Origin: Chloroflexota bacterium
Lineage (GTDB): Bacteria; Chloroflexota; Dehalococcoidia; Lucifugimonadales; UBA3495
DNA: 51,407 bases
Direction: 5' to 3'
NCBI GenBank assembly: GCA_009840175.1
Contig: VXOI01000011.1
Coordinates: 1-51,407, forward strand
Positions 1-51,407 of the stretch are shown here, piece by piece. The notes beneath the pieces are model-generated. The model was not told the origin of the DNA and did no database searches. It saw nothing but the letters and a program-made list of their open reading frames with translations. A program made the position numbers and the translations under genes. The first letter of the stretch is position 1, and every line of letters begins with the position of its first letter.

Positions 1-288
1 CGGCTGAAGGGCGAAGCGCAGCCGCCCTTTGACCGGATGGGCATACTGTGGGTCAACGGTGCAGACCCACACCCGCAGTGCGTATTCGGCAGCGAATATG
101 GCAAAAGACACACCCTCGAACCAACTGAAAAAGCCGGGAGGCACCGAGCCGTAAATACTCTCATCGGTGCTGATGATGATGGCAGTCACGTTGCTGACTA
201 TCAGCAGCATCAGCAGCACATCCACGACTTGGCTCAGCCAGTCTCCGTCCTGGTCCTCTTCCAGAATTTCGTGAATCCTTTGCTTCAT
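1..288 (-). CDS. Voltage-gated ion channel family protein, N-terminal part (cut by window edge)
   Basis: The first 96 codons of a minus-strand gene whose 3' end lies outside the window. After a charged start (MKQRIHEILEEDQDGD) comes a hydrophobic helix (about residues 17-40, VVDVLLMLLIVSNVTAII) and, after a short loop, a second helix with the motif FAIFAAEYALRVW (about residues 67-82). An acidic first helix followed by an E-Y-x-L-R-x-W second helix is the S1-S2 signature of bacterial voltage-sensor potassium/cation channels, and the GRLRF that follows fits the S2-S3 linker. The pore cannot be seen, so ion selectivity is unknown. The reading frame stays open to base 1. No strong ribosome binding site precedes the ATG. 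It is divergent from the ABC exporter genes. Confidence 0.72.
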   Translation of the reverse strand, partial: MKQRIHEILEEDQDGDWLSQVVDVLLMLLIVSNVTAIIISTDESIYGSVPPGFFSWFEGVSFAIFAAEYALRVWVCTVDPQYAHPVKGRLRFALQP

Positions 289-351
289 CTCTGCCTGCCG
301 CGTCCGCCCCGGTCTCTCCAGCCTGGAGGGAAATTGATGACATTTGCCGCG

Positions 352-379
352 TTGCTTGTCGCAGTTGCTATGCTATCAT
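352..379 (+). promoter_or_regulatory. Candidate sigma70-type promoter before the ABC exporter
   Basis: TTGCTT and TATCAT with a 16-base spacer lie about 65 bases upstream of the ATG at 444, in the divergent intergenic space. The -10 matches 5/6 and the -35 only 3/6. Visual match only. Confidence 0.28.
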
Positions 380-443
380 CAAATAAAGGGTGTTACGAAA
401 GAGCTTCTCCGGCCATTCGATTCTCCTCCCCTTTCATGGAAAT

Positions 444-1454
444 ATGAGCAATCACTCTTCCTCTTCCCATGCCATTGACGCCGAGGGTATAGTGCGCAAT
501 TTCGGAGCAGTCCGAGCCGTGGACGGCGTCGACCTGGCGGTGCGCAAGGGCGAGATCTATGGCTTCCTGGGCCCCAATGGCGCAGGCAAGACCACTGTCA
601 TACGAATGCTGGTGACTCTGCTGGCCCCTACGAGCGGGCGCATGATGGTAGCGGGATACGACGTCATGCGCGACGCGGACCAAGTCCGCAGCCGTATTGG
701 CGTCGCTCTTCAGGAAGCCGCGTTGGACAACAAGCAGACGGGCCGCGAGCTTTTGCGGCTTCAAGGCCAGCTCTACGGACTCGGCAGGCGAGAGGTGGCT
801 CGCCGTATTGAGGAGCTTTCCGGGTTGGTGGACATAGGCGATGCCATGGGACGGCTCATAGGCACATATTCCGGCGGAATGAAGCGCCGTCTCGACCTGG
901 CTGCCGCGCTGATCCACTATCCTGATGTGCTGTTCCTGGACGAGCCTACCACCGGCCTCGACCCCCTCAGCCGCAGCCGCATCTGGGAGGAAGTAAGAGA
1001 CATCAACTCTAAACTGGGCGTAACCATATTCCTGACCACCCAGTACCTGGAAGAAGCCGACGCTCTGGCCGAGCGCGTCGGCATTATTGACCAGGGGAGG
1101 CTGGTTGCCGAAGGCTCTCCGGGCGAACTGAAGCAGGGCCGGGGTTCCGACCTGATAGTTGTCCGGCTGGATGGGGATGCGGAGACCGCCATCGAGGCGT
1201 TGGCTGGCATACCGTCGGTGTCATCGGTGGAGGCCCACGGCAGCGAAATAACCATCGCCGTCAGCAACGGAGCGGCGCTGATCAGCGCGGTGGCTCTGCG
1301 CCTGAACGAATCGGGGCTGACGGTAGAAGAGCTTACCCTGCGTACTCCTACCCTGGATGACGTTTTTCTGCAAGTCACAGGCACCCGCTTCCAGAGCGAT
1401 CCTTCGTCTCAGGTGTCTTCAGAAGAAGAGGCAACCCAACACGTTACAGCCTGA
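444..1454 (+). CDS. ABC exporter ATP-binding protein, DrrA type
   Basis: 336-residue ATPase of the daunorubicin-resistance (DrrA) branch of ABC exporters, which energises efflux through a separate ABC-2 permease. Walker A GPNGAGKT lies at about residues 43-50, the Q-loop at ALQEAAL, the signature YSGGMKRRLDLA, and Walker B with D-loop VLFLDEPTTGLDP. The C-terminal third (LTLRTPTLDDVFLQVTG) is the usual DrrA tail. An ATG 18 codons further upstream is in frame, but the family alignment begins close to MSNHSSSSH and a GGA lies just before the ATG at 444. The permease gene follows after 52 bases, so the two form a transport operon. The substrate cannot be read from sequence; drugs, lipids or glycolipids are typical. 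Confidence 0.9.
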   Translation: MSNHSSSSHAIDAEGIVRNFGAVRAVDGVDLAVRKGEIYGFLGPNGAGKTTVIRMLVTLLAPTSGRMMVAGYDVMRDADQVRSRIGVALQEAALDNKQTGRELLRLQGQLYGLGRREVARRIEELSGLVDIGDAMGRLIGTYSGGMKRRLDLAAALIHYPDVLFLDEPTTGLDPLSRSRIWEEVRDINSKLGVTIFLTTQYLEEADALAERVGIIDQGRLVAEGSPGELKQGRGSDLIVVRLDGDAETAIEALAGIPSVSSVEAHGSEITIAVSNGAALISAVALRLNESGLTVEELTLRTPTLDDVFLQVTGTRFQSDPSSQVSSEEEATQHVTA

Positions 1455-1506
1455 TCCCCAAGCAAAACAACAAAGACAGCAAACCTTGACTAATCAGGAG
1501 ACGCGC

Positions 1507-2307
1507 GTGGCAGCGGTGGCGGCAGGACAAACAATCCGGGGCAGGAAGGCAGGCTTCATTCGGGATCTCATTTCAGTGTCGGAGCGGGCCGTGCGGTCCG
1601 TAGCCAGAGACCCTGAGACAACGATACCTGCCCTAGTCATACCGGTCTTCATGTACTTAATGACGGTCGGCGCGCTGGAGGACTTCGCCGAGAGCATCCC
1701 GGGGCTGGACTACCGCGCTTTCCAGTTGCCGGTAGCCGTGTTGTTCGCCGTTACCGGCATCTCGCGCGCCACTACGGTGGTGGCGGACATCCAGAGCGGA
1801 TATTTCGACCGACTGGTGATGACGCCTGTCAACCGGCTGGCATTGCTGTTGGGCCTGATGGTGGCGGACTTCTTCCTGGTAGTGGCGCTGACCATTCCGG
1901 TGATAATCATGGGCTTCATCGCAGGAGTGGGGTTTGAGACCGGGATAGCAGGAATACTGGTGTTCATGTTCCTGGCGGGTATCTGGGGGTTGATATTCTC
2001 CGGATTTCCCTACGCCATCGCCTTCAAGACGGGGAATGCGGCGGCGGTCAATACCAGCTTCCTGCTGTTCTTCCCCTTCCTGTTTATGACCTCGCTGTTC
2101 GTCCCGCAGGATCAGATGACCGGCTGGATGTCCACCGCGGCGGACTTCAACCCGGTGACTTACCTGCTGGCTGCCCTTCGCTCGATGATCTACGGAGGCT
2201 GGGATGCCCAGGTCATGCGCGATGGCATAATCGCGATAGCGGCCGTAGGCGTCGTAAGTATCGGCATGGCCCTGGCTGCCCTCAAGGGACGGGCGACTCG
2301 GAAGTAG
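1507..2307 (+). CDS. ABC-2 type permease, DrrB family
   Basis: 266-residue integral membrane partner of the preceding ATPase. It has about six hydrophobic segments (for example IPALVIPVFMYLMTV, FFLVVALTIPVIIMGFI, GILVFMFLAGIWGLIF, SFLLFFPFLFMTSLFV and the C-terminal GIIAIAAVGVVSIGMALAA). The stretch F-L-F-M-T-S-L-F-V-P followed by a short loop and F-N-P-V-T-Y is characteristic of DrrB/ABC-2 permeases. The GTG at 1507 is chosen because AGGAG lies six bases upstream; the open frame runs further 5' but that part overlaps the ATPase gene and is not hydrophobic. It ends 13 bases from the end of the convergent addA gene. Confidence 0.9.
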   Translation: MAAVAAGQTIRGRKAGFIRDLISVSERAVRSVARDPETTIPALVIPVFMYLMTVGALEDFAESIPGLDYRAFQLPVAVLFAVTGISRATTVVADIQSGYFDRLVMTPVNRLALLLGLMVADFFLVVALTIPVIIMGFIAGVGFETGIAGILVFMFLAGIWGLIFSGFPYAIAFKTGNAAAVNTSFLLFFPFLFMTSLFVPQDQMTGWMSTAADFNPVTYLLAALRSMIYGGWDAQVMRDGIIAIAAVGVVSIGMALAALKGRATRK

Positions 2308-2320
2308 CGCCCGCATCGTC

Positions 2321-5300
2321 TCAAGCTGTTGCGCTTTCCAACCGCTCCAGCGCCAGCGCTTCGGCTTCGGCTATGAGCGCGTCCAGGTTGGTCAGCGGCG
2401 CTTCTATGGCGGGTTCCGGCCGAGGGAAGAGGAAAATTACTTCCTTGATCTTCTTGCCGGTGGCTCGTTGCAGGGCCAGGGCATAGGCCGCGCCCTGAAT
2501 ACGGTAGCGGCCTATGGCATCCTCGGCCTCTTCGCGCGCGTCGTCGGTCTTGTAGTCCACTACCACCAGCTCGCCGTCTTCCTCGAACAGCAGGTCTATG
2601 AAGCCTTGCAGGGATCCTCCACCCGCGGAGATGGCAACCGGTACTTCCCGCCAGTAGCGGCCGCTGCCCACAGCCCGGCGCACCGTCGGACTCTCTATTG
2701 CCCGGCGGGCCAGTTGGGCGACTTCCTGCTCGCTGTCCGGTATCCCCTCCGCGGTGGCCTGCGCCCTTGCCCAGACCTCTATGTCGCTGCCCGTATCCAA
2801 GTCTGCCGACTGCAACACCACGTGCAAAGCGCGCCCGATCAGGGTGCCGGCGCGTCCCCTGCGCCACGGCTCCGCAGGGTCCCGTTCCGCTTTTTCCGAA
2901 TCCGACAGGGTCTCAGTATCTTTGCGGTCCAAGGACGTTGCGGCAACAAACGAGGGTCGTCCCATTTCTTTCAGCAGTTTCTTTCGATGCTTCATCCACT
3001 GGGCGCGGGCTTCCAGAGAATGGTCAAGGCTGGCCTTGATGCCTGGACTGTCTGCTGCGGGCGGAGCTTCCGGCGGTTCGACAGGGGCTGGCTCCCACAG
3101 TTCGGGGTTGTCTTTCAGGTATTCCGAAATCTTTCCGGCGGCAGTGGTTTTCCCGCCCCTGGCCGTGCGGCGCAAGCTGAGCACGAGATGGTCGCGGGCG
3201 CGGGTGCAGGCCACGTACATCAAGCGGACTTCCTCCGCTTCCTGCACCAGCTTTTCCCGCTCCGCCATCTTTTCGTAACCCGGAGTGGCGATACGATTTT
3301 CTTGAGAGCCCAGGCCGACCTCGATGCGCCGGGCATCACGGTCGAACAGCACCGGCCCTGCGGTGTACCGGGAGGGGGAGTTGATGCCTGTCAGGACAAC
3401 TACCGGAAACTCCAATCCCTTGGCGCCGTGAACGGTCATCACCCGCACCGCTCCTTCGTCTTCCTCGGGGACGGGCATTTCCGTTACCCGGGCATCCTCC
3501 TCCATCTGGTTTCGCAGCCAGTTGAGAAAGGCTCGCAGCGAGTTTGCGCCGGGTTGGACGCCTTCGCTGAACAGCCGGGCCTGCTCAACCATGAAACGGT
3601 AGCGCCGCCATTGCTCCCGCATCCGCGGATGCGATACCGCCGTCTCCATCAGCATCCGCTCGCGGATGAAACGGTCTATGAGTGCGCCGGGGGAATCTTC
3701 AACGCGCCTGCGATGGTACTTTTCCAGCACGTCCAGCGCCTCGGCCACCGGCCCCTGGCCGGGCTGTTCTCGCCTCGCACGGTAGTTGAAACTCCCTCCG
3801 CTCTCGTGATGCCGGAACAGTTCAACGTCGCTGCATCCGAAGGCGGGAGAACGCATAGCGGCTACGGTGGCTACCTGGTCAGAGGGGTCATCTATGGCCT
3901 TGAAGCAGTTCATCAGGTCTCGGATTTCCTGAGTCTCGAAGACCAGCGACGCGCTTTCCAGCCGGTAGGGTATGTCCGCGTCTTCCAAGGCCAGCTCCAG
4001 TTGGCGCAGCCCGGTGCGGCGCGGCATCAGGATGCAGATGTCGGCATAGGTGGCGGGCCGGTAGGTTTCGCCAGTGTCGTTGTCGGCCCCTTGGTCCAGC
4101 ACTTGCCAAGGACTGGCGGTGATGTGGCGCAGCAGACGGGCTATGTCTTCTGATTCCGTTTCGCGCACCGAGCCCATGCTGCCCCCGGTCACTTCATCGG
4201 CCAGCGCCCAGACACGGGGCTTGTACTGGTGGGGCGTGTCCGCCTGCCAGCGGGGTATCATTCCGTCCGGCGGATATGTGGCTTGAATGCGGCCCTCGCC
4301 ATCCTCCATTCCTTCGCCCAGCCATTTCTCAAAAAGGCAGTTCACCCAGGCGGTTACCGGCTCCTGAGAGCGGAAATTCTGCTTTAGCTCTACCTTCACC
4401 TTTTCGCCGCCCATCCTGTTCATCAGTTGGTACATCTGGTTCACGTCGGCGCGGCGGAAGCGGTAGATGGACTGCTTGGGGTCGCCCACCACGAACAGCT
4501 TGCCCTTTTCCGGGATGATCTTGTCCCATTCTCTGGGCCGGTCTGTGGGAACGGCCCGGGGGTCAACGGCCTCGGCCAGAAACATGGCTATCTCGGCCTG
4601 TATCGGGTCGGTGTCCTGGGATTCGTCAATAAGCAAATGAGTAAACCGGCGGCGGAAGTTGTCACGCACCTCGATATTGTCGCGCAGCAGTTCGTGAGCC
4701 CATACCAGCAGGTCCTGAAACTCAGCGCGCCCGTCCGTCTCACGCCGGGTTTCGGCGTAGTCCAGCGTGAATCCTTGCAACTCGCGCAGGATGGGCGGCA
4801 GGGCAACCGAGCGCACTGTCAGCCCGATTTCTTGAAGCCGGTCGCGAACCTCTTTCGGCGGAATGCTCCAGTTGGCCTGGCTTCCCGCGTTTCCGGGTCT
4901 TAGAGGCAGAATCTTGGTAATGCGCCGGCAGACTTCCATCGGCTCCGGGTTTTCTTCCATCAAACGGAGGCATTCTTCCAGTCTGCTGCTAATGTAGCTG
5001 TATAGCCGGTCTTGGGCCGCGGGTTTGCCGCAAAGCTCGAGCAGAACCTCCAGTCCATTGACCAGTATCGCAATCGCCTGACGGTGGGGTTGGGGTTCAT
5101 TATTAAATTCCGGTACTGCGTCCCTGAACTCTACTCCCTGAAGGTCGTTGTAATTCAAGTGAAACGCCATAGCAATGTCGCGCAGGTTCTTGACTGTCAT
5201 GCCTAGGGAAAGAGCCATCGCCAAGTGCGAGGCAATCTCGGTATCGCCATCCAGTTGTCTGCCCAGCCAGTCATTCCACGCGGCATCGAACCGGAGTTCG

Positions 5301-5713
5301 GCGGCGATAGCATCGGTGGTCTCGAATCCGGGTGGGAGTCCGGCTTCCAGCGGATGCTCGTGGAGCAGTGCAGAAGCGAAGGAGTGGATTGTCTGGAGAT
5401 AGGCTTGCCCGAGACCTTCGGCGGCGTGGCGGCAATTGTCGCACTCCGCTTGGATGCGGTCCGGGTCTGCGGCTGCCTTTTCCAGCTCCTGCCGGGCGCG
5501 GTCGCGCAACTCGGCGGCGGCGGCCTCGGTGAAGGTGATGGCGGCGATACTGCCGATGGTCGCCTTCCCCGACGCCACCAGGTTTACCACCCTCTGTACC
5601 AGGCCGGCCGTCTTGCCGGTGCCGGCGCTGGCCTCCACGAACAGAGTTTCGTCCAGCTCCCTTGCGATTCTGTCGCGGGCGGCGATGTCACTGGGAACGA
5701 ACTGAGTGGTCAC
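2321..5713 (-). CDS. addA: AddA-type UvrD/Rep helicase-nuclease
   Basis: 1130-residue superfamily 1A helicase with a C-terminal PD-(D/E)XK nuclease, the AddA subunit of the AddAB double-strand-break resection complex that prepares DNA ends for RecA. Visible motifs in order: Walker A EASAGTGKT (about residues 27-35), motif II IDESQDTD, motif III VGDPKQSIYRFRRADV, motif V TVHGAKGLEFPVVVL, motif VI YVACTRARDHLVLS, then nuclease elements GRALH and GFIDLLFEEDGELVVVDYKTD. The start is GTG, two bases after the addB stop, so translation is probably coupled. A solitary RecB-like enzyme is the alternative, but the adjacent AddB-like gene argues for AddA. Confidence 0.9.
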   Translation of the reverse strand: MTTQFVPSDIAARDRIARELDETLFVEASAGTGKTAGLVQRVVNLVASGKATIGSIAAITFTEAAAAELRDRARQELEKAAADPDRIQAECDNCRHAAEGLGQAYLQTIHSFASALLHEHPLEAGLPPGFETTDAIAAELRFDAAWNDWLGRQLDGDTEIASHLAMALSLGMTVKNLRDIAMAFHLNYNDLQGVEFRDAVPEFNNEPQPHRQAIAILVNGLEVLLELCGKPAAQDRLYSYISSRLEECLRLMEENPEPMEVCRRITKILPLRPGNAGSQANWSIPPKEVRDRLQEIGLTVRSVALPPILRELQGFTLDYAETRRETDGRAEFQDLLVWAHELLRDNIEVRDNFRRRFTHLLIDESQDTDPIQAEIAMFLAEAVDPRAVPTDRPREWDKIIPEKGKLFVVGDPKQSIYRFRRADVNQMYQLMNRMGGEKVKVELKQNFRSQEPVTAWVNCLFEKWLGEGMEDGEGRIQATYPPDGMIPRWQADTPHQYKPRVWALADEVTGGSMGSVRETESEDIARLLRHITASPWQVLDQGADNDTGETYRPATYADICILMPRRTGLRQLELALEDADIPYRLESASLVFETQEIRDLMNCFKAIDDPSDQVATVAAMRSPAFGCSDVELFRHHESGGSFNYRARREQPGQGPVAEALDVLEKYHRRRVEDSPGALIDRFIRERMLMETAVSHPRMREQWRRYRFMVEQARLFSEGVQPGANSLRAFLNWLRNQMEEDARVTEMPVPEEDEGAVRVMTVHGAKGLEFPVVVLTGINSPSRYTAGPVLFDRDARRIEVGLGSQENRIATPGYEKMAEREKLVQEAEEVRLMYVACTRARDHLVLSLRRTARGGKTTAAGKISEYLKDNPELWEPAPVEPPEAPPAADSPGIKASLDHSLEARAQWMKHRKKLLKEMGRPSFVAATSLDRKDTETLSDSEKAERDPAEPWRRGRAGTLIGRALHVVLQSADLDTGSDIEVWARAQATAEGIPDSEQEVAQLARRAIESPTVRRAVGSGRYWREVPVAISAGGGSLQGFIDLLFEEDGELVVVDYKTDDAREEAEDAIGRYRIQGAAYALALQRATGKKIKEVIFLFPRPEPAIEAPLTNLDALIAEAEALALERLESATA

Positions 5714-5715
5714 TG

Positions 5716-8700
5716 TTATTTCTCTTCAGCCGCGCTCGACTTCGAATCGGCGTCTTCGGGCGACGCCTGTGTCTCGCCGGTCAACGATAGGTAGCCGGAC
5801 ACCAGTTCGTCCCGCTTCTTCTGCTCCCAGAGGCGGAACCGGCGCGACTGGCACAGTGTGTCGAAATCGCAGTAGGTGCAGTTATTGCTCCACCCTTGCA
5901 GTCCGGGATTGGCGGGGAACACGCCTTTGCGAATACCCTGTGTGACTGCGGACACGCCCTCGCGGAACTTTTCCAGCGTTTCGGGATCGTTGATGTCGAA
6001 AGGCTCGGTTGGCGCAGACTTGAAGCCGCCTGTCTCGGTGATGAACCAGTAGATTGCCGGCACTCTCTCCGTTTGAGGAAAACGTCGCTTTGCCGCCAAA
6101 GAGTAGGCCCCCAACTGGAGCCGCCTGCCTTTGTCTATGGGGTCGGCGTTCAGCGCCTTGATGGAATCGTCCGATCTGCCGGTCTTGTAGTCCATGATGA
6201 GAGCCGGCGTGCCTTTGGCGTTCAGGTCTATGCGGTCAATTGCTCCGCGGAACCTGATTTGCGTGCCTTCGTCTATCGCTTCCAGCCAGTCCCCTCCCTG
6301 TCCGAACCTAGTTTCCACCAAGGTATGCGCCGACCCGTACTGTGCCCGAAGTTCCGGGTCTTTTTCCAGGAACGTGTCCAGGTCGGCCAGAATTTTCTCT
6401 CTTTCCACCAGCCACAGAACAGTTTTTCCGGTCAGGTCCTGCCTCTCGTACTCCCTGAACACGTCCCCGGCGATTTGCCGCAGCCGCCGGGCGCTTTCCT
6501 CGCTCCAAGGCTGGCCGCCTACAGGCAGGCTGTCGCTTGCCGACGCTTCCTCGAGGAACTTCTCCAGAATTTCATGCACCAGACTGCCCCGGTTCAGCCT
6601 GCTGATGACGGTTTCCTCCTCGGGGTCACCCAGGGCGCTCAGATTCAGTACGCGCCCAAGGAAGTAGCGGAAGGGACAGACAGCCCAGGTTTCGAGGCTA
6701 GTGGGCGATATGGGATAACTGCCCAAGTTCAGGGCGAACCGGGCATTTTCAGCCACCGACGACAGGTTGCCGTCGAACTCGGTGAGGGAACGTCCGGCAC
6801 GGCTGCGGCCCATTTGCGCCGCCCTCGCCAGCGGCCCGTCCTTTACCAACGGGTGCGGGATGGTGTCGCTCCGACCTGAGCCATTCGAAGGGTGCTCCTG
6901 CTTCCACTGCAAGAGCCGTTGCAAGTCATAATCGTAGCGGTCGGCGGGTACATTGAGGTTCGACAAGGAGCCTTCCATAGAAGCGGTGACCGTCAGCCAG
7001 GGGCGCTTCAGTTTGAGGAGGGTGTCGGAAGTGACCTTATCACCCTCCAGCGCCGATGCCTGTTCCAGCAGCCATGGCGCAGGGAATGCGCGTCGCCGCA
7101 GCGACGGGTCGGACACCGGGAAAGAAAGGCTGCGGCGCGGCGCGGTTGCCATGGCTGACAGGTAGTCGTATCGTTCCTGGGCCTTGCGCCTCTCCTGGAC
7201 GGGCGGCCCGCCGGCTTCCTCCCACTCTTTTTCGGGAAGCAGGGGGTCCATTCCAATCGGCGGTGGAACTGAGCCTTCTATCATTCCCACTATCCACACG
7301 GCATCGAAGCTCATTCCGGTGGCGGCGGAGAAGGGAGCCACGAACACACCTTTTCCAGTGACGCCGGTATGACCCATCGGACTCTGCAAGGAATCTTCGA
7401 TGACCTGCCGGAACGCAGTCAGAGTAGCCTCTGAGTCGAGGCTGTCGGCTGCTGGCAGTTCCTGCAAAATACGGTCAATCCGTTCCTTGGCCGCGGACTC
7501 GTCTTCCGATAGATTGCGGCGCAGGTACTTGCCAAGCAGCCCGTCGGCCCAACGGCAGAACTCTCCCCACTTGGCCCCTCCTGAGCTTGTCGAAGGGCGG
7601 GGCGGTTGAAGATCCTTCGCCAAGTTCTCAACGAATAGAAGCGCTCCTCTGGCCGTTCCGGCGTCCGAGAGCATTCCCGCGACCCGGGCCTCTGAAACCT
7701 CGTCGTCAGCGCTCTCGGCGTCCCGTTGCATTTGGACGGCGTAGGCGGTCAATTCCTTGCGCCATTGAGCCAGCCCACGAACCACGCCCGCCTTTCTGCT
7801 GATGGCGTCCCACCGGGCAGGGCTGAATGCCTCGCGTTCCATGTTCCGCGGCCTACGGATGGGACAATCGGTTAGCCAAGCCATAACGTCGTCGCGCCGC
7901 AGGGCGTCGTCAGTGCCCATACTGGACGACAGCCGCAACAGTCCGGTCAGCGTGCGGCCTGCGGCGGTGTCACCCAGCGGTTTCCGGCCCGGCCCAGCCA
8001 TCCGAATGCCAGCCAGTTCCAACTCCTCACGCACCAGCGAGCCATAGGGAGGATCCATCCGGTAGAGCACGGCCATTCGATGCAGCGGCATTCCTGATTC
8101 TGCATTTGCCATAATCTGGCGAATCACCCGGCGGAGTTCCTCGTGGGCATCCGGCGCAACGTGCAGGCTGGCTTCACCGGTCAGCAGCGGCATTGTCGAA
8201 CCGCCACCACCCGCGCTTCGGGCTTCCCCCAGCGCTGGTTGGAGCATAGCGGCGAGCTGGTGCACCGGGCCGTCGGCATCGTCGTCGCCCGTGGTCCCCA
8301 GCAGCGCCGCACACCGGGACTTGACGGCCAGAGCAAGGATGAGGTTTATCTGGCCGGGTGTCAGGTTGTATGGCAAGTAGAGGACAATCAGCCCCAAGTC
8401 CCGAAGAGCCGGGGCCGCATCGGTGGCGACTGCTTTCGCTGCGACCTCCACCAAGTCTTCATAGTCGTACCAGCCTCCATCAGTACGTTGACGGAATTCG
8501 CGATACAGTCGGACGAGTTCCCTACGGGCGCCGCCGGAACCGTCGGCTGGGTTAAGGACAGGCCTTTCCAGTTCCTGCAGCACCGCGCCGGAAACTTGCC
8601 GCAACTGCCTGAAAGATTGGCGGACGCTGGCTTGGGTGGAGCGGTGTTCCTTGACCTGAGCCAACGGTTCCTGTGCCGACTGCAATGCTCCCCGAACAGC

Positions 8701-8994
8701 CACGGCTTCGAGAACCGGAGTCAATGGCCTGCGCCCGGCCCGAGCAATGGATGCCCCGCCCAGCAGTTCCGCCAGCATCGGGAGCAGTATGAAGCGCACA
8801 TTGGCGAACCCGCTGCGCCCCAGTTCCTGCCGCAAGCTCAGGTTGGCGTACTGCGACGGGCCGACCACCGTGACCGGCGCGAGAACGCCGCCGTCCTGCT
8901 TCGCTTCCTGCACCATCCGCCACAGAGCTTCTCTAAGCGCCGGCGACTGGCGGTCTACTATCAGGCGTCCTATATTCTTTGCATCCTTGTTCAT
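5716..8994 (-). CDS. addB: AddB-like PD-(D/E)XK nuclease/inactivated helicase
   Basis: 1092 residues, the size of AddB. The C-terminal nuclease shows RGAIDRIDL and ALIMDYKTG, the D...DYK pattern of PD-(D/E)XK enzymes. One cysteine in ETWAVCPFRYF and three in the C-terminal NCTYCDFDTLC match the 4Fe-4S cluster ligands of AddB. The N-terminal helicase-like region (VVGPSQYANLSLRQEL) has lost the Walker A GxGKT, so ATP hydrolysis is presumably left to AddA. ATG 8994 is preferred to a TTG six codons upstream; neither has a clear ribosome site. About residues 466-474 (PRPSTSSGG) are encoded by a dispersed repeat inserted in frame. It lies just ahead of addA. Confidence 0.88.
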   Translation of the reverse strand: MNKDAKNIGRLIVDRQSPALREALWRMVQEAKQDGGVLAPVTVVGPSQYANLSLRQELGRSGFANVRFILLPMLAELLGGASIARAGRRPLTPVLEAVAVRGALQSAQEPLAQVKEHRSTQASVRQSFRQLRQVSGAVLQELERPVLNPADGSGGARRELVRLYREFRQRTDGGWYDYEDLVEVAAKAVATDAAPALRDLGLIVLYLPYNLTPGQINLILALAVKSRCAALLGTTGDDDADGPVHQLAAMLQPALGEARSAGGGGSTMPLLTGEASLHVAPDAHEELRRVIRQIMANAESGMPLHRMAVLYRMDPPYGSLVREELELAGIRMAGPGRKPLGDTAAGRTLTGLLRLSSSMGTDDALRRDDVMAWLTDCPIRRPRNMEREAFSPARWDAISRKAGVVRGLAQWRKELTAYAVQMQRDAESADDEVSEARVAGMLSDAGTARGALLFVENLAKDLQPPRPSTSSGGAKWGEFCRWADGLLGKYLRRNLSEDESAAKERIDRILQELPAADSLDSEATLTAFRQVIEDSLQSPMGHTGVTGKGVFVAPFSAATGMSFDAVWIVGMIEGSVPPPIGMDPLLPEKEWEEAGGPPVQERRKAQERYDYLSAMATAPRRSLSFPVSDPSLRRRAFPAPWLLEQASALEGDKVTSDTLLKLKRPWLTVTASMEGSLSNLNVPADRYDYDLQRLLQWKQEHPSNGSGRSDTIPHPLVKDGPLARAAQMGRSRAGRSLTEFDGNLSSVAENARFALNLGSYPISPTSLETWAVCPFRYFLGRVLNLSALGDPEEETVISRLNRGSLVHEILEKFLEEASASDSLPVGGQPWSEESARRLRQIAGDVFREYERQDLTGKTVLWLVEREKILADLDTFLEKDPELRAQYGSAHTLVETRFGQGGDWLEAIDEGTQIRFRGAIDRIDLNAKGTPALIMDYKTGRSDDSIKALNADPIDKGRRLQLGAYSLAAKRRFPQTERVPAIYWFITETGGFKSAPTEPFDINDPETLEKFREGVSAVTQGIRKGVFPANPGLQGWSNNCTYCDFDTLCQSRRFRLWEQKKRDELVSGYLSLTGETQASPEDADSKSSAAEEK
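7580..7598 (-). repeat. Dispersed repeat copy inside addB (CCTGAGCTTGTCGAAGG family)
   Basis: CCTGAGCTTGTCGAAGGGC on the plus strand is identical to 19013-19031 and nearly identical to 49310-49327. Here it lies in the addB coding frame, contributes the peptide RPSTSSG and leaves the frame intact. Confidence 0.8.
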
Positions 8995-9097
8995 GTTCAC
9001 AACATACCACAATCGGGCATGGTCTTAGCCTTGCAAAGAGAGGGCCACAGGATTGAAATGCCTGCGGCCCCTGGCTAATGACTATGAGGCTGGAAGG

Positions 9098-10639
9098 TTA
9101 GCCGTTCCTGATCCACTCGGCGCAGCGTTCGCCGATCATGATGGTAGTGCAGTTGGTGTTGGCGCGGATGACGTTGGGCATTATCGAGGCGTCGGCCACT
9201 TTGATGCCCTCCATACCGTGGATGCTCAGGTGCTGGTCAACCACCGCCATCGGGTCGCTGGCCGGCCCCATCTTGCAGGTGCCGGAGGCGTGGGTGGTGT
9301 TGAACACCGTGCGGCGCATCCAGGCGTCCAGAGCCTCGTCGGAAGACAGATCTTCCTCTGAGGGCTGAACCACCTTATCCACTATGGAGGCGAAGGCGTC
9401 GCTCTCCAGCAGCTTCATGCTGATTCGCACCGCCTCCCGCAGGCGTTCCACGTCGCGTTCTTCTTCGAGGTAGTGATAGTTGAGCGAAGGCTGAACGTGG
9501 GGGTCGTTGTCGGAGAGCCGCACCTCGCCCTTGCCGTCGGCCAATTCCAGGATGCACTGGATACGCACGCCGCCCGGCTCGAAGGGATCGGCCCCGCCAA
9601 TGGGCGTGGAGAAGGACGACGCCGTAATCTGCATATCGTTGCGGTCGGGTGACCCGGTAGCGGTGTAGCGCAGGCCAGTCTGAGTACGGGGAGCCAGCGG
9701 GTCCTGCTCGTGGTCATCGCGAACCTCGCATATTACCGCCACGATGGGATGATCGCGCAGGTTCTGGCCGACGCCGGGCAGTTCGTGTACCACCGGGATG
9801 CCCATCTCGCGCAGGTGGTCGGCCGGGCCGACGCCTGACAGCATCAGTATCTGAGGGGAAGCCATTGACCCGGCGCTGAGGACTATCTGGTCAGACTCCA
9901 CCTGGAACACTTCTCCGCCGCTCTCCACCTCGACGCCGACGGCCCTCTTGCCCTCGAACAGGATTCGGCGGACGACCACGTTGGCCTTGACGGTAAGGTT
10001 CAGCTTGTGACGCACAGCGCTCAGGAAGGTAAGAGCGGTGCTCATGCGGACGCCCTCGGGGTTGTTCATGGGGATGGGGCCGACGCCGCCGGAGTCGGGG
10101 GCGTTCATGTCGTAGTCTTCGGGGTATCCCGCATCCAGGGACGCCTGGACGAAAGCCTGCTGGAAGGGGAGCCAGTCTTCCTTCTTGAAGCGGCGCACCG
10201 GGATGGGGCCTTCGTTTCCGTGGAAGTCGTCGGTGATGTCCATATCCGTTTCCATCTTGCGAAGGAAGGGCAGGCAGTCAATGTACTTCCACTCGTCGTT
10301 GCCCTCGGAGGCCCAGCCGTCGTAGTCCTCCGGCACGCCGCGCAGCAGCACCTGGCCGTTGATGGCGCTGGTTCCGCCCACGACCTTGCCGCGAGGGGCG
10401 GGTATCATCGCGGTTTGCTGGGCCGAACCCTGCGCCCACCATGTCCAGTTGTGGGGCGCGCCCTGGGCCGATGCGTCGGGCTTGTAGCCGTACTTCAGGT
10501 CGTCGGGGTAATACTGGTAATCAGGGTAGTCCGGTCCGGCCTCCAGCACCAGCACGGAACGGCTGGAGTCTTCTGCCAGCCGAGAGGCGACGGTGCAGCC
10601 GCCGGACCCGGCCCCGATTACGATGACGTCGTACTTCAT
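9098..10639 (-). CDS. GMC family FAD-dependent oxidoreductase (paralog 1)
   Basis: 513-residue glucose-methanol-choline oxidoreductase, a flavoenzyme oxidising an alcohol group of unknown substrate. The N-terminal dinucleotide-binding motif VIVIGAGSGGCTVASRL and the ribose-binding VLVLEAGPDY are followed by GGTSAINGQVLLRGVPEDYDGW (GMC signature 1). The C-terminal half has the active-site THASGTCKMG and the flavin/substrate-closing RANTNCTTIMIGE. ATG 10639 is chosen over upstream in-frame codons because AAGGAGG lies about 10 bases ahead and the family begins at MKYDV. It starts one base after the stop of the second GMC gene, so the two are one transcription unit. Choline-dehydrogenase-like by pattern; substrate not inferable. 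Confidence 0.93.
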   Translation of the reverse strand: MKYDVIVIGAGSGGCTVASRLAEDSSRSVLVLEAGPDYPDYQYYPDDLKYGYKPDASAQGAPHNWTWWAQGSAQQTAMIPAPRGKVVGGTSAINGQVLLRGVPEDYDGWASEGNDEWKYIDCLPFLRKMETDMDITDDFHGNEGPIPVRRFKKEDWLPFQQAFVQASLDAGYPEDYDMNAPDSGGVGPIPMNNPEGVRMSTALTFLSAVRHKLNLTVKANVVVRRILFEGKRAVGVEVESGGEVFQVESDQIVLSAGSMASPQILMLSGVGPADHLREMGIPVVHELPGVGQNLRDHPIVAVICEVRDDHEQDPLAPRTQTGLRYTATGSPDRNDMQITASSFSTPIGGADPFEPGGVRIQCILELADGKGEVRLSDNDPHVQPSLNYHYLEEERDVERLREAVRISMKLLESDAFASIVDKVVQPSEEDLSSDEALDAWMRRTVFNTTHASGTCKMGPASDPMAVVDQHLSIHGMEGIKVADASIMPNVIRANTNCTTIMIGERCAEWIRNG

Positions 10640-10640
10640 G

Positions 10641-12185
10641 CTACTTGCCCTCCTTGATGAAGTCGGAAATCTTTTCGGCAATCATGATGGTGCTGACGTT
10701 GGTGTTGGCTCGCGGGGTATCACGCATGATGGAAGCGTCGCACACCCGCAGGCCCTCGATTCCGTGGACGCTGCCGTACTGGCTTACCACTGCCATCGGG
10801 TCCGACGCAGGGCCCATCTTGCACGTGCCGACGAGGTGCTGGGAAGTGCGCACATTCTCGTGCAGCCAGGCGTTCAAGAGCTCGTCGGAGGCAACTTGCT
10901 CGTCCGTGGGATACAACCGCTCCTTCAGGATGTCCTGGTACGCGCCGCTTTCGGTCAACCGGACTATCAGGCGAACCCCGTCGCGCAGACGCTCCGTATC
11001 CCGCTCGTCTTCCAGGAAGTGATACTCCAGCAGCGGCTGGACGTGAGGGTCGGGTGATGTCAGAGTGACTTGGCCGTGCCCCATAGCCAGGTTCAGGATG
11101 CAGGACATACGGAAGTCCTCACCCGGCCCGGTCAGGTCGCCCATGGGCGTGGAGAAGGTGGTCGGGAACAGCACCATGTCGTTGCGCAGGTCTGAACCCG
11201 TCGCGGTGTAACGCAGGCCCAACTGTGTCCTCGACGCCTCGAAGTTCATCTGGACGTCGTCCTGGGCGCTGAAGGCGATGCCCACCTGGGGATGGTCGCG
11301 GTAGTTCTGGCCCACGCCGGGCAGGTCGTGCACCACCGGAATACCCACTTCCTCAAGATGCCCCCGAGGGCCGACCCCGGAGTGCATGAGGATGTGCGGC
11401 GACGCGATGGAGCCGGAGGAGAGGACAATCAGCTCGCCTTCAACTACGAAGGTCTCGCCGCCGCTTTCCGCTTCGACCGCCACAGCTTTCTTGCCTTCAA
11501 ATAGCACCCGAGTGGTCAGGGCATTGGGCTTGATGGTGAGATTGAGACGGTGGCGGATGGGGTTGATGTAGGACAGGGCGGTGCTGAGCCGGACGCCGTC
11601 CACGTTGTTCATGGGCAGCGGGGCGACGCCTGAGGATTCGGGGTTGTTCATGTCTTCGCCGGACCGGAATCCCTCGGAGACACAGGCGGCGTGGAAGGCG
11701 TGCATCAGCGGCTCCCACGCTTCTTCCTTGTGGCGTCGCACCCGCATGGGGCCGTCGTTGCCGTGGAAGTCGTCGCGGATGTCGAGGTCGGTTTCCATGC
11801 GGCGGAAGGTGGGCAGCAGCTTGATGTACTCCCACTCGTCATTGCCGGCGGCGGCCCAGGAATCGTAGTCTTCGGGCACGCCGCGCAGGAACACCTGGCC
11901 GTTGATGGCGCTGGTGCCACCCACCACCTTGCCGCGGGGAGCGTACATATCGTTGGGGCGCTCCGGAGTGGGCTTGCCGACGAAGGACCAGTTGTGCTCA
12001 GAGCCGTGCAGCGAGGCCAACTCGGACTGGTAGCCGTTTTTGAGAGCTTCGGGATAGGTCTCAATATCGGGGTAGTCGGGCCCTGCCTCCAGCAACAGCA
12101 CCGACCGTTCCGGGTCTTCCGACAGCCGGGCCGCCAGGGCGCACCCAGCAGACCCCGCCCCCACAACAATCACGTCGTACTTCAT
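10641..12185 (-). CDS. GMC family FAD-dependent oxidoreductase (paralog 2)
   Basis: 514-residue paralog of the gene that follows it. It shares VIVVGAGSAGCALAARL, GGTSAINGQVFLRGVPEDYDSW and the C-terminal PRANTNVSTIMIAEK, but its active-site stretch reads TSQHLVGTCKMG where the partner has THASGTCKMG, so substrate range may differ. ATG 12185 (MKYDVIVVGAG) is chosen because the FAD fold begins there. An upstream in-frame extension of 53 codons looks like a signal peptide, but it contains a promoter-like sequence and has no family counterpart. It probably forms a two-gene operon with the downstream paralog, and arose by tandem duplication. Confidence 0.93.
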   Translation of the reverse strand: MKYDVIVVGAGSAGCALAARLSEDPERSVLLLEAGPDYPDIETYPEALKNGYQSELASLHGSEHNWSFVGKPTPERPNDMYAPRGKVVGGTSAINGQVFLRGVPEDYDSWAAAGNDEWEYIKLLPTFRRMETDLDIRDDFHGNDGPMRVRRHKEEAWEPLMHAFHAACVSEGFRSGEDMNNPESSGVAPLPMNNVDGVRLSTALSYINPIRHRLNLTIKPNALTTRVLFEGKKAVAVEAESGGETFVVEGELIVLSSGSIASPHILMHSGVGPRGHLEEVGIPVVHDLPGVGQNYRDHPQVGIAFSAQDDVQMNFEASRTQLGLRYTATGSDLRNDMVLFPTTFSTPMGDLTGPGEDFRMSCILNLAMGHGQVTLTSPDPHVQPLLEYHFLEDERDTERLRDGVRLIVRLTESGAYQDILKERLYPTDEQVASDELLNAWLHENVRTSQHLVGTCKMGPASDPMAVVSQYGSVHGIEGLRVCDASIMRDTPRANTNVSTIMIAEKISDFIKEGK

Positions 12186-12230
12186 ACTCGCACCTGCAAC
12201 AAAAATAAGTTTGGACAGGTTAACGCCGCT

Positions 12231-12259
12231 AGGATAAGGCAACTGCGTGGGGTGTTCAA
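12231..12259 (-). promoter_or_regulatory. Candidate promoter of the GMC gene pair
   Basis: On the minus strand TTGAAC (12259-12254) and TATCCT (12236-12231) are separated by 17 bases, about 45 bases ahead of the GMC start. Both boxes match 4/6. The rest of the 12186-12387 gap shows nothing further. Confidence 0.35.
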
Positions 12260-12387
12260 CCACAACGAGCCATCTCGCTGAAAATGAGCGGGCAGAAAGA
12301 GCGATGGCCCCTGACAGCAACGCCATCAAGAGCCTTCTATTCATCGTCAGTTATCGGTCCCGGCCGGGGACAGGGGGCCAAATTACC

Positions 12388-13347
12388 CTAAAGCCCCAGC
12401 AGCTTCTCCAGGTTCCCGTGAAGAATGGCCTCCTTCTCTTCAATGGTTAGGCTTTCCATGCCGAGAATCCACGACACGGGCCAGTCGGTTGCCATGTCGA
12501 AGGGCCAGTCGGTGCCGAAGATCACACGGTCAATGCCGACGCTGTCAATCAGGTAGCGAAGGGCCTCTTCGCTGTGGGTCAGGCAGTCGTAGTAGAACTT
12601 GTCGAGGTACTTGCTGGGCGGCTGGGTGATGTGTACCCGCGCCTCGCGCCGCACCTGCCACCCCCGGTCCATGCGTCCGATGCCGTAGCAGGTGTATCCG
12701 CCGCCGTGACACAGGCAGATACGCAGGCCGGGGCAGGCGTCCATGACGCCGCCAAAAACGAAGGACGCGAAGGTGACGGCCCTGTCGGCCAGGTTGCCGA
12801 TGGTGTTGGGCAGGTGGTAGCGGTTGCTGCGGGGGCTGACGATGGTGTTGCCGCCCTGGTGAATCAGCATGACGGCGCCCGACGCTTCCGCCGACTTCCA
12901 CAGAGGCATGAACTCTGGTTCGTCGAAGGTCTTGCCGTTCACCTGGTCGCCGATCATCGCGCCCTTCAGGCCCATGTTCATGCTCCGCTCCAATTCGGCG
13001 ACAGAGGCGGCGACGTCCTGCATCGGCAGGGTGGCGAAGCCGGAAAAGCGGTCGGGATGGTCCTTGGTAAGTTGCGCCACGTAGTCGTTGCAGTCGTGGG
13101 CCATGGCAGCGACTACCGAGGCGTCCATATCGTAGTTGTAGAAAGAGGCGTTGGTCGAGAGAACCTGAACATCCACACCCAGGGAGTTCATGTCGGCTAT
13201 GCGCTCTTGAGGAGTCCAGGTGGTGCGGGGGTTGTAGTTCATGTTGGAGACGCCTTCAGGCTGTATGCCGTGCCAGGGCTCGCCGCGGCGAGAAGCTGCG
13301 ATATAGGCTTCGGGCGTGATGTGGGCGTGGATGTCAATGGTTCGCAT
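12388..13347 (-). CDS. Amidohydrolase, ACMSD/dihydroxybenzoate-decarboxylase-like
   Basis: 319-residue TIM-barrel metal enzyme of the amidohydrolase-2 family, which includes ACMSD and several aromatic-acid decarboxylases. Metal and catalytic residues are visible: MRTIDIHAHI (HxH at the end of strand 1), MLIHQGG (histidine), ICLCHGGGY (histidine) and FGTDWPFD (aspartate). The start is ATG 13347 with AAGGAG six bases upstream. It lies between the small molybdopterin-domain gene and the GMC pair on the same strand. Either a C-C decarboxylase or a hydrolase on a small organic acid would fit; the substrate is unknown. Confidence 0.88.
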   Translation of the reverse strand: MRTIDIHAHITPEAYIAASRRGEPWHGIQPEGVSNMNYNPRTTWTPQERIADMNSLGVDVQVLSTNASFYNYDMDASVVAAMAHDCNDYVAQLTKDHPDRFSGFATLPMQDVAASVAELERSMNMGLKGAMIGDQVNGKTFDEPEFMPLWKSAEASGAVMLIHQGGNTIVSPRSNRYHLPNTIGNLADRAVTFASFVFGGVMDACPGLRICLCHGGGYTCYGIGRMDRGWQVRREARVHITQPPSKYLDKFYYDCLTHSEEALRYLIDSVGIDRVIFGTDWPFDMATDWPVSWILGMESLTIEEKEAILHGNLEKLLGL

Positions 13348-13399
13348 TGTTTCTCCTTGTGAGTTCGTGATTCCTGGCGGGGGTCTTGCAATTGGGAAA

Positions 13400-13437
13400 C
13401 TCACCCCCACCCTGTCCCTCCCCCTCAAGGGGGAGGA
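13400..13437 (-). repeat. Stop-adjacent hairpin repeat, copy 1
   Basis: A CTCACCCCCACCCT run followed by a perfect nine-base hairpin (CCTCCCCCT at 13417-13425, AGGGGGAGG at 13428-13436). It begins seven bases past the stop codon of the minus-strand gene ending at 13444. Similar elements lie near 24783, 45100, 46050 and 51315. Confidence 0.75.
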
Positions 13438-13443
13438 ATATCC

Positions 13444-13938
13444 CTAGTGCTGATGATGTCCGGTGTCTTCCGACGGCTCGGCCAGCAGGTCTATGCGTTC
13501 CAGCCACTTGACGCTCCAGCGTCCCTCACGACCCTGCACAGCCAGCCTACAGGGGCCGCCGTGCTCGCCGGTCAGCGGGGCGCCGTTGTGTCGCAGGGCG
13601 ACGATGACTCCAGCATCCCTTGCCTCGGCCAGCGTCATACCCACGGTATACCCGCCGGACGTGAAGCCGACATACCGCGCTTCCGGCAGCGGACCCACGT
13701 CGTCCAACAGGTCCGCCACGGGCACGCCTTCCCACTGTTGGTCAGGAATAACCCACCCGCTGACGCAGCGGAAGTCGCCAACCATCTCGCCCTGCGACAG
13801 TCTCGACAGTGCTTGAAGGTCGAGCACCCGGGGCCGGGTCACCAGCCCCCCGATGCTCAGTTGCAGCCATGCGGCATCAGGACTCTCCGCCCCGCACACC
13901 GGCAGTACCTTCAGGGCTTCGCTGTTATCGCTACTCAT
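13444..13938 (-). CDS. Small molybdopterin-domain oxidoreductase
   Basis: 164-residue protein made almost entirely of the sulfite-oxidase-type molybdopterin-binding fold. The molybdenum-ligand cysteine appears in DFRCVSGW, followed by the family pattern W-x-G-V-P-V-A-D-L-L, GYTVGMTLAEA, and GGPCRLAVQGREGRWSVKWLERIDLL. It lacks both the dimerisation domain of sulfite oxidases and a Tat signal, so it is a minimal cytoplasmic version, nearest to MsrP/YedY-like catalytic domains. The C-terminus ends in HHQH. ATG 13938 has GGAGG six bases upstream. Electron acceptor and substrate are not apparent. Confidence 0.82.
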   Translation of the reverse strand: MSSDNSEALKVLPVCGAESPDAAWLQLSIGGLVTRPRVLDLQALSRLSQGEMVGDFRCVSGWVIPDQQWEGVPVADLLDDVGPLPEARYVGFTSGGYTVGMTLAEARDAGVIVALRHNGAPLTGEHGGPCRLAVQGREGRWSVKWLERIDLLAEPSEDTGHHQH

Positions 13939-13989
13939 GGCGTCCTCCGCGATGATTCCGGCTGGATCCAGTATCAATTGGCCCGTAGC

Positions 13990-14018
13990 ATATTATCGCG
14001 GGGCTGTACAACTGTCCA
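13990..14018 (-). promoter_or_regulatory. Candidate promoter of the molybdopterin-domain gene
   Basis: On the minus strand TGGACA (14018-14013) and TAATAT (13995-13990) with a 17-base spacer, ending about 50 bases before the ATG. Confidence 0.35.
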
Positions 14019-14050
14019 TATTCCATTTCCGACGGCACAAATCCAATCGG

Positions 14051-14079
14051 TTCACAAAAAGCTGCCCTCGTGCTACGGT
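14051..14079 (+). promoter_or_regulatory. Candidate promoter of the TIM-barrel gene
   Basis: TTCACA and TACGGT with a 17-base spacer, 36 bases before the ATG at 14116. It is divergent from the candidate at 13990-14018. Confidence 0.3.
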
Positions 14080-14115
14080 GATGGCAGTTACAGACACAAT
14101 GCGGGAGATTAAGAA

Positions 14116-14931
14116 ATGATATTCGGCGCAATCACCAACTCGTGGCGTATGCAACTGGAATCCGAGGAACTACTGGCGCTGGTGGGACAGGCCGAAGCGA
14201 GGGGCGCAGGGCACATCGAGTTGCGCCAGACCTGTCTGGGAGCCTGCGAATCCGGCGAAGGCGACGACTGGCGTCCGTTCATGGAAGGTCTGGAAGCGGT
14301 GGTTGATGCCTACCCGAACCTGACATTTGACCTAGCTATGGCCTGGCCCTGCCTCACACGGGAGACCGATCCGCAGGGCGAGGCGTGGCAGGCGGCGATT
14401 GCCGGGGCCAAGCTGGTGGGCGGTGATGCGCCGCAACTGCGTATCGTTGATCCGTCCACCTTTGCGTTTCCTTGGGAAACCCCTTCTGACATCCCTGAGG
14501 AGGCTTGGGGGTTGGTGGGGCTGGCCACGGAGGCGGCGCGGCAAGGGGTGATACTCTCGATGGAAAACTCAGGGCAGCCAATCGGCAGCATGGCGATGTT
14601 GGTCGAGGCCGTCCGAGAGCTGATGCCCACTGAATACCGTCAATTCTTGGGCCTTTGCCCTGATCCCACCAACCACCTCCGCCGTTTCCCCGACTCTACA
14701 CCGCTGCGAGACCTGGAAGCCCTGCCGCTGGATATGCTGAAGATAGTCCATTTCAAGCAGATGCGCGACGGCAACGCCATCCCCACGGTGGACGACGGCG
14801 ACCTCGACTGCCGCGAGATGCGCGACATACTGACCGCCAAAGGCTATACGGGCGCGGCAATCATGGAAATTCCGCCTCACGCGGATGTATTCGACAACCT
14901 GGAAGCCAGCTATGAGTATCTGAGCCAGTAG
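14116..14931 (+). CDS. Xylose-isomerase-like TIM-barrel protein (sugar isomerase/epimerase fold)
   Basis: 271-residue protein of the AP-endonuclease-2/xylose-isomerase-like barrel family, which covers sugar epimerases, hydroxypyruvate isomerase and related enzymes. Barrel-strand ends carry the usual acidic and His residues: HIELRQTC, LSMENSG, LGLCPDPTNHL, KIVHFKQM and AIMEIPPH. GGGAG precedes the ATG by about seven bases. It is the only plus-strand gene between about 9 and 19 kb and is convergent with the enolase-type gene, 30 bases away. The exact reaction is unknown; its place among sugar-acid and flavin enzymes suggests carbohydrate breakdown. Confidence 0.78.
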   Translation: MIFGAITNSWRMQLESEELLALVGQAEARGAGHIELRQTCLGACESGEGDDWRPFMEGLEAVVDAYPNLTFDLAMAWPCLTRETDPQGEAWQAAIAGAKLVGGDAPQLRIVDPSTFAFPWETPSDIPEEAWGLVGLATEAARQGVILSMENSGQPIGSMAMLVEAVRELMPTEYRQFLGLCPDPTNHLRRFPDSTPLRDLEALPLDMLKIVHFKQMRDGNAIPTVDDGDLDCREMRDILTAKGYTGAAIMEIPPHADVFDNLEASYEYLSQ

Positions 14932-14961
14932 GGTCGAAAAGACGGCTCTGCTTCGGGGTAT

Positions 14962-16080
14962 TCACTCCACCCGGTAGCGGGACAGGAAGTCCATGTTCAG
15001 CTCGTAGCCGATGCCGGGGCGGTCGGGGACGGTGACATAACCGTCGGGGTCAGGGCGCAGTTTCGGCTCGAACATCTCGTCGCGCAGGGGGTCCACGGCT
15101 GCTGGGTAGTACTCCAAGAACTCGCCGTGAGGCACGGCGGCAGCCAGCGGCAGTTGCAGTTCCTGGCAACCGTGGGGAGCTATGGTCACACCCTTCTCTG
15201 CTGCGAGGTTCACCACATCCATCGCCACATCGTAGCCGGGGCAGATGGTCGCGTCCACGTTGAGTATGGACGCGCCATTGTGGTCCAGCAGGGTGCGGAA
15301 ATGCGCCAGGTGGTAGCCGTTCTCGCCGGTGGCTATCTTCACGCTGGACGCTTCCGCCAGTTGCCGGTGCGCTTCGTAGTCATGGATGGGCAACGGCTCC
15401 TCGAACCAGTAGACGTCATGCTCCGGCAGCAGGCGGGCGAACTCCATCGCCGTCGGCAAGTCAAGAGAGCAGTTGGCGTCCACCAGCAGCGAGGCATTGT
15501 CACCGATGGCCTCGCGGGCTGCGGCCACCCGCTCCATGTCACCGGCTACGCCCACGTTGGGGTCGCCAATCTTGATTTTCACCGCCCCGGCGTGCAGTTC
15601 CTCGACGTTGAAGCGTACTTCGTCCTTTAGTTCCTCCAAGCCCTTGCCCTCGGCGTAGTAGCCTCCTGCGATGTAGGTGCGGATGCGCTGCTGCGCGCCG
15701 CCCAGCAACTTGTGCACTGACTGCCCCATCGCCTTGCCCTTGATGTCCCAGCAGGCGATGTTGATGGCAGCCAGGACCTGCGTGTTGAGACCGGCAGGGC
15801 CGAGAATCTTGATCAGCTTCTCGCCCAGGTCAACGGCGATGCCCCGCGTGTCCGTTGGGTCGCGCCCGATGAGCAGGGGGCGGAAGTAGTCAACATAAAG
15901 CGGAAACAGCGTCAGCGGCCGCTCGGCGGCGGTTCCCCCGTTCCAGCCATAGCCGGTTATGCCCTCGTCGGTGGTAACTGTAACCTTATGTAGCCGCCCC
16001 GGCCCGTAGAAGTGGCCGCCGTTCCAGATGCCCGGCCGCTCCCACTCGAAGACTTCGCTGATGACGTTTGTGATTTTCAT
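14962..16080 (-). CDS. Enolase-superfamily enzyme (mandelate racemase/sugar-acid dehydratase type)
   Basis: 372-residue member of the mandelate racemase/muconate-lactonizing family. The catalytic set is visible in order: the K-x-K base pair in AVKIKIGDP, three metal acids in LLVDANCS, WFEEPLP and IATGENG, and the second-side base histidine in TIAPHGCQELQLP. The K-x-K plus late His pattern is that of mandelate racemases and aldonic-acid dehydratases. ATG 16080 begins the family's typical MKITNV. It lies downstream of the LLM and amidohydrolase genes on the same strand, separated from the LLM gene by a hairpin, so it may be only partly co-transcribed. Dehydration of a sugar acid is the best guess; the actual substrate is unknown. 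Confidence 0.9.
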   Translation of the reverse strand: MKITNVISEVFEWERPGIWNGGHFYGPGRLHKVTVTTDEGITGYGWNGGTAAERPLTLFPLYVDYFRPLLIGRDPTDTRGIAVDLGEKLIKILGPAGLNTQVLAAINIACWDIKGKAMGQSVHKLLGGAQQRIRTYIAGGYYAEGKGLEELKDEVRFNVEELHAGAVKIKIGDPNVGVAGDMERVAAAREAIGDNASLLVDANCSLDLPTAMEFARLLPEHDVYWFEEPLPIHDYEAHRQLAEASSVKIATGENGYHLAHFRTLLDHNGASILNVDATICPGYDVAMDVVNLAAEKGVTIAPHGCQELQLPLAAAVPHGEFLEYYPAAVDPLRDEMFEPKLRPDPDGYVTVPDRPGIGYELNMDFLSRYRVE

Positions 16081-16173
16081 AGGTGAACCGTCCTATGCCA
16101 AGCAGTCCTGCACCCGGAGGGCAGTTGTCGAACAGTTTTTGCTGATGCTATTGGGATTGCGCCCACAAGCAAA

Positions 16174-16206
16174 GGCGAGACCGTCATGCGACTTGGCGGT
16201 CTCGCC
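16174..16206 (-). terminator. Hairpin between the LLM and enolase-type genes
   Basis: Perfect ten-base arms GGCGAGACCG (16174-16183) and CGGTCTCGCC (16197-16206) around a 13-base loop. It lies 36 bases after the LLM stop codon; read on the minus strand it is followed by TTTGCTTG. This suggests a weak terminator or attenuator. Confidence 0.5.
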
Positions 16207-16242
16207 CACAAGGTTAGTCCTCAATCGGAAGCCGCCGTATTG

Positions 16243-17442
16243 CTAGGCGGACTCGTAAGGTTGAAGCTGGATCTCTTTCAGGGCGGGAATTACTTCCTTG
16301 CCCAGAAGCTCTATGGACCTCATGCAGTCCTCATGGGTCATGGGGCCTTCGTTGCCGTATATCAACAGGTAGCCGGGGTTGAGTTTCTCCACCACCCAGG
16401 TCAGTTGCTCGATCACCGTGTCCGGCGTGCCGACAATGATGGTACGGTGGTCCTTTTGAAGATCGTAGGACTGGGGGTTGCCTGCGTTGCCGGCGAAAAC
16501 CCCGGTGGGGCGGCTGCGCTTGATCTGCAAAGCCTGGCGGGACTGGTAACCGGGCGGGTCCACGTGTTCCCGGGGGCCGCGCTGGCGGTGTCCCTCGGTC
16601 CACACGAAATTCCGGCCAATCTCGTCGGCCTTCTCGTCGGTGTCAGCCACCAGCACCTTGAGCAGGTAGCCGAAATGCTCCGGGCCTGGGTGGTATCCGG
16701 CTTCAATGGCGGTGTCAATGTAGACGTTCTTGAGCCACTCGGTCGTTTCCATGACTGCGCCCAGGTTCATATACGGGTGGCCATGCTTCGCCGCCCATAC
16801 CACGCTCTCGGGGCTTCCGGTGCCGGGGAACCAGATGTCGGGCCGGGGTCGCTGCATGGGCAACACCCAGGGATTGACCGCCCGGTACTGGTAGTACTTT
16901 CCCTCGTAGCGGAAGGGGCCCGGCTCAGTCCAGCACTTCACTATCAGGTCGTGGGCTTCCTCGAAGCGTTCCCGGTTTTCCGTGGGGTCAATGCCAGCCT
17001 GGAGGGTCTCCACAGCGCCGCCGCGAACGAAGCCGGAGATGATTCTGCCGCCGGAGTAGCAGTCCAGCATGGCAATCTCTTCGGCCATTCGTATGGGGTC
17101 GTTGACGGCAATGACGTTGCCCAGAATGGCGATCTTGGCCTGCTTCGTGACCTTGGCGATAACGGCGGCGTCCAGGTTCACCGCGGGCTTTCCGCACCAG
17201 TACGCCGCGTGGTGTTCGTTGGTCATGATCCCGTCGAATCCCACTTCGTCGGCCAGCGCATACTGGTCGTGGTACTCGTTGTAAAGAACATGGGCCTTGT
17301 CCGGGTCGAAGAACGTATTGGGGAACCCCAACCTTCCAGAGTCGAACTGCTCCAATTGGGCGTCGCTGACGTAACCCTGGGGTTGCTCGGAAAACCAGTA
17401 CACTTCCACCTGGTTTTTGGGGCGGGCCAGTTGGTCAACCAT
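16243..17442 (-). CDS. LLM-class flavin-dependent monooxygenase
   Basis: 399-residue luciferase-like barrel enzyme that would use FMNH2 or F420H2 to oxidise an organic substrate. Family features include GFDGIMTNEHH near the N-terminus, ILGNVIAVNDPIRMAEEIAMLDCYSGGR (the conserved P-x-R-x-A-E-E-x-A-x-L-D-x-L/Y-S-G-G-R helix), PDIWFPGTGSPESVVWAA and IIVGTPDTVIEQL. ATG 17442 is chosen over a TTG ten codons upstream because a long AGGAGGAGG lies just before it. It follows the amidohydrolase gene by 57 bases on the same strand. Long LLM enzymes of this kind are multiplied in SAR202-like Chloroflexota. Confidence 0.9.
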   Translation of the reverse strand: MVDQLARPKNQVEVYWFSEQPQGYVSDAQLEQFDSGRLGFPNTFFDPDKAHVLYNEYHDQYALADEVGFDGIMTNEHHAAYWCGKPAVNLDAAVIAKVTKQAKIAILGNVIAVNDPIRMAEEIAMLDCYSGGRIISGFVRGGAVETLQAGIDPTENRERFEEAHDLIVKCWTEPGPFRYEGKYYQYRAVNPWVLPMQRPRPDIWFPGTGSPESVVWAAKHGHPYMNLGAVMETTEWLKNVYIDTAIEAGYHPGPEHFGYLLKVLVADTDEKADEIGRNFVWTEGHRQRGPREHVDPPGYQSRQALQIKRSRPTGVFAGNAGNPQSYDLQKDHRTIIVGTPDTVIEQLTWVVEKLNPGYLLIYGNEGPMTHEDCMRSIELLGKEVIPALKEIQLQPYESA

Positions 17443-17499
17443 GTCCTCCTCCTGGGAAGTAATTTTGCTCAAGTCGTCGCTTACGAAGACTTCAGTCTG

Positions 17500-18789
17500 T
17501 CAGCACAAGTCCAGCAATGCTTCGTCGCCTTCGTTCAGATTCACGCGGCGGCCGTCCTTGATGATGTGGGTCAGATGCTTGCCGCGTTGCAGGACGCGGA
17601 TGTCGGCAAGAGGGTCGGCGTCTAGTATCAGCAGGTCGGCCAGCTTGCCCGTTTCTATGGTGCCCAACTCGCCTTCGAGTCCCACGGCGTAGGCGTTCTC
17701 GCGGGTGTTGGCCACGATGGCCTCCATGGGAGTGTAGCCGCCGTACTTGACCATCACCTCGGCCTCGTTGGCGTGGAGGGTACCGTAGGGCATCACCGGA
17801 GAGTTGCCGCTGTCCGTTCCGACCAACACCTTGACGCCGAAGTTGCGGGCTGTTTCCAGCATTTTCACGGCGCTATCGGCGTTGCGTCGTATGAGGTCTA
17901 TTTCCTCTTGGCTGCGGCCCTTTTCCATACCGATGGAAATGGCCTCAAACAGGAAAGTCATGGTGGGCATTACGCGAACCCCGGCCTCGGCGACGGCGTA
18001 CAGCTCGGCCTCAGTAGCCAGGTCGGCGTGCATGATCCAGTCAACCCCGGCCTCAGCGGCGGCCTTGGTGGAGCCGGTGCCCCGCGAGTGAATGGCGACT
18101 CGGGCGTTCCGGCGGTGGGCTTCCTCGACCACTGCGGCGATTTCTTCCTTCGACATCGTCTGGTTGTCGCCCCAGGTACTGTCGGCCAGCTTGACAAAGT
18201 CAACGCCGTGCTTGGTCTGCCGCCGCACTTCGGTAATCATGTCATTGACGTCGTTGGCCAGCACGCCCAGGACGTGCTCAGGCGTGCCCACCCACGACGG
18301 CTCGTAATCTCCGATGCTGCCGTAGGTCACGATGAAACGCCCAGCCGTGAAAATGCGCGGCCCTTCCACCAGCCCGGCGTTTATGGCGTCGCGCAAGCCA
18401 ACCTCGATGAACCAGGTGCCGCCCGGGATGGACAGGCTGGTCACGCCGGAGCGCAGGACTGTCTGGGCGTTTCGGGCAGCACGAAGAGCGCTGAAGCTTG
18501 GGTTGGTCGTGCCGCGCCCGCTGGGGTACTTCATGGACGACACGGCAGGGAAGCCAAAGGACAGGTGGCAGTGGCCGTCAATCAGGCCCGGCATTATCCA
18601 CTTGCCCTCGGCGTCTATCACTTCATACTTGCCGGTGTCTTCCAGGTTCAGGCCCGGCGGGAGCGCGCCGACGCTGGAGAATCTGTTGCCCTCGATAACC
18701 ACCGCGTCGTTCTGCGATGCTGCGTCGCCGGTTCCGTCAATAAGCGTTCCGTTGCGAATCACCAGGGTCTTTCCGTTGGCGCTTGCCAT
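17500..18789 (-). CDS. Amidohydrolase, imidazolonepropionase/prolidase-like
   Basis: 429-residue metal-dependent hydrolase of the amidohydrolase-1 group. The N-terminal beta-sandwich segment (VIRNGTLIDGTG) leads into the metal motif GLIDGHCHL. Further metal ligands are in RVAIHSRG and WIMHADL, the catalytic aspartate in LVGTDSGN, and the C-terminal sandwich ends with TGKLADLLILDADPLADI and HIIKDGRRV, the usual close of this family. ATG 18789 is preceded by a GC-rich GGGGTAAGG. It leads a minus-strand set with the LLM and enolase-type genes, which suggests a shared catabolic pathway. The substrate is not deducible; cyclic amides, dipeptides and lactones occur in the family. Confidence 0.88.
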   Translation of the reverse strand: MASANGKTLVIRNGTLIDGTGDAASQNDAVVIEGNRFSSVGALPPGLNLEDTGKYEVIDAEGKWIMPGLIDGHCHLSFGFPAVSSMKYPSGRGTTNPSFSALRAARNAQTVLRSGVTSLSIPGGTWFIEVGLRDAINAGLVEGPRIFTAGRFIVTYGSIGDYEPSWVGTPEHVLGVLANDVNDMITEVRRQTKHGVDFVKLADSTWGDNQTMSKEEIAAVVEEAHRRNARVAIHSRGTGSTKAAAEAGVDWIMHADLATEAELYAVAEAGVRVMPTMTFLFEAISIGMEKGRSQEEIDLIRRNADSAVKMLETARNFGVKVLVGTDSGNSPVMPYGTLHANEAEVMVKYGGYTPMEAIVANTRENAYAVGLEGELGTIETGKLADLLILDADPLADIRVLQRGKHLTHIIKDGRRVNLNEGDEALLDLC

Positions 18790-18838
18790 GGCCTTACCCC
18801 CAATTCTTTGCGTCTCTGGGCCTTTGCGTTAGTATAAC

Positions 18839-18878
18839 GTATGTCTCAGGCCGACGGGCCGGTATGTCTCAGGCCGAC
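18839..18878 (+). repeat. 17-bp direct repeat pair
   Basis: GTATGTCTCAGGCCGAC occurs twice (18839-18855 and 18862-18878) with six bases between. Function unknown. It opens a gene-free stretch that runs to 19183. Confidence 0.8.
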
Positions 18879-19012
18879 CAAGGCAATCGCATTAGGATTA
18901 CCCAGTGACACCTGCCCCTTGCCAAGTCCGTTAGCGCATCCCCAGAATAGTTCCTGTATGCCTTGTCAGACCCAACCCGGCGCGCCTCGTCATCCCCCCG
19001 GCACCGGGGGCC

Positions 19013-19032
19013 CCTGAGCTTGTCGAAGGGCG
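19013..19032 (+). repeat. Dispersed repeat copy (CCTGAGCTTGTCGAAGG family), intergenic
   Basis: Identical over 19 bases to the copy embedded in addB at 7580-7598. Confidence 0.8.
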
Positions 19033-19060
19033 AAATGGCACGGAATGGCAGAAAATGGCA
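19031..19060 (+). repeat. Three-unit 10-bp tandem repeat
   Basis: CGAAATGGCA, CGGAATGGCA and GAAAATGGCA follow one another directly. Each ends in AATGGCA. Confidence 0.75.
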
Positions 19061-19183
19061 CGAAAAAAAGAATTTTGGGGTCCCTCGCCTCCGCAAATTC
19101 AGGAGTAAAGGCGCTTGGGATTCCAAATGCGATTGCCCTGTCAGGCCGATAGGCCGGAAGGACTTCTACCGAGAGGATGGACG

Positions 19184-20059
19184 ATGTACGAAGGATTTGA
19201 GCAACTGCAAATAGACACCAGCGGCGGCGCGACTATCAATTTGGTGAAAGGTGGCGACGGCCCTCCATTGCTGCTGCTTCACGGCTACCCCCAGTCGCAC
19301 ATGATGTGGCACAAGATTGCGCCGAGGCTGGCAGAGGACTTCACGGTGGTCGTTCCTGACCTCCGGGGCTACGGCGACAGCAGCAAGGTGCCGGGGGATG
19401 CCGAACATCTCAACTACTCGAAGCGGGCAATGGCGCAGGACCAGGTGGATGTGATGTCTCACCTTGGCTTCGACACCTTCAAGCTGGTTGGGCACGACCG
19501 GGGAGCGCGGGTGTCGCACCGGTTGACCAAGGATCACCAGCAACGAGTCGAGAGGCTGATGACGCTGGACATCATCCCGACGCACAAAATGTTCCAGATA
19601 GTCAACAAGGAAATGGCGACCAATACCTACCACTGGTTCTTCCTGATCCAGCCCTACGATTTCCCGGAGCGGGTTATCGGGGCCGACCCGGACTACTTCG
19701 TGCGCCGCTCCTTCGCCCGCAATCCCGAGGCGACAGCCGCCTTCCCGCCGGAAGTGGTGGACGAGTACGCCCGGTGCTTCAGTAATCCCGGAACCATCCA
19801 CGCCACCTGCGAAGACTACCGCGCCGGGGCCAGCATTGACCTGGTCCACGACGAGGCGGACTTCGACAACAAGGTCACCGTTCCGATGTTCGCGCTGTGG
19901 AGCGAGACCGGGTACGTTGGGCGCACGCAGGACGTGCTGGCCGTATGGCGCGAGTATGCCACCAACGTCCGGGGCCAATCCCTCCCATGCGGCCACTACA
20001 TACCCGAGGAAATGCCGGACGAAAGCTACGCCATCATCAAGTCCTTCCTGCAAGAGTAG
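19184..20059 (+). CDS. Alpha/beta hydrolase, haloacetate-dehalogenase/epoxide-hydrolase-like
   Basis: 291-residue hydrolase. The oxyanion-loop motif LLLHGYPQSH, the strand DLRGYGDSS, and the nucleophile elbow VGHDRGARVSHR with an aspartate nucleophile place it with fluoroacetate/haloacetate dehalogenases and epoxide hydrolases rather than serine esterases. The catalytic histidine is in LPCGHYIPEE. The cap region contains W and Y residues as usual. ATG 19184 has GAGAGGA six bases upstream; an earlier in-frame ATG at 19115 has no support and lies in the repeat-bearing spacer. A palindrome and an MFS gene follow. Actual dehalogenation is an inference from the HDRG motif. Confidence 0.88.
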   Translation: MYEGFEQLQIDTSGGATINLVKGGDGPPLLLLHGYPQSHMMWHKIAPRLAEDFTVVVPDLRGYGDSSKVPGDAEHLNYSKRAMAQDQVDVMSHLGFDTFKLVGHDRGARVSHRLTKDHQQRVERLMTLDIIPTHKMFQIVNKEMATNTYHWFFLIQPYDFPERVIGADPDYFVRRSFARNPEATAAFPPEVVDEYARCFSNPGTIHATCEDYRAGASIDLVHDEADFDNKVTVPMFALWSETGYVGRTQDVLAVWREYATNVRGQSLPCGHYIPEEMPDESYAIIKSFLQE

Positions 20060-20068
20060 AGGACGGAA

Positions 20069-20131
20069 TAAACGCCGAGTGCGCCGAGTTTTTATTTATT
20101 TTCTTGGCGAGCTTTGCGCTCTCGGCGTTTA
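20069..20131. repeat. Palindromic element between hydrolase and MFS genes
   Basis: Perfect 11-base inverted repeat TAAACGCCGAG (20069-20079) / CTCGGCGTTTA (20121-20131), extended inward by GCGC/GCGC after one mismatch. The AT-rich centre is TTTTTATTTATTTT. It begins right after the hydrolase stop and ends ten bases before the MFS start. It could act as a terminator, but the shape resembles dispersed palindromic repeats. Confidence 0.7.
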
Positions 20132-20141
20132 ATAATTCGTG

Positions 20142-21392
20142 ATGGCCGATGAAGTTCAGACAACGCCGCCGCGTGGCTGGGCCGTAATCCTGCTGTTTCG
20201 CGCCCAGCAGAGCAGCGTCATCCTCGTTTCCTACACCTTCGGGCTGTTCCTGCCCTTCATCCGGGAAGACCTGAGCATTACTCCGTTGCAGGCCGGGTTG
20301 TTGCAGGGAGTGTGGTGGATTACCGCCGCCGGACTGTCGCTGCCCTTCGGCGCATGGTTCTCGCGGTTTCGTCCCGTGCCGCTGGCGCTGGTTTCACTGG
20401 TGCTGGGCGCGCCGTTCCTGTTCGTGCAGGCGTTGGCTCCGGGGTTCTGGCTGCTGCTGCTGGGGCGATTCTGCTTCATTCTCTTCCACACAGTGAACAC
20501 GCCCGCACGGGCATTGCTGCTGCGCCAGTGGTGCGCCCCGCATCAGTATGCGCTGGTGCAGTCTATGGGGCTGTCTCAGCACAGCGTCATTCTTGCGCTG
20601 GCGGTCAGCCTCAGCCCGTGGGTAATCGAGGGATTGGGAAGCTGGCGCATCGCCTATGCCGTGCTGGGAGGCTTCTTCACGGCGCAGATTCTGGCGTGGC
20701 TGCTGGTGGCGCGAGAGAAACACGCCCCGCCACCGCCGCCAACCGACGAAGAGGAAGGCCAATCGCCGTGGCTGGCGCTGCGAAAGTTCCCGCAAGGCTG
20801 GCTGATTGCCGCGGTGATGCTGTTCCTGTCATCCACCTGGACCGGGATAGTCACCTTTTTGCCAACGCTGTGGGTGGATGAGCGCGACATTAGCCTCACC
20901 CTGGGCGGGCCGCTGCTGGGATTCCTGTATTACGGGCTGATACCGGGTGGATTCCTGGGCGGATGGCTGCTGACCAAGCTGCATAGCAGGAAGGTCCTGC
21001 TGGTCGTCCCTGCCCTGCTGAACGCGGTGTTCGGCGTGGTCATAACACTGTCCGAGGCGCCGCCTCTGCTGATGGTGTTCATCACCGGGCTGGGGCTGGT
21101 CTGGATAGCAACGCCAGCCATACAGGTGCTGCCCTTCGAGTTTCCCGGCGTTCTGCCCCGCGAGGTAGCGGTGCTGACCGGTCTTATCCTGACATTCATG
21201 GGCGTTGGCTTCGCGGTCGGTCCCATGCTGGTGGGCGTGGTGGCGCAACTCACCGGCTCGATACAGACGGGGCTGATTGCGCTGTCGCTGCTGACCGGGC
21301 TGGGCGTCATTGCCGGACTGGCCTATCCCGATGAGCCCGGGGCGCTGCACGGTGGCAGAACGACACCCCAAGCGTCTGTGCGCGGCTCCTAG
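20142..21392 (+). CDS. Major facilitator superfamily transporter
   Basis: 416-residue membrane protein with about 12 hydrophobic segments split by a hydrophilic central loop (EKHAPPPPPTDEEEGQSP, near residue 200). N-terminal features include GLFLPFIREDLSITPLQAGLLQGVWWI, the usual first-loop pattern of MFS carriers. C-terminal helices such as VAVLTGLILTFMGVGFAVGPMLVGVVAQLTGS are typical. ATG 20142 is used; a GTG overlaps it at 20139, and neither has a clear ribosome site. Its stop overlaps the stop of the convergent SnoaL-like gene by four bases. The cargo is unknown; a small organic acid linked to the surrounding catabolic enzymes is plausible. Confidence 0.87.
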   Translation: MADEVQTTPPRGWAVILLFRAQQSSVILVSYTFGLFLPFIREDLSITPLQAGLLQGVWWITAAGLSLPFGAWFSRFRPVPLALVSLVLGAPFLFVQALAPGFWLLLLGRFCFILFHTVNTPARALLLRQWCAPHQYALVQSMGLSQHSVILALAVSLSPWVIEGLGSWRIAYAVLGGFFTAQILAWLLVAREKHAPPPPPTDEEEGQSPWLALRKFPQGWLIAAVMLFLSSTWTGIVTFLPTLWVDERDISLTLGGPLLGFLYYGLIPGGFLGGWLLTKLHSRKVLLVVPALLNAVFGVVITLSEAPPLLMVFITGLGLVWIATPAIQVLPFEFPGVLPREVAVLTGLILTFMGVGFAVGPMLVGVVAQLTGSIQTGLIALSLLTGLGVIAGLAYPDEPGALHGGRTTPQASVRGS

Positions 21393-21883
21393 ACGAACTG
21401 CTGTTTTGCCCAGCCCTCCTCGAAGGTCGTGTGGAAGAACGGGGCCGACTTCTTGCTCTTGTACATCCACTTGCCGTTGACCCGGACGTATTCCTCTTCG
21501 TCGAGACCCGCCCGCCACATCGCCTTGCCGGTGTCGCCCACGGTGCAGGGCATGAACAGGTACCACTTGGCGCGGGCGGTGTCGCCGGTGACTTCGATCT
21601 GTGGGTTCAGACCGTAATGCAGGGCGAACACGAAGTGGCCGGATATGCCACGAAAGAACTCGCGTATCGCCTCCCGTCCCTCGTGAAGTCCCATGCCCTC
21701 GCTCTCCCAGGTAGCGTCCTCCACGAATAGTGCGGCCAGCCGGTCCGGGTCGTAGTTGTCGTCGCAGGCTGCGGCGTATTCCGACTTCAGATTGCGAAGC
21801 GCTTCGATGTCCTCAAGATGACGAATCCTGCTTTGCAACTCCTTCACTATGGCGGCCAAGTCGGTTGTTTGCTCGGTTGACAT
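21389..21883 (-). CDS. SnoaL-like / NTF2-fold protein
   Basis: 164-residue protein with the SnoaL-like NTF2 fold: an N-terminal helix pair (IRHLEDIEALRNLKSEYAAACD), then YDPDRLAALFVEDATWE, GREAIREFFRGI, and beta strands HYGLNPQIEV and ARAKWYLFMP ending in EYVRVNGKWMYKSKK. Members are cyclases, isomerases, dehydratases or small binding proteins, so no reaction is claimed. GAGG precedes the ATG. A perfect TATAAT lies upstream. It is convergent with the MFS gene and divergent from the D-aminoacylase-like gene. Confidence 0.85.
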   Translation of the reverse strand: MSTEQTTDLAAIVKELQSRIRHLEDIEALRNLKSEYAAACDDNYDPDRLAALFVEDATWESEGMGLHEGREAIREFFRGISGHFVFALHYGLNPQIEVTGDTARAKWYLFMPCTVGDTGKAMWRAGLDEEEYVRVNGKWMYKSKKSAPFFHTTFEEGWAKQQFV

Positions 21884-21917
21884 TTTGTTACCTCATCCGA
21901 ATTTCGTAGCATTTGCC

Positions 21918-21946
21918 ATTATAGTTTGACATTAGCGGATAGTGAA
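21918..21946 (-). promoter_or_regulatory. Candidate promoter of the SnoaL-like gene
   Basis: On the minus strand TTCACT (21946-21941) and a perfect TATAAT (21923-21918) separated by 17 bases, about 35 bases before the ATG. Confidence 0.5.
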
Positions 21947-21977
21947 ATGATGTGGAAGATTATTTGAGAATGGTAAT

Positions 21978-22006
21978 TTGACATATCTACCTATGTATCG
22001 TAGTGT
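21978..22006 (+). promoter_or_regulatory. Candidate promoter of the D-aminoacylase-like gene
   Basis: A perfect TTGACA (21978-21983) is followed after 17 bases by TAGTGT. A small hairpin CAGTC/GACTG (22018-22036) lies in the leader just ahead of the ribosome site AAGGTGAG. Confidence 0.4.
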
Positions 22007-22052
22007 TCCTTTCGACTCAGTCTGCAATTCGGACTGACAAGGAAGGTGAGCG

Positions 22053-23819
22053 ATGGCATTCGACTTGCTTATCAAGAACGGCACAGTGGTTGACGGTTCA
22101 GGGGGGCCGCGTTTCCAGGCCGACGTTGCGGTGAGCGGCGGCAAGATTGTCGGGGTGGGCCGGTTCAACGACACCGCCACCCGCGTCATTGACGCCGGGG
22201 GCCGCGTGGTCGCGCCCGGTTTCATTGACCACCATACCCACTTCGATTCCCAGTGTATGTGGGACCCCATCGTCAACTCCACCTCTCTCAACGGCAATAC
22301 CTCCATCATCGTGGGACAGTGCGGCGCGGTTATTGCTCCGGTCCGCCCCGGCGACGGGGAATGGTACCTGGATATGTTCGACAAGATGGAAGGCATTCCC
22401 CTCGGGGCGCAGAAGGCTGGCGTTGACTTCGCGTGGGAGTCCATACCGGAGTACCTGGATGCCATCGGACGCCGCCGGGGCATCAATGTCGGCGCATTCG
22501 TCGGCCACTCAGGCGTGCGGCGTTACGTGATGGGCGAGGCTGCCCAGGAACGGGAGGCCACCCCCGAGGAAATCCAGGCTATGCAGGCGGAGGTCCGAAA
22601 GGGGATTCTCGCTGGGGCTTTGGGCTTCAGTGTCGGAAACTTCGCAGACCAGGGCGAGGAGATTTTCGGAGTGAGAGTCCCTTCGTCAGTGGCCTCCGAC
22701 GAGGAGCGCTACGCAGTGGGCAGCGTTCTAGGCGAGCTGGGCACCGGCGTGTTCCAGGTCAGCGGCGGCGCGGCGGGCGGCTACACTACGCCGGCCAGGA
22801 TCGCCCAGGAACTCTCCCGGCGCACCGGGCGCCCGGCCATCTACAACCTGCTGGCTCAGGAACTGAGCAAGCCCGACGAATGGAAAGAGCATCTCCAGAT
22901 GGTGGAGGATGCGTTCCAGTCTGGCACCAGGGCCTATGCTTCGTGCCTGTCGGCCACCGCTGGCCCCATCTTCGACCTGCGCGCCGGGTTGGGCGGCCTG
23001 GAAGACGAGGACATGATCAGCCCCACCACCGTCTTCCAGGGCATGAACACCTGGGACTCGGTGATGGCTATGCCGGTTCAAGAGCGGATCGCGGCCTTCG
23101 CGGACACCGAAGTCCGCAGGGCGCTGAGCGTCGAGGGCGTCGAGACCGAAGGCGAGCACCGCTATCGCATGAACCGGGGCACCCGCACCATGAGCTTCAA
23201 CCGCCGCTGGGACCTGGTGCAGGTCTACATGGCCCACGAGGAGCGCAACCGCCAGTACAGCGGCATGAGCATCGAGCAGATTGCCCAGCAGCAGGGCAAG
23301 GGCATCATGGACGCCTTCCTCGATCTGGTGCTGGACGACGACCTTCGCACCAGCTTCCAGGTTATTGACCGCAACAGCGACCCGGACGCCCAGCGGGAGA
23401 TCCTAGGTTCGCCCTACACCGTCATCGGCACCACCGACGGCGGCGCCCGCCCCGACAAGGGCGACCGGACGACTTACAGTACCTATCTGCTGGGCCACTG
23501 GGTACGGGAAGAGGGAGTGATGTCCCTGGAGGATGCCGTCTACCGGATGACAGGCAAGACGGCCCTGATGCACGACCTGCACGACCGCGGCTTCATCCAG
23601 GCTGGCAAGGCAGCCGACATCACGATCTTCGACCCCGACACCATCGGCATGAAGCCCCGGGAGCCGATGTACGAGTTCCCCGGCGGCGAGATGCACGTGA
23701 AGCAGCCCGCAAACGGCATTGACTACGTTATCGTCAACGGCGAGGTGCTGCTGGAGAACGGAGAGCACACCGGCGCGCTGCCCGGCCAGGTGCTGCGCGG
23801 CCCCTACCACCAGGGGTAG
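22053..23819 (+). CDS. N-acyl-D-amino-acid deacylase-like amidohydrolase
   Basis: 588-residue member of the D-aminoacylase branch of amidohydrolases, which cleave N-acyl-D-amino acids. The N-terminal sandwich starts MAFDLLIKNGTVVDGSG and leads to the metal motif GFIDHHTHFDSQ. The middle contains GHSGVRRYVMG and the C-terminal part SPYTVIGTTDGGARPDKGDR, GHWVREEGVMSLEDAVYRMTG and GKAADITIFDPDTIG, all ordered as in this family. Length is slightly above the usual 480-560 residues. The start has AAGGTGAG upstream. Function on acylated D-amino acids is a family-level inference; related enzymes act on carbamates and other amides. Confidence 0.88.
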   Translation: MAFDLLIKNGTVVDGSGGPRFQADVAVSGGKIVGVGRFNDTATRVIDAGGRVVAPGFIDHHTHFDSQCMWDPIVNSTSLNGNTSIIVGQCGAVIAPVRPGDGEWYLDMFDKMEGIPLGAQKAGVDFAWESIPEYLDAIGRRRGINVGAFVGHSGVRRYVMGEAAQEREATPEEIQAMQAEVRKGILAGALGFSVGNFADQGEEIFGVRVPSSVASDEERYAVGSVLGELGTGVFQVSGGAAGGYTTPARIAQELSRRTGRPAIYNLLAQELSKPDEWKEHLQMVEDAFQSGTRAYASCLSATAGPIFDLRAGLGGLEDEDMISPTTVFQGMNTWDSVMAMPVQERIAAFADTEVRRALSVEGVETEGEHRYRMNRGTRTMSFNRRWDLVQVYMAHEERNRQYSGMSIEQIAQQQGKGIMDAFLDLVLDDDLRTSFQVIDRNSDPDAQREILGSPYTVIGTTDGGARPDKGDRTTYSTYLLGHWVREEGVMSLEDAVYRMTGKTALMHDLHDRGFIQAGKAADITIFDPDTIGMKPREPMYEFPGGEMHVKQPANGIDYVIVNGEVLLENGEHTGALPGQVLRGPYHQG

Positions 23820-23856
23820 CAAGCAGAGCCGCAGAGGGTATAGAGGACGGAATCGC

Positions 23857-23881
23857 AGGGGCGGGTTTGAAACCCGCCCCT
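23857..23881. terminator. Perfect palindrome between convergent genes
   Basis: AGGGGCGGGTTT (23857-23868) and AAACCCGCCCCT (23870-23881) around a one-base centre, between the convergent deacylase and SDR genes. A two-way terminator is plausible by position, though no T run follows. The sequence also looks like a dispersed palindromic repeat. Confidence 0.55.
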
Positions 23882-23910
23882 ACTGCTCTTGAACAGGCGC
23901 TGATGGTTGC

Positions 23911-24741
23911 CTACTCGGGGTCTCGCAAATGAGGGAACATCGCCAGCGGCGTGGCCGCCAGCAGCCCGGCGTCCACCGGCAACGTAACGCCGGAGACCCA
24001 GCGGGACTCGTCTGAAGCCAGAAACAGGGCAGCGTAGGCCACGTCCCACGGCGTTCCTTCCACACCCAGGGGCCCGGCGCGGCGGCGCAGGTCCAGCATT
24101 TCCTGCGATGTGTGGCGGGCTACCATCGGGCTGTGAACGTGGCCGGGGGCAATGCAGTTGACCCGCACGTTATCGCGCCCGTAGTGCACCGCCATGGAGT
24201 TGCTCAGGCCGATGATCCCGCCTTTCGACGCGGCATAGGGGTGGCTGGCTCGCCCGCTGCCGGCCCGCAGGCCCACGATAGACGACAGGTTGACAATGGA
24301 GCCGCCGCCCGCCTCAATCATCTGGGGGATGGCGTGCTTGCTGCAAAGCATCACGCTCTTCAGGTTTACGTCCATCACCGTGTCCCAGAAATCCTCATCC
24401 ACGTCGGTGACCGAGCCGGGGCCGCTGATGCCGACGTTGTTTATCAGCACGCTGACGTTGCCGTAGCGGGACTTGGCGGCCTCAGCCATTTCGCGAGTGT
24501 CTTCGCTGCTGGTGACGTCCCCGGCGAAGATGGACGCCTCGCCGCCTTCCTCGCGGATCATCGCCAGGGTGGTCTCGGCGTTGCGTTCTTCCCTGTCGAC
24601 GAGCAGCACTTTCGCTCCCTGCCGGGCGAACAGGATCGAGATGGCCTGTCCGATGCCCACAAATTCGCCGCTGCCGGTGGCCCCGGCGCCGGTTACGATG
24701 GCGACCCTGTTGTTCAGCCGGGTTCCGCGTTCGGTGGTCAT
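23911..24741 (-). CDS. SDR family NAD(P)-dependent oxidoreductase
   Basis: 276-residue classical short-chain dehydrogenase. The cofactor motif is TGAGATGSGEFVGIGQAI, with a longer loop than the usual TGxxxGxG. LVDRE marks the cofactor-specificity strand with an acidic residue, which favours NAD. NNVGISG, the catalytic serine in VNLSSIVG, and Y-x-x-x-K in HPYAASKGGI are all present. AAGGAG precedes the ATG. It is the last gene of the minus-strand run that includes the selenoprotein, but an 82-base gap holding a hairpin repeat separates the two, so co-transcription is uncertain. Substrate unknown. Confidence 0.92.
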   Translation of the reverse strand: MTTERGTRLNNRVAIVTGAGATGSGEFVGIGQAISILFARQGAKVLLVDREERNAETTLAMIREEGGEASIFAGDVTSSEDTREMAEAAKSRYGNVSVLINNVGISGPGSVTDVDEDFWDTVMDVNLKSVMLCSKHAIPQMIEAGGGSIVNLSSIVGLRAGSGRASHPYAASKGGIIGLSNSMAVHYGRDNVRVNCIAPGHVHSPMVARHTSQEMLDLRRRAGPLGVEGTPWDVAYAALFLASDESRWVSGVTLPVDAGLLAATPLAMFPHLRDPE

Positions 24742-24782
24742 GTGCGCTCCTTGTTTCTCTCGTGAAGGGTGTACCTGATATT

Positions 24783-24821
24783 CTCACCCTAACCCTAGCC
24801 CTCACCCTCAAGGGAGAGGGG
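24783..24821 (-). repeat. Stop-adjacent hairpin repeat, copy 2
   Basis: CTCACCCTAACCCT followed by an imperfect ten-base hairpin (CCCTCACCCT 24799-24808, AGGGAGAGGG 24811-24820). It lies 11 bases past the stop of the selenoprotein gene, in the same orientation as the other copies. Confidence 0.75.
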
Positions 24822-24831
24822 ATTAGCTGAG

Positions 24832-25389
24832 TCAGTTTAATGTCCCTTCCTGCAACAGTTTGGCGACCTGCGGTGCCAGAAATTGGACGCGCTCATCCAG
24901 CCCGGCAGCCCCGACGTTGGTGATGGGATGCGGACATACGATGTAGGGGAAGCCCGGCACGCCCATCAGCTTTGTGTAGGCTTTGGCTGTCGTGACGAAT
25001 ACATCGGTGATGATGGTGGCGGTGGGGAAGCCCAGCCGCTCCAGGGTAATTCCGTCGTGCAAACTGCCCGACGAGCAACCCCCTCAATCGCCAATGCCGG
25101 TGACAATTAAATCCGCGTGGCGGTGCAGTTCGGCCATCACCTCCGGCTTGGGCGGAAGCGACGCGCTGTGCTTCTTGACATAAAAGACTTCGGAAAACTC
25201 GAACTCGTCGTTGAGTATCTCGCTGATGGCCCTGAGTATCACGTCCGAGTTGGCCTTGGAGTTGTCCAGCAGAGCCAGCCGCTTGCCCCGGATGTCCGCA
25301 GGGCGGTCGGCCAGCGTCAGCGGGTTGGGCCCGGGGTCGGCTCCGGTGGGGTCTACCAACTGGATTTTATGCGGCGTTGCGGTAGTCAC
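24832..25389 (-). CDS. UGSC-family selenoprotein (in-frame UGA read as selenocysteine)
   Basis: A 185-residue protein if the TGA at 25086-25084 is read through. The two halves are in the same frame and join as GIGD-U-GGC-SSGSLHDG. UGSC-family proteins carry Sec or Cys at this position, in U/C-G-S-C; here the motif is U102-G-G-C105. The N-terminal half (GKRLALLDNSKANSDVIL, YVKKHSASLPPKPE, ADLIVTGIGD) and the C-terminal half (ITLERLGFPTATIITDVF) both match the family, so this is not two genes. Start is GTG with GGGAGG six bases upstream. A SECIS-like hairpin follows the UGA at the correct distance. Biochemical role unknown; a redox role for U/C is inferred. It is 24 bases behind its partner gene. 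Confidence 0.85.
25052..25074 (-). promoter_or_regulatory. Bacterial SECIS-like hairpin for the UGA at 25086-25084
   Basis: With U of UGA as 1, bases 13-18 pair with 30-35 (one G-U pair), 19/29 mismatch, 20-22 pair with 26-28, and the loop is G23-U24-U25. In E. coli fdhF the loop bases recognised by SelB are G23 and U24 on the same numbering. Confidence 0.65.
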
Positions 25390-25413
25390 TTGCGCCTCCC
25401 TTCGCTGATAGCG

Positions 25414-26526
25414 TTAGTCCCCGCGTCCGGGGAGAGGGTAGGGATCTTCGTCGCCCGATTCCGGCACACGGAATTCCTCCCATGAGTCGCGGATGGGGAT
25501 GGTGATGGCGGGCAAGCCGTGGTAGTTCATCATCAGTTCGCTGTATATGCCGCTGTCGCCGCCAGCCTTCAGCACCAGGATGCCATCGGGCGAAGGGGCG
25601 GCGGGAACGCGGGTGTCCTCGTCGCCGTCAGCTATCGCGCCATTGACCGCGCCCAGCCGCTTCATCTGCGCCCGGCTGCGCCAGGCCTTCTCGTAGACGT
25701 ATTCCTGGATTTGTCGGCGGCTCCAGCCTTGACGGCCCAGCATTTCAGCGTGCCAGTGGCCCACGACCCAGAACCAGGGAGCATCGTTCAGGTAGATGCC
25801 CAACCCGTGGCTGGACATGGCGTCGGCGGTGGCGTCCATCAGGCTCTCGGCGGTGACGCCATAGCGGTTGCCCAGCATCTCGGGGTCCTGGATGGTCGCA
25901 ACAGTGACCGTGGACTGGTTGGCGTCGAATCCTCGGGAGACGTGGAACGGCTCCCACGGGCTGCGTTCCTCGTCCTCACCGATACAGACGCCGAACTTCG
26001 TCAAGGAACCCATGCATCCCCGGTCGAGAACGTTGGGCCGCTGCTCGAACACGTTAATCAGGATGAGCCGGATGGCGCGCCCGATGGTGGCGTTGGCCCG
26101 ATGGCCGGGGCTGAACAGGTTGCCAGTGCAGTTAAGCTCGATTTCGTTGCGGATGGGGCCGTTGACCAATATCAGGATGCCCGGCGAGTTGGTGGCCGCC
26201 GATGCTTCGTGAATGCAGTTGGGATCGTGCCGGAACATGGCGTCCATAGTCGCTAGTACAACCGGAAAATACTCCGGCAGGCAGCCAGCCATCACCGCAT
26301 TGGCGGCGGCGTGTTCGGCGGTCAGCGCCCTTCGCCGCACCGGAACCTCGCCAAGAATCTGGTCCGGCGGCAACGACACCGCTTCCAGCATCGCCTCCAC
26401 CCGCTCCAGCGTCGGCGGCACCACCGGCAGGCCGTCGGTCCAGCCGTGACGGTAGCACTCTTCGATGGCGTCCAGGTTCTCGTCAACTTCATGGAGTCGC
26501 GCCCGATGACTATGCAAGTTCATCAT
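25414..26526 (-). CDS. Conserved protein of unknown function, partner of the UGSC selenoprotein
   Basis: 370 residues, no assigned enzymatic family that I recognise. A conserved-looking opening (CYRHGWTDGLPVVPPTLERV), NAVMAGCLPEYFPVVLATMDAM, ILILVNGPIRNEIELNCTGNLFSPGHRANATIGRAIRLILIN, then DEERSPWEPFHVSRGFDANQSTVTV and AMSSHGLGIYL. Proteins with this pattern are, from memory, common in bacteria and often annotated hypothetical. Several cysteines are spread through it, without a CxxC. An ATG-ATG pair at 26526/26523 is preferred over a GTG at 26580, because an extended -10 (TGCTACAAT) overlaps the longer form. Only 24 bases separate it from the selenoprotein gene, so the two probably act together. 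Confidence 0.75.
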   Translation of the reverse strand: MMNLHSHRARLHEVDENLDAIEECYRHGWTDGLPVVPPTLERVEAMLEAVSLPPDQILGEVPVRRRALTAEHAAANAVMAGCLPEYFPVVLATMDAMFRHDPNCIHEASAATNSPGILILVNGPIRNEIELNCTGNLFSPGHRANATIGRAIRLILINVFEQRPNVLDRGCMGSLTKFGVCIGEDEERSPWEPFHVSRGFDANQSTVTVATIQDPEMLGNRYGVTAESLMDATADAMSSHGLGIYLNDAPWFWVVGHWHAEMLGRQGWSRRQIQEYVYEKAWRSRAQMKRLGAVNGAIADGDEDTRVPAAPSPDGILVLKAGGDSGIYSELMMNYHGLPAITIPIRDSWEEFRVPESGDEDPYPLPGRGD

Positions 26527-26570
26527 CCACCAGGCCAGAATCCAAATTTCCGGGTCTGAAAGTTGCGCGG

Positions 26571-26579
26571 ATTGTAGCA
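26571..26579 (-). promoter_or_regulatory. Candidate extended -10 promoter of the UGSC operon
   Basis: TGCTACAAT on the minus strand, about 45 bases before the ATG at 26526. No good -35, as is common for extended -10 promoters. Confidence 0.4.
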
Positions 26580-26613
26580 CGTATGCATAACGCGACTATT
26601 ACGATTGCCTTGT

Positions 26614-27651
26614 CTACACCGGCCCCACTCGCTCGGCCGCGTCTCGGGCCGCAGCCAGATACACCGGATTGGGATTCAGGGCGTACTCGCGTAGGCAGGC
26701 CTCGGTGAACTTTATTGAGTGCGCGCCACCCGCAGCCACTGCCCGGTCTATAAGCTCTTCCTTGTCCTCGATTGGCTTCGCCAGTCCCGAATTGTCCTGA
26801 GCTGGCACCGTGGAATACCAGGAATAGACCGCCGCGCACGCTTGCCAAGCGTAGCGCGCTGCCGGCCGGGAGTCGTCTTCCTCCAGATACGGAGCCAGCA
26901 TTCTCAGCGCGCTTGGGGCGGTCACCGTGTGAACGAAGGCCACCAGGTTCTTGGGACTGGCCAGATATATTCCGGCGAAAGTCTCCGTGAGGCTGGATAT
27001 GAAAAGCGACAGGTCGCCGCTGGCGTCCGCAAGGTCAATTGCCGAAGCAAACTCCGGGTGTTCTTCCATACCCTTAATCTGCTCCGTGATAGACCCTGAA
27101 CCGTCGAAGTCCGGGCCGTGCAGTCGGTCTACATGGCTGAGAGCAGTCTTGGGGGTGTGACCTATATTCGCCGCTGAAGGCTGGCCCGGCAGAGTGTAGT
27201 AACGCGCGGCCCAATAGCCCAAGCCTCGGGCCAATTCGTGCCTGCGTTGAGGCGTTTCCTCGGAGGAGAGGCTGCGGACTGCATGGGCGGTGCGGATGAG
27301 GCCGTGGGTGGCCGCAGCCATAACCGCGGGAGCTAATCGAGGCACCCATTGCCTCACAACCTCCTGCCACGGAGCTTCGGACAATTCGTTCTCGAACAGT
27401 TCTATCCAATCGCCCATCCGCTCTCGCGCTCCCAGATACTCTCGCCATTCTTCCGGCGGTATGGGCAGCGACGGCGACGGACGGTACATCAAACGCTTTC
27501 TGTACTCATCCACCCACGGCAGCACGGCGTCTTCCCGTCCGAGGGCGAACAACGCTTCCGAAGCCATGGGGCCGTGATTGGCGTTGCCATTTACCAGCTC
27601 GGCCCCGGCAAAGCTGAGGAGGTCCAGCGTCTCGTCTATGGTAATCGCCAT
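26614..27651 (-). CDS. Questin oxidase family protein
   Basis: 345-residue member of the questin-oxidase-like family (formerly DUF4243). Characteristic stretches are NANHGPMASEALFALGRED, VLPWVDEYRKRL, THGLIRTAHAVRSLS, RRHELARGLGYWAARY, FVHTVTAPSALRMLAPYL and HSIKFTEACLREY. In fungi a member carries out Baeyer-Villiger-type ring opening of the anthraquinone questin; bacterial members are uncharacterised. Conserved histidines in NHGP, HGLIRTAH and FVHTV may bind cofactor or metal (inference). ATG 27651 has GAGGGA ahead and is preferred over a TTG at 27663. It lies between the amidohydrolase and UGSC genes in the same direction, possibly in one transcript. Confidence 0.85.
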   Translation of the reverse strand: MAITIDETLDLLSFAGAELVNGNANHGPMASEALFALGREDAVLPWVDEYRKRLMYRPSPSLPIPPEEWREYLGARERMGDWIELFENELSEAPWQEVVRQWVPRLAPAVMAAATHGLIRTAHAVRSLSSEETPQRRHELARGLGYWAARYYTLPGQPSAANIGHTPKTALSHVDRLHGPDFDGSGSITEQIKGMEEHPEFASAIDLADASGDLSLFISSLTETFAGIYLASPKNLVAFVHTVTAPSALRMLAPYLEEDDSRPAARYAWQACAAVYSWYSTVPAQDNSGLAKPIEDKEELIDRAVAAGGAHSIKFTEACLREYALNPNPVYLAAARDAAERVGPV

Positions 27652-27676
27652 GAGTTCCCTCAAATAGAAGCTGGCG

Positions 27677-28705
27677 TCAGGCGGACGCTGCCAGCCGAGC
27701 GGCTATATCGTCGTTGGCCAGTTTGGCCCGATGGGTGTCGATGTCGATGCCATACAGCCGGGCGGCATTCTCGCCCATGATCTTGCGCTTGATGGCCGGG
27801 GTGAGTTCCACGCCGAACTCCTCGCGGATGTCATCGGGAAGCTGGAAGCCCATGAACTTGTCTATGATCCACTTGGGGCTCCAGATGGCGTAGTCGCTGC
27901 CGAACAATATGCGATCCTCGCCCAGCCAGAAGAGCAGGTTGGCCATTATCTCGGCGAAGTACTTGGGGCGGGAGTTGATGAAGGCCATCGCCACCGATGT
28001 TCCGGCATAGACGTTGGGTTCCTGGGTGGCGATCCAGCAGAAATCGTCCAGCCGGGGCAGCCCGACGTGCTCGACGATGAAGTTGAGGCCGGGGAAGTCG
28101 GTGGCCGCATAGTCCACGTCGTTAACGTCAAAGGCGTCGCGGCTGAGAGGATAGATGGTTGGCCCCTTGTGAACGTGGACGTTTTTGATGCCCATTTCCT
28201 GGGCCAATTCCAGGTACTTGTAGGACCACGGGTCGTTGAGCTTCCAGCCCTTGGACTCGCCGCGCCACTCGGCGGTGTAGAGCTTCAGGCCGCCTATCGG
28301 GTAGTCGGCCATCATCTCGCGGAACCTGTCCAGGCCGGCCTCTTCCTCTCGGGGGTCGTAGGAGCCGCAGAGAACGAAGCGGTCAGGATGCTTCTGCTTG
28401 ACCACGTTGTTCTTCTGATGGGTGTTGAAGCCGGTCTTGAAGAACTCGTAGAGGTAGGTGGAGTTCAGCACTGCCACGTCCACGTAGCCTTCCAGAAACA
28501 TGTCGCTGATGAGAGCTTCCTCGCCGTAGTTGCAGTACTTGTCGAAGTCCCAGACGTAATCAGCGGGCGACAGGGCGGAATGGTAGTCGTAGAAGCACTT
28601 GATCCATGCGTTGCCGTAGTCGTTGCGGTGATTGTCAGGCCCGGCGTCCCAGAAGTGCATGTGACCGTCCACCACGAAAATGTCTTCCCCGTTTACTGAG
28701 TACAT
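27677..28705 (-). CDS. Amidohydrolase of the propane-monooxygenase-cluster type
   Basis: 342-residue amidohydrolase-2 enzyme. Metal/catalytic sites: FVVDGHMHFWD (HxH), NVHVHKGPT, FIVEHVGLPR and LFGSDYAIWSP. Long stretches such as KLYTAEWRG, GWKLNDP, VHVHKGPTIYPL, DVDYAATDFPGLNFIVEHVGLPR and ATQEPNVYAG agree, from memory, with the amidohydrolase that accompanies propane/alkene soluble diiron monooxygenases in Rhodococcus, Gordonia and mycobacteria. GAAGGGAGG precedes the ATG. The next gene upstream is a DUF59 protein, as in those clusters, but no monooxygenase is in the window. Its reaction in those systems is not established. Confidence 0.88.
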   Translation of the reverse strand: MYSVNGEDIFVVDGHMHFWDAGPDNHRNDYGNAWIKCFYDYHSALSPADYVWDFDKYCNYGEEALISDMFLEGYVDVAVLNSTYLYEFFKTGFNTHQKNNVVKQKHPDRFVLCGSYDPREEEAGLDRFREMMADYPIGGLKLYTAEWRGESKGWKLNDPWSYKYLELAQEMGIKNVHVHKGPTIYPLSRDAFDVNDVDYAATDFPGLNFIVEHVGLPRLDDFCWIATQEPNVYAGTSVAMAFINSRPKYFAEIMANLLFWLGEDRILFGSDYAIWSPKWIIDKFMGFQLPDDIREEFGVELTPAIKRKIMGENAARLYGIDIDTHRAKLANDDIAARLAASA

Positions 28706-28739
28706 CGCGTTCCTCCCTTCATGGCGCGATTTCTCTTGG

Positions 28740-29474
28740 TCAGGCTGTCGCGGGAGTCCAGTTTGCGTTTCGGGATTGGAGCATTGCCGAGCATAGAGAA
28801 CCGTTGGCCTCCATGGCCAGGCGGGTGGTGCGAGCGCGTATGTAGTACGTCTCCAGTTCTTCCGCCGGTATCGCCTCGCCCTTCAACCCGACGATGAGCC
28901 GGGACTGCGCCGAGCAGTCCAAACCCAGTTCCTCGCGGCGTTCCAGGAACCTGGAAGCTGTCTGTATATCAACCTGTGCGGTCTCAACGTCGCCCACCCG
29001 CAGCGCCGCCATCTGCTCGAAAGAGAATCCGGCGCGCTTCAGTTCCCTCATCAGATTTTCTTGGCGCGAGAAGTATCCTTTCCGCAGGAAAATCTGGCGG
29101 GTTTCCTCCAGCGTGTCAGGCCCGCCGTTTGGGAAGGCCTCTGCGAAAGTCTTGCCTGGTCCCGCGCCGTCCTCCACTTCACGGCTGGCGAAATGTTCGG
29201 CCAGCTTGACGGTCACGGACTGGACACCTTGGAGGCTGGTCAACTCGCGTCGCACGTCCGAGGCCATCAGATAGGAGAAATTGGCGGCGCACCAGAAGGT
29301 AGGAAGTCGCAGACAGATCGTGACATTGCCCTCGATGTCGCTGGCAACGCTTTCGACGAACCCCAGCGACAGAACGGACTCGTCCAGCTCCGGGTCCAGC
29401 ACCCGGTCAAGGCGCGCCAGCAGGGCCTCCCGGTCTATCGGTGATGAAAGGTGAATTTCGGGATAAGTTGTCAT
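28740..29474 (-). CDS. DUF59/MIP18-family iron-sulfur assembly-type protein
   Basis: 244 residues with an N-terminal MIP18 (DUF59) domain: LDPELDESVLSLGFVESV, then ICLRLPTFWCAANFSYLMASDV, where the family cysteine occurs in PTFWC, and QSVTVKLAEHF. The extended C-terminal part (FLRKGYFSRQENLMRELKR, AEELETYYIRARTTRLAMEANGSLC) matches the long DUF59 proteins of propane monooxygenase clusters rather than SufT. Such proteins assist metal/Fe-S centre assembly. The ATG overlaps the nitrilase stop (ATGA), so translation is coupled, and the amidohydrolase follows. Confidence 0.85.
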   Translation of the reverse strand: MTTYPEIHLSSPIDREALLARLDRVLDPELDESVLSLGFVESVASDIEGNVTICLRLPTFWCAANFSYLMASDVRRELTSLQGVQSVTVKLAEHFASREVEDGAGPGKTFAEAFPNGGPDTLEETRQIFLRKGYFSRQENLMRELKRAGFSFEQMAALRVGDVETAQVDIQTASRFLERREELGLDCSAQSRLIVGLKGEAIPAEELETYYIRARTTRLAMEANGSLCSAMLQSRNANWTPATA

Positions 29475-30340
29475 GGCGCGGTCAACTCCCCGTAGGTATC
29501 GGGGCGGCGGTCGCGGTAGAATTGCCAGGTAGTGCGGACTTCGGCTATCTCGTCGAGGTCAAGATTCGCCACGACCACTTCATCGCGGTCGCGGGAGCCT
29601 TGAACGATGATCTGTCCTTTCGGATTGCAGAAGTAGCTGCTGCCGTAGAACTCGCCTATCTCCCACGGCTGCTCCACGCCCACCCGGTTGATGGCGCCGA
29701 TGAAGTAGCCGTTGGACGCGGCGTGGGCCGGCTGCTCCAGTCCCCACAAGTACTCCGACAGGCCCGCGACGGTGGCCGACGGATTGAACACTATCTCCGC
29801 CCCAGCCAGGCCGAGGGCGCGAGCGCCTTCCGGGAAGTGGCGGTCATAGCAGATGTAAACGCCCACTTTGCCGCAGGTGGTGTCGAACACCGGATAGCCC
29901 AGATTCCCGGGCCGGAAGTAGAACTTCTCCCAGAAACCCGGTGCGACATGGGGAAGGTGGTTCTTGCGGTACTTGCCCAGATACGACCCGTCCGAATCCA
30001 GGACGGCGGCGGCGTTGTAAAACAGGCCGGTTATCTCCTCCTCGAACACTGGCACGACCATGACCATCCGGTGCTTCCGTGCCATGTCCTGCATCAGTCG
30101 CACTGTTGGGCCGTCGGGGACCTGCTCTGCCAACTGCCTCCAACGATCGTGCTGTTCCGCAGGGAAGTAGGGGCTGGTGAAAAGTTCTTGAAGGCACAGA
30201 ACTTCGACACCCTTTCCGGCCGCTTCCTCGATTAGCGCGACGTGCTTGTCCAGCATGAATCGGCGGAGGGCCTGTATGTCCTCCGGCGCATCTCGCCCGA
30301 GCCCGGCTTGGATCAGCCCCGCACGTACAACTCTGGGCAT
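29471..30340 (-). CDS. Nitrilase-superfamily amidase, beta-ureidopropionase-like
   Basis: 289-residue carbon-nitrogen hydrolase. The catalytic Glu is in LQELFTSPYF, Lys in KYRKNHLPH and Cys in VYICYDRHFPE. FYFRPGNLGYPVFDT, IVFNPSATVAGLSEYLW, GAINRVGVEQP and FYGSSYFCNPKG are close to the beta-ureidopropionase group, which hydrolyses N-carbamoyl-beta-amino acids in pyrimidine breakdown; N-carbamoylputrescine amidases and D-carbamoylases are near relatives. GGAGAG precedes the ATG. It begins a tight set with the DUF59 and amidohydrolase genes, the stop overlapping the next start. No dihydropyrimidinase neighbour is recognisable, so the in vivo substrate remains open. Confidence 0.9.
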   Translation of the reverse strand: MPRVVRAGLIQAGLGRDAPEDIQALRRFMLDKHVALIEEAAGKGVEVLCLQELFTSPYFPAEQHDRWRQLAEQVPDGPTVRLMQDMARKHRMVMVVPVFEEEITGLFYNAAAVLDSDGSYLGKYRKNHLPHVAPGFWEKFYFRPGNLGYPVFDTTCGKVGVYICYDRHFPEGARALGLAGAEIVFNPSATVAGLSEYLWGLEQPAHAASNGYFIGAINRVGVEQPWEIGEFYGSSYFCNPKGQIIVQGSRDRDEVVVANLDLDEIAEVRTTWQFYRDRRPDTYGELTAP

Positions 30341-30352
30341 CGCTACTCTCCG

Positions 30353-31117
30353 TTACGCGCCCGTGAACTCTCGGATGGCGGCCAAGTATTCGTTGAGGCC
30401 CCGATACAGCAGATCGTTGTGGCCTGCGCCCGGTATGGTGAGCAGCCGCTTGTCCTCCGACTGGAAGGCGTGGTGCATCTGGACCGCTTGGGCCACGGGA
30501 GCGAGGGTATCCTGCTCACCATGGATAACCAGAGACGGGATGGCAATAGAGCTTACCTTCGCCAAATAGTCTGCCTCCAGGGCCTTGGCATCCTGTGGAG
30601 GCAGTCCATAAACGAAGTTGCCGAGGATGGGCCGCCCGCTTTCGATTATGACGCCGCCCAGACGCCCGCCGTGATGGGCCGCCAGCTCGAAGGCAGCGTG
30701 CCTGCCCATGGAGCGCCCCATAACAAAAATCCCACCCAGGTAACCTTCCGACTTCAGCATCCCTTCCAGGTAGTCCAGAACCTTCACCGAGTCCGCCAGC
30801 ATCGTGGTGAAGGAAGGCCAGCCTCCGCTGCGTCCATACCCCCGGTAGTCGGCCACGAAGAAGTTGACCTCAATCTGCGTATAGAGCGGAGCAATGCCGT
30901 TATAATCGTTGGCCGTCTCTCCGTTGCCGTAGAAGAACAGTATGTTCGGGGCAGTATCGGCTGCGGGAAAGAAGCGACAGGAAAGGGAGATTTCCTCTGC
31001 AACGGCTACGGCGTGGTCGCTCGCTCCCAGCGGGGCGGGTGACCAGTTCTTCCGAGGATAGAAGGCATTCATGGAAATGCTAATGTCGTCCAGCGCCGAG
31101 TAATCCACCGTTGTCAT
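30353..31117 (-). CDS. Alpha/beta hydrolase (serine, GRSMG)
   Basis: 254-residue serine hydrolase of the BAAT/dienelactone-type alpha/beta group. LFFYGNGETANDY is the oxyanion loop, NFFVADYRGYGRSGG the next strand, and FVMGRSMGRHAAFELA the nucleophile elbow (S in GRSMG). The acid is in LVIHGEQDTLAPV and the histidine in PGAGHNDLL. It resembles the small YfhR/abhydrolase-13-like proteins. The stop lies 12 bases from the nitrilase start on the same strand. Substrate unknown. Confidence 0.85.
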   Translation of the reverse strand: MTTVDYSALDDISISMNAFYPRKNWSPAPLGASDHAVAVAEEISLSCRFFPAADTAPNILFFYGNGETANDYNGIAPLYTQIEVNFFVADYRGYGRSGGWPSFTTMLADSVKVLDYLEGMLKSEGYLGGIFVMGRSMGRHAAFELAAHHGGRLGGVIIESGRPILGNFVYGLPPQDAKALEADYLAKVSSIAIPSLVIHGEQDTLAPVAQAVQMHHAFQSEDKRLLTIPGAGHNDLLYRGLNEYLAAIREFTGA

Positions 31118-31176
31118 ACTTGTTCACCTGAAGAATCCGGCATTATCAACGAAGCGGGAATATCGGGTTTGGTATG

Positions 31177-32061
31177 TTAGTCAAAGAACCCGGCCAGTAT
31201 ATTCTCCCGAATGGTCTCCGCCACCAGTTCCGGGCGTTGCACCGGCACGTCGTGGATGCTGTCTTCCAGCCATACCGTCTTGCTGTTGGGCAACAGCCGC
31301 TCCGCTGCTGCGATGGATTCTGAACGGGCGAGGGTGCGTTCGTAAGCATCCGGGTTCTCTCGCTGGCGGGCGGGCATCATCAGGACCGGGCAGGAGACGC
31401 GAGGGTAAAGCTCGCGGGGGTGATGTTCCCACAGCGCCCGGATGATTCGCAGGTGGTTGTCCCTCGAGAGCTTGGCCCGCAGCGTGCCGTCGTCCAGCGT
31501 CTCGAAGTTGGCTAGGATGATTCCCTCGGCAGGTGGGCCGTGTTGCCCGATGAGCGTGGCCCACTGCCCGCCCGAGCGCACGCGCTCCATGAACTGCGTC
31601 GGCGTTACCCCCCTGAAGTCGGGAGGCGCCATCTGTACTAAGGCGTCGTCCAGCGTGTTGTAGCGGGCTGAGGCATCTATAGTGCCGCCGTCCACGAACA
31701 CAATCCCTTGCAGCAGGTCGGGCCGAGCCGCCGCCAGTTCCAGCGCAACGTCGGCTCCCCACGAGTGGCCCACCAGCACCGGACTCTGGATGCCCCGGCC
31801 TTCGAGCAGTGCCGCAGCGTCCCCCGCTACGCTAGCGAAGTCGTAGCCTTGCTCCGGCTTGCCGCTATCACCATGCCCCCGCTGGTCAACGGCGATTACG
31901 GCGAAGTCGCGCGCCAGTATGGGAGCGACGAAGTCCCAGATGCGGCAGGTGGACGCCAAGCCGTGCAGCAAGACCACGGGTCGGCCCTCACCGCCCCAGT
32001 TGCGGACGTGCATTCGCAGGCCGCCGTATCGAGTCCATTCGTCAGTAGGATACCCTTGCAT
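31177..32061 (-). CDS. Alpha/beta hydrolase (serine, GHSWG)
   Basis: 294-residue alpha/beta hydrolase. VVLLHGLASTCRIWDF (oxyanion loop), VIAVDQRGHGDSGKPE, nucleophile elbow LVGHSWGADVALELAA with serine, acid region VLMMPAR and a late histidine in IHDVPVQRPE. This is the pattern of esterases, lactonases and meta-cleavage hydrolases. ATG 32061 is preferred to a GTG at 32118; a promoter-like sequence lies just upstream of the longer form and the extension is not family-like. It heads the long minus-strand run. Substrate unknown. Confidence 0.85.
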   Translation of the reverse strand: MQGYPTDEWTRYGGLRMHVRNWGGEGRPVVLLHGLASTCRIWDFVAPILARDFAVIAVDQRGHGDSGKPEQGYDFASVAGDAAALLEGRGIQSPVLVGHSWGADVALELAAARPDLLQGIVFVDGGTIDASARYNTLDDALVQMAPPDFRGVTPTQFMERVRSGGQWATLIGQHGPPAEGIILANFETLDDGTLRAKLSRDNHLRIIRALWEHHPRELYPRVSCPVLMMPARQRENPDAYERTLARSESIAAAERLLPNSKTVWLEDSIHDVPVQRPELVAETIRENILAGFFD

Positions 32062-32129
32062 CAGTGATACCTTTGACACCTTTTGGGGATACCTTTCCAA
32101 TACGCCGCAGTAGCTCACCTATGGCCCTT

Positions 32130-32158
32130 AATATAGGTTCTGGCTGTCCGCGGCGCAA
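32130..32158 (-). promoter_or_regulatory. Candidate promoter of the minus-strand catabolic run
   Basis: On the minus strand TTGCGC (32158-32153) and TATATT (32135-32130) separated by 17 bases, about 70 bases before the ATG at 32061. The -10 matches 5/6, the -35 3/6. Confidence 0.35.
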
Positions 32159-32257
32159 CGGCATCCAGTAAGAAAGTGTTTTCTGGCTCCGAGTTTTGCA
32201 CGGGGCGGCCTGGACAGGTAAGATTCCTCCGTTCACTAAGTCTTAAGCGGCGGGCGG

Positions 32258-32551
32258 ATGAGCAGCAATAGACGCATCGTCATTCTCGGGCGAGATGCTT
32301 CCAGTCTTGACGGTCTCACTCGCATCCTGGAAGGCGCAGGCTATATCGTCGCCAGCACCACCAACGACGGAGTTGCCATAGACATGGTAGCCTCGTCGTC
32401 CTATGACGCCCTGCTCATCGGCAGGGAAGTTGCCGAGGCGGACCGCAGGTACGTGGCGACCGAGTCCCGGAACCGGGACATAGGAATTGTGGTGTTGACG
32501 GTCAACAGCCCACGCTCGGTTTTGACCCAGCTATCGCAGGCCCTGCCGTGA
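32258..32551 (+). CDS. Degenerate receiver-like small protein
   Basis: 97 residues with the outline of a response-regulator receiver domain: strand 1 RIVILGRDASS, helix LDGLTRILEGAGYIV, strand 3 YDALLIGREV, strand 4 GIVVLTVNS. The phosphoacceptor aspartate expected after strand 3 is replaced by glycine (G55), and the lysine expected after strand 5 is not visible, so phosphorylation is unlikely. It lacks an output domain. GGCGGGCGG lies just ahead of the ATG. It stands alone between the alpha/beta hydrolase (divergent) and formate dehydrogenase (convergent). A pseudo-receiver acting by protein contact is one possibility. Confidence 0.6.
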   Translation: MSSNRRIVILGRDASSLDGLTRILEGAGYIVASTTNDGVAIDMVASSSYDALLIGREVAEADRRYVATESRNRDIGIVVLTVNSPRSVLTQLSQALP

Positions 32552-32590
32552 TGCAAGGCCATCCCCCCGCTCTTCACCCTCTGACTCTTG

Positions 32591-33643
32591 CTATTGGTAG
32601 GCCGGGCTGTAGCTGGGGCTGGAAACCCGGCCGCCGTCTACGATGATGTAGTCACGGTCAATGGGCTCACCAGCCAGGAATGCGGTCAGGCACTCTCGGA
32701 CGCCATTGGCGTAGCGCCGCTGGGCCTCCAGGGTGGTTCCCGACACGTGGGGCGTCATGGCGTGGTTGGGCATTTTGCGCCAGGGATGGTCGGCGGGAGC
32801 GGGCTGAGGATACCATACGTCCCCGGCATAACCCGCAAGATGCCCGGATTCCATTACCTCCACTAGAGCATCGGTGTCAACGATGCGGCCCCGGGCCGTG
32901 TTCACCAGGTATGCGCCCTTCTTCATATTGTACAGCAGCTCGCGGTCGAACAACCCTTGCGTCGCCGGAGTCAGCGGGATGTTGATGCTGACCACGTCGC
33001 TCTCTGAAACTAGGTTCCGCAGGCCCTGGTAGCGGGCGCCCAGAACGGTCTCTTCGGCATGAGACAGCCGACGGTAGTCGAAGTATCTCATCTGCACGTC
33101 GAAGGGTTTGAGCCGGGTCGCCACTCGCTGGCCGATGCGCCCGAAGCCTACGATTCCCACCCTTTTGTCCTCCAGGTCGTGGGAGCGAGCCGCCACCTTG
33201 CCTATGTCCCAACCGCCGTTCAGAACTTCCTGGTAGGCCGGCATATAGTTGCGTACCAACGTCAGAATTTGCATCACCACGTGTTCCGCTACGCTGACCA
33301 CGTTGCTTCCGGTGATTTCCGCGACGGTGATGCCCCGTTCAGCGGCTGCCGCCAGGTCGAAGTGGTCTGAGCCTACTCCGGCGGTGAGCAACAGCTTGAG
33401 GTTGGGAGACGCCTCGATGCGCTCGCGGCTGATGTATGCCGGCCAGAAGGGGGTGGCGATTAGCGCGTCGGCGGTTGGCAGGTGGCTGTCCAGCCCGGCT
33501 CCAGCGTCGGTCAGTGCCACCAGCTCATGCCCGGTGCCTTCCAGCCATTCCCTAAGACCGAGGGCGTTTTCGGCGCACCCCAGCAGTTCTGGCGTCTCCG
33601 CAGCTGCCGCTCCGCCCGGATATAACACTGCCACAATTTTCAT
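32591..33643 (-). CDS. fdh: NAD-dependent formate dehydrogenase (D-2-hydroxyacid dehydrogenase fold)
   Basis: 350-residue metal-independent formate dehydrogenase that would oxidise formate to CO2 with NAD+ reduction. Beyond the generic fold (VGIVGFGRIGQRV cofactor motif, NTARGRIVD, catalytic His in MTPHVSGTT) it shows FDH-specific blocks: LTAGVGSDHFDL, TGSNVVSVAEHVVMQIL (substrate Asn), GYAGDVWYPQPAPADHPW (catalytic Gln) and PHVSGTTLEAQRRYA. These match Pseudomonas sp. 101 and yeast-type FDH rather than glycerate or lactate dehydrogenases. ATG 33643 (MKIVAVLYPGG) is chosen; a TTG five codons upstream is weaker. It needs no selenium, unlike molybdenum FDH. Monocistronic, ending convergent with the receiver-like gene. 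Confidence 0.88.
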   Translation of the reverse strand: MKIVAVLYPGGAAAAETPELLGCAENALGLREWLEGTGHELVALTDAGAGLDSHLPTADALIATPFWPAYISRERIEASPNLKLLLTAGVGSDHFDLAAAAERGITVAEITGSNVVSVAEHVVMQILTLVRNYMPAYQEVLNGGWDIGKVAARSHDLEDKRVGIVGFGRIGQRVATRLKPFDVQMRYFDYRRLSHAEETVLGARYQGLRNLVSESDVVSINIPLTPATQGLFDRELLYNMKKGAYLVNTARGRIVDTDALVEVMESGHLAGYAGDVWYPQPAPADHPWRKMPNHAMTPHVSGTTLEAQRRYANGVRECLTAFLAGEPIDRDYIIVDGGRVSSPSYSPAYQ

Positions 33644-33760
33644 GCTGCCCCCATCCAATGTCGAATGCTGACGGTGGGTTTTAGAGGTGACATAATATCA
33701 GGGCAAAGTGTAGCAGACGCAATGACGCAAGTAATCCGTCTTCCTAATCGGAAAAGAAAA

Positions 33761-33784
33761 GGGCCGCGACGGCAATCGCGGCCC
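33761..33784 (-). terminator. Intrinsic terminator of the SWIM-domain gene
   Basis: Perfect nine-base stem GGGCCGCGA/TCGCGGCCC with a six-base loop. On the minus strand it is followed by TTTTCTTTTC, 30 bases after the stop codon at 33815. Confidence 0.85.
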
Positions 33785-33814
33785 AGAGCTGAAGTATAAG
33801 GAAATTGGGCGCGC

Positions 33815-34078
33815 TTACTTTGCCTCAGCCGCCTCGGAGTGCTCGGAAACTTTGGCCAGCACGTCGTCCAGCATCCTTTGCAGGGCCATGGTGTGGCTGC
33901 ACACGGCTCGGGTGGCGAAGAAGTGGCACTCACAGTCCCAGGCCCCGGCGTTGAATGTTACGTCGTAGCTGTTGTGGTTGCCCTGGAAGGTCGCCGAAAA
34001 ACTGTTGATGCTGACCCGTTCTTTTTCCTCGGCGTATTTCCTCGCCTTGTCAATCTTGCCGATGATGCTGGAATTCAT
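33815..34078 (-). CDS. Small SWIM zinc-finger protein
   Basis: 87-residue protein with the SWIM zinc-finger pattern C-x-C-x(n)-C-x-H in WDCECHFFATRAVCSHTMAL (about residues 47-66). The N-terminal half contains YDVTFNAGAW, the strand usually preceding SWIM. SWIM domains occur in Swi2/Snf2 ATPases, MULE transposases and as standalone proteins and are thought to bind DNA or protein. No other domain is present. The ribosome site TTAGGAGG is near perfect, and the gene has its own intrinsic terminator, suggesting a well-expressed monocistronic unit. Function unknown. Confidence 0.8.
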   Translation of the reverse strand: MNSSIIGKIDKARKYAEEKERVSINSFSATFQGNHNSYDVTFNAGAWDCECHFFATRAVCSHTMALQRMLDDVLAKVSEHSEAAEAK

Positions 34079-34260
34079 TGCACCTCCTAAGTTGCCTTTG
34101 TCTCCCGGCTCGTTGCCGTAGACTTGGGGCTTCCGGCCGACTTCGCTGCCTGTATTACGTCAGCAGTATTCCATCGGATTGAACCTGAATTTTATGCCGA
34201 TGCTGCCCGGAATTCAAGGCTGACAATGGTGCGCGAATACTAGAAGCGTTGGCCCGGTCG

Positions 34261-34289
34261 TTGACCAGCCCAGCCGCATAAAATAAAAT
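34261..34289 (+). promoter_or_regulatory. Candidate alaS promoter
   Basis: TTGACC and TAAAAT, each 5/6, with a 17-base spacer, leaving a leader of about 150 bases before the alaS ATG. The intergenic stretch 34079-34444 holds no other gene and no recognisable T-box. Confidence 0.5.
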
Positions 34290-34444
34290 TCCAGTCAATC
34301 CGGACTGCGGCGACTTTGGTGACGGTACGGGATTTGGTAAATTTCCTGCCTGCCTGGATCGCCTCTTGCCCCGGTAGAATCCGCATCGCTGCAACCTACA
34401 GCTTAAAGATGCCGGTGCAGTTGAGTTGAGAGAGTCTAGAGGGA

Positions 34445-37174
34445 ATGAACGGAGACCAGATCAGGGATTCTTTCGTACGATTCTTCGAGAAGAAAGGGCA
34501 TCAGCACATGCCCTCTGCTTCCCTCATTCCCGCCGGCGACCCCACGCTGCTCTTCACCAGCGCCGGCATGGTGCCGTTCAAGCCCTTCTTTATGGGCGAG
34601 CAGACCCCGCCATCGCGCAGACTCACCAGCAGCCAGAAGAGCTTCCGCACCACCGACATTGACGAGGTGGGCGACCACAAGCACCTGACCTTCTTCGAGA
34701 TGCTGGGCAACTTCAGCATCGGCGACTACTTCAAGGATGGGGCCGTCAGCTTCGCCTGGGAACTGGTTACCCAGCTTTTTGGCCTCTCTCCCGACCGCCT
34801 CTATGTGACCATACACCTGGATGATGATGAGGCCTTTGACATCTGGCACGACCAGATAGGCGTTCCGGTGGAGCGCATCTACCGCTACGGCGACAAGGAT
34901 AACTGGTGGGGGCCCGCTGGCACCGAAGGGCCAACCGGCCCCTGCTCGGAAATCCACTATGACGGCGGCGTCGAGAAGGGCTGCCACGACGGGCGCATGG
35001 TGGAGGTGGACGTCCTCACCGCTCTGCTGCGCGAGGAACGCGACGGCGCTCCGCCCAGCGAAGTTCCAGGATGCCACCCCAACTGCGACTGCGAGCGATT
35101 CGTCGAGCTTTGGAACCTGGTTTTCATGCAGTTCTACCAGGACCCGGAGCGCAACCGCACACCCCTGCCCGCCCCCAGCGTGGACACCGGCATGGGCCTG
35201 GAGCGCGCGGCGGTCATCCTACAGGACAAGAACAACATCTACGAGACCGACCTGTTCACGTCCATCATCGCCAGGGTTTCGGCTCTGACCGGGCGCGAAT
35301 ACGGCGCGGACGCCGATACCGACTTCGCCATGCGCGTAGTTGCCGAACACGCCCGCGCCGCCTCCTTCCTCATCGGCGACGGCGTGGTGCCAGGCAACGA
35401 AGGCCGCGGCTACGTGCTGCGGCGCGTCATCCGCCGCGCCATACGCTATGGGCGCCGGCTGGGTCTGACCGGCCCGTTCCTCTGCGAAGTGGTGGAGGAA
35501 GTCATTCCCCGCTTCCAGTCCGTTTATGGCGAGTTGTCCCAGAACCGGGAGTTCATCCTGCGCGTAGTCAACCTGGAAGAGGAACGATTTGCCGAGGCAT
35601 TCGGGCGAGGCAACGAGATTCTGCTGGATATGATTGCCGTTCAGTCCGCCGCGACTAACGGTACATCGGAAAAGATTGTGTCGGGCCGCGACACTTTCGT
35701 CCTATACGACACCTACGGCTTCCCCCCGGAGCTGACCGCCGAGATCGCCCGCGAGCACGACTTCGACGTGGACCTGGACGGGTTCGAGCGGGAGATGGAG
35801 CGCCAGCGGGAGCAGTCGCGCTCCGGTCAGCAGTTCGAGGGCAGCATGGAAATGCTGACCGCTTACGAGAACCTGGGAGCGGGACGCACCGAATTCACCG
35901 GCCATGGCAGCATCAATCAGGAGTCGATGGTGGCCGCCCTGCTGGTGGACGGCGCATCGTCGGGCCACGCCACGCAGGGACAGCAGGTGGAGGTGGTAAT
36001 CAGCCGCACGCCCTTCTATGCCGAGGGCGGCGGGCAGTTGGGCGATCACGGGTATATTCGCGGCCCCAACGGGCTGTTTCGCGTCGAGGATACTCAATCG
36101 CCGGTGGCCGGCCTCATCGTGCAGAAAGGCGTGGTTGAGGAAGGGCACATCGCCATCGGCGATCCGGTGACCTGCGCCGTGGATGCCGCTCGGAGGCTGG
36201 ACTCGTCGCGCAACCATAGCGGCACCCACATCCTGCACGCCGCATTGCGGGCCACGCTGGGCCCCCATGTCCGGCAGGCCGGATCGCTGGTGGCGCCGGA
36301 ACGGCTGCGCTTCGACTTCAGCCACGTCGGACGTCTTTCGCCCGAAGAACTGCTGGCGGTGCAGTCGCTGTCCAACGAGAAGGTGCGCGCCAACCTGCTG
36401 GTCTCGGCGCAGGAGACCTCCTACGCGGATGCCGTGCGCCAGGGCGCTCTGGCCTTCTTCGGCGACCGCTACGGCGACGTGGTCCGGGTGGTCAAGATGG
36501 CCGAGGACGCCTCGGAGCCGTTCAGTTTTGAAGTGTGCGGCGGAACGCACGTCGCCGCCACCGGCCAGGTGGGAACGCTGCTGGTGCTGGGCGAGTCGAG
36601 CATCGGCGGCGGTATGCGCCGCATTGAGGCCATCACAGGCCGCGCCGCCGAAGCCCTGTTCGTGGAGCAGTCGGCCCTGCTGGAGGGGCTGTCGCGCCGC
36701 TTGCAGACGCCGGTGGCTGACCTGGAATCTCGCCTCGACAGCTATATGCAGGAGACCGACGACCTGCGGCGTCGGCTGTCGGGCATGGAGCGTTCCCTGC
36801 TCCGCGCTGAAGCGGAGGGACTGTTGCAAAGAGTATCAGACGTTGATGGCGTCCGTGTCGTGGCCGGGCGCACCTCGGCCAACAGCGCCGACGCCATGCG
36901 CGAGATGGGCGACTTCCTGCGTGACAAACTGTCAAGCTGTGTGGTAACCCTGGGCGGATTGACCGATGGCAGTCCCATTCTGGTTACGATGGTGACGTCC
37001 GACCTGGTGGAACGTGGCCTGAATGCCGGCAACATCGCGCGCGACGCCGCCAAGCTGATGGGCGGCGGGGGCGGCGGGCGCCCCGAAATGGCGCAAGCCG
37101 GAGGCCGACAGCCCGAGAAGCTGGACGATGCCCTTGCCGCCGTTGCCGGGCTGGTGCGCACGGCTCTGTCCTAG
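34445..37174 (+). CDS. alaS: Alanine-tRNA ligase
   Basis: 909-residue alanyl-tRNA synthetase, which charges tRNA-Ala. The class II catalytic core begins MNGDQIRDSFVRFFEKKGH, with motif 2 TFFEMLGNFSIGDYFK and motif 3 region VDTGMGLERAAVILQ. The editing domain carries zinc ligands in NHSGTHILHAAL and CGGTHVAATGQVG. The C-Ala/DHHA1 region ends in MGGGGGGRPEMAQAGG. Length is slightly above the usual 870-880. AGAGGGA immediately precedes the ATG. The ruvX gene follows after 72 bases, an alaS-ruvX order common in bacteria. Confidence 0.98.
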   Translation: MNGDQIRDSFVRFFEKKGHQHMPSASLIPAGDPTLLFTSAGMVPFKPFFMGEQTPPSRRLTSSQKSFRTTDIDEVGDHKHLTFFEMLGNFSIGDYFKDGAVSFAWELVTQLFGLSPDRLYVTIHLDDDEAFDIWHDQIGVPVERIYRYGDKDNWWGPAGTEGPTGPCSEIHYDGGVEKGCHDGRMVEVDVLTALLREERDGAPPSEVPGCHPNCDCERFVELWNLVFMQFYQDPERNRTPLPAPSVDTGMGLERAAVILQDKNNIYETDLFTSIIARVSALTGREYGADADTDFAMRVVAEHARAASFLIGDGVVPGNEGRGYVLRRVIRRAIRYGRRLGLTGPFLCEVVEEVIPRFQSVYGELSQNREFILRVVNLEEERFAEAFGRGNEILLDMIAVQSAATNGTSEKIVSGRDTFVLYDTYGFPPELTAEIAREHDFDVDLDGFEREMERQREQSRSGQQFEGSMEMLTAYENLGAGRTEFTGHGSINQESMVAALLVDGASSGHATQGQQVEVVISRTPFYAEGGGQLGDHGYIRGPNGLFRVEDTQSPVAGLIVQKGVVEEGHIAIGDPVTCAVDAARRLDSSRNHSGTHILHAALRATLGPHVRQAGSLVAPERLRFDFSHVGRLSPEELLAVQSLSNEKVRANLLVSAQETSYADAVRQGALAFFGDRYGDVVRVVKMAEDASEPFSFEVCGGTHVAATGQVGTLLVLGESSIGGGMRRIEAITGRAAEALFVEQSALLEGLSRRLQTPVADLESRLDSYMQETDDLRRRLSGMERSLLRAEAEGLLQRVSDVDGVRVVAGRTSANSADAMREMGDFLRDKLSSCVVTLGGLTDGSPILVTMVTSDLVERGLNAGNIARDAAKLMGGGGGGRPEMAQAGGRQPEKLDDALAAVAGLVRTALS

Positions 37175-37246
37175 ACGTCAGCAAGTCATTTCCGCCAATC
37201 AAACCCGCCATTCTCGCTTTCATGGGAATCCAGTGGCATAAGCTGC

Positions 37247-37663
37247 ATGAGATTGCTGGCCCTCGACGTTGGTGAACGGCGCATCGGCCTTGCTTCCGGC
37301 GTGGCCGAAGTGGGGACGGCCTTACCCGCCGGAGTGCTCCAACGGACCCGGTTGGCGCAGGACATTCGGGCGGTTCTGGATGCCGCGAGACAGCGACAGT
37401 CCGACGTCATCGTCGTCGGCATCCCATACCTGGATGGGGGCGAAGAATCCTCGCAGACGAAGCAGGTGCGTGGCTTTGTGCGCGCACTGCGAAGAGAGAC
37501 CACCCTTCCGGTTCACGTTGTTGATGAGGCGTTCACCAGCGTGGAGGCCGAGGGCCTGCTGCGCGACGCGGGGTTGCAGCCGTCGCGCGACCGGGGGGCT
37601 GTGGACGAAGCCGCCGCAGTTCTGATACTGCGGCGCTTCCTGGATGCGCGGTCGGAAACGTAA
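37247..37663 (+). CDS. ruvX: Holliday junction resolvase-like protein RuvX/YqgF
   Basis: 138-residue RNase H-fold nuclease of the YqgF family, proposed Holliday-junction resolvase and pre-16S rRNA processing factor. Motifs: LALDVGERRIGLA (first acidic residue), VVGIPYLDGGEES, VDEAFTSVEAE and the C-terminal acidic helix VDEAAAVLILRRFLD. Length is typical. It follows alaS on the same strand without a clear ribosome site, so translation may depend on read-through from alaS. Convergent with the nitrilase gene. Confidence 0.93.
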   Translation: MRLLALDVGERRIGLASGVAEVGTALPAGVLQRTRLAQDIRAVLDAARQRQSDVIVVGIPYLDGGEESSQTKQVRGFVRALRRETTLPVHVVDEAFTSVEAEGLLRDAGLQPSRDRGAVDEAAAVLILRRFLDARSET

Positions 37664-37715
37664 GGAGCGCATAGACGTGCGGCCATACAATCCGCTCTGA
37701 TTGTCGTCGGCCTGG

Positions 37716-38480
37716 CTACAGGTACGTCCGCTGGAAGTCGTCGGACAACGGCGTCATCGTTTCCATGTCCCAATCGAAGGAGAGGACGACCGACCTGTCG
37801 GATGTCGCTTCCAGTAACCGCCGTCCGTCCTTGGCCACTACGCTTTCGGCTCCTCGATAGTCAAGCTCGTCCGGCTCGGTGCCAGTCCGGTTGCAGACCA
37901 TGATGGGCAGGCCGGTCTGGACGGTGCGGGCCTCCCATTCGCCGTCCGGGCCGCAGCCGCCAGGCCCCCAGGACACGGGCGAAATCAGCACCTGCGCGCC
38001 CTTGCTTACCAGCACTTCGGCCACATCGTTCTTGTAGGCATCGGCGCATATCAGCACTCCGGCCTTGACGCCGTCGCAGTCAAAGGGAGCTATCTTCCAC
38101 CCGGCGGTGGACCACGCTTCCGCTCCGCCCAGCGCCTTGATCTTGCGATGCCGCCCAACAATCTCACCGTCCGGGCTGATGACAAACACCGTGTTGTACA
38201 TCCGTCCCGATGCCGGGTCCAGTTCCGGGTGCGACAGGAACACGGTGACTCCGAGCTTTTTGACGAGGTCGCAGAAATAGGTCATCCAACCATCGGGTTG
38301 AGGCTGTATCCAGCCAGTGCCGAGGGTCTTGAGGAAAAGATAGCCGGGGATGCACAGTTCAGGCGTAACCGCCCAGTCGGCCCCGGCCTTGGCAGCCGCA
38401 GTCACGCCGCGCTCGACCAGCCGCCGGTTATGCTCGACGTCCCCGGTCACAGGCGCAATGTGCAACAGGGCAATTCGCAC
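37716..38480 (-). CDS. Nitrilase-superfamily carbon-nitrogen hydrolase
   Basis: 254-residue hydrolase with the Glu-Lys-Cys triad in VTPELCIPGY, GRHRKIKAL and VLICADAYKND. ISPVSWGPGG and MVCNRTGTEP resemble aliphatic-amidase and NAD-synthetase-type members only loosely, so the substrate is unknown. The start is placed at GTG 38480 (VRIALLHIAP), with GGGAGGG seven bases upstream; the longer frame has a further 45 codons that overlap a perfect extended -10 and lack family similarity. It is not in an operon with the other nitrilase at 29.5 kb and shares little sequence with it. Confidence 0.87.
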   Translation of the reverse strand: MRIALLHIAPVTGDVEHNRRLVERGVTAAAKAGADWAVTPELCIPGYLFLKTLGTGWIQPQPDGWMTYFCDLVKKLGVTVFLSHPELDPASGRMYNTVFVISPDGEIVGRHRKIKALGGAEAWSTAGWKIAPFDCDGVKAGVLICADAYKNDVAEVLVSKGAQVLISPVSWGPGGCGPDGEWEARTVQTGLPIMVCNRTGTEPDELDYRGAESVVAKDGRRLLEATSDRSVVLSFDWDMETMTPLSDDFQRTYL

Positions 38481-38513
38481 GCATCCCTCCCCGATAGCTG
38501 GTTGGTAAACGGA

Positions 38514-38522
38514 ATTATAGCA
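38514..38522 (-). promoter_or_regulatory. Extended -10 promoter of the nitrilase gene
   Basis: TGCTATAAT on the minus strand (perfect -10 with the TG extension), about 35 bases before the GTG at 38480. Confidence 0.5.
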
Positions 38523-38589
38523 CCCCTTGCCAACAATTTTTCCTCTAGTCTCCGGGCCTTTTCCAGAGGCCCTGCTCTGCTCCCAGCCC

Positions 38590-38618
38590 TTGACGTCCAC
38601 CGTATGGGGAAGCACAAT
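38590..38618 (+). promoter_or_regulatory. Candidate promoter of tRNA-Gln
   Basis: TTGACG (5/6) and CACAAT (4/6) with a 17-base spacer, ending 19 bases before the tRNA. Confidence 0.45.
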
Positions 38619-38637
38619 AAAAAACAGAAACTTTCAA

Positions 38638-38711
38638 TGCCCCGTGGTGTAGTGGTAGCACGCCAGCCTTTGGAGCTGGAATCCCTGGTTCGAGCCCAGG
38701 CGGGGCAGCCA
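38638..38711 (+). tRNA. tRNA-Gln(UUG)
   Basis: Complete cloverleaf: acceptor TGCCCCG/CGGGGCA, short D stem GTG/CAC, anticodon stem CCAGC/GCTGG with loop CTTTGGA giving anticodon TTG, and T arm CCTGG-TTCGAGC-CCAGG. The discriminator G is followed by an encoded CCA (38709-38711). Reads CAA codons. Confidence 0.95.
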
Positions 38712-38833
38712 CATTTTCCTTCGGCCTTGCCCCTTCCTCCTTTCCCGCTTTGAGTTATTATTGCTTGGTGAATGTAGCGTATTGCCATCCGTAAGCGCGG
38801 CGCGCGGAACGGGACATCGGCAAGGAGGGCGCA

Positions 38834-39727
38834 ATGCAGGAACGGGACTTTGTGGGCTACGGGGCCAATCTTCCGCAGGTGAGATGGCCCGGCGGAGCCA
38901 GAATAGCTGTCTCGGTGGTTGTTAACTACGAGGAAGGCTCCGAATACTCCATTCTGGACGGTGACCCCAGCGGCGAAACCTCTGGCGAGTCTCCCTCGCC
39001 TCTCGGTCCGGGGGAACGCGACCTCGCCAACGAGTCGTTCTTCGAGTACGGCAGTCGAGTCGGTGTCTGGCGCATCATGGACATACTCGACCGCAACAAC
39101 GTCAAAGGAACCTTCTACGCCTGCGCGCTGGCCTTGGAGCGCAACCCGGAAGTAGGGCCGGAGGCCATCCGCCGGGGCCACGAAGTTATGGGTCATGGCA
39201 ACCGCTGGGAAGAGTACTACAAGATGGACCGCAACTCTGAGCGTGAGGCCATCAAGCAAGCCGTCGAGTCCATAACCCGCATCTGCGGTCAGCGTCCCCT
39301 GGGCTGGTATACCCGCTACGGCCCCAGCGTCAACACGCGGGAACTGGTGGTGGAGGAAGGCGGATTCGAGTACGACTGCAATTCCTACAACGACGACCTG
39401 CCATACTACACCCAGGTGCATGGCAAACCCTGGCTGGTGGTTCCCTACTCGCTGGAGGTCAATGACTACAAGTACTGGCGGGGCGACCTGCTGACCCCGG
39501 AACATTTCTTCCAGGTGGCCAAGGCATCCTTCGATACGCTTTATGAAGAGGGAGCCACCCACCCCAGGATGATGTCGGTGGGCCTGCACTGTCGCATCAT
39601 TGGCAAGCCTGGCCGGGCCGCTGGCCTGGACCAGTTCCTGAAGTACGCCTCCGAGAAAGAAGGGGTCTGGTTCGCTAGCCGCCTGGACATCGCCCGCTGG
39701 TGGAAAGAAAACTACCCGCCATCGTAG
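38834..39727 (+). CDS. Polysaccharide deacetylase family protein, PuuE/allantoinase-like
   Basis: 297-residue NodB-fold protein. It has VSVVVNYEEGSEY at strand 1, GVWRIMDILDRNNVKGTFYACALALERNP, IRRGHEVMGHGNRWEEY (the second motif, H-x-x-x-H-like GHGNRW), GWYTRYGPSVNTRELVVEEGGFEYDCNSYNDDLPY and MSVGLHCRIIGKPGRA. This arrangement matches the PuuE-type metal-independent allantoinase and related deacetylases rather than peptidoglycan deacetylases. No signal peptide, so cytoplasmic. AAGGAGGG precedes the ATG. Amide hydrolysis of a small molecule such as allantoin is a family-level inference. Confidence 0.88.
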   Translation: MQERDFVGYGANLPQVRWPGGARIAVSVVVNYEEGSEYSILDGDPSGETSGESPSPLGPGERDLANESFFEYGSRVGVWRIMDILDRNNVKGTFYACALALERNPEVGPEAIRRGHEVMGHGNRWEEYYKMDRNSEREAIKQAVESITRICGQRPLGWYTRYGPSVNTRELVVEEGGFEYDCNSYNDDLPYYTQVHGKPWLVVPYSLEVNDYKYWRGDLLTPEHFFQVAKASFDTLYEEGATHPRMMSVGLHCRIIGKPGRAAGLDQFLKYASEKEGVWFASRLDIARWWKENYPPS

Positions 39728-39736
39728 GGCGGGTAG
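39712..39736 (-). terminator. Intrinsic terminator for the AIM24 gene, overlapping the deacetylase stop
   Basis: Perfect nine-base arms CTACCCGCC (39712-39720) and GGCGGGTAG (39728-39736). On the minus strand the hairpin is followed by TTTTCTTTCC, inside the 3' end of the opposing gene. It may serve both convergent genes. Confidence 0.75.
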
Positions 39737-39762
39737 CTGTTTCACCAACATGGGCCTCGTCG

Positions 39763-40431
39763 CTATTTGTTGCTCACCTTCGGCGCCAGCCAGCTCAGGA
39801 AGGCGTCTTCGCTCCTTGTCTGCATATAGAAACGGCCGGGGCCTTCCAGCTTGCACACCAAGCCCTCTCCTCCCAGCAGGGTGGTCTTCCAGCCCCCGGA
39901 GCGGCCCACTTCGTACCTGACCGACTCGTCAAAAGCGACCATGTGGCCGTTGTCCACGGTGTACCGCTCGCCCCGTGCCAGGTCAATGCGGTGGATTGCC
40001 CCGTATGAGGAAACGAACAGCAGACCCCTGCCCGAGCAACGCAGCAGGAAAAGCCCTTCCTTGGAAAAGAAGGAACGCGCCCCGCCCCATTGCGAGTCCA
40101 CTTCGATGTTCATGGTCGCGGCGAGGAAGGAACCGGACTGCACCAGCAATGTCTCGCCTTGCAGTTCCAGCGCCTCGATGTCGCCTGGCAGCGCGGGCGC
40201 AACGGTGACCTCGCCTGCCTGCTCGGCGGTGAAGGTGTTGACGAAGAAACTCTCGCCGCCCAGGACCGAACGCCGCAGCCCGCCGAAAATGCCGCCGCGT
40301 GTGCTGGTGTCCATCTTGATGCTGTCCGACATACTCACCATGGCGCCGGTCTCAGCCTGAAGCTGCTCCCGCTGGTTCAGCCTGACCCGCGCAAGGGCGT
40401 AAGATGGCTTGTGAAGGATTTCGTAGTCCAT
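39763..40431 (-). CDS. AIM24/TIGR00266 family protein
   Basis: 222-residue all-beta protein of the AIM24 family. Recognisable stretches: VRLNQREQLQAETGAMVSMS, GGIFGGLRRSVLGGESFFVNTFTA, GEVTVAPALPGDIEALEL, VQSGSFLAA, GLFLLRCSGRGLLFVSSYGAI and YTVDNGHMVAFDESV. The cellular role of bacterial members is not established; the yeast homolog is mitochondrial and affects inner-membrane organisation. Monocistronic with a terminator after it; divergent from the nucleotidyltransferase operon. Confidence 0.9.
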   Translation of the reverse strand: MDYEILHKPSYALARVRLNQREQLQAETGAMVSMSDSIKMDTSTRGGIFGGLRRSVLGGESFFVNTFTAEQAGEVTVAPALPGDIEALELQGETLLVQSGSFLAATMNIEVDSQWGGARSFFSKEGLFLLRCSGRGLLFVSSYGAIHRIDLARGERYTVDNGHMVAFDESVRYEVGRSGGWKTTLLGGEGLVCKLEGPGRFYMQTRSEDAFLSWLAPKVSNK

Positions 40432-40602
40432 GTTTCACTCCCGGTCTGTTGCAGATTCTGCCGATTAGAACATCGCGGCGCTTTCCCGACGGCGCTGCCG
40501 GGCTGCGCACCGCTTTCCTGACGAACCCCGCTACCGGAGTTGTCAGCTTCACTTCGTTCCTCATTGCCACTTCCATCATACACCCGAACTGTCTGCGGGT
40601 GT

Positions 40603-40632
40603 TTGACCCTGCCGACTCGCCACAGGTATATT
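40603..40632 (+). promoter_or_regulatory. Candidate promoter of the nucleotidyltransferase-MoxR operon
   Basis: TTGACC (40603-40608) and TATATT (40627-40632), each 5/6, with an 18-base spacer, about 40 bases before the ATG. Confidence 0.5.
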
Positions 40633-40670
40633 AGGGCATCGCAAAGCCATTCCGTTTTGGGGAAGGGCCT

Positions 40671-41384
40671 ATGTATGCCTTGATTCTGGCGGGAGGGAAG
40701 GGTGAGCGGCTTCGCCCGCTGACCGACACCATCCCCAAACCCATGGCCCCGGTTTGCGGGAAGCCCATCTTGGAGCGTCAGATTGAGTGGCTCAGGGAGG
40801 GCGGGGTTGAAGGTGTCGTTTTCCTGGCCGGATACCGCTGGGAAGCCATCCGCGACTACTTTGGGGACGGTTCAGGGTTCGGCGTAAGCGTTGAGTACAG
40901 CGTTGAAGACTCTCCGCTGGGAAGGGGCGGCGCAATCAAGCAAGGCTATCCTTTGGCCCCTGCCGGAGACGAACCCTTGGTGGTCACCAACGGCGATATT
41001 ATCACCCGCCAGCCACTGTCTGAAATCGTCGAGTACCACCGCGACAGCTTGGCCCGCAGAAACGGTCCTGCGGTTACCTTGTTGGCCGTCCCGATGGTCA
41101 GCCCCTACGGAATTGTGGATATGAACGATGCGGGCGGCGTAATCGGGTTCAGAGAGAAGGTGGAACTTCCTCACTGGATCAATGGCGGAGTGTATGTCTT
41201 CGATAGAGGTGTGTTCTCTGAGTTCCCAGACTTGGGAGACCACGAAGTGGAGACCTTTCCCGGTTTGGCCCGAAGTGGGCGCATAGCCGCATACCGTACT
41301 CGCTCCTTCTGGACCAGCATAGACTCCTTCAAAGACTTGCGGGAAGCCGAGGAATTTATCCAACAGGAAGGCGCGGCGCATTAG
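40671..41384 (+). CDS. Sugar nucleotidyltransferase (NTP_transferase family)
   Basis: 237-residue enzyme of the mannose-1-phosphate guanylyltransferase/glucose-1-phosphate thymidylyltransferase family, which joins a sugar phosphate to a nucleotide. LILAGGKGERLRPLTDTIPKPM is the nucleotide-binding signature; VVTNGDII supplies the metal aspartate, and GVYVFDRGVF and WTSIDSFKDLREAEEFI are typical later blocks. It lacks the left-handed helix domain of longer members. GGGAAGGG precedes the ATG. It leads the operon with the MoxR and DUF58 genes, 22 bases ahead. Base and sugar specificity cannot be told. Confidence 0.9.
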   Translation: MYALILAGGKGERLRPLTDTIPKPMAPVCGKPILERQIEWLREGGVEGVVFLAGYRWEAIRDYFGDGSGFGVSVEYSVEDSPLGRGGAIKQGYPLAPAGDEPLVVTNGDIITRQPLSEIVEYHRDSLARRNGPAVTLLAVPMVSPYGIVDMNDAGGVIGFREKVELPHWINGGVYVFDRGVFSEFPDLGDHEVETFPGLARSGRIAAYRTRSFWTSIDSFKDLREAEEFIQQEGAAH

Positions 41385-41406
41385 TCCGGGCAGGGGCGTG
41401 GAACCG

Positions 41407-42408
41407 ATGGCCCAGACACTTCGACAAACTCGCGATGGCGCGACCGACCCGTCCATCACCTCCGGTGGGGATGCCGCCAAGGTGGCGGAGATAGCAGCCG
41501 CCGTGAAGTCCAATATCGGGCGAGTGCTGGTAGGTAAGGATGCGGTTATCGAACTTGCTCTGGCAGCGGTCTTGAGCGGAGGGCACGTTCTGGTAGAAGA
41601 TGTGCCGGGTATAGGAAAGACCACACTGGCCCGTAGCCTGGCGGAGTCGTTGCGTTGCAGCTTCCGACGCATACAGTGCACTCCCGATCTGATGCCTTCC
41701 GACATAACGGGCGTACATTACTACAATCAGAAGTCCAGCGAGTTCGAGTTCCGGCCGGGCCCCATATTGGCCCAGGTTATCCTGGCGGACGAAATCAACC
41801 GGGCCACGCCCCGAACTCAATCGGCCTTGCTGGAAGCCATGGCTGAAGGCCAGGTCACCGTTGATGACCGCACCATGCCCCTTCCTGTTCCATTCATGCT
41901 TATTGCGACCCAGAACCCCATTGAGCTGGAAGGAACATTTCCCCTGCCCGAAGCGCAACTGGACCGCTTCATGCTGCGCCTGCGCCTGGGTTATCCCGAC
42001 GAAACTGACGAAGGGCTGATGCTGGCCCGCTTCAACTCCGCCAACCCTATGGACGATATGGAGGCAGTGGCCAGCGGCGATGACATAGTCGAGGGCCAGC
42101 AGCGGGTTAAGGAGATATACGTTGATTCCGTGCTGACCAATTACGTCGTCCGGCTGGTTCAGGCGACCCGTGCCCATGATGATGTGGAATTGGGAGCCAG
42201 CCCGAGAGCCTCCCTCGGCTTGTACCGTTGCTCGCAGGCGTTCGCCGCCATCCGCGGACGCAGCTATGTCACGCCCGACGACGTGAAGGTCATCGCCCCC
42301 TACGCCCTTTCCCACCGCACTATTCTGACACCGCAAGCCCGGCTGAGGGGCCGAACCGCCGAGGACGTGGTCCTGGAACTGCTTTCCAAGGTGGAGGTCC
42401 CGGTCTAG
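41407..42408 (+). CDS. MoxR-family AAA+ ATPase
   Basis: 333-residue chaperone-like ATPase. Walker A VPGIGKTTLARSLAES, Walker B ILADEINRATPRTQSALLEAM, sensor 1 FMLIATQNPIELEGTFPLPEAQLDRFMLRL, and the C-terminal lid SPRASLGLYRCSQAFAAIRGRSYVTPDDV are all present. MoxR proteins help assemble or activate partner complexes, often with DUF58/von Willebrand-type proteins as here. ATG 41407 is chosen over a GTG three codons upstream, which would sit directly on the AGGGG ribosome site. Confidence 0.95.
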   Translation: MAQTLRQTRDGATDPSITSGGDAAKVAEIAAAVKSNIGRVLVGKDAVIELALAAVLSGGHVLVEDVPGIGKTTLARSLAESLRCSFRRIQCTPDLMPSDITGVHYYNQKSSEFEFRPGPILAQVILADEINRATPRTQSALLEAMAEGQVTVDDRTMPLPVPFMLIATQNPIELEGTFPLPEAQLDRFMLRLRLGYPDETDEGLMLARFNSANPMDDMEAVASGDDIVEGQQRVKEIYVDSVLTNYVVRLVQATRAHDDVELGASPRASLGLYRCSQAFAAIRGRSYVTPDDVKVIAPYALSHRTILTPQARLRGRTAEDVVLELLSKVEVPV

Positions 42409-42436
42409 GGGCCGGACGCCTGCTCCTGTATAGGTT

Positions 42437-43711
42437 ATGCGCCACGAACTTTGGCCGCTGGTAAGCGGCCTCCTCGTTCTCATTGGTCTGCTGGTCAGCA
42501 GCGGGCTGCTGCTGGTGGTCGGTTCCCTGGTTGCCATAGTTTGGCTGGCTGCCAGGGTATGGGAGCGATATGGCTTCCGAAAGGTCACGTACAACAGGGA
42601 GTTGAGCCGACGCCGCGCCTTTATCGGTGACACCATTGACTACACGGTTGCGCTCAACAACGACAAGCCTCTGCCCCTCATCTGGGTTGAGTCTCAGGAC
42701 CCATTCCCCGAGGGGCTGGAGTTGGCTGGCGCGGTGGTTCGCGGGGCGACCCTGGAAACCAATCGCCACCACAGTATCACGACCTCCCTCCTGCCCTACC
42801 AGCGGGCCACCTGGAAGTTTGCCATGCGCTGCAACCGGCGGGGTTATCATCGTATCGGCCCGGTGCGGATGCGAAGCGGCGATATTTTCGGCTTTGCTTC
42901 TTCCGAGACTCGCCGCACGGACGTGGAGAACATTCTGGTCTATCCTCGTGTCGTTGACATCGAGGAACTTCTGACCCCACCGCAGCATCCGTTCGGCCTG
43001 GTGCGCGGGAAGCTGCCGCTGTATCACGACACCAACCGCGTCCGAGGACACAGGGACTACCGCACCAGCGACCCGCTGAAGCATATTGACTGGAAGGCGA
43101 CGGCGAGGGCTGGCGAATTGCAGACCAGAGTCTATGAGCCGGCGGTATCACTGAATATGCTGATTGCCCTGAACGGTTCTTCCAGCGATTTTGTCTGGCA
43201 AGGCACCAACCGTCGGCTGTTCGAACGGGCGGTGACTGCTGCTGCGTCCGCCGCTGTCCTGGCCGACCGTCTGGGGTACAGCTATGGGATGATTTCCAAC
43301 GCGGTGGCGTCTTATTCCGGCAAATGGCTCAGTGTTCCGACCGGGGCCTCAACCTCGCAACTGCCCATGATACTGGAAGCGCTGGCTATGGCCGCTCCCT
43401 ATGTAGTGGCGATGCTGCCCGACGTGTTCCGAGCCGAGTGTGAGCAGCTTCCTCCGGGGGCGACTGTGCTGTTTGTCACCGGTGCCATCACCCCTTCGAT
43501 TCCGGAGCAATTGCAGGCCATAGGGGAACGGGGATCGCGCATATTGGTCCTATATGCCGGCGACGGACAACCTCCTGAACGCATTGGCGACATTCCTGTG
43601 ACTGGCATGGGACACCTGCTAGACAGTCTGCCTGAGTCCGATAGTGACTACGGGGACGATATGGAATTCGGCATCAGCGAGGCGTTGGATGGCGCTGTCC
43701 TGGAGAGCTAG
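42437..43711 (+). CDS. DUF58 domain membrane protein
   Basis: 424 residues. Two N-terminal transmembrane segments (about residues 7-40, LVSGLLVLIGLLVSSGLLLVVGSLVAIVWLAA) anchor a cytoplasmic part. The DUF58 core is marked by HDTNRVRGHRDYRTSDPLKHIDWKATARAGELQTRVYEP, followed by a von Willebrand-like fold (LNMLIALNGSS). Such proteins are usually encoded with MoxR ATPases and are thought to be their partners. 28 bases after moxR; its 3' end overlaps the next gene by 23 bases. Confidence 0.92.
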   Translation: MRHELWPLVSGLLVLIGLLVSSGLLLVVGSLVAIVWLAARVWERYGFRKVTYNRELSRRRAFIGDTIDYTVALNNDKPLPLIWVESQDPFPEGLELAGAVVRGATLETNRHHSITTSLLPYQRATWKFAMRCNRRGYHRIGPVRMRSGDIFGFASSETRRTDVENILVYPRVVDIEELLTPPQHPFGLVRGKLPLYHDTNRVRGHRDYRTSDPLKHIDWKATARAGELQTRVYEPAVSLNMLIALNGSSSDFVWQGTNRRLFERAVTAAASAAVLADRLGYSYGMISNAVASYSGKWLSVPTGASTSQLPMILEALAMAAPYVVAMLPDVFRAECEQLPPGATVLFVTGAITPSIPEQLQAIGERGSRILVLYAGDGQPPERIGDIPVTGMGHLLDSLPESDSDYGDDMEFGISEALDGAVLES

Positions 43712-45083
43712 GGTAATTACCGCAGTCACTCTTTTCCTTGAGGGCTGCGCACTGTATCTGATCATCGCCGTCTTTGCTCACCTGGCCAAGTTCGGGCAGT
43801 TGAAGATGCCCTTTTGGCTTGTGCTTCTATCCTTGGTGTGGGCATACGCTCTCTCTTCCTGGATACTGAGTCTGCGGATTACGCCGGTGATGCGTGGACT
43901 GGTCGGATTGGCACTGGGTGTTCCTTCGCTGCTCGTGCTCACTGCCTGGAATGCCGGGGAAACGGTATCGCCCTTCTATCCATTGTTGTATGGCGGATTG
44001 AAGGGGGTGGGGTTGTTCGTCGGCTCGGTCATGTTCCTGCTGGTGGTTTGGTGGCGAGGAATAGGGCTGTCGAGAGAAGAGGTAACTCTCGACATCGTGC
44101 GGTCCTCCTTCCAGGCCGGCTTGGTTGTGATGCTGGCAGCGGCGGTGATTGACGCTGCAACCACCGGGAGAATAGTCAGCGGCTTTCTGGTGGTTGGCTA
44201 CTTTGCCGTGGGACTGCCGGGTATGGCGCTGGCCCGGTTCTCGTCTGAAACAGGCGAAGAGCGTGACATGCCGACTCAGTGGCTTTGGCCCATTGCCGCC
44301 AGCGCCGGAGCCGTGTTGGTCCTGGGGCTGTTGATCAGCGGAGTCGGCCTAGGTGGTCTGGACGACGTAACGCGAGCAGTTGCCAGCGCTATCGGCGCCG
44401 CGGGCTACTGGATGCTGGAGCCTGTGCTGCTGCTTATCGGGCTGTTGGCCGGCGCGCTGGTGAGTGTAGGCAACTGGTTCTCCGACCTGATGGGCGGCGG
44501 CAACCTGGACGGTCTCATTGAGGCACAGCGCCGCCTGGATGAGTTCCACCAAACCCTTCGCGAGACTGAGACGGAACCCGGCGGCGGCGGATGGTTCACG
44601 GTGCTGAAGTGGGGAGCCGCAGCGATTGGCATGGCCGCCGCCACATGGATTGTCTACGCACTGTTCCGCTCCCGTCGCCGCCGAGGACGGGATAGCGAGG
44701 TCGTGGAAAGCCGTGAGTCGCTATTCAGCTTGGAACGTGTCGGGGACGATCTGGGCGATGCGTTTGGGGGATTGTTTTCCGGGTTGCGCAGGGGGCGGCG
44801 AAGGCAGTCCAGAGCGAGACCCCGGTCGCCTCGCGATTACTACCACGCCCTGCTGGAGTTCGCCAGCCGTGCCGGACGTCCCAAGGAAAGATGGGAAACC
44901 CCGAGAGAGCATCAGCGGGGTCTTTCCGGGGTACTGCCCGCCGACCCGGTGGCGCAAATCGTGGACGAGTTTCAGGACGCTCACTACGGAGCAGCTTCGC
45001 AAGATCCGGAGAGGCTGGAGCGGCTGGAATCGGGGCACCGGGAACTGGAGGAGTTTCTGCGCGAGAACCCGCCGGAGAAGTGA
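43689..45083 (+). CDS. Membrane protein with DUF4129-like C-terminal domain
   Basis: 464 residues. About seven hydrophobic segments in the first 260 residues are followed by a helix near residue 325 (VLKWGAAAIGMAAATWIVYAL), an arginine-rich stretch, and a C-terminal domain YYHALLEFASRAGRPKERWETPREHQRGL...VAQIVDEFQDAHYG, the DUF4129 pattern. In many bacteria DUF4129 ends a transglutaminase-like protein next to MoxR and DUF58; here the transglutaminase domain is not visible. ATG 43689 lies within the DUF58 gene and has GAGGCG upstream. Likely part of the MoxR-DUF58 membrane machinery. Confidence 0.82.
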   Translation: MALSWRARVITAVTLFLEGCALYLIIAVFAHLAKFGQLKMPFWLVLLSLVWAYALSSWILSLRITPVMRGLVGLALGVPSLLVLTAWNAGETVSPFYPLLYGGLKGVGLFVGSVMFLLVVWWRGIGLSREEVTLDIVRSSFQAGLVVMLAAAVIDAATTGRIVSGFLVVGYFAVGLPGMALARFSSETGEERDMPTQWLWPIAASAGAVLVLGLLISGVGLGGLDDVTRAVASAIGAAGYWMLEPVLLLIGLLAGALVSVGNWFSDLMGGGNLDGLIEAQRRLDEFHQTLRETETEPGGGGWFTVLKWGAAAIGMAAATWIVYALFRSRRRRGRDSEVVESRESLFSLERVGDDLGDAFGGLFSGLRRGRRRQSRARPRSPRDYYHALLEFASRAGRPKERWETPREHQRGLSGVLPADPVAQIVDEFQDAHYGAASQDPERLERLESGHRELEEFLRENPPEK

Positions 45084-45099
45084 TGGTGTTGCGATTTCC

Positions 45100-45135
45100 A
45101 CTCCCACCCTATCCCTCTCCCCACGGGAGAGGGAA
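45100..45135 (-). repeat. Stop-adjacent hairpin repeat, copy 3
   Basis: CTCCCACCCT followed by a perfect hairpin CCCTCTCCC (45113-45121) / GGGAGAGGG (45125-45133). It begins seven bases past the stop of the minus-strand LLM gene and also ends the plus-strand operon, so it may terminate both. Confidence 0.78.
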
Positions 45136-45140
45136 CTTCT

Positions 45141-46043
45141 TTACTGGAAGGCTGGGATTACCTCGTCGGCTATCTTCGCCATGACGCTACGAATCGCGGG
45201 GATGTCGCCGGAGTTCAGGGCGAGAATGAAATGCTGCACTCCTGCCTCGCTGAATGCTTCCAGGCCGGCGCTGAGGGCCCCCATGTCGTCGCCGGGAAGC
45301 CTGGCGCGACTGGCCGCGCGCTGGCTGGAAGGGCCGCCGTGGACTTCCACCTCGACACGGGTGGACATGGCGATGTCATCGGGATTGCGCCCCGCTGCCC
45401 GTGCCAGTGAATGTATTTCCGCGCGTCCGATGGCGAAGTCTTCCGGGGACAGGCCGGTGGGGTGCCAGCCGTCGCCCAGGCGGGCCGTGCGCCGGAGCGC
45501 GCCGGGAGAGGAGCCGCCAACCCATAAGGGTATGCTGGCCTGCGCCGGCTTGGGAGAGAAGTACAGGTCGGAGAAGTCCCAGTTGCGGCTGTGGTACTCC
45601 GGCTTGGCGCTGGCCCAAAGCTCCCGCATCAGGTTGATGCACTCGTTGGTCAGCGAGCCGCGCTGCGACATGGGGATTCCCAGAGCCTCAAACTCCTCGG
45701 TCATTGCGCCGACGCCGACGCCCAGGGTGACGCGACCACCGGACATCTGGTCCAGCGTAGCGGCGTATTTAGCCAGCTCCACCGGGTTGTGGTAGGGCAG
45801 CACCAGCACTGATGTTCCCAGCGTCACCCGGCTGGTGGTGGCAGACATATATGACAACATGGCCATGGGATGGTAATACGGCCGGTCTTCCAGGCGCTCG
45901 CGGATATAGCCGGTGTTGAACAGGTGGTCCATAACCCAGAGGGAGTCATAGCCCATCTGCTCCGCTTCCGGCCCCAGCTCAAGCACCTGCTGCGGGTCCG
46001 CAACGCCCCAGTTGTTGGGGATGGTAACGCCGATTTGCGTCAT
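45141..46043 (-). CDS. LLM-class F420/FMN-dependent oxidoreductase
   Basis: 300-residue luciferase-like barrel enzyme. MTQIGVTIPNNWG, YDSLWVMDHLF, TTSRVTLGTSVLVLPYHNPVELAKYAATLDQMSGGRVTLGVGVG and PLWVGGSSPGALRRTARLGDGWHP are typical; the T-L-G-T-S-V-L-V-L-P-Y/H-N-P block is common in F420-dependent members. It is shorter than and distinct from the LLM enzyme at 16.2 kb. ribH lies just upstream on the same strand with 47 bases between, which include a hairpin repeat. F420 or FMN use cannot be decided from sequence. Confidence 0.9.
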   Translation of the reverse strand: MTQIGVTIPNNWGVADPQQVLELGPEAEQMGYDSLWVMDHLFNTGYIRERLEDRPYYHPMAMLSYMSATTSRVTLGTSVLVLPYHNPVELAKYAATLDQMSGGRVTLGVGVGAMTEEFEALGIPMSQRGSLTNECINLMRELWASAKPEYHSRNWDFSDLYFSPKPAQASIPLWVGGSSPGALRRTARLGDGWHPTGLSPEDFAIGRAEIHSLARAAGRNPDDIAMSTRVEVEVHGGPSSQRAASRARLPGDDMGALSAGLEAFSEAGVQHFILALNSGDIPAIRSVMAKIADEVIPAFQ

Positions 46044-46049
46044 TTGCTG

Positions 46050-46083
46050 CCCTCACCCTAACCCTCTCCTTCTGGGAGAGGGG
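46050..46083 (-). repeat. Stop-adjacent hairpin repeat, copy 4
   Basis: CCTCACCCTAACCCT followed by a hairpin CCCTCTCC (46062-46069) / GGAGAGGG (46075-46082). It begins eight bases past the ribH stop codon, between ribH and the LLM gene. Confidence 0.78.
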
Positions 46084-46090
46084 ATATATT

Positions 46091-46540
46091 TCAGGCCGTG
46101 GTCACTGCCGCGATTACCGACGCGGTCTCGACTGCGGCCAGGGCGGCATTTGCGCCCATGTTGCCGGACTTGCCGCCGGCCCGGTTGAGGGCCTGTTCCA
46201 TATTCTCGGTGGTAAGCACCCCGAATATGGTGGGGACTCCCGTGTCCATGCCGACCGACCCGGCGCCGCCCTGCGCCTGACCGGCCACCATGTCGTAGTG
46301 AGTGGTTTCGCCGCGAATGATTGCACCCAGGCAGATAACGGCATCGCAGCGTCCGCTCTTGGCGAAGGCGTGGGCAACCACCGGCAACTCGAAGGAGCCG
46401 GGAACCCAGGCGACGGTGATGTCGGAGTCGCGCACCCCGCAGCGGGTCAGCGTCTCCAGTGCGCCTTCCAGCAACTGCTTGGTGATGATTTCGTTAAACC
46501 GGGCAACTGCTATGCCTACTCTCAGTCCCTGACCGTTCAT
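46091..46540 (-). CDS. ribH: 6,7-dimethyl-8-ribityllumazine synthase
   Basis: 149-residue lumazine synthase, the penultimate step of riboflavin synthesis. Active-site blocks: [49 protein letters not shown] (catalytic His in THYD) and [24 protein letters not shown] 46540 has GAGGCGAC just upstream; a longer in-frame form of 19 extra codons adds residues not seen in the family. It is not beside other rib genes but between a thioredoxin-fold gene and an LLM flavin enzyme. No FMN riboswitch is recognisable ahead of it. Confidence 0.95.
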
Positions 46541-46623
46541 GTCGCCTCTAAGCTCGTTGGGCACAATCAGCACTCCTCTGTTGGTATAGATGACCATCGG
46601 CGCAGAGAGTTACGCCATCGTGG

Positions 46624-47325
46624 TCAAGACTCCTGCGGCTGCTGAACGCCAGCCTGCAGCACTTTTTCCACAAATTCCTCCTCGCCGACCATGCCCGAAA
46701 CGGTGGAGAACTCGTTGATGATGGTCAGCGGAACCTGGCGGACGCCGTAGCGGCGCACCAGGTCCGGGAACTCCTCCGCTTCGATGACGTCGGCGACGAT
46801 GTGCCTGCTTTCCACGGCCATGGCGTGGGCCAGCAGTGCCATGCCGGCGGAAACCTCGCTGCCGGGGGTTACGAATACCTGAATATGCACGGGCCGATTG
46901 ACCCGGCGCAACTGCTTGCGGGAGTTGACCGACAGCCGCGTTACCCCCCGCGAGACCGCCTTGACGCTGTCTATGAACACCGGCAACTCGTAGCCGAGCG
47001 GCAGGCCGTAGAACCGCACCCTGCCGCCGGATTCCATCCCCAGCAAAACCGCCGGAACTCGGGAGACGCCATCCGTCCGGGCTTTTTCCTGCTCCGCAAA
47101 GAAATCCACAGTTTCCAGCGTAAGTTTCGGCGAGAGGGCCGTCATCTCCTCAAGCAACTGCTGCACCTGGGGGCAGTAGCGGCAATCGCGGCCAGGGATG
47201 GCAATAGGGGAAGGGCGCTGGGTGAAGAAGCGCAAGGTGACATCTGTCTTCAGGTGCTTGCGAAATTCACGTTTCAGACGCGATTTGTCCTGGGCCGGTA
47301 TCAGAGTCTGCTGGGCGGTCGCCAT
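46624..47325 (-). CDS. Thioredoxin-fold protein, PDO-like double domain
   Basis: 233 residues with two thioredoxin-like halves, as in protein disulfide oxidoreductases (PDO/glutaredoxin-like proteins). The first half has an active CxxC in GRDCRYCPQVQQLLEEM and the cis-Pro strand GVSRVPAVLLG. The second half has HIQVFVTPGSEVSAGMALL, where the expected CxxC is absent, and RQVPLTIINE with cis-Pro. So only one half can do dithiol chemistry. No signal peptide. GAGGAG lies nine bases before the ATG. It is upstream of ribH on the same strand, with 83 bases between. Confidence 0.83.
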   Translation of the reverse strand: MATAQQTLIPAQDKSRLKREFRKHLKTDVTLRFFTQRPSPIAIPGRDCRYCPQVQQLLEEMTALSPKLTLETVDFFAEQEKARTDGVSRVPAVLLGMESGGRVRFYGLPLGYELPVFIDSVKAVSRGVTRLSVNSRKQLRRVNRPVHIQVFVTPGSEVSAGMALLAHAMAVESRHIVADVIEAEEFPDLVRRYGVRQVPLTIINEFSTVSGMVGEEEFVEKVLQAGVQQPQES

Positions 47326-47466
47326 CGGGCGAACTCCTCTGAGGCGGGAAGATGCTGCGGCCAGTTTACACGGGCTGGCGAAGCATATCTACCCTGATGA
47401 CCGCTGAGGAAACGGTCCGAGATGCTACAAGGCTTTACAATGGGCAACACTCAGGAAAGGGAACCA

Positions 47467-47503
47467 GACAGGTGGAGTGAAACCCGCCTGCATTCACTCT
47501 GTC
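47467..47503 (-). terminator. Hairpin after the inositol-lipid genes
   Basis: Stem GACAG + AGTGAA paired with TTCACT + CTGTC (11 pairs, one four-base bulge). It lies 60 bases after the phosphatidyltransferase stop and is followed on the minus strand by a weakly T-rich run. The rest of 47326-47562 shows another small hairpin (GACCG/CGGTC near 47400) but no gene. Confidence 0.45.
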
Positions 47504-47562
47504 CGCATGAGGCGGAACATTGCTGGGACAGGTCGTGACTCGTTGGAGAAGAAGACCGCCGG

Positions 47563-48186
47563 CTAGCTGCTTTCGTCCAGCATATTTCGGATGGTGAACA
47601 TTCGCTGGAAGAGGGTGAAGCAAGACACGGCTGCCATGAGGACGAGGATGCCGAACAGGAGCCAGGGTATCCAGCCGAGGAGCAGGCCGATGCCCAGCAG
47701 TATCACGCGCTCGGTGCGGGTCATGAGGCCGGCGCGAGTGAATACGCCCAAACCTTCGCCCCGCGCCCGGAGGTAGCTGACTCCCTGGGAGAAGATGAGG
47801 GCCAGCAGCAAGGCGGTTATGAAGAAGGCGCGGTATTCATCGCTGTGGTCGGCTCGCAGGGCGTAAATGCCCAGGCCCACGAATAAAGCGGCCTCGCCCA
47901 GGCGGTCGAATACTGAGTCCAACAACGCGCCGAAGGGGGTTTCCCGGCCGGTGAGGCGGGCTAACGCGCCGTCCATCAGGTCGAGGATGCTGCCGACCAG
48001 GAAGGCGACGCCGCCCCAGAGCAGCCAGCCCGATGCCACCAGGTAAGCGGAAACCACGCAGACGGCGAAACCCAGCAGGGTGATGGCATTGGGAGTGAGT
48101 CCCACGGCCTGGAAAAGCCGGGCGCCCGGCTCTTCGAAGTAGCTTCGGACGGCCCCTCTAAGCTGTTCTCTGACCGGCAATGCCAT
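47563..48186 (-). CDS. CDP-alcohol phosphatidyltransferase (phosphatidylinositol-phosphate synthase-like)
   Basis: 207-residue membrane enzyme of the CDP-alcohol family. The full signature D-G-x2-A-R-x8-G-x3-D-x3-D appears as DGALARLTGRETPFGALLDSVFD (about residues 70-92), with about six transmembrane segments after it. Given the inositol-3-phosphate synthase and PimA-like genes upstream, the likely reaction is transfer of phosphatidate from CDP-diacylglycerol to inositol phosphate. ATG 48186 has AGGTGG ahead and overlaps the glycosyltransferase 3' end by 29 bases. Phosphatidylglycerophosphate synthase is the alternative. Confidence 0.85.
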   Translation of the reverse strand: MALPVREQLRGAVRSYFEEPGARLFQAVGLTPNAITLLGFAVCVVSAYLVASGWLLWGGVAFLVGSILDLMDGALARLTGRETPFGALLDSVFDRLGEAALFVGLGIYALRADHSDEYRAFFITALLLALIFSQGVSYLRARGEGLGVFTRAGLMTRTERVILLGIGLLLGWIPWLLFGILVLMAAVSCFTLFQRMFTIRNMLDESS

Positions 48187-49300
48187 GAGCCACCTGTATG
48201 CAGGACTGGTAGTATTGTTCCACGCGCCGGGCGACGACCTGCCAACGGTATTGCTCGGCAGTGGCTCTGCCTTGCCCACCCATTTTCCGGCGCAGGTCAG
48301 GGTCCAGAATCAGAGTTTGCAGTTCCAAGGCCAGGGATTCGACGCTCTTGTTCTGGAAGAGCGATCCCTGTCGTCCGTGCTGCATGACGCCCTGGTATCC
48401 CTCTATGCCTGAAGCCACAATAGGCTTGCCCGCAGCCATGGCTTCGAGAAGGACAATGCCGAAGCTCTCGCCCCCGGTAGCCGGAGAGCAGAAAATATCG
48501 GCGGAGGCATAGTATCGAGGGAGGTCCTCATAGGGAACGCGACCGACAAATTCCACGTCCTGCAAGTTCTGAGAGCTGAGCACATGGTAGGAGTCCTTGT
48601 CGGGCGTGCCCGGCCCCACCACTATGAGGCGGAGGTCCGGCATATCCCACTTCAGCCTTCCGTAGGCTTCCAGCAGGTATCGAAGTCCCTTACGCTTTTC
48701 CAGCCGCCCCACGAAAATCAGGTTGGTCTTGCCGTCCTGGTATTGGGGCCACGGCACTGCTCTCTGAGAGAAGTGGTCCACGTCTATGCCGTTGGGGATG
48801 ATTTCGTATTCACCCGGGAAGGCCTCGCTGACATAACGCATGGCCGCCGGGGAAACCGCGATGCTGCCGTGGAGCCGACTGCGCCAGCGCTTGATGACCG
48901 GGCGGCTCATCCTGTAAAGGTGCTGGCGGTTGCGGCAGGCGTGAAAGGTGCCGACGTTAACGGTGTTGGAGTATTCCAGGACGGTAAGGGGCAGGATGGG
49001 GGCCATAGGCTCGTGCAGGTGGATGACATCGTACTGCTCGCGCTGGAGGAGCGCTCGTATCCGGCGGGCCAACCATACGGAGAGGGAGACGCGGGCGATG
49101 GAACCGTTGCTGGGCAGGGGAACGGAGCGGCCCAGAGGCACGAGCAAGTCGCCGTCCTGACACTCGCGTGACGGGGAATGGGGGGCGAGCACCTGAACTT
49201 CGTGCCCCGACCGCTCCAACTCCCGGGCCAACTGCGACACATGGATGGTTACGCCGCCGGGCCAGGTGAAATCGTAGGGCGACACCATCGCAATCTTCAA
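48158..49300 (-). CDS. GT4 glycosyltransferase, PimA-like
   Basis: 380-residue GT-B glycosyltransferase. KIAMVSPYDFTWPGGVTIHVSQLARELERSGHEVQVLAP matches the start of phosphatidylinositol mannosyltransferase PimA. FVGRLEKRKGLRYLLEAY, NGIDVDHF and ESFGIVLLEAMAAGKPIVAS (the E-x7-E donor site) are typical of GT4. The start is TTG 49300: AGGAGG lies seven bases upstream and the family begins at this residue; an ATG four codons later has no such site. The ribosome site is provided by a dispersed repeat. Lies between Ino1 and the CDP-alcohol enzyme, supporting mannosylation of phosphatidylinositol (inference). Confidence 0.88.
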   Translation of the reverse strand: MKIAMVSPYDFTWPGGVTIHVSQLARELERSGHEVQVLAPHSPSRECQDGDLLVPLGRSVPLPSNGSIARVSLSVWLARRIRALLQREQYDVIHLHEPMAPILPLTVLEYSNTVNVGTFHACRNRQHLYRMSRPVIKRWRSRLHGSIAVSPAAMRYVSEAFPGEYEIIPNGIDVDHFSQRAVPWPQYQDGKTNLIFVGRLEKRKGLRYLLEAYGRLKWDMPDLRLIVVGPGTPDKDSYHVLSSQNLQDVEFVGRVPYEDLPRYYASADIFCSPATGGESFGIVLLEAMAAGKPIVASGIEGYQGVMQHGRQGSLFQNKSVESLALELQTLILDPDLRRKMGGQGRATAEQYRWQVVARRVEQYYQSCIQVAHGIAGQRTA

Positions 49301-49309
49301 CGGCAGCCT

Positions 49310-49327
49310 CCTGAGCTTACCGAAGGG
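49310..49327 (-). repeat. Dispersed repeat copy carrying the PimA-like gene's ribosome site
   Basis: CCTGAGCTTACCGAAGGG on the plus strand differs by two bases from the copies at 7580 and 19013. On the minus strand its end forms CTCAGGAGG, the Shine-Dalgarno sequence of the TTG start at 49300. Confidence 0.7.
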
Positions 49328-49355
49328 CTGAAAACGCCGCTTTCCGCCGTTGCGT

Positions 49356-50429
49356 CTACTCTTCCCCCGCTATGAAAGCGTCGGTCATATCCCGTGCGGT
49401 GTCGTCAGTGTACTGCACAGGGGGCGACTTCATGAAGTAGGCGCTGGGACCCTCGACCGCCCCGGCAAGGCCCCGGTCCATGGCCAGCTTGGCGCAGCGG
49501 ACGGCGTCAACGACGACTCCGGCGGAGTTGGGGCTGTCCCAGACTTCCAGCTTGGCCTCGAGGCTGATGGGAGCGCCGCCGAAAATCTGCCCTTCCATGC
49601 GGATGTAGCACCATTTGCGGTCTTTCAGCCAAGGGACGTGGTCACTGGGGCCGACGTGGATGCTGTCGGGGTCTATTTCTTCATCCAACTGGGAGGTTAC
49701 GGCGCCGGTCTTGGAAATCTTCTTGGAGGTGAGGCGTTCCCGCTCCAGCATATTCAGGAAATCGGTGTTGCCGCCGAAGTTCAACTGGTAGGTGTTCTCC
49801 AGCTTGACGCCGCGGTCTTCAAACAGGCGGGTGAGCACGCGGTGGGTGATGGTAGCGCCGAGCTGGGACTTGATGTCGTCGCCGATGATGGGGACGCCGC
49901 GCTCTTCGAAGCGGTTGCGCCAGTATTCTTCGCGGGCGAGGAACACGGGGATGCAGTTGACCATGGCGCAGCGGGCGTTGAGTATCTGCTCGACGTACCA
50001 CTTGGTGGCCTGCTCGCTGCCCACGGGGAGGTAGTTGATGACCACGTCCACCTCACGGTCCCGGAGGATGCCGGTGATGTCGGAGGTGGAGTGGTTGGAT
50101 TTCCTGACGAGGTGGGAGACGTAACGGCCGATGCCGTCGTGGGTCATTCCCCGCTCCACCTTGACGCCGGTGTGGGGAACGTCTGCGAACTTTATTGTGT
50201 TGTTCGGCTGGGTGAAAACGGCTTCAGACAGATCCTTGCCGACCTTGTTCTCGTCAATGTCAAAAGCAGCGACGACCTCGATGTCCTCGATACGGTAGTC
50301 GCCAATCCGGTTGTGCATTACTCCGGAGACTGTCTCGTTCTCGGGCGTCTCTACGTACTTGTAAAGGCCCTGAACCAGAGAGGAGGCGCAGTTACCTACG
50401 CCGATGATGGCTACCTTGACTTTGCCCAC
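49356..50429 (-). CDS. ino1: Inositol-3-phosphate synthase
   Basis: 357-residue bacterial/archaeal-type myo-inositol-1-phosphate synthase, which converts glucose-6-phosphate to inositol-3-phosphate using [23 protein letters not shown] is the NAD-binding N-terminus; [60 protein letters not shown] and [22 protein letters not shown] are the family blocks, including the catalytic lysines in DDIKSQ and [10 protein letters not shown]. Start is GTG with AGGAG seven bases ahead. First gene of the three-gene inositol-lipid set. Confidence 0.95.
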
Positions 50430-50583
50430 TTAGTGGCTCCTTTGCGCCGGCGAGTGTTCCCGCGCGGCAAGCGATGCGACAGAAATCCGCCGGACGCCCG
50501 GATGCGGCAAACCGGCCCCAATGCTGCGCTAGATTGTAGCAATTAGGCTCCCCGCGCTCAACCAGCCCTTCAGGGCGCCCGTT

Positions 50584-51261
50584 TTAGTCGAAGAACCGGA
50601 CGATGGCTGTGCGGTCGTCGTAGCGGAAACGGACGCCGAGCTTTTCGGGCACCCGGCCCTCGACCAGCCTTCCCGCGATGATTTCCTCGATGCGGCCAGT
50701 GGCTTCTTCGGGGGTGGCCGCGCTGCGGACTATTTCGGCCAGTTCCGCGGCATCCATGTTGTCGGTGACGCCATCGGTGGCCAGTACGATACGCGCGCCG
50801 GGCTCGATGTTGATGTCGCGGCGAACCATCTCGCCGAGGGTTCCGGCTGCGCCGACGGCGCGGGCAACGCCGACGTGCAGGAAACCGCCAAGCCGCCCGC
50901 AGAGACGGTCGTGGGAGTCGGGCGTTACGTGGATGATGGGGCTGTCACCCGCGGCGGCCACGTGCAGCCGCCCCCCGCGGTAGAGAGCCACGGAGACGGT
51001 GGTGAGCAAGAAGCGACCACCCCCAACGCCAAAGAACTCGTTGTTGACGTCGTTGACAGTGGCAGCGATCTCTTCGATGGTGTCCGCGTTGCTCTCGGCC
51101 AGCGCTTCGGCGAGTTCGCGGCTGGCCTCGGCCCCGCCGTGGCCGGTTACACCGTCCATGACCACGTCCAGGAAATCGCCGTTGCCCAGGTCGCGGGTCA
51201 GCAGATTGTCTTCGCCATGGGCTGAATTGTCTTGCAGCGTTGAAAATGTGCTGGCAACCAT
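50584..51261 (-). CDS. PP2C-type (PPM) protein phosphatase
   Basis: 225-residue metal-dependent phosphatase domain. GEDNLLTRDL, the metal-binding FLDVVMDGVTGHGG (DG-x-G motif), LHVAAAGDSPIIHV, RIVLATDGVTDNMD and the final YDDRTAIVRFFD (D-D-x-T) follow the PPM order. It would remove phosphates from Ser/Thr residues or act on a small regulatory partner. ATG 51261 is chosen over the longer frame, which runs into a hairpin repeat; GAGG lies nine bases upstream. The gene beyond it on the same strand is cut off. Confidence 0.83.
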   Translation of the reverse strand: MVASTFSTLQDNSAHGEDNLLTRDLGNGDFLDVVMDGVTGHGGAEASRELAEALAESNADTIEEIAATVNDVNNEFFGVGGGRFLLTTVSVALYRGGRLHVAAAGDSPIIHVTPDSHDRLCGRLGGFLHVGVARAVGAAGTLGEMVRRDINIEPGARIVLATDGVTDNMDAAELAEIVRSAATPEEATGRIEEIIAGRLVEGRVPEKLGVRFRYDDRTAIVRFFD

Positions 51262-51314
51262 AGGAAGCGTCCTCAGTGTCTCCTTAAAGTTCAGGTTGTT
51301 TCGGCTATTGCAAT

Positions 51315-51350
51315 TCTCCCCCACCCTAACCCTCCTCCGCTGGGGGAAGG
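51315..51350 (-). repeat. Stop-adjacent hairpin repeat, copy 5
   Basis: CTCCCCCACCCTAACCCTCCTCC then CTGGGGGAAGG; the hairpin is imperfect here. It ends about six bases from the stop codon at 51359-51357, as in the other four copies. Confidence 0.65.
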
Positions 51351-51356
51351 AACTTT

Positions 51357-51407
51357 CTAAGCGGAGAAGTCCGCAAGCTCGGTATCGACGTCGAATTTGA
51401 AGCGGGT
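51357..51407 (-). CDS. C-terminal end of an unidentified protein (cut by window edge)
   Basis: The last 16 codons and TAG stop of a minus-strand reading frame ending TRFKFDVDTELADFSA. Too short to identify. The stop-adjacent repeat lies right behind it, as it does behind four confirmed genes, which supports this being a real gene end. Confidence 0.45.
   Translation of the reverse strand, partial: TRFKFDVDTELADFSA

Follow-up and report, generated by a model that had tools for sequence, protein, structure and literature searches.

Among the closest described systems are the selenoproteins GrdB and PrdB (PF07355), whose selenocysteine (Sec) aligns with that of UGSC when profiles are compared. 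GrdB acts together with a second subunit (PMC10838667). The same source describes substrate-specific paralogues of the GrdB type, as well as FarB/FarE of monofluoroacetate dehalorespiration, in which Sec is predicted to attack the C-F bond. The UGSC family itself is already known from Pfam, NCBIfam and the accessible sections of several papers (PMC2398784, PMC9312934, PMC13188914, PMC5029168). In its accessible part, the 2008 paper considered a thioredoxin (Trx)-like fold likely for UGSC and noted fusion of UGSC to a domain called 'Unknown_1' (PMC2398784). Excerpts of later work report UAG-decoded Sec for UGSC proteins of Geodermatophilaceae (PMC5330540, citing its ref. 56) and list UGSC with the numbers 26 and 33, which we read as organisms and genes (PMC5029168). 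A constant partner, a relation to GrdB and many-copy genomes are not among the matters reported in the accessible passages of PMC2398784, PMC13188914, PMC5330540, PMC9312934, PMC5029168, PMC10838667 and PMC1088965.

We analysed a stretch of 51,407 nucleotides (the window), which makes up contig C221 of a draft genome. The draft spans 4.31 Mb and is 94.65% complete with 6.1% contamination. The window contains a UGSC-family gene with the following features:

24832..25389, minus strand: gene for a probable UGSC-family selenoprotein of 185 residues, starting at GTG, with predicted Sec102
25084..25086, minus strand: in-frame TGA predicted to be read as selenocysteine, at an identical position in all seven genomic copies
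25395..25401, minus strand: Shine-Dalgarno-like AGGGAGG, 5 bases ahead of the GTG start

The earlier note on this DNA had described two half-frames in one phase that are split only by a TGA, and this description was confirmed. The first half-frame comprises 101 codons from the GTG (25389-25084, minus strand) and is closed by the TGA at 25086-25084, which is the sole interruption before the second half-frame runs on in phase to another TGA at 24834-24832. Read-through yields a product of 185 residues with U102 within the peptide GIGD-U-GGC, so that the motif is UGGC rather than UGSC, as the note had also said. Its assignment to the UGSC family is likewise correct, with PF24696 matching residues 11-180 (E 1.8e-52, 178.4 bits against a cut-off of 25) and NF041046, 'UGSC family (seleno)protein', scoring 131.2 bits against a cut-off of 125. 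The apparently broken gene very probably encodes a selenium-containing protein.

The note had further supposed that the organism decodes UGA as Sec and had proposed a search for selA, selB, selC and selD, and all four are present in the same assembly, which supports the supposition. The draft encodes a tRNA-Sec (69.9 bits where the cut-off is 47, with ARAGORN in agreement and the anticodon TCA), selA (538.9 bits), selB (312.6 bits, with its C-terminal part within the same 652-residue frame) and selD (381.6 bits, with a TGA of its own). These genes lie on other contigs, and contamination is therefore possible for any single one of them. PF24696 identifies seven loci in the draft with one TGA apiece, and each of these TGAs takes the U position of a U-G-[SG]-C motif. 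The seven paralogues share just 22-47% mutual identity and, judging from this divergence, the copies are probably old.

Directly upstream of the UGSC gene lies a second gene, which we call the partner:

25414..26580, minus strand: partner gene, upstream neighbour of the UGSC gene, from an orphan family of ~350 residues with no Pfam match

The partner's predicted structure is uncertain for roughly its initial 20 residues, and translation may in fact begin at an ATG near 26526 instead of at the GTG of the open reading frame. At least 90% of 61 family members retain Cys100 and Cys199. These 61 sequences match nothing in Pfam or NCBIfam beyond presumed noise (best E 0.011), including no family of GrdE/PrdA-type substrate subunits, and their Pfam matches at E<=1 include no glycine-reductase family. 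Within the draft genome, partner homologues occur at all seven UGSC loci: five are adjacent, the one on C3 is ~2.6 kb away, and the one on C93 is fused to UGSC in one frame. A scan of the entire genome found seven partners and seven UGSC genes.

Scanning GTDB with the partner alone gave 580 confirmed loci, and we analysed the best 80, a selection that leans towards close relatives. UGSC was found within the flank at 71 of these 80 loci, with 77 of the 80 UGSC matches within 1.4 kb of the partner and a median gap of 83.5 bases. Contig ends truncate four of the nine flanks that lack UGSC (L058, L109, L110, L115), and the remaining five comprise three from Poribacteria, one from Bacillota, and L111. 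UGSC is nonetheless carried by 8/8 searched genomes of these nine (all but L110). In the Poribacteria (L096, L098, L108) a UGSC gene with TGA lies elsewhere, with the two genes far apart or on separate contigs, while the Bacillota locus (L097) has two consecutive partner genes and a UGSC gene with TGA elsewhere in the genome. An in-frame TGA suspected inside the three Poribacterial partners is actually Tyr (TAC/TAT) at an alignment break.

Co-occurrence extends to 400 genomes of the phylum, where UGSC is found in 42, the partner in 42, and both in 41 (Fisher p 1e-53). The unshared genomes are G251, with UGSC only in a gene that starts 323 bases into its contig, and G073, with the partner only. 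At most 8 UGSC and 5 partner candidates were scored per phylum genome, and copy numbers from this set are therefore lower bounds. Distance matrices for UGSC and partner correlate with r 0.857 over 69 linked pairs, against a maximum of 0.141 in 2000 permutations, with the kinship of the organisms contributing to this value. The two proteins do not resemble each other, with hhalign giving 0.3%. By these comparisons, a UGSC gene with sequence signals for Sec at UGA occurs and diverges together with its partner, and we regard both Sec in UGSC and its pairing with the partner as near certain. The 'Unknown_1' domain in the accessible part of the 2008 paper is probably this partner (PMC2398784).

The pair can be present in many copies. 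A Burkholderiales bin of ~5.7 Mb (G417, L058) has 26 UGSC matches, 24 of them over the cut-off with one TGA each, and 28 partner matches; by coordinates, 23 of the 24 full UGSC genes adjoin a partner match and the remaining one lies close to where its contig ends. Loci L192-L195 belong to this multi-copy case. Another Burkholderiales bin (G408) has 12 UGSC and 12 partner matches. A single genome can thus draw over twenty selenoprotein genes from one family, each of them liable to TGA splitting under standard gene calling. The available text on a Methylomirabilota bin describes 63 selenoprotein genes (PMC13188914), some of which may be UGSC.

Downstream of the window TGA lies a potential signal for Sec insertion, which we number with the U of UGA as 1:

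25052..25074, minus strand: SECIS-like hairpin, positions 13-35
25070-25056, minus strand: conserved part of the hairpin, positions 17-31
25064-25063, minus strand: hairpin loop G23-U24, positions 23-24

In the computed fold, the hairpin has the loop G23 U24 U25 and the pairs 20-22/26-28 and 14-18/30-34, with a G19-A29 mismatch between the two paired blocks and the possible G-U of 13-35 unpaired. When the window was scanned for in-frame TGA codons within open frames that are followed by a GU-loop hairpin, the UGSC site alone ranked first (score 7), with four other sites as runners-up (score 5). We compared this hairpin with those at other single-TGA sites, drawn from this genome, from the genomes sampled in its phylum and from the GTDB loci; of 119 with enough downstream sequence, 116 unique sites were used. 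GT occupies positions 23-24 in 111 of the 116 sites, and all three loop-proximal pairs are formed as well in 102. Pairing in the upper stem (17-22/26-31) reaches 95.5% across the 116 sites compared with a maximum of 83.9% in 1000 shuffles, and pairing drops to 13-66% once the stem is slid. Pair 19-29 appears as T-A, G-T, G-C, C-G, A-T and T-G and is paired in 91% overall. Pairs 13-16/32-35 are 46.6% paired compared with 45.7% in shuffles of the 116 sites; this lower portion of the stem shows no conservation and is therefore not shared by the family. The earlier note had placed a hairpin at the positions that SelB reads and had suggested folding it in relatives; the loop G23-U24 and the covarying upper stem stand, but the lower stem, which does form in the window, is unconserved in the relatives.

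Codon 8, which bears G23-U24, encodes Ser in 106/116 sites and is AGT in 106/106 of these Ser cases, against a background in partner genes of 9.3% AGT among 1717 Ser codons. Relative to synonymous reshuffling, hairpin energy has a median z of -2.0, with 55% of the 116 sites below 0.05. The hairpin argument rests on the codon-8 bias and the covariation, with the energy signal being modest, and because the sites are mutually related the p-values overstate their independence.

The codon at the Sec site is nearly always TGA. In the 42 UGSC-containing genomes among the 400 from the phylum there are 95 UGSC matches, 90 with one TGA and five with none. These five read C-W-G-T, T-R-S-G and M-G-V-T at the site or, in two cases, are partial, one of the partial matches being an N-terminal fragment whose gene is split and has the TGA in its other piece. 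Relatives that lost Sec or the motif are found at L147-L149 and L190. In 20 genomes chosen because they hold partner loci, 96 UGSC matches comprise 90 with TGA, one with TAG, and five with no stop (two short pieces below the cut-off, two Cys genes from Geodermatophilus, and one D-G-G-T). At the best 80 of the 580 partner loci, 78/80 UGSC matches have TGA and the other two are halves of one TAG gene, with no Cys orthologue among these 80 matches. The earlier note had described both Sec and Cys versions of the family, which agrees only in part with these counts: true Cys forms (C-G-S-C) occur in two genes of one genome, and nearly all members have TGA (90/95, 78/80, 90/96). The note had also looked to close relatives for Cys at this site as a refutation, and the closest orthologues that we found (L038 and L039, 74-75% identical in both the UGSC and the partner genes) retain TGA. 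The U-G-G-C motif of the window gene is common to the closest orthologues found (L038-L042) and occurs in 8 of the 78 TGA-containing matches at the best 80 of 580 partner loci. Cys105 is invariant in 59 aligned TGA-containing UGSC sequences. Two other variants at the Sec site are U-A-G-C in the UGSC relative at L130 and U-S-T-C in that at L146, the latter in a 577-residue frame.

Geodermatophilus ruber (L104, G405; L189, L191) is a natural Sec/Cys comparison within one genome, with three UGSC genes that are all next to partners. In one copy the U codon is TAG, and the hairpin after it keeps AGT and the GU loop, while the two copies with TGC have neither AGT nor GT at positions 23-24. In the phylum, strong selA matches occur in 39/42 UGSC genomes, with none in G344 and weak ones in G217 and G329; since selA is over the cut-off in 321 of the 400 genomes, its presence with UGSC is weak support alone. 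The genome with no selA match, G344 (L145), is 98% complete and has a TGA-containing UGSC gene in a 661-residue frame.

We then compared UGSC with GrdB and PrdB. In each of seven full-length GrdB genes from the phylum (L154-L160), TGA lies just beyond the last position of the PF07355 profile, and stop counts confined to the profile therefore miss Sec. The GrdB at L154 reads ...LTAT-U-GTC-TRCGATMAKEIERAGIP...HP. U-G-[TS]-C is found in 4/7 of these proteins and U-G-T-G in 3/7, followed by ER.G(I/L)P in 7/7, which may be compared with LERLGFP in the window UGSC, and by a downstream HP in 3/7. With hhalign, 59 UGSC sequences align to the seven GrdB C-terminal domains at 94.8% (E 5.5e-8), with U on U, and to nine PrdB-like proteins (seven with TGA and two with Cys, one being from this genome) at 74.4% (E 2.7e-5), while GrdB and PrdB-like proteins align to each other at 99.9%. 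After masking of eight motif columns the scores are 35.7 for GrdB (57.8%) and 38.6 for PrdB-like proteins (72.5%). In control comparisons, reversed GrdB scores 15.5 and neighbour clusters score at most 28.5 (15 of 16 clusters used, with cluster 0 left out and unrelatedness assumed). Restricted to the residues that precede U, GrdB aligns with UGSC at 0.5% with a score of 17.4. The masked scores exceed those of the controls, so UxxC is not the sole basis of the homology. These profile alignments support the Sec half of UGSC as a putative distant homologue of the Sec domain of GrdB and PrdB, with moderate support for homology to GrdB once the motif is masked. In the window UGSC itself, hmmscan at E<=0.001 gives PF24696 only and no match to PF07355. 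The same genome also encodes PrdB/GrdB-like proteins on C4 (L169), with TGA at the U of U-P-L-C, and at C18:17164-17565.

A structural model of UGSC built from 59 sequences (pLDDT 90.1, pTM 0.83) has strands that alternate with helices. In this model Sec102 lies between strand 94-98 and helix 103-118, with Cys105 three residues on. Foldseek matches are led by a family 3 glycoside hydrolase domain (E 1.6e-4); lumazine synthase, NQO1 and PurE also appear, the query TM of all of these staying under 0.5, and no thioredoxin fold is among the matches listed (50 of 1531). From the names of these matches and the strand-helix order we call the fold Rossmann/flavodoxin-type; the model thus supports a predicted Rossmann-like fold, not the thioredoxin-like one that was published. 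The partner model (pLDDT 88.2, pTM 0.88) has one Foldseek match at E<=0.001, to fumarase (8.8e-4, TM 0.27), and no convincing solved fold. Cyanuric-acid-hydrolase folds matched the partner more weakly than fumarase and were treated as no match. No usable match came from searching the sequences of solved structures with profiles of UGSC, the partner and GrdB.

The pair lies in a run of genes on the same strand:

23911..24741, minus strand: short-chain dehydrogenase, just downstream of UGSC
26614..27663, minus strand: questin-oxidase-like gene, just upstream of the partner
27677..28705, minus strand: amidohydrolase (Amidohydro_2), same strand as the pair

Further upstream, the run also includes an iron-sulfur assembly P-like gene, a carbon-nitrogen hydrolase and two alpha/beta hydrolases. 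The window has a tRNA-Gln (TTG) gene at 38638-38711. Of ten neighbours scanned at five of the six other loci in the genome, one, at C120, is again a short-chain dehydrogenase, and the remaining neighbours mostly differ (NHL repeats, CMD, NuoF-like, molybdopterin oxidoreductase, IMPDH-like, luciferase-like, aldo/keto reductase). At the best 80 of 580 GTDB loci, with each neighbour cluster named from one representative, short-chain dehydrogenases are the most frequent at 18 loci, followed by luciferase-like monooxygenases at 10 and TctC receptors at 8. The neighbours vary and indicate no single reaction, and we infer what looks like one enzyme module recruited into many catabolic settings.

The reading that we favour, and consider reasonably probable, is that the locus encodes a two-subunit selenoenzyme that works like GrdB with its substrate subunit. 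In this mechanism the partner would form or complete the substrate site, as GrdE or PrdA does for GrdB or PrdB. Sec102 would attack a small organic substrate at an electrophilic carbon or a polarised bond, Cys105 would resolve the intermediate as a selenenylsulfide, and a thiol donor would reduce the selenenylsulfide to reset the enzyme. Different paralogous pairs could act on different substrates. Because the partner has no detectable kinship with GrdE, we say that the pair works like GrdB-GrdE and not that it is such a pair. A broader proposal, to which we give slightly less than an even chance, is that UGSC and its partner form an undescribed class of two-subunit selenoenzymes, an offshoot of the GrdB/PrdB Sec domain that cleaves or reduces varied organic compounds in many bacteria, possibly including aerobes, with the more than twenty pairs of one genome perhaps serving one substrate each.

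Several other explanations would account for part of these observations. The UxxC motif and the conservation of Cys100 and Cys199 in 90% or more of the 61 partners would suit a thioredoxin-fold thiol-disulfide oxidoreductase for which the partner is a protein substrate or reductase. We consider this unlikely given the confident model of another fold (pLDDT 90.1), the 50 of 1531 Foldseek matches listed with no thioredoxin among them, and the profile similarity to GrdB and PrdB. It is just as unlikely, in our judgement, that the pair is not a catalyst but an electron-transfer, sensor or accessory module for neighbouring oxidoreductases. The neighbours do include short-chain dehydrogenases, luciferase-like monooxygenases, NuoF-like proteins, molybdopterin oxidoreductases, aldo/keto reductases and IMPDH-like proteins, but at the best 80 of 580 loci the commonest other neighbour cluster occurs at 18 compared with 71 for UGSC, and the UGSC-partner fusion and correlated divergence suggest a self-contained unit.

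Two further explanations concern the TGA itself, and we give almost no weight to either. The standard code does give two fragments, in a draft assembly with 6.1% contamination, as expected for a split pseudogene or a sequencing error, but the same TGA is present in seven paralogues and in 78/80 matches at loci of other genomes (best 80 of 580), and the hairpin is under selection at synonymous sites. A changed genetic code in which UGA is read as another residue, or plain readthrough, would also leave the frame open across the TGA, but would be at odds with the Sec machinery in the genome, the SelB-type hairpin, and the TAG/TGC exchange in Geodermatophilus. The partner gene, the six further copies and the relation to GrdB go beyond the earlier note, and a near-constant partner together with a relation to glycine reductase turns 'function unknown' into a testable two-protein enzyme.

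Compared with the UGSC family as described in Pfam, NCBIfam and the accessible literature (PF24696, NF041046), the window copy shares the sequence family, the UxxC Sec motif and a SECIS, but its motif is UGGC, and the Trx-like fold suggested for the family is unsupported. The UAG-Sec UGSC proteins of Geodermatophilaceae belong to the same family, whereas the window copy uses UGA instead. FarB/FarE, in the portion of the source available to us (PMC10838667), pairs a Sec subunit with a second subunit, as UGSC and its partner would, but that system is from Synergistota and of the full-length GrdB type. UGSC differs from GrdB and PrdB in being a single domain of ~185 residues without the N-terminal part of GrdB.
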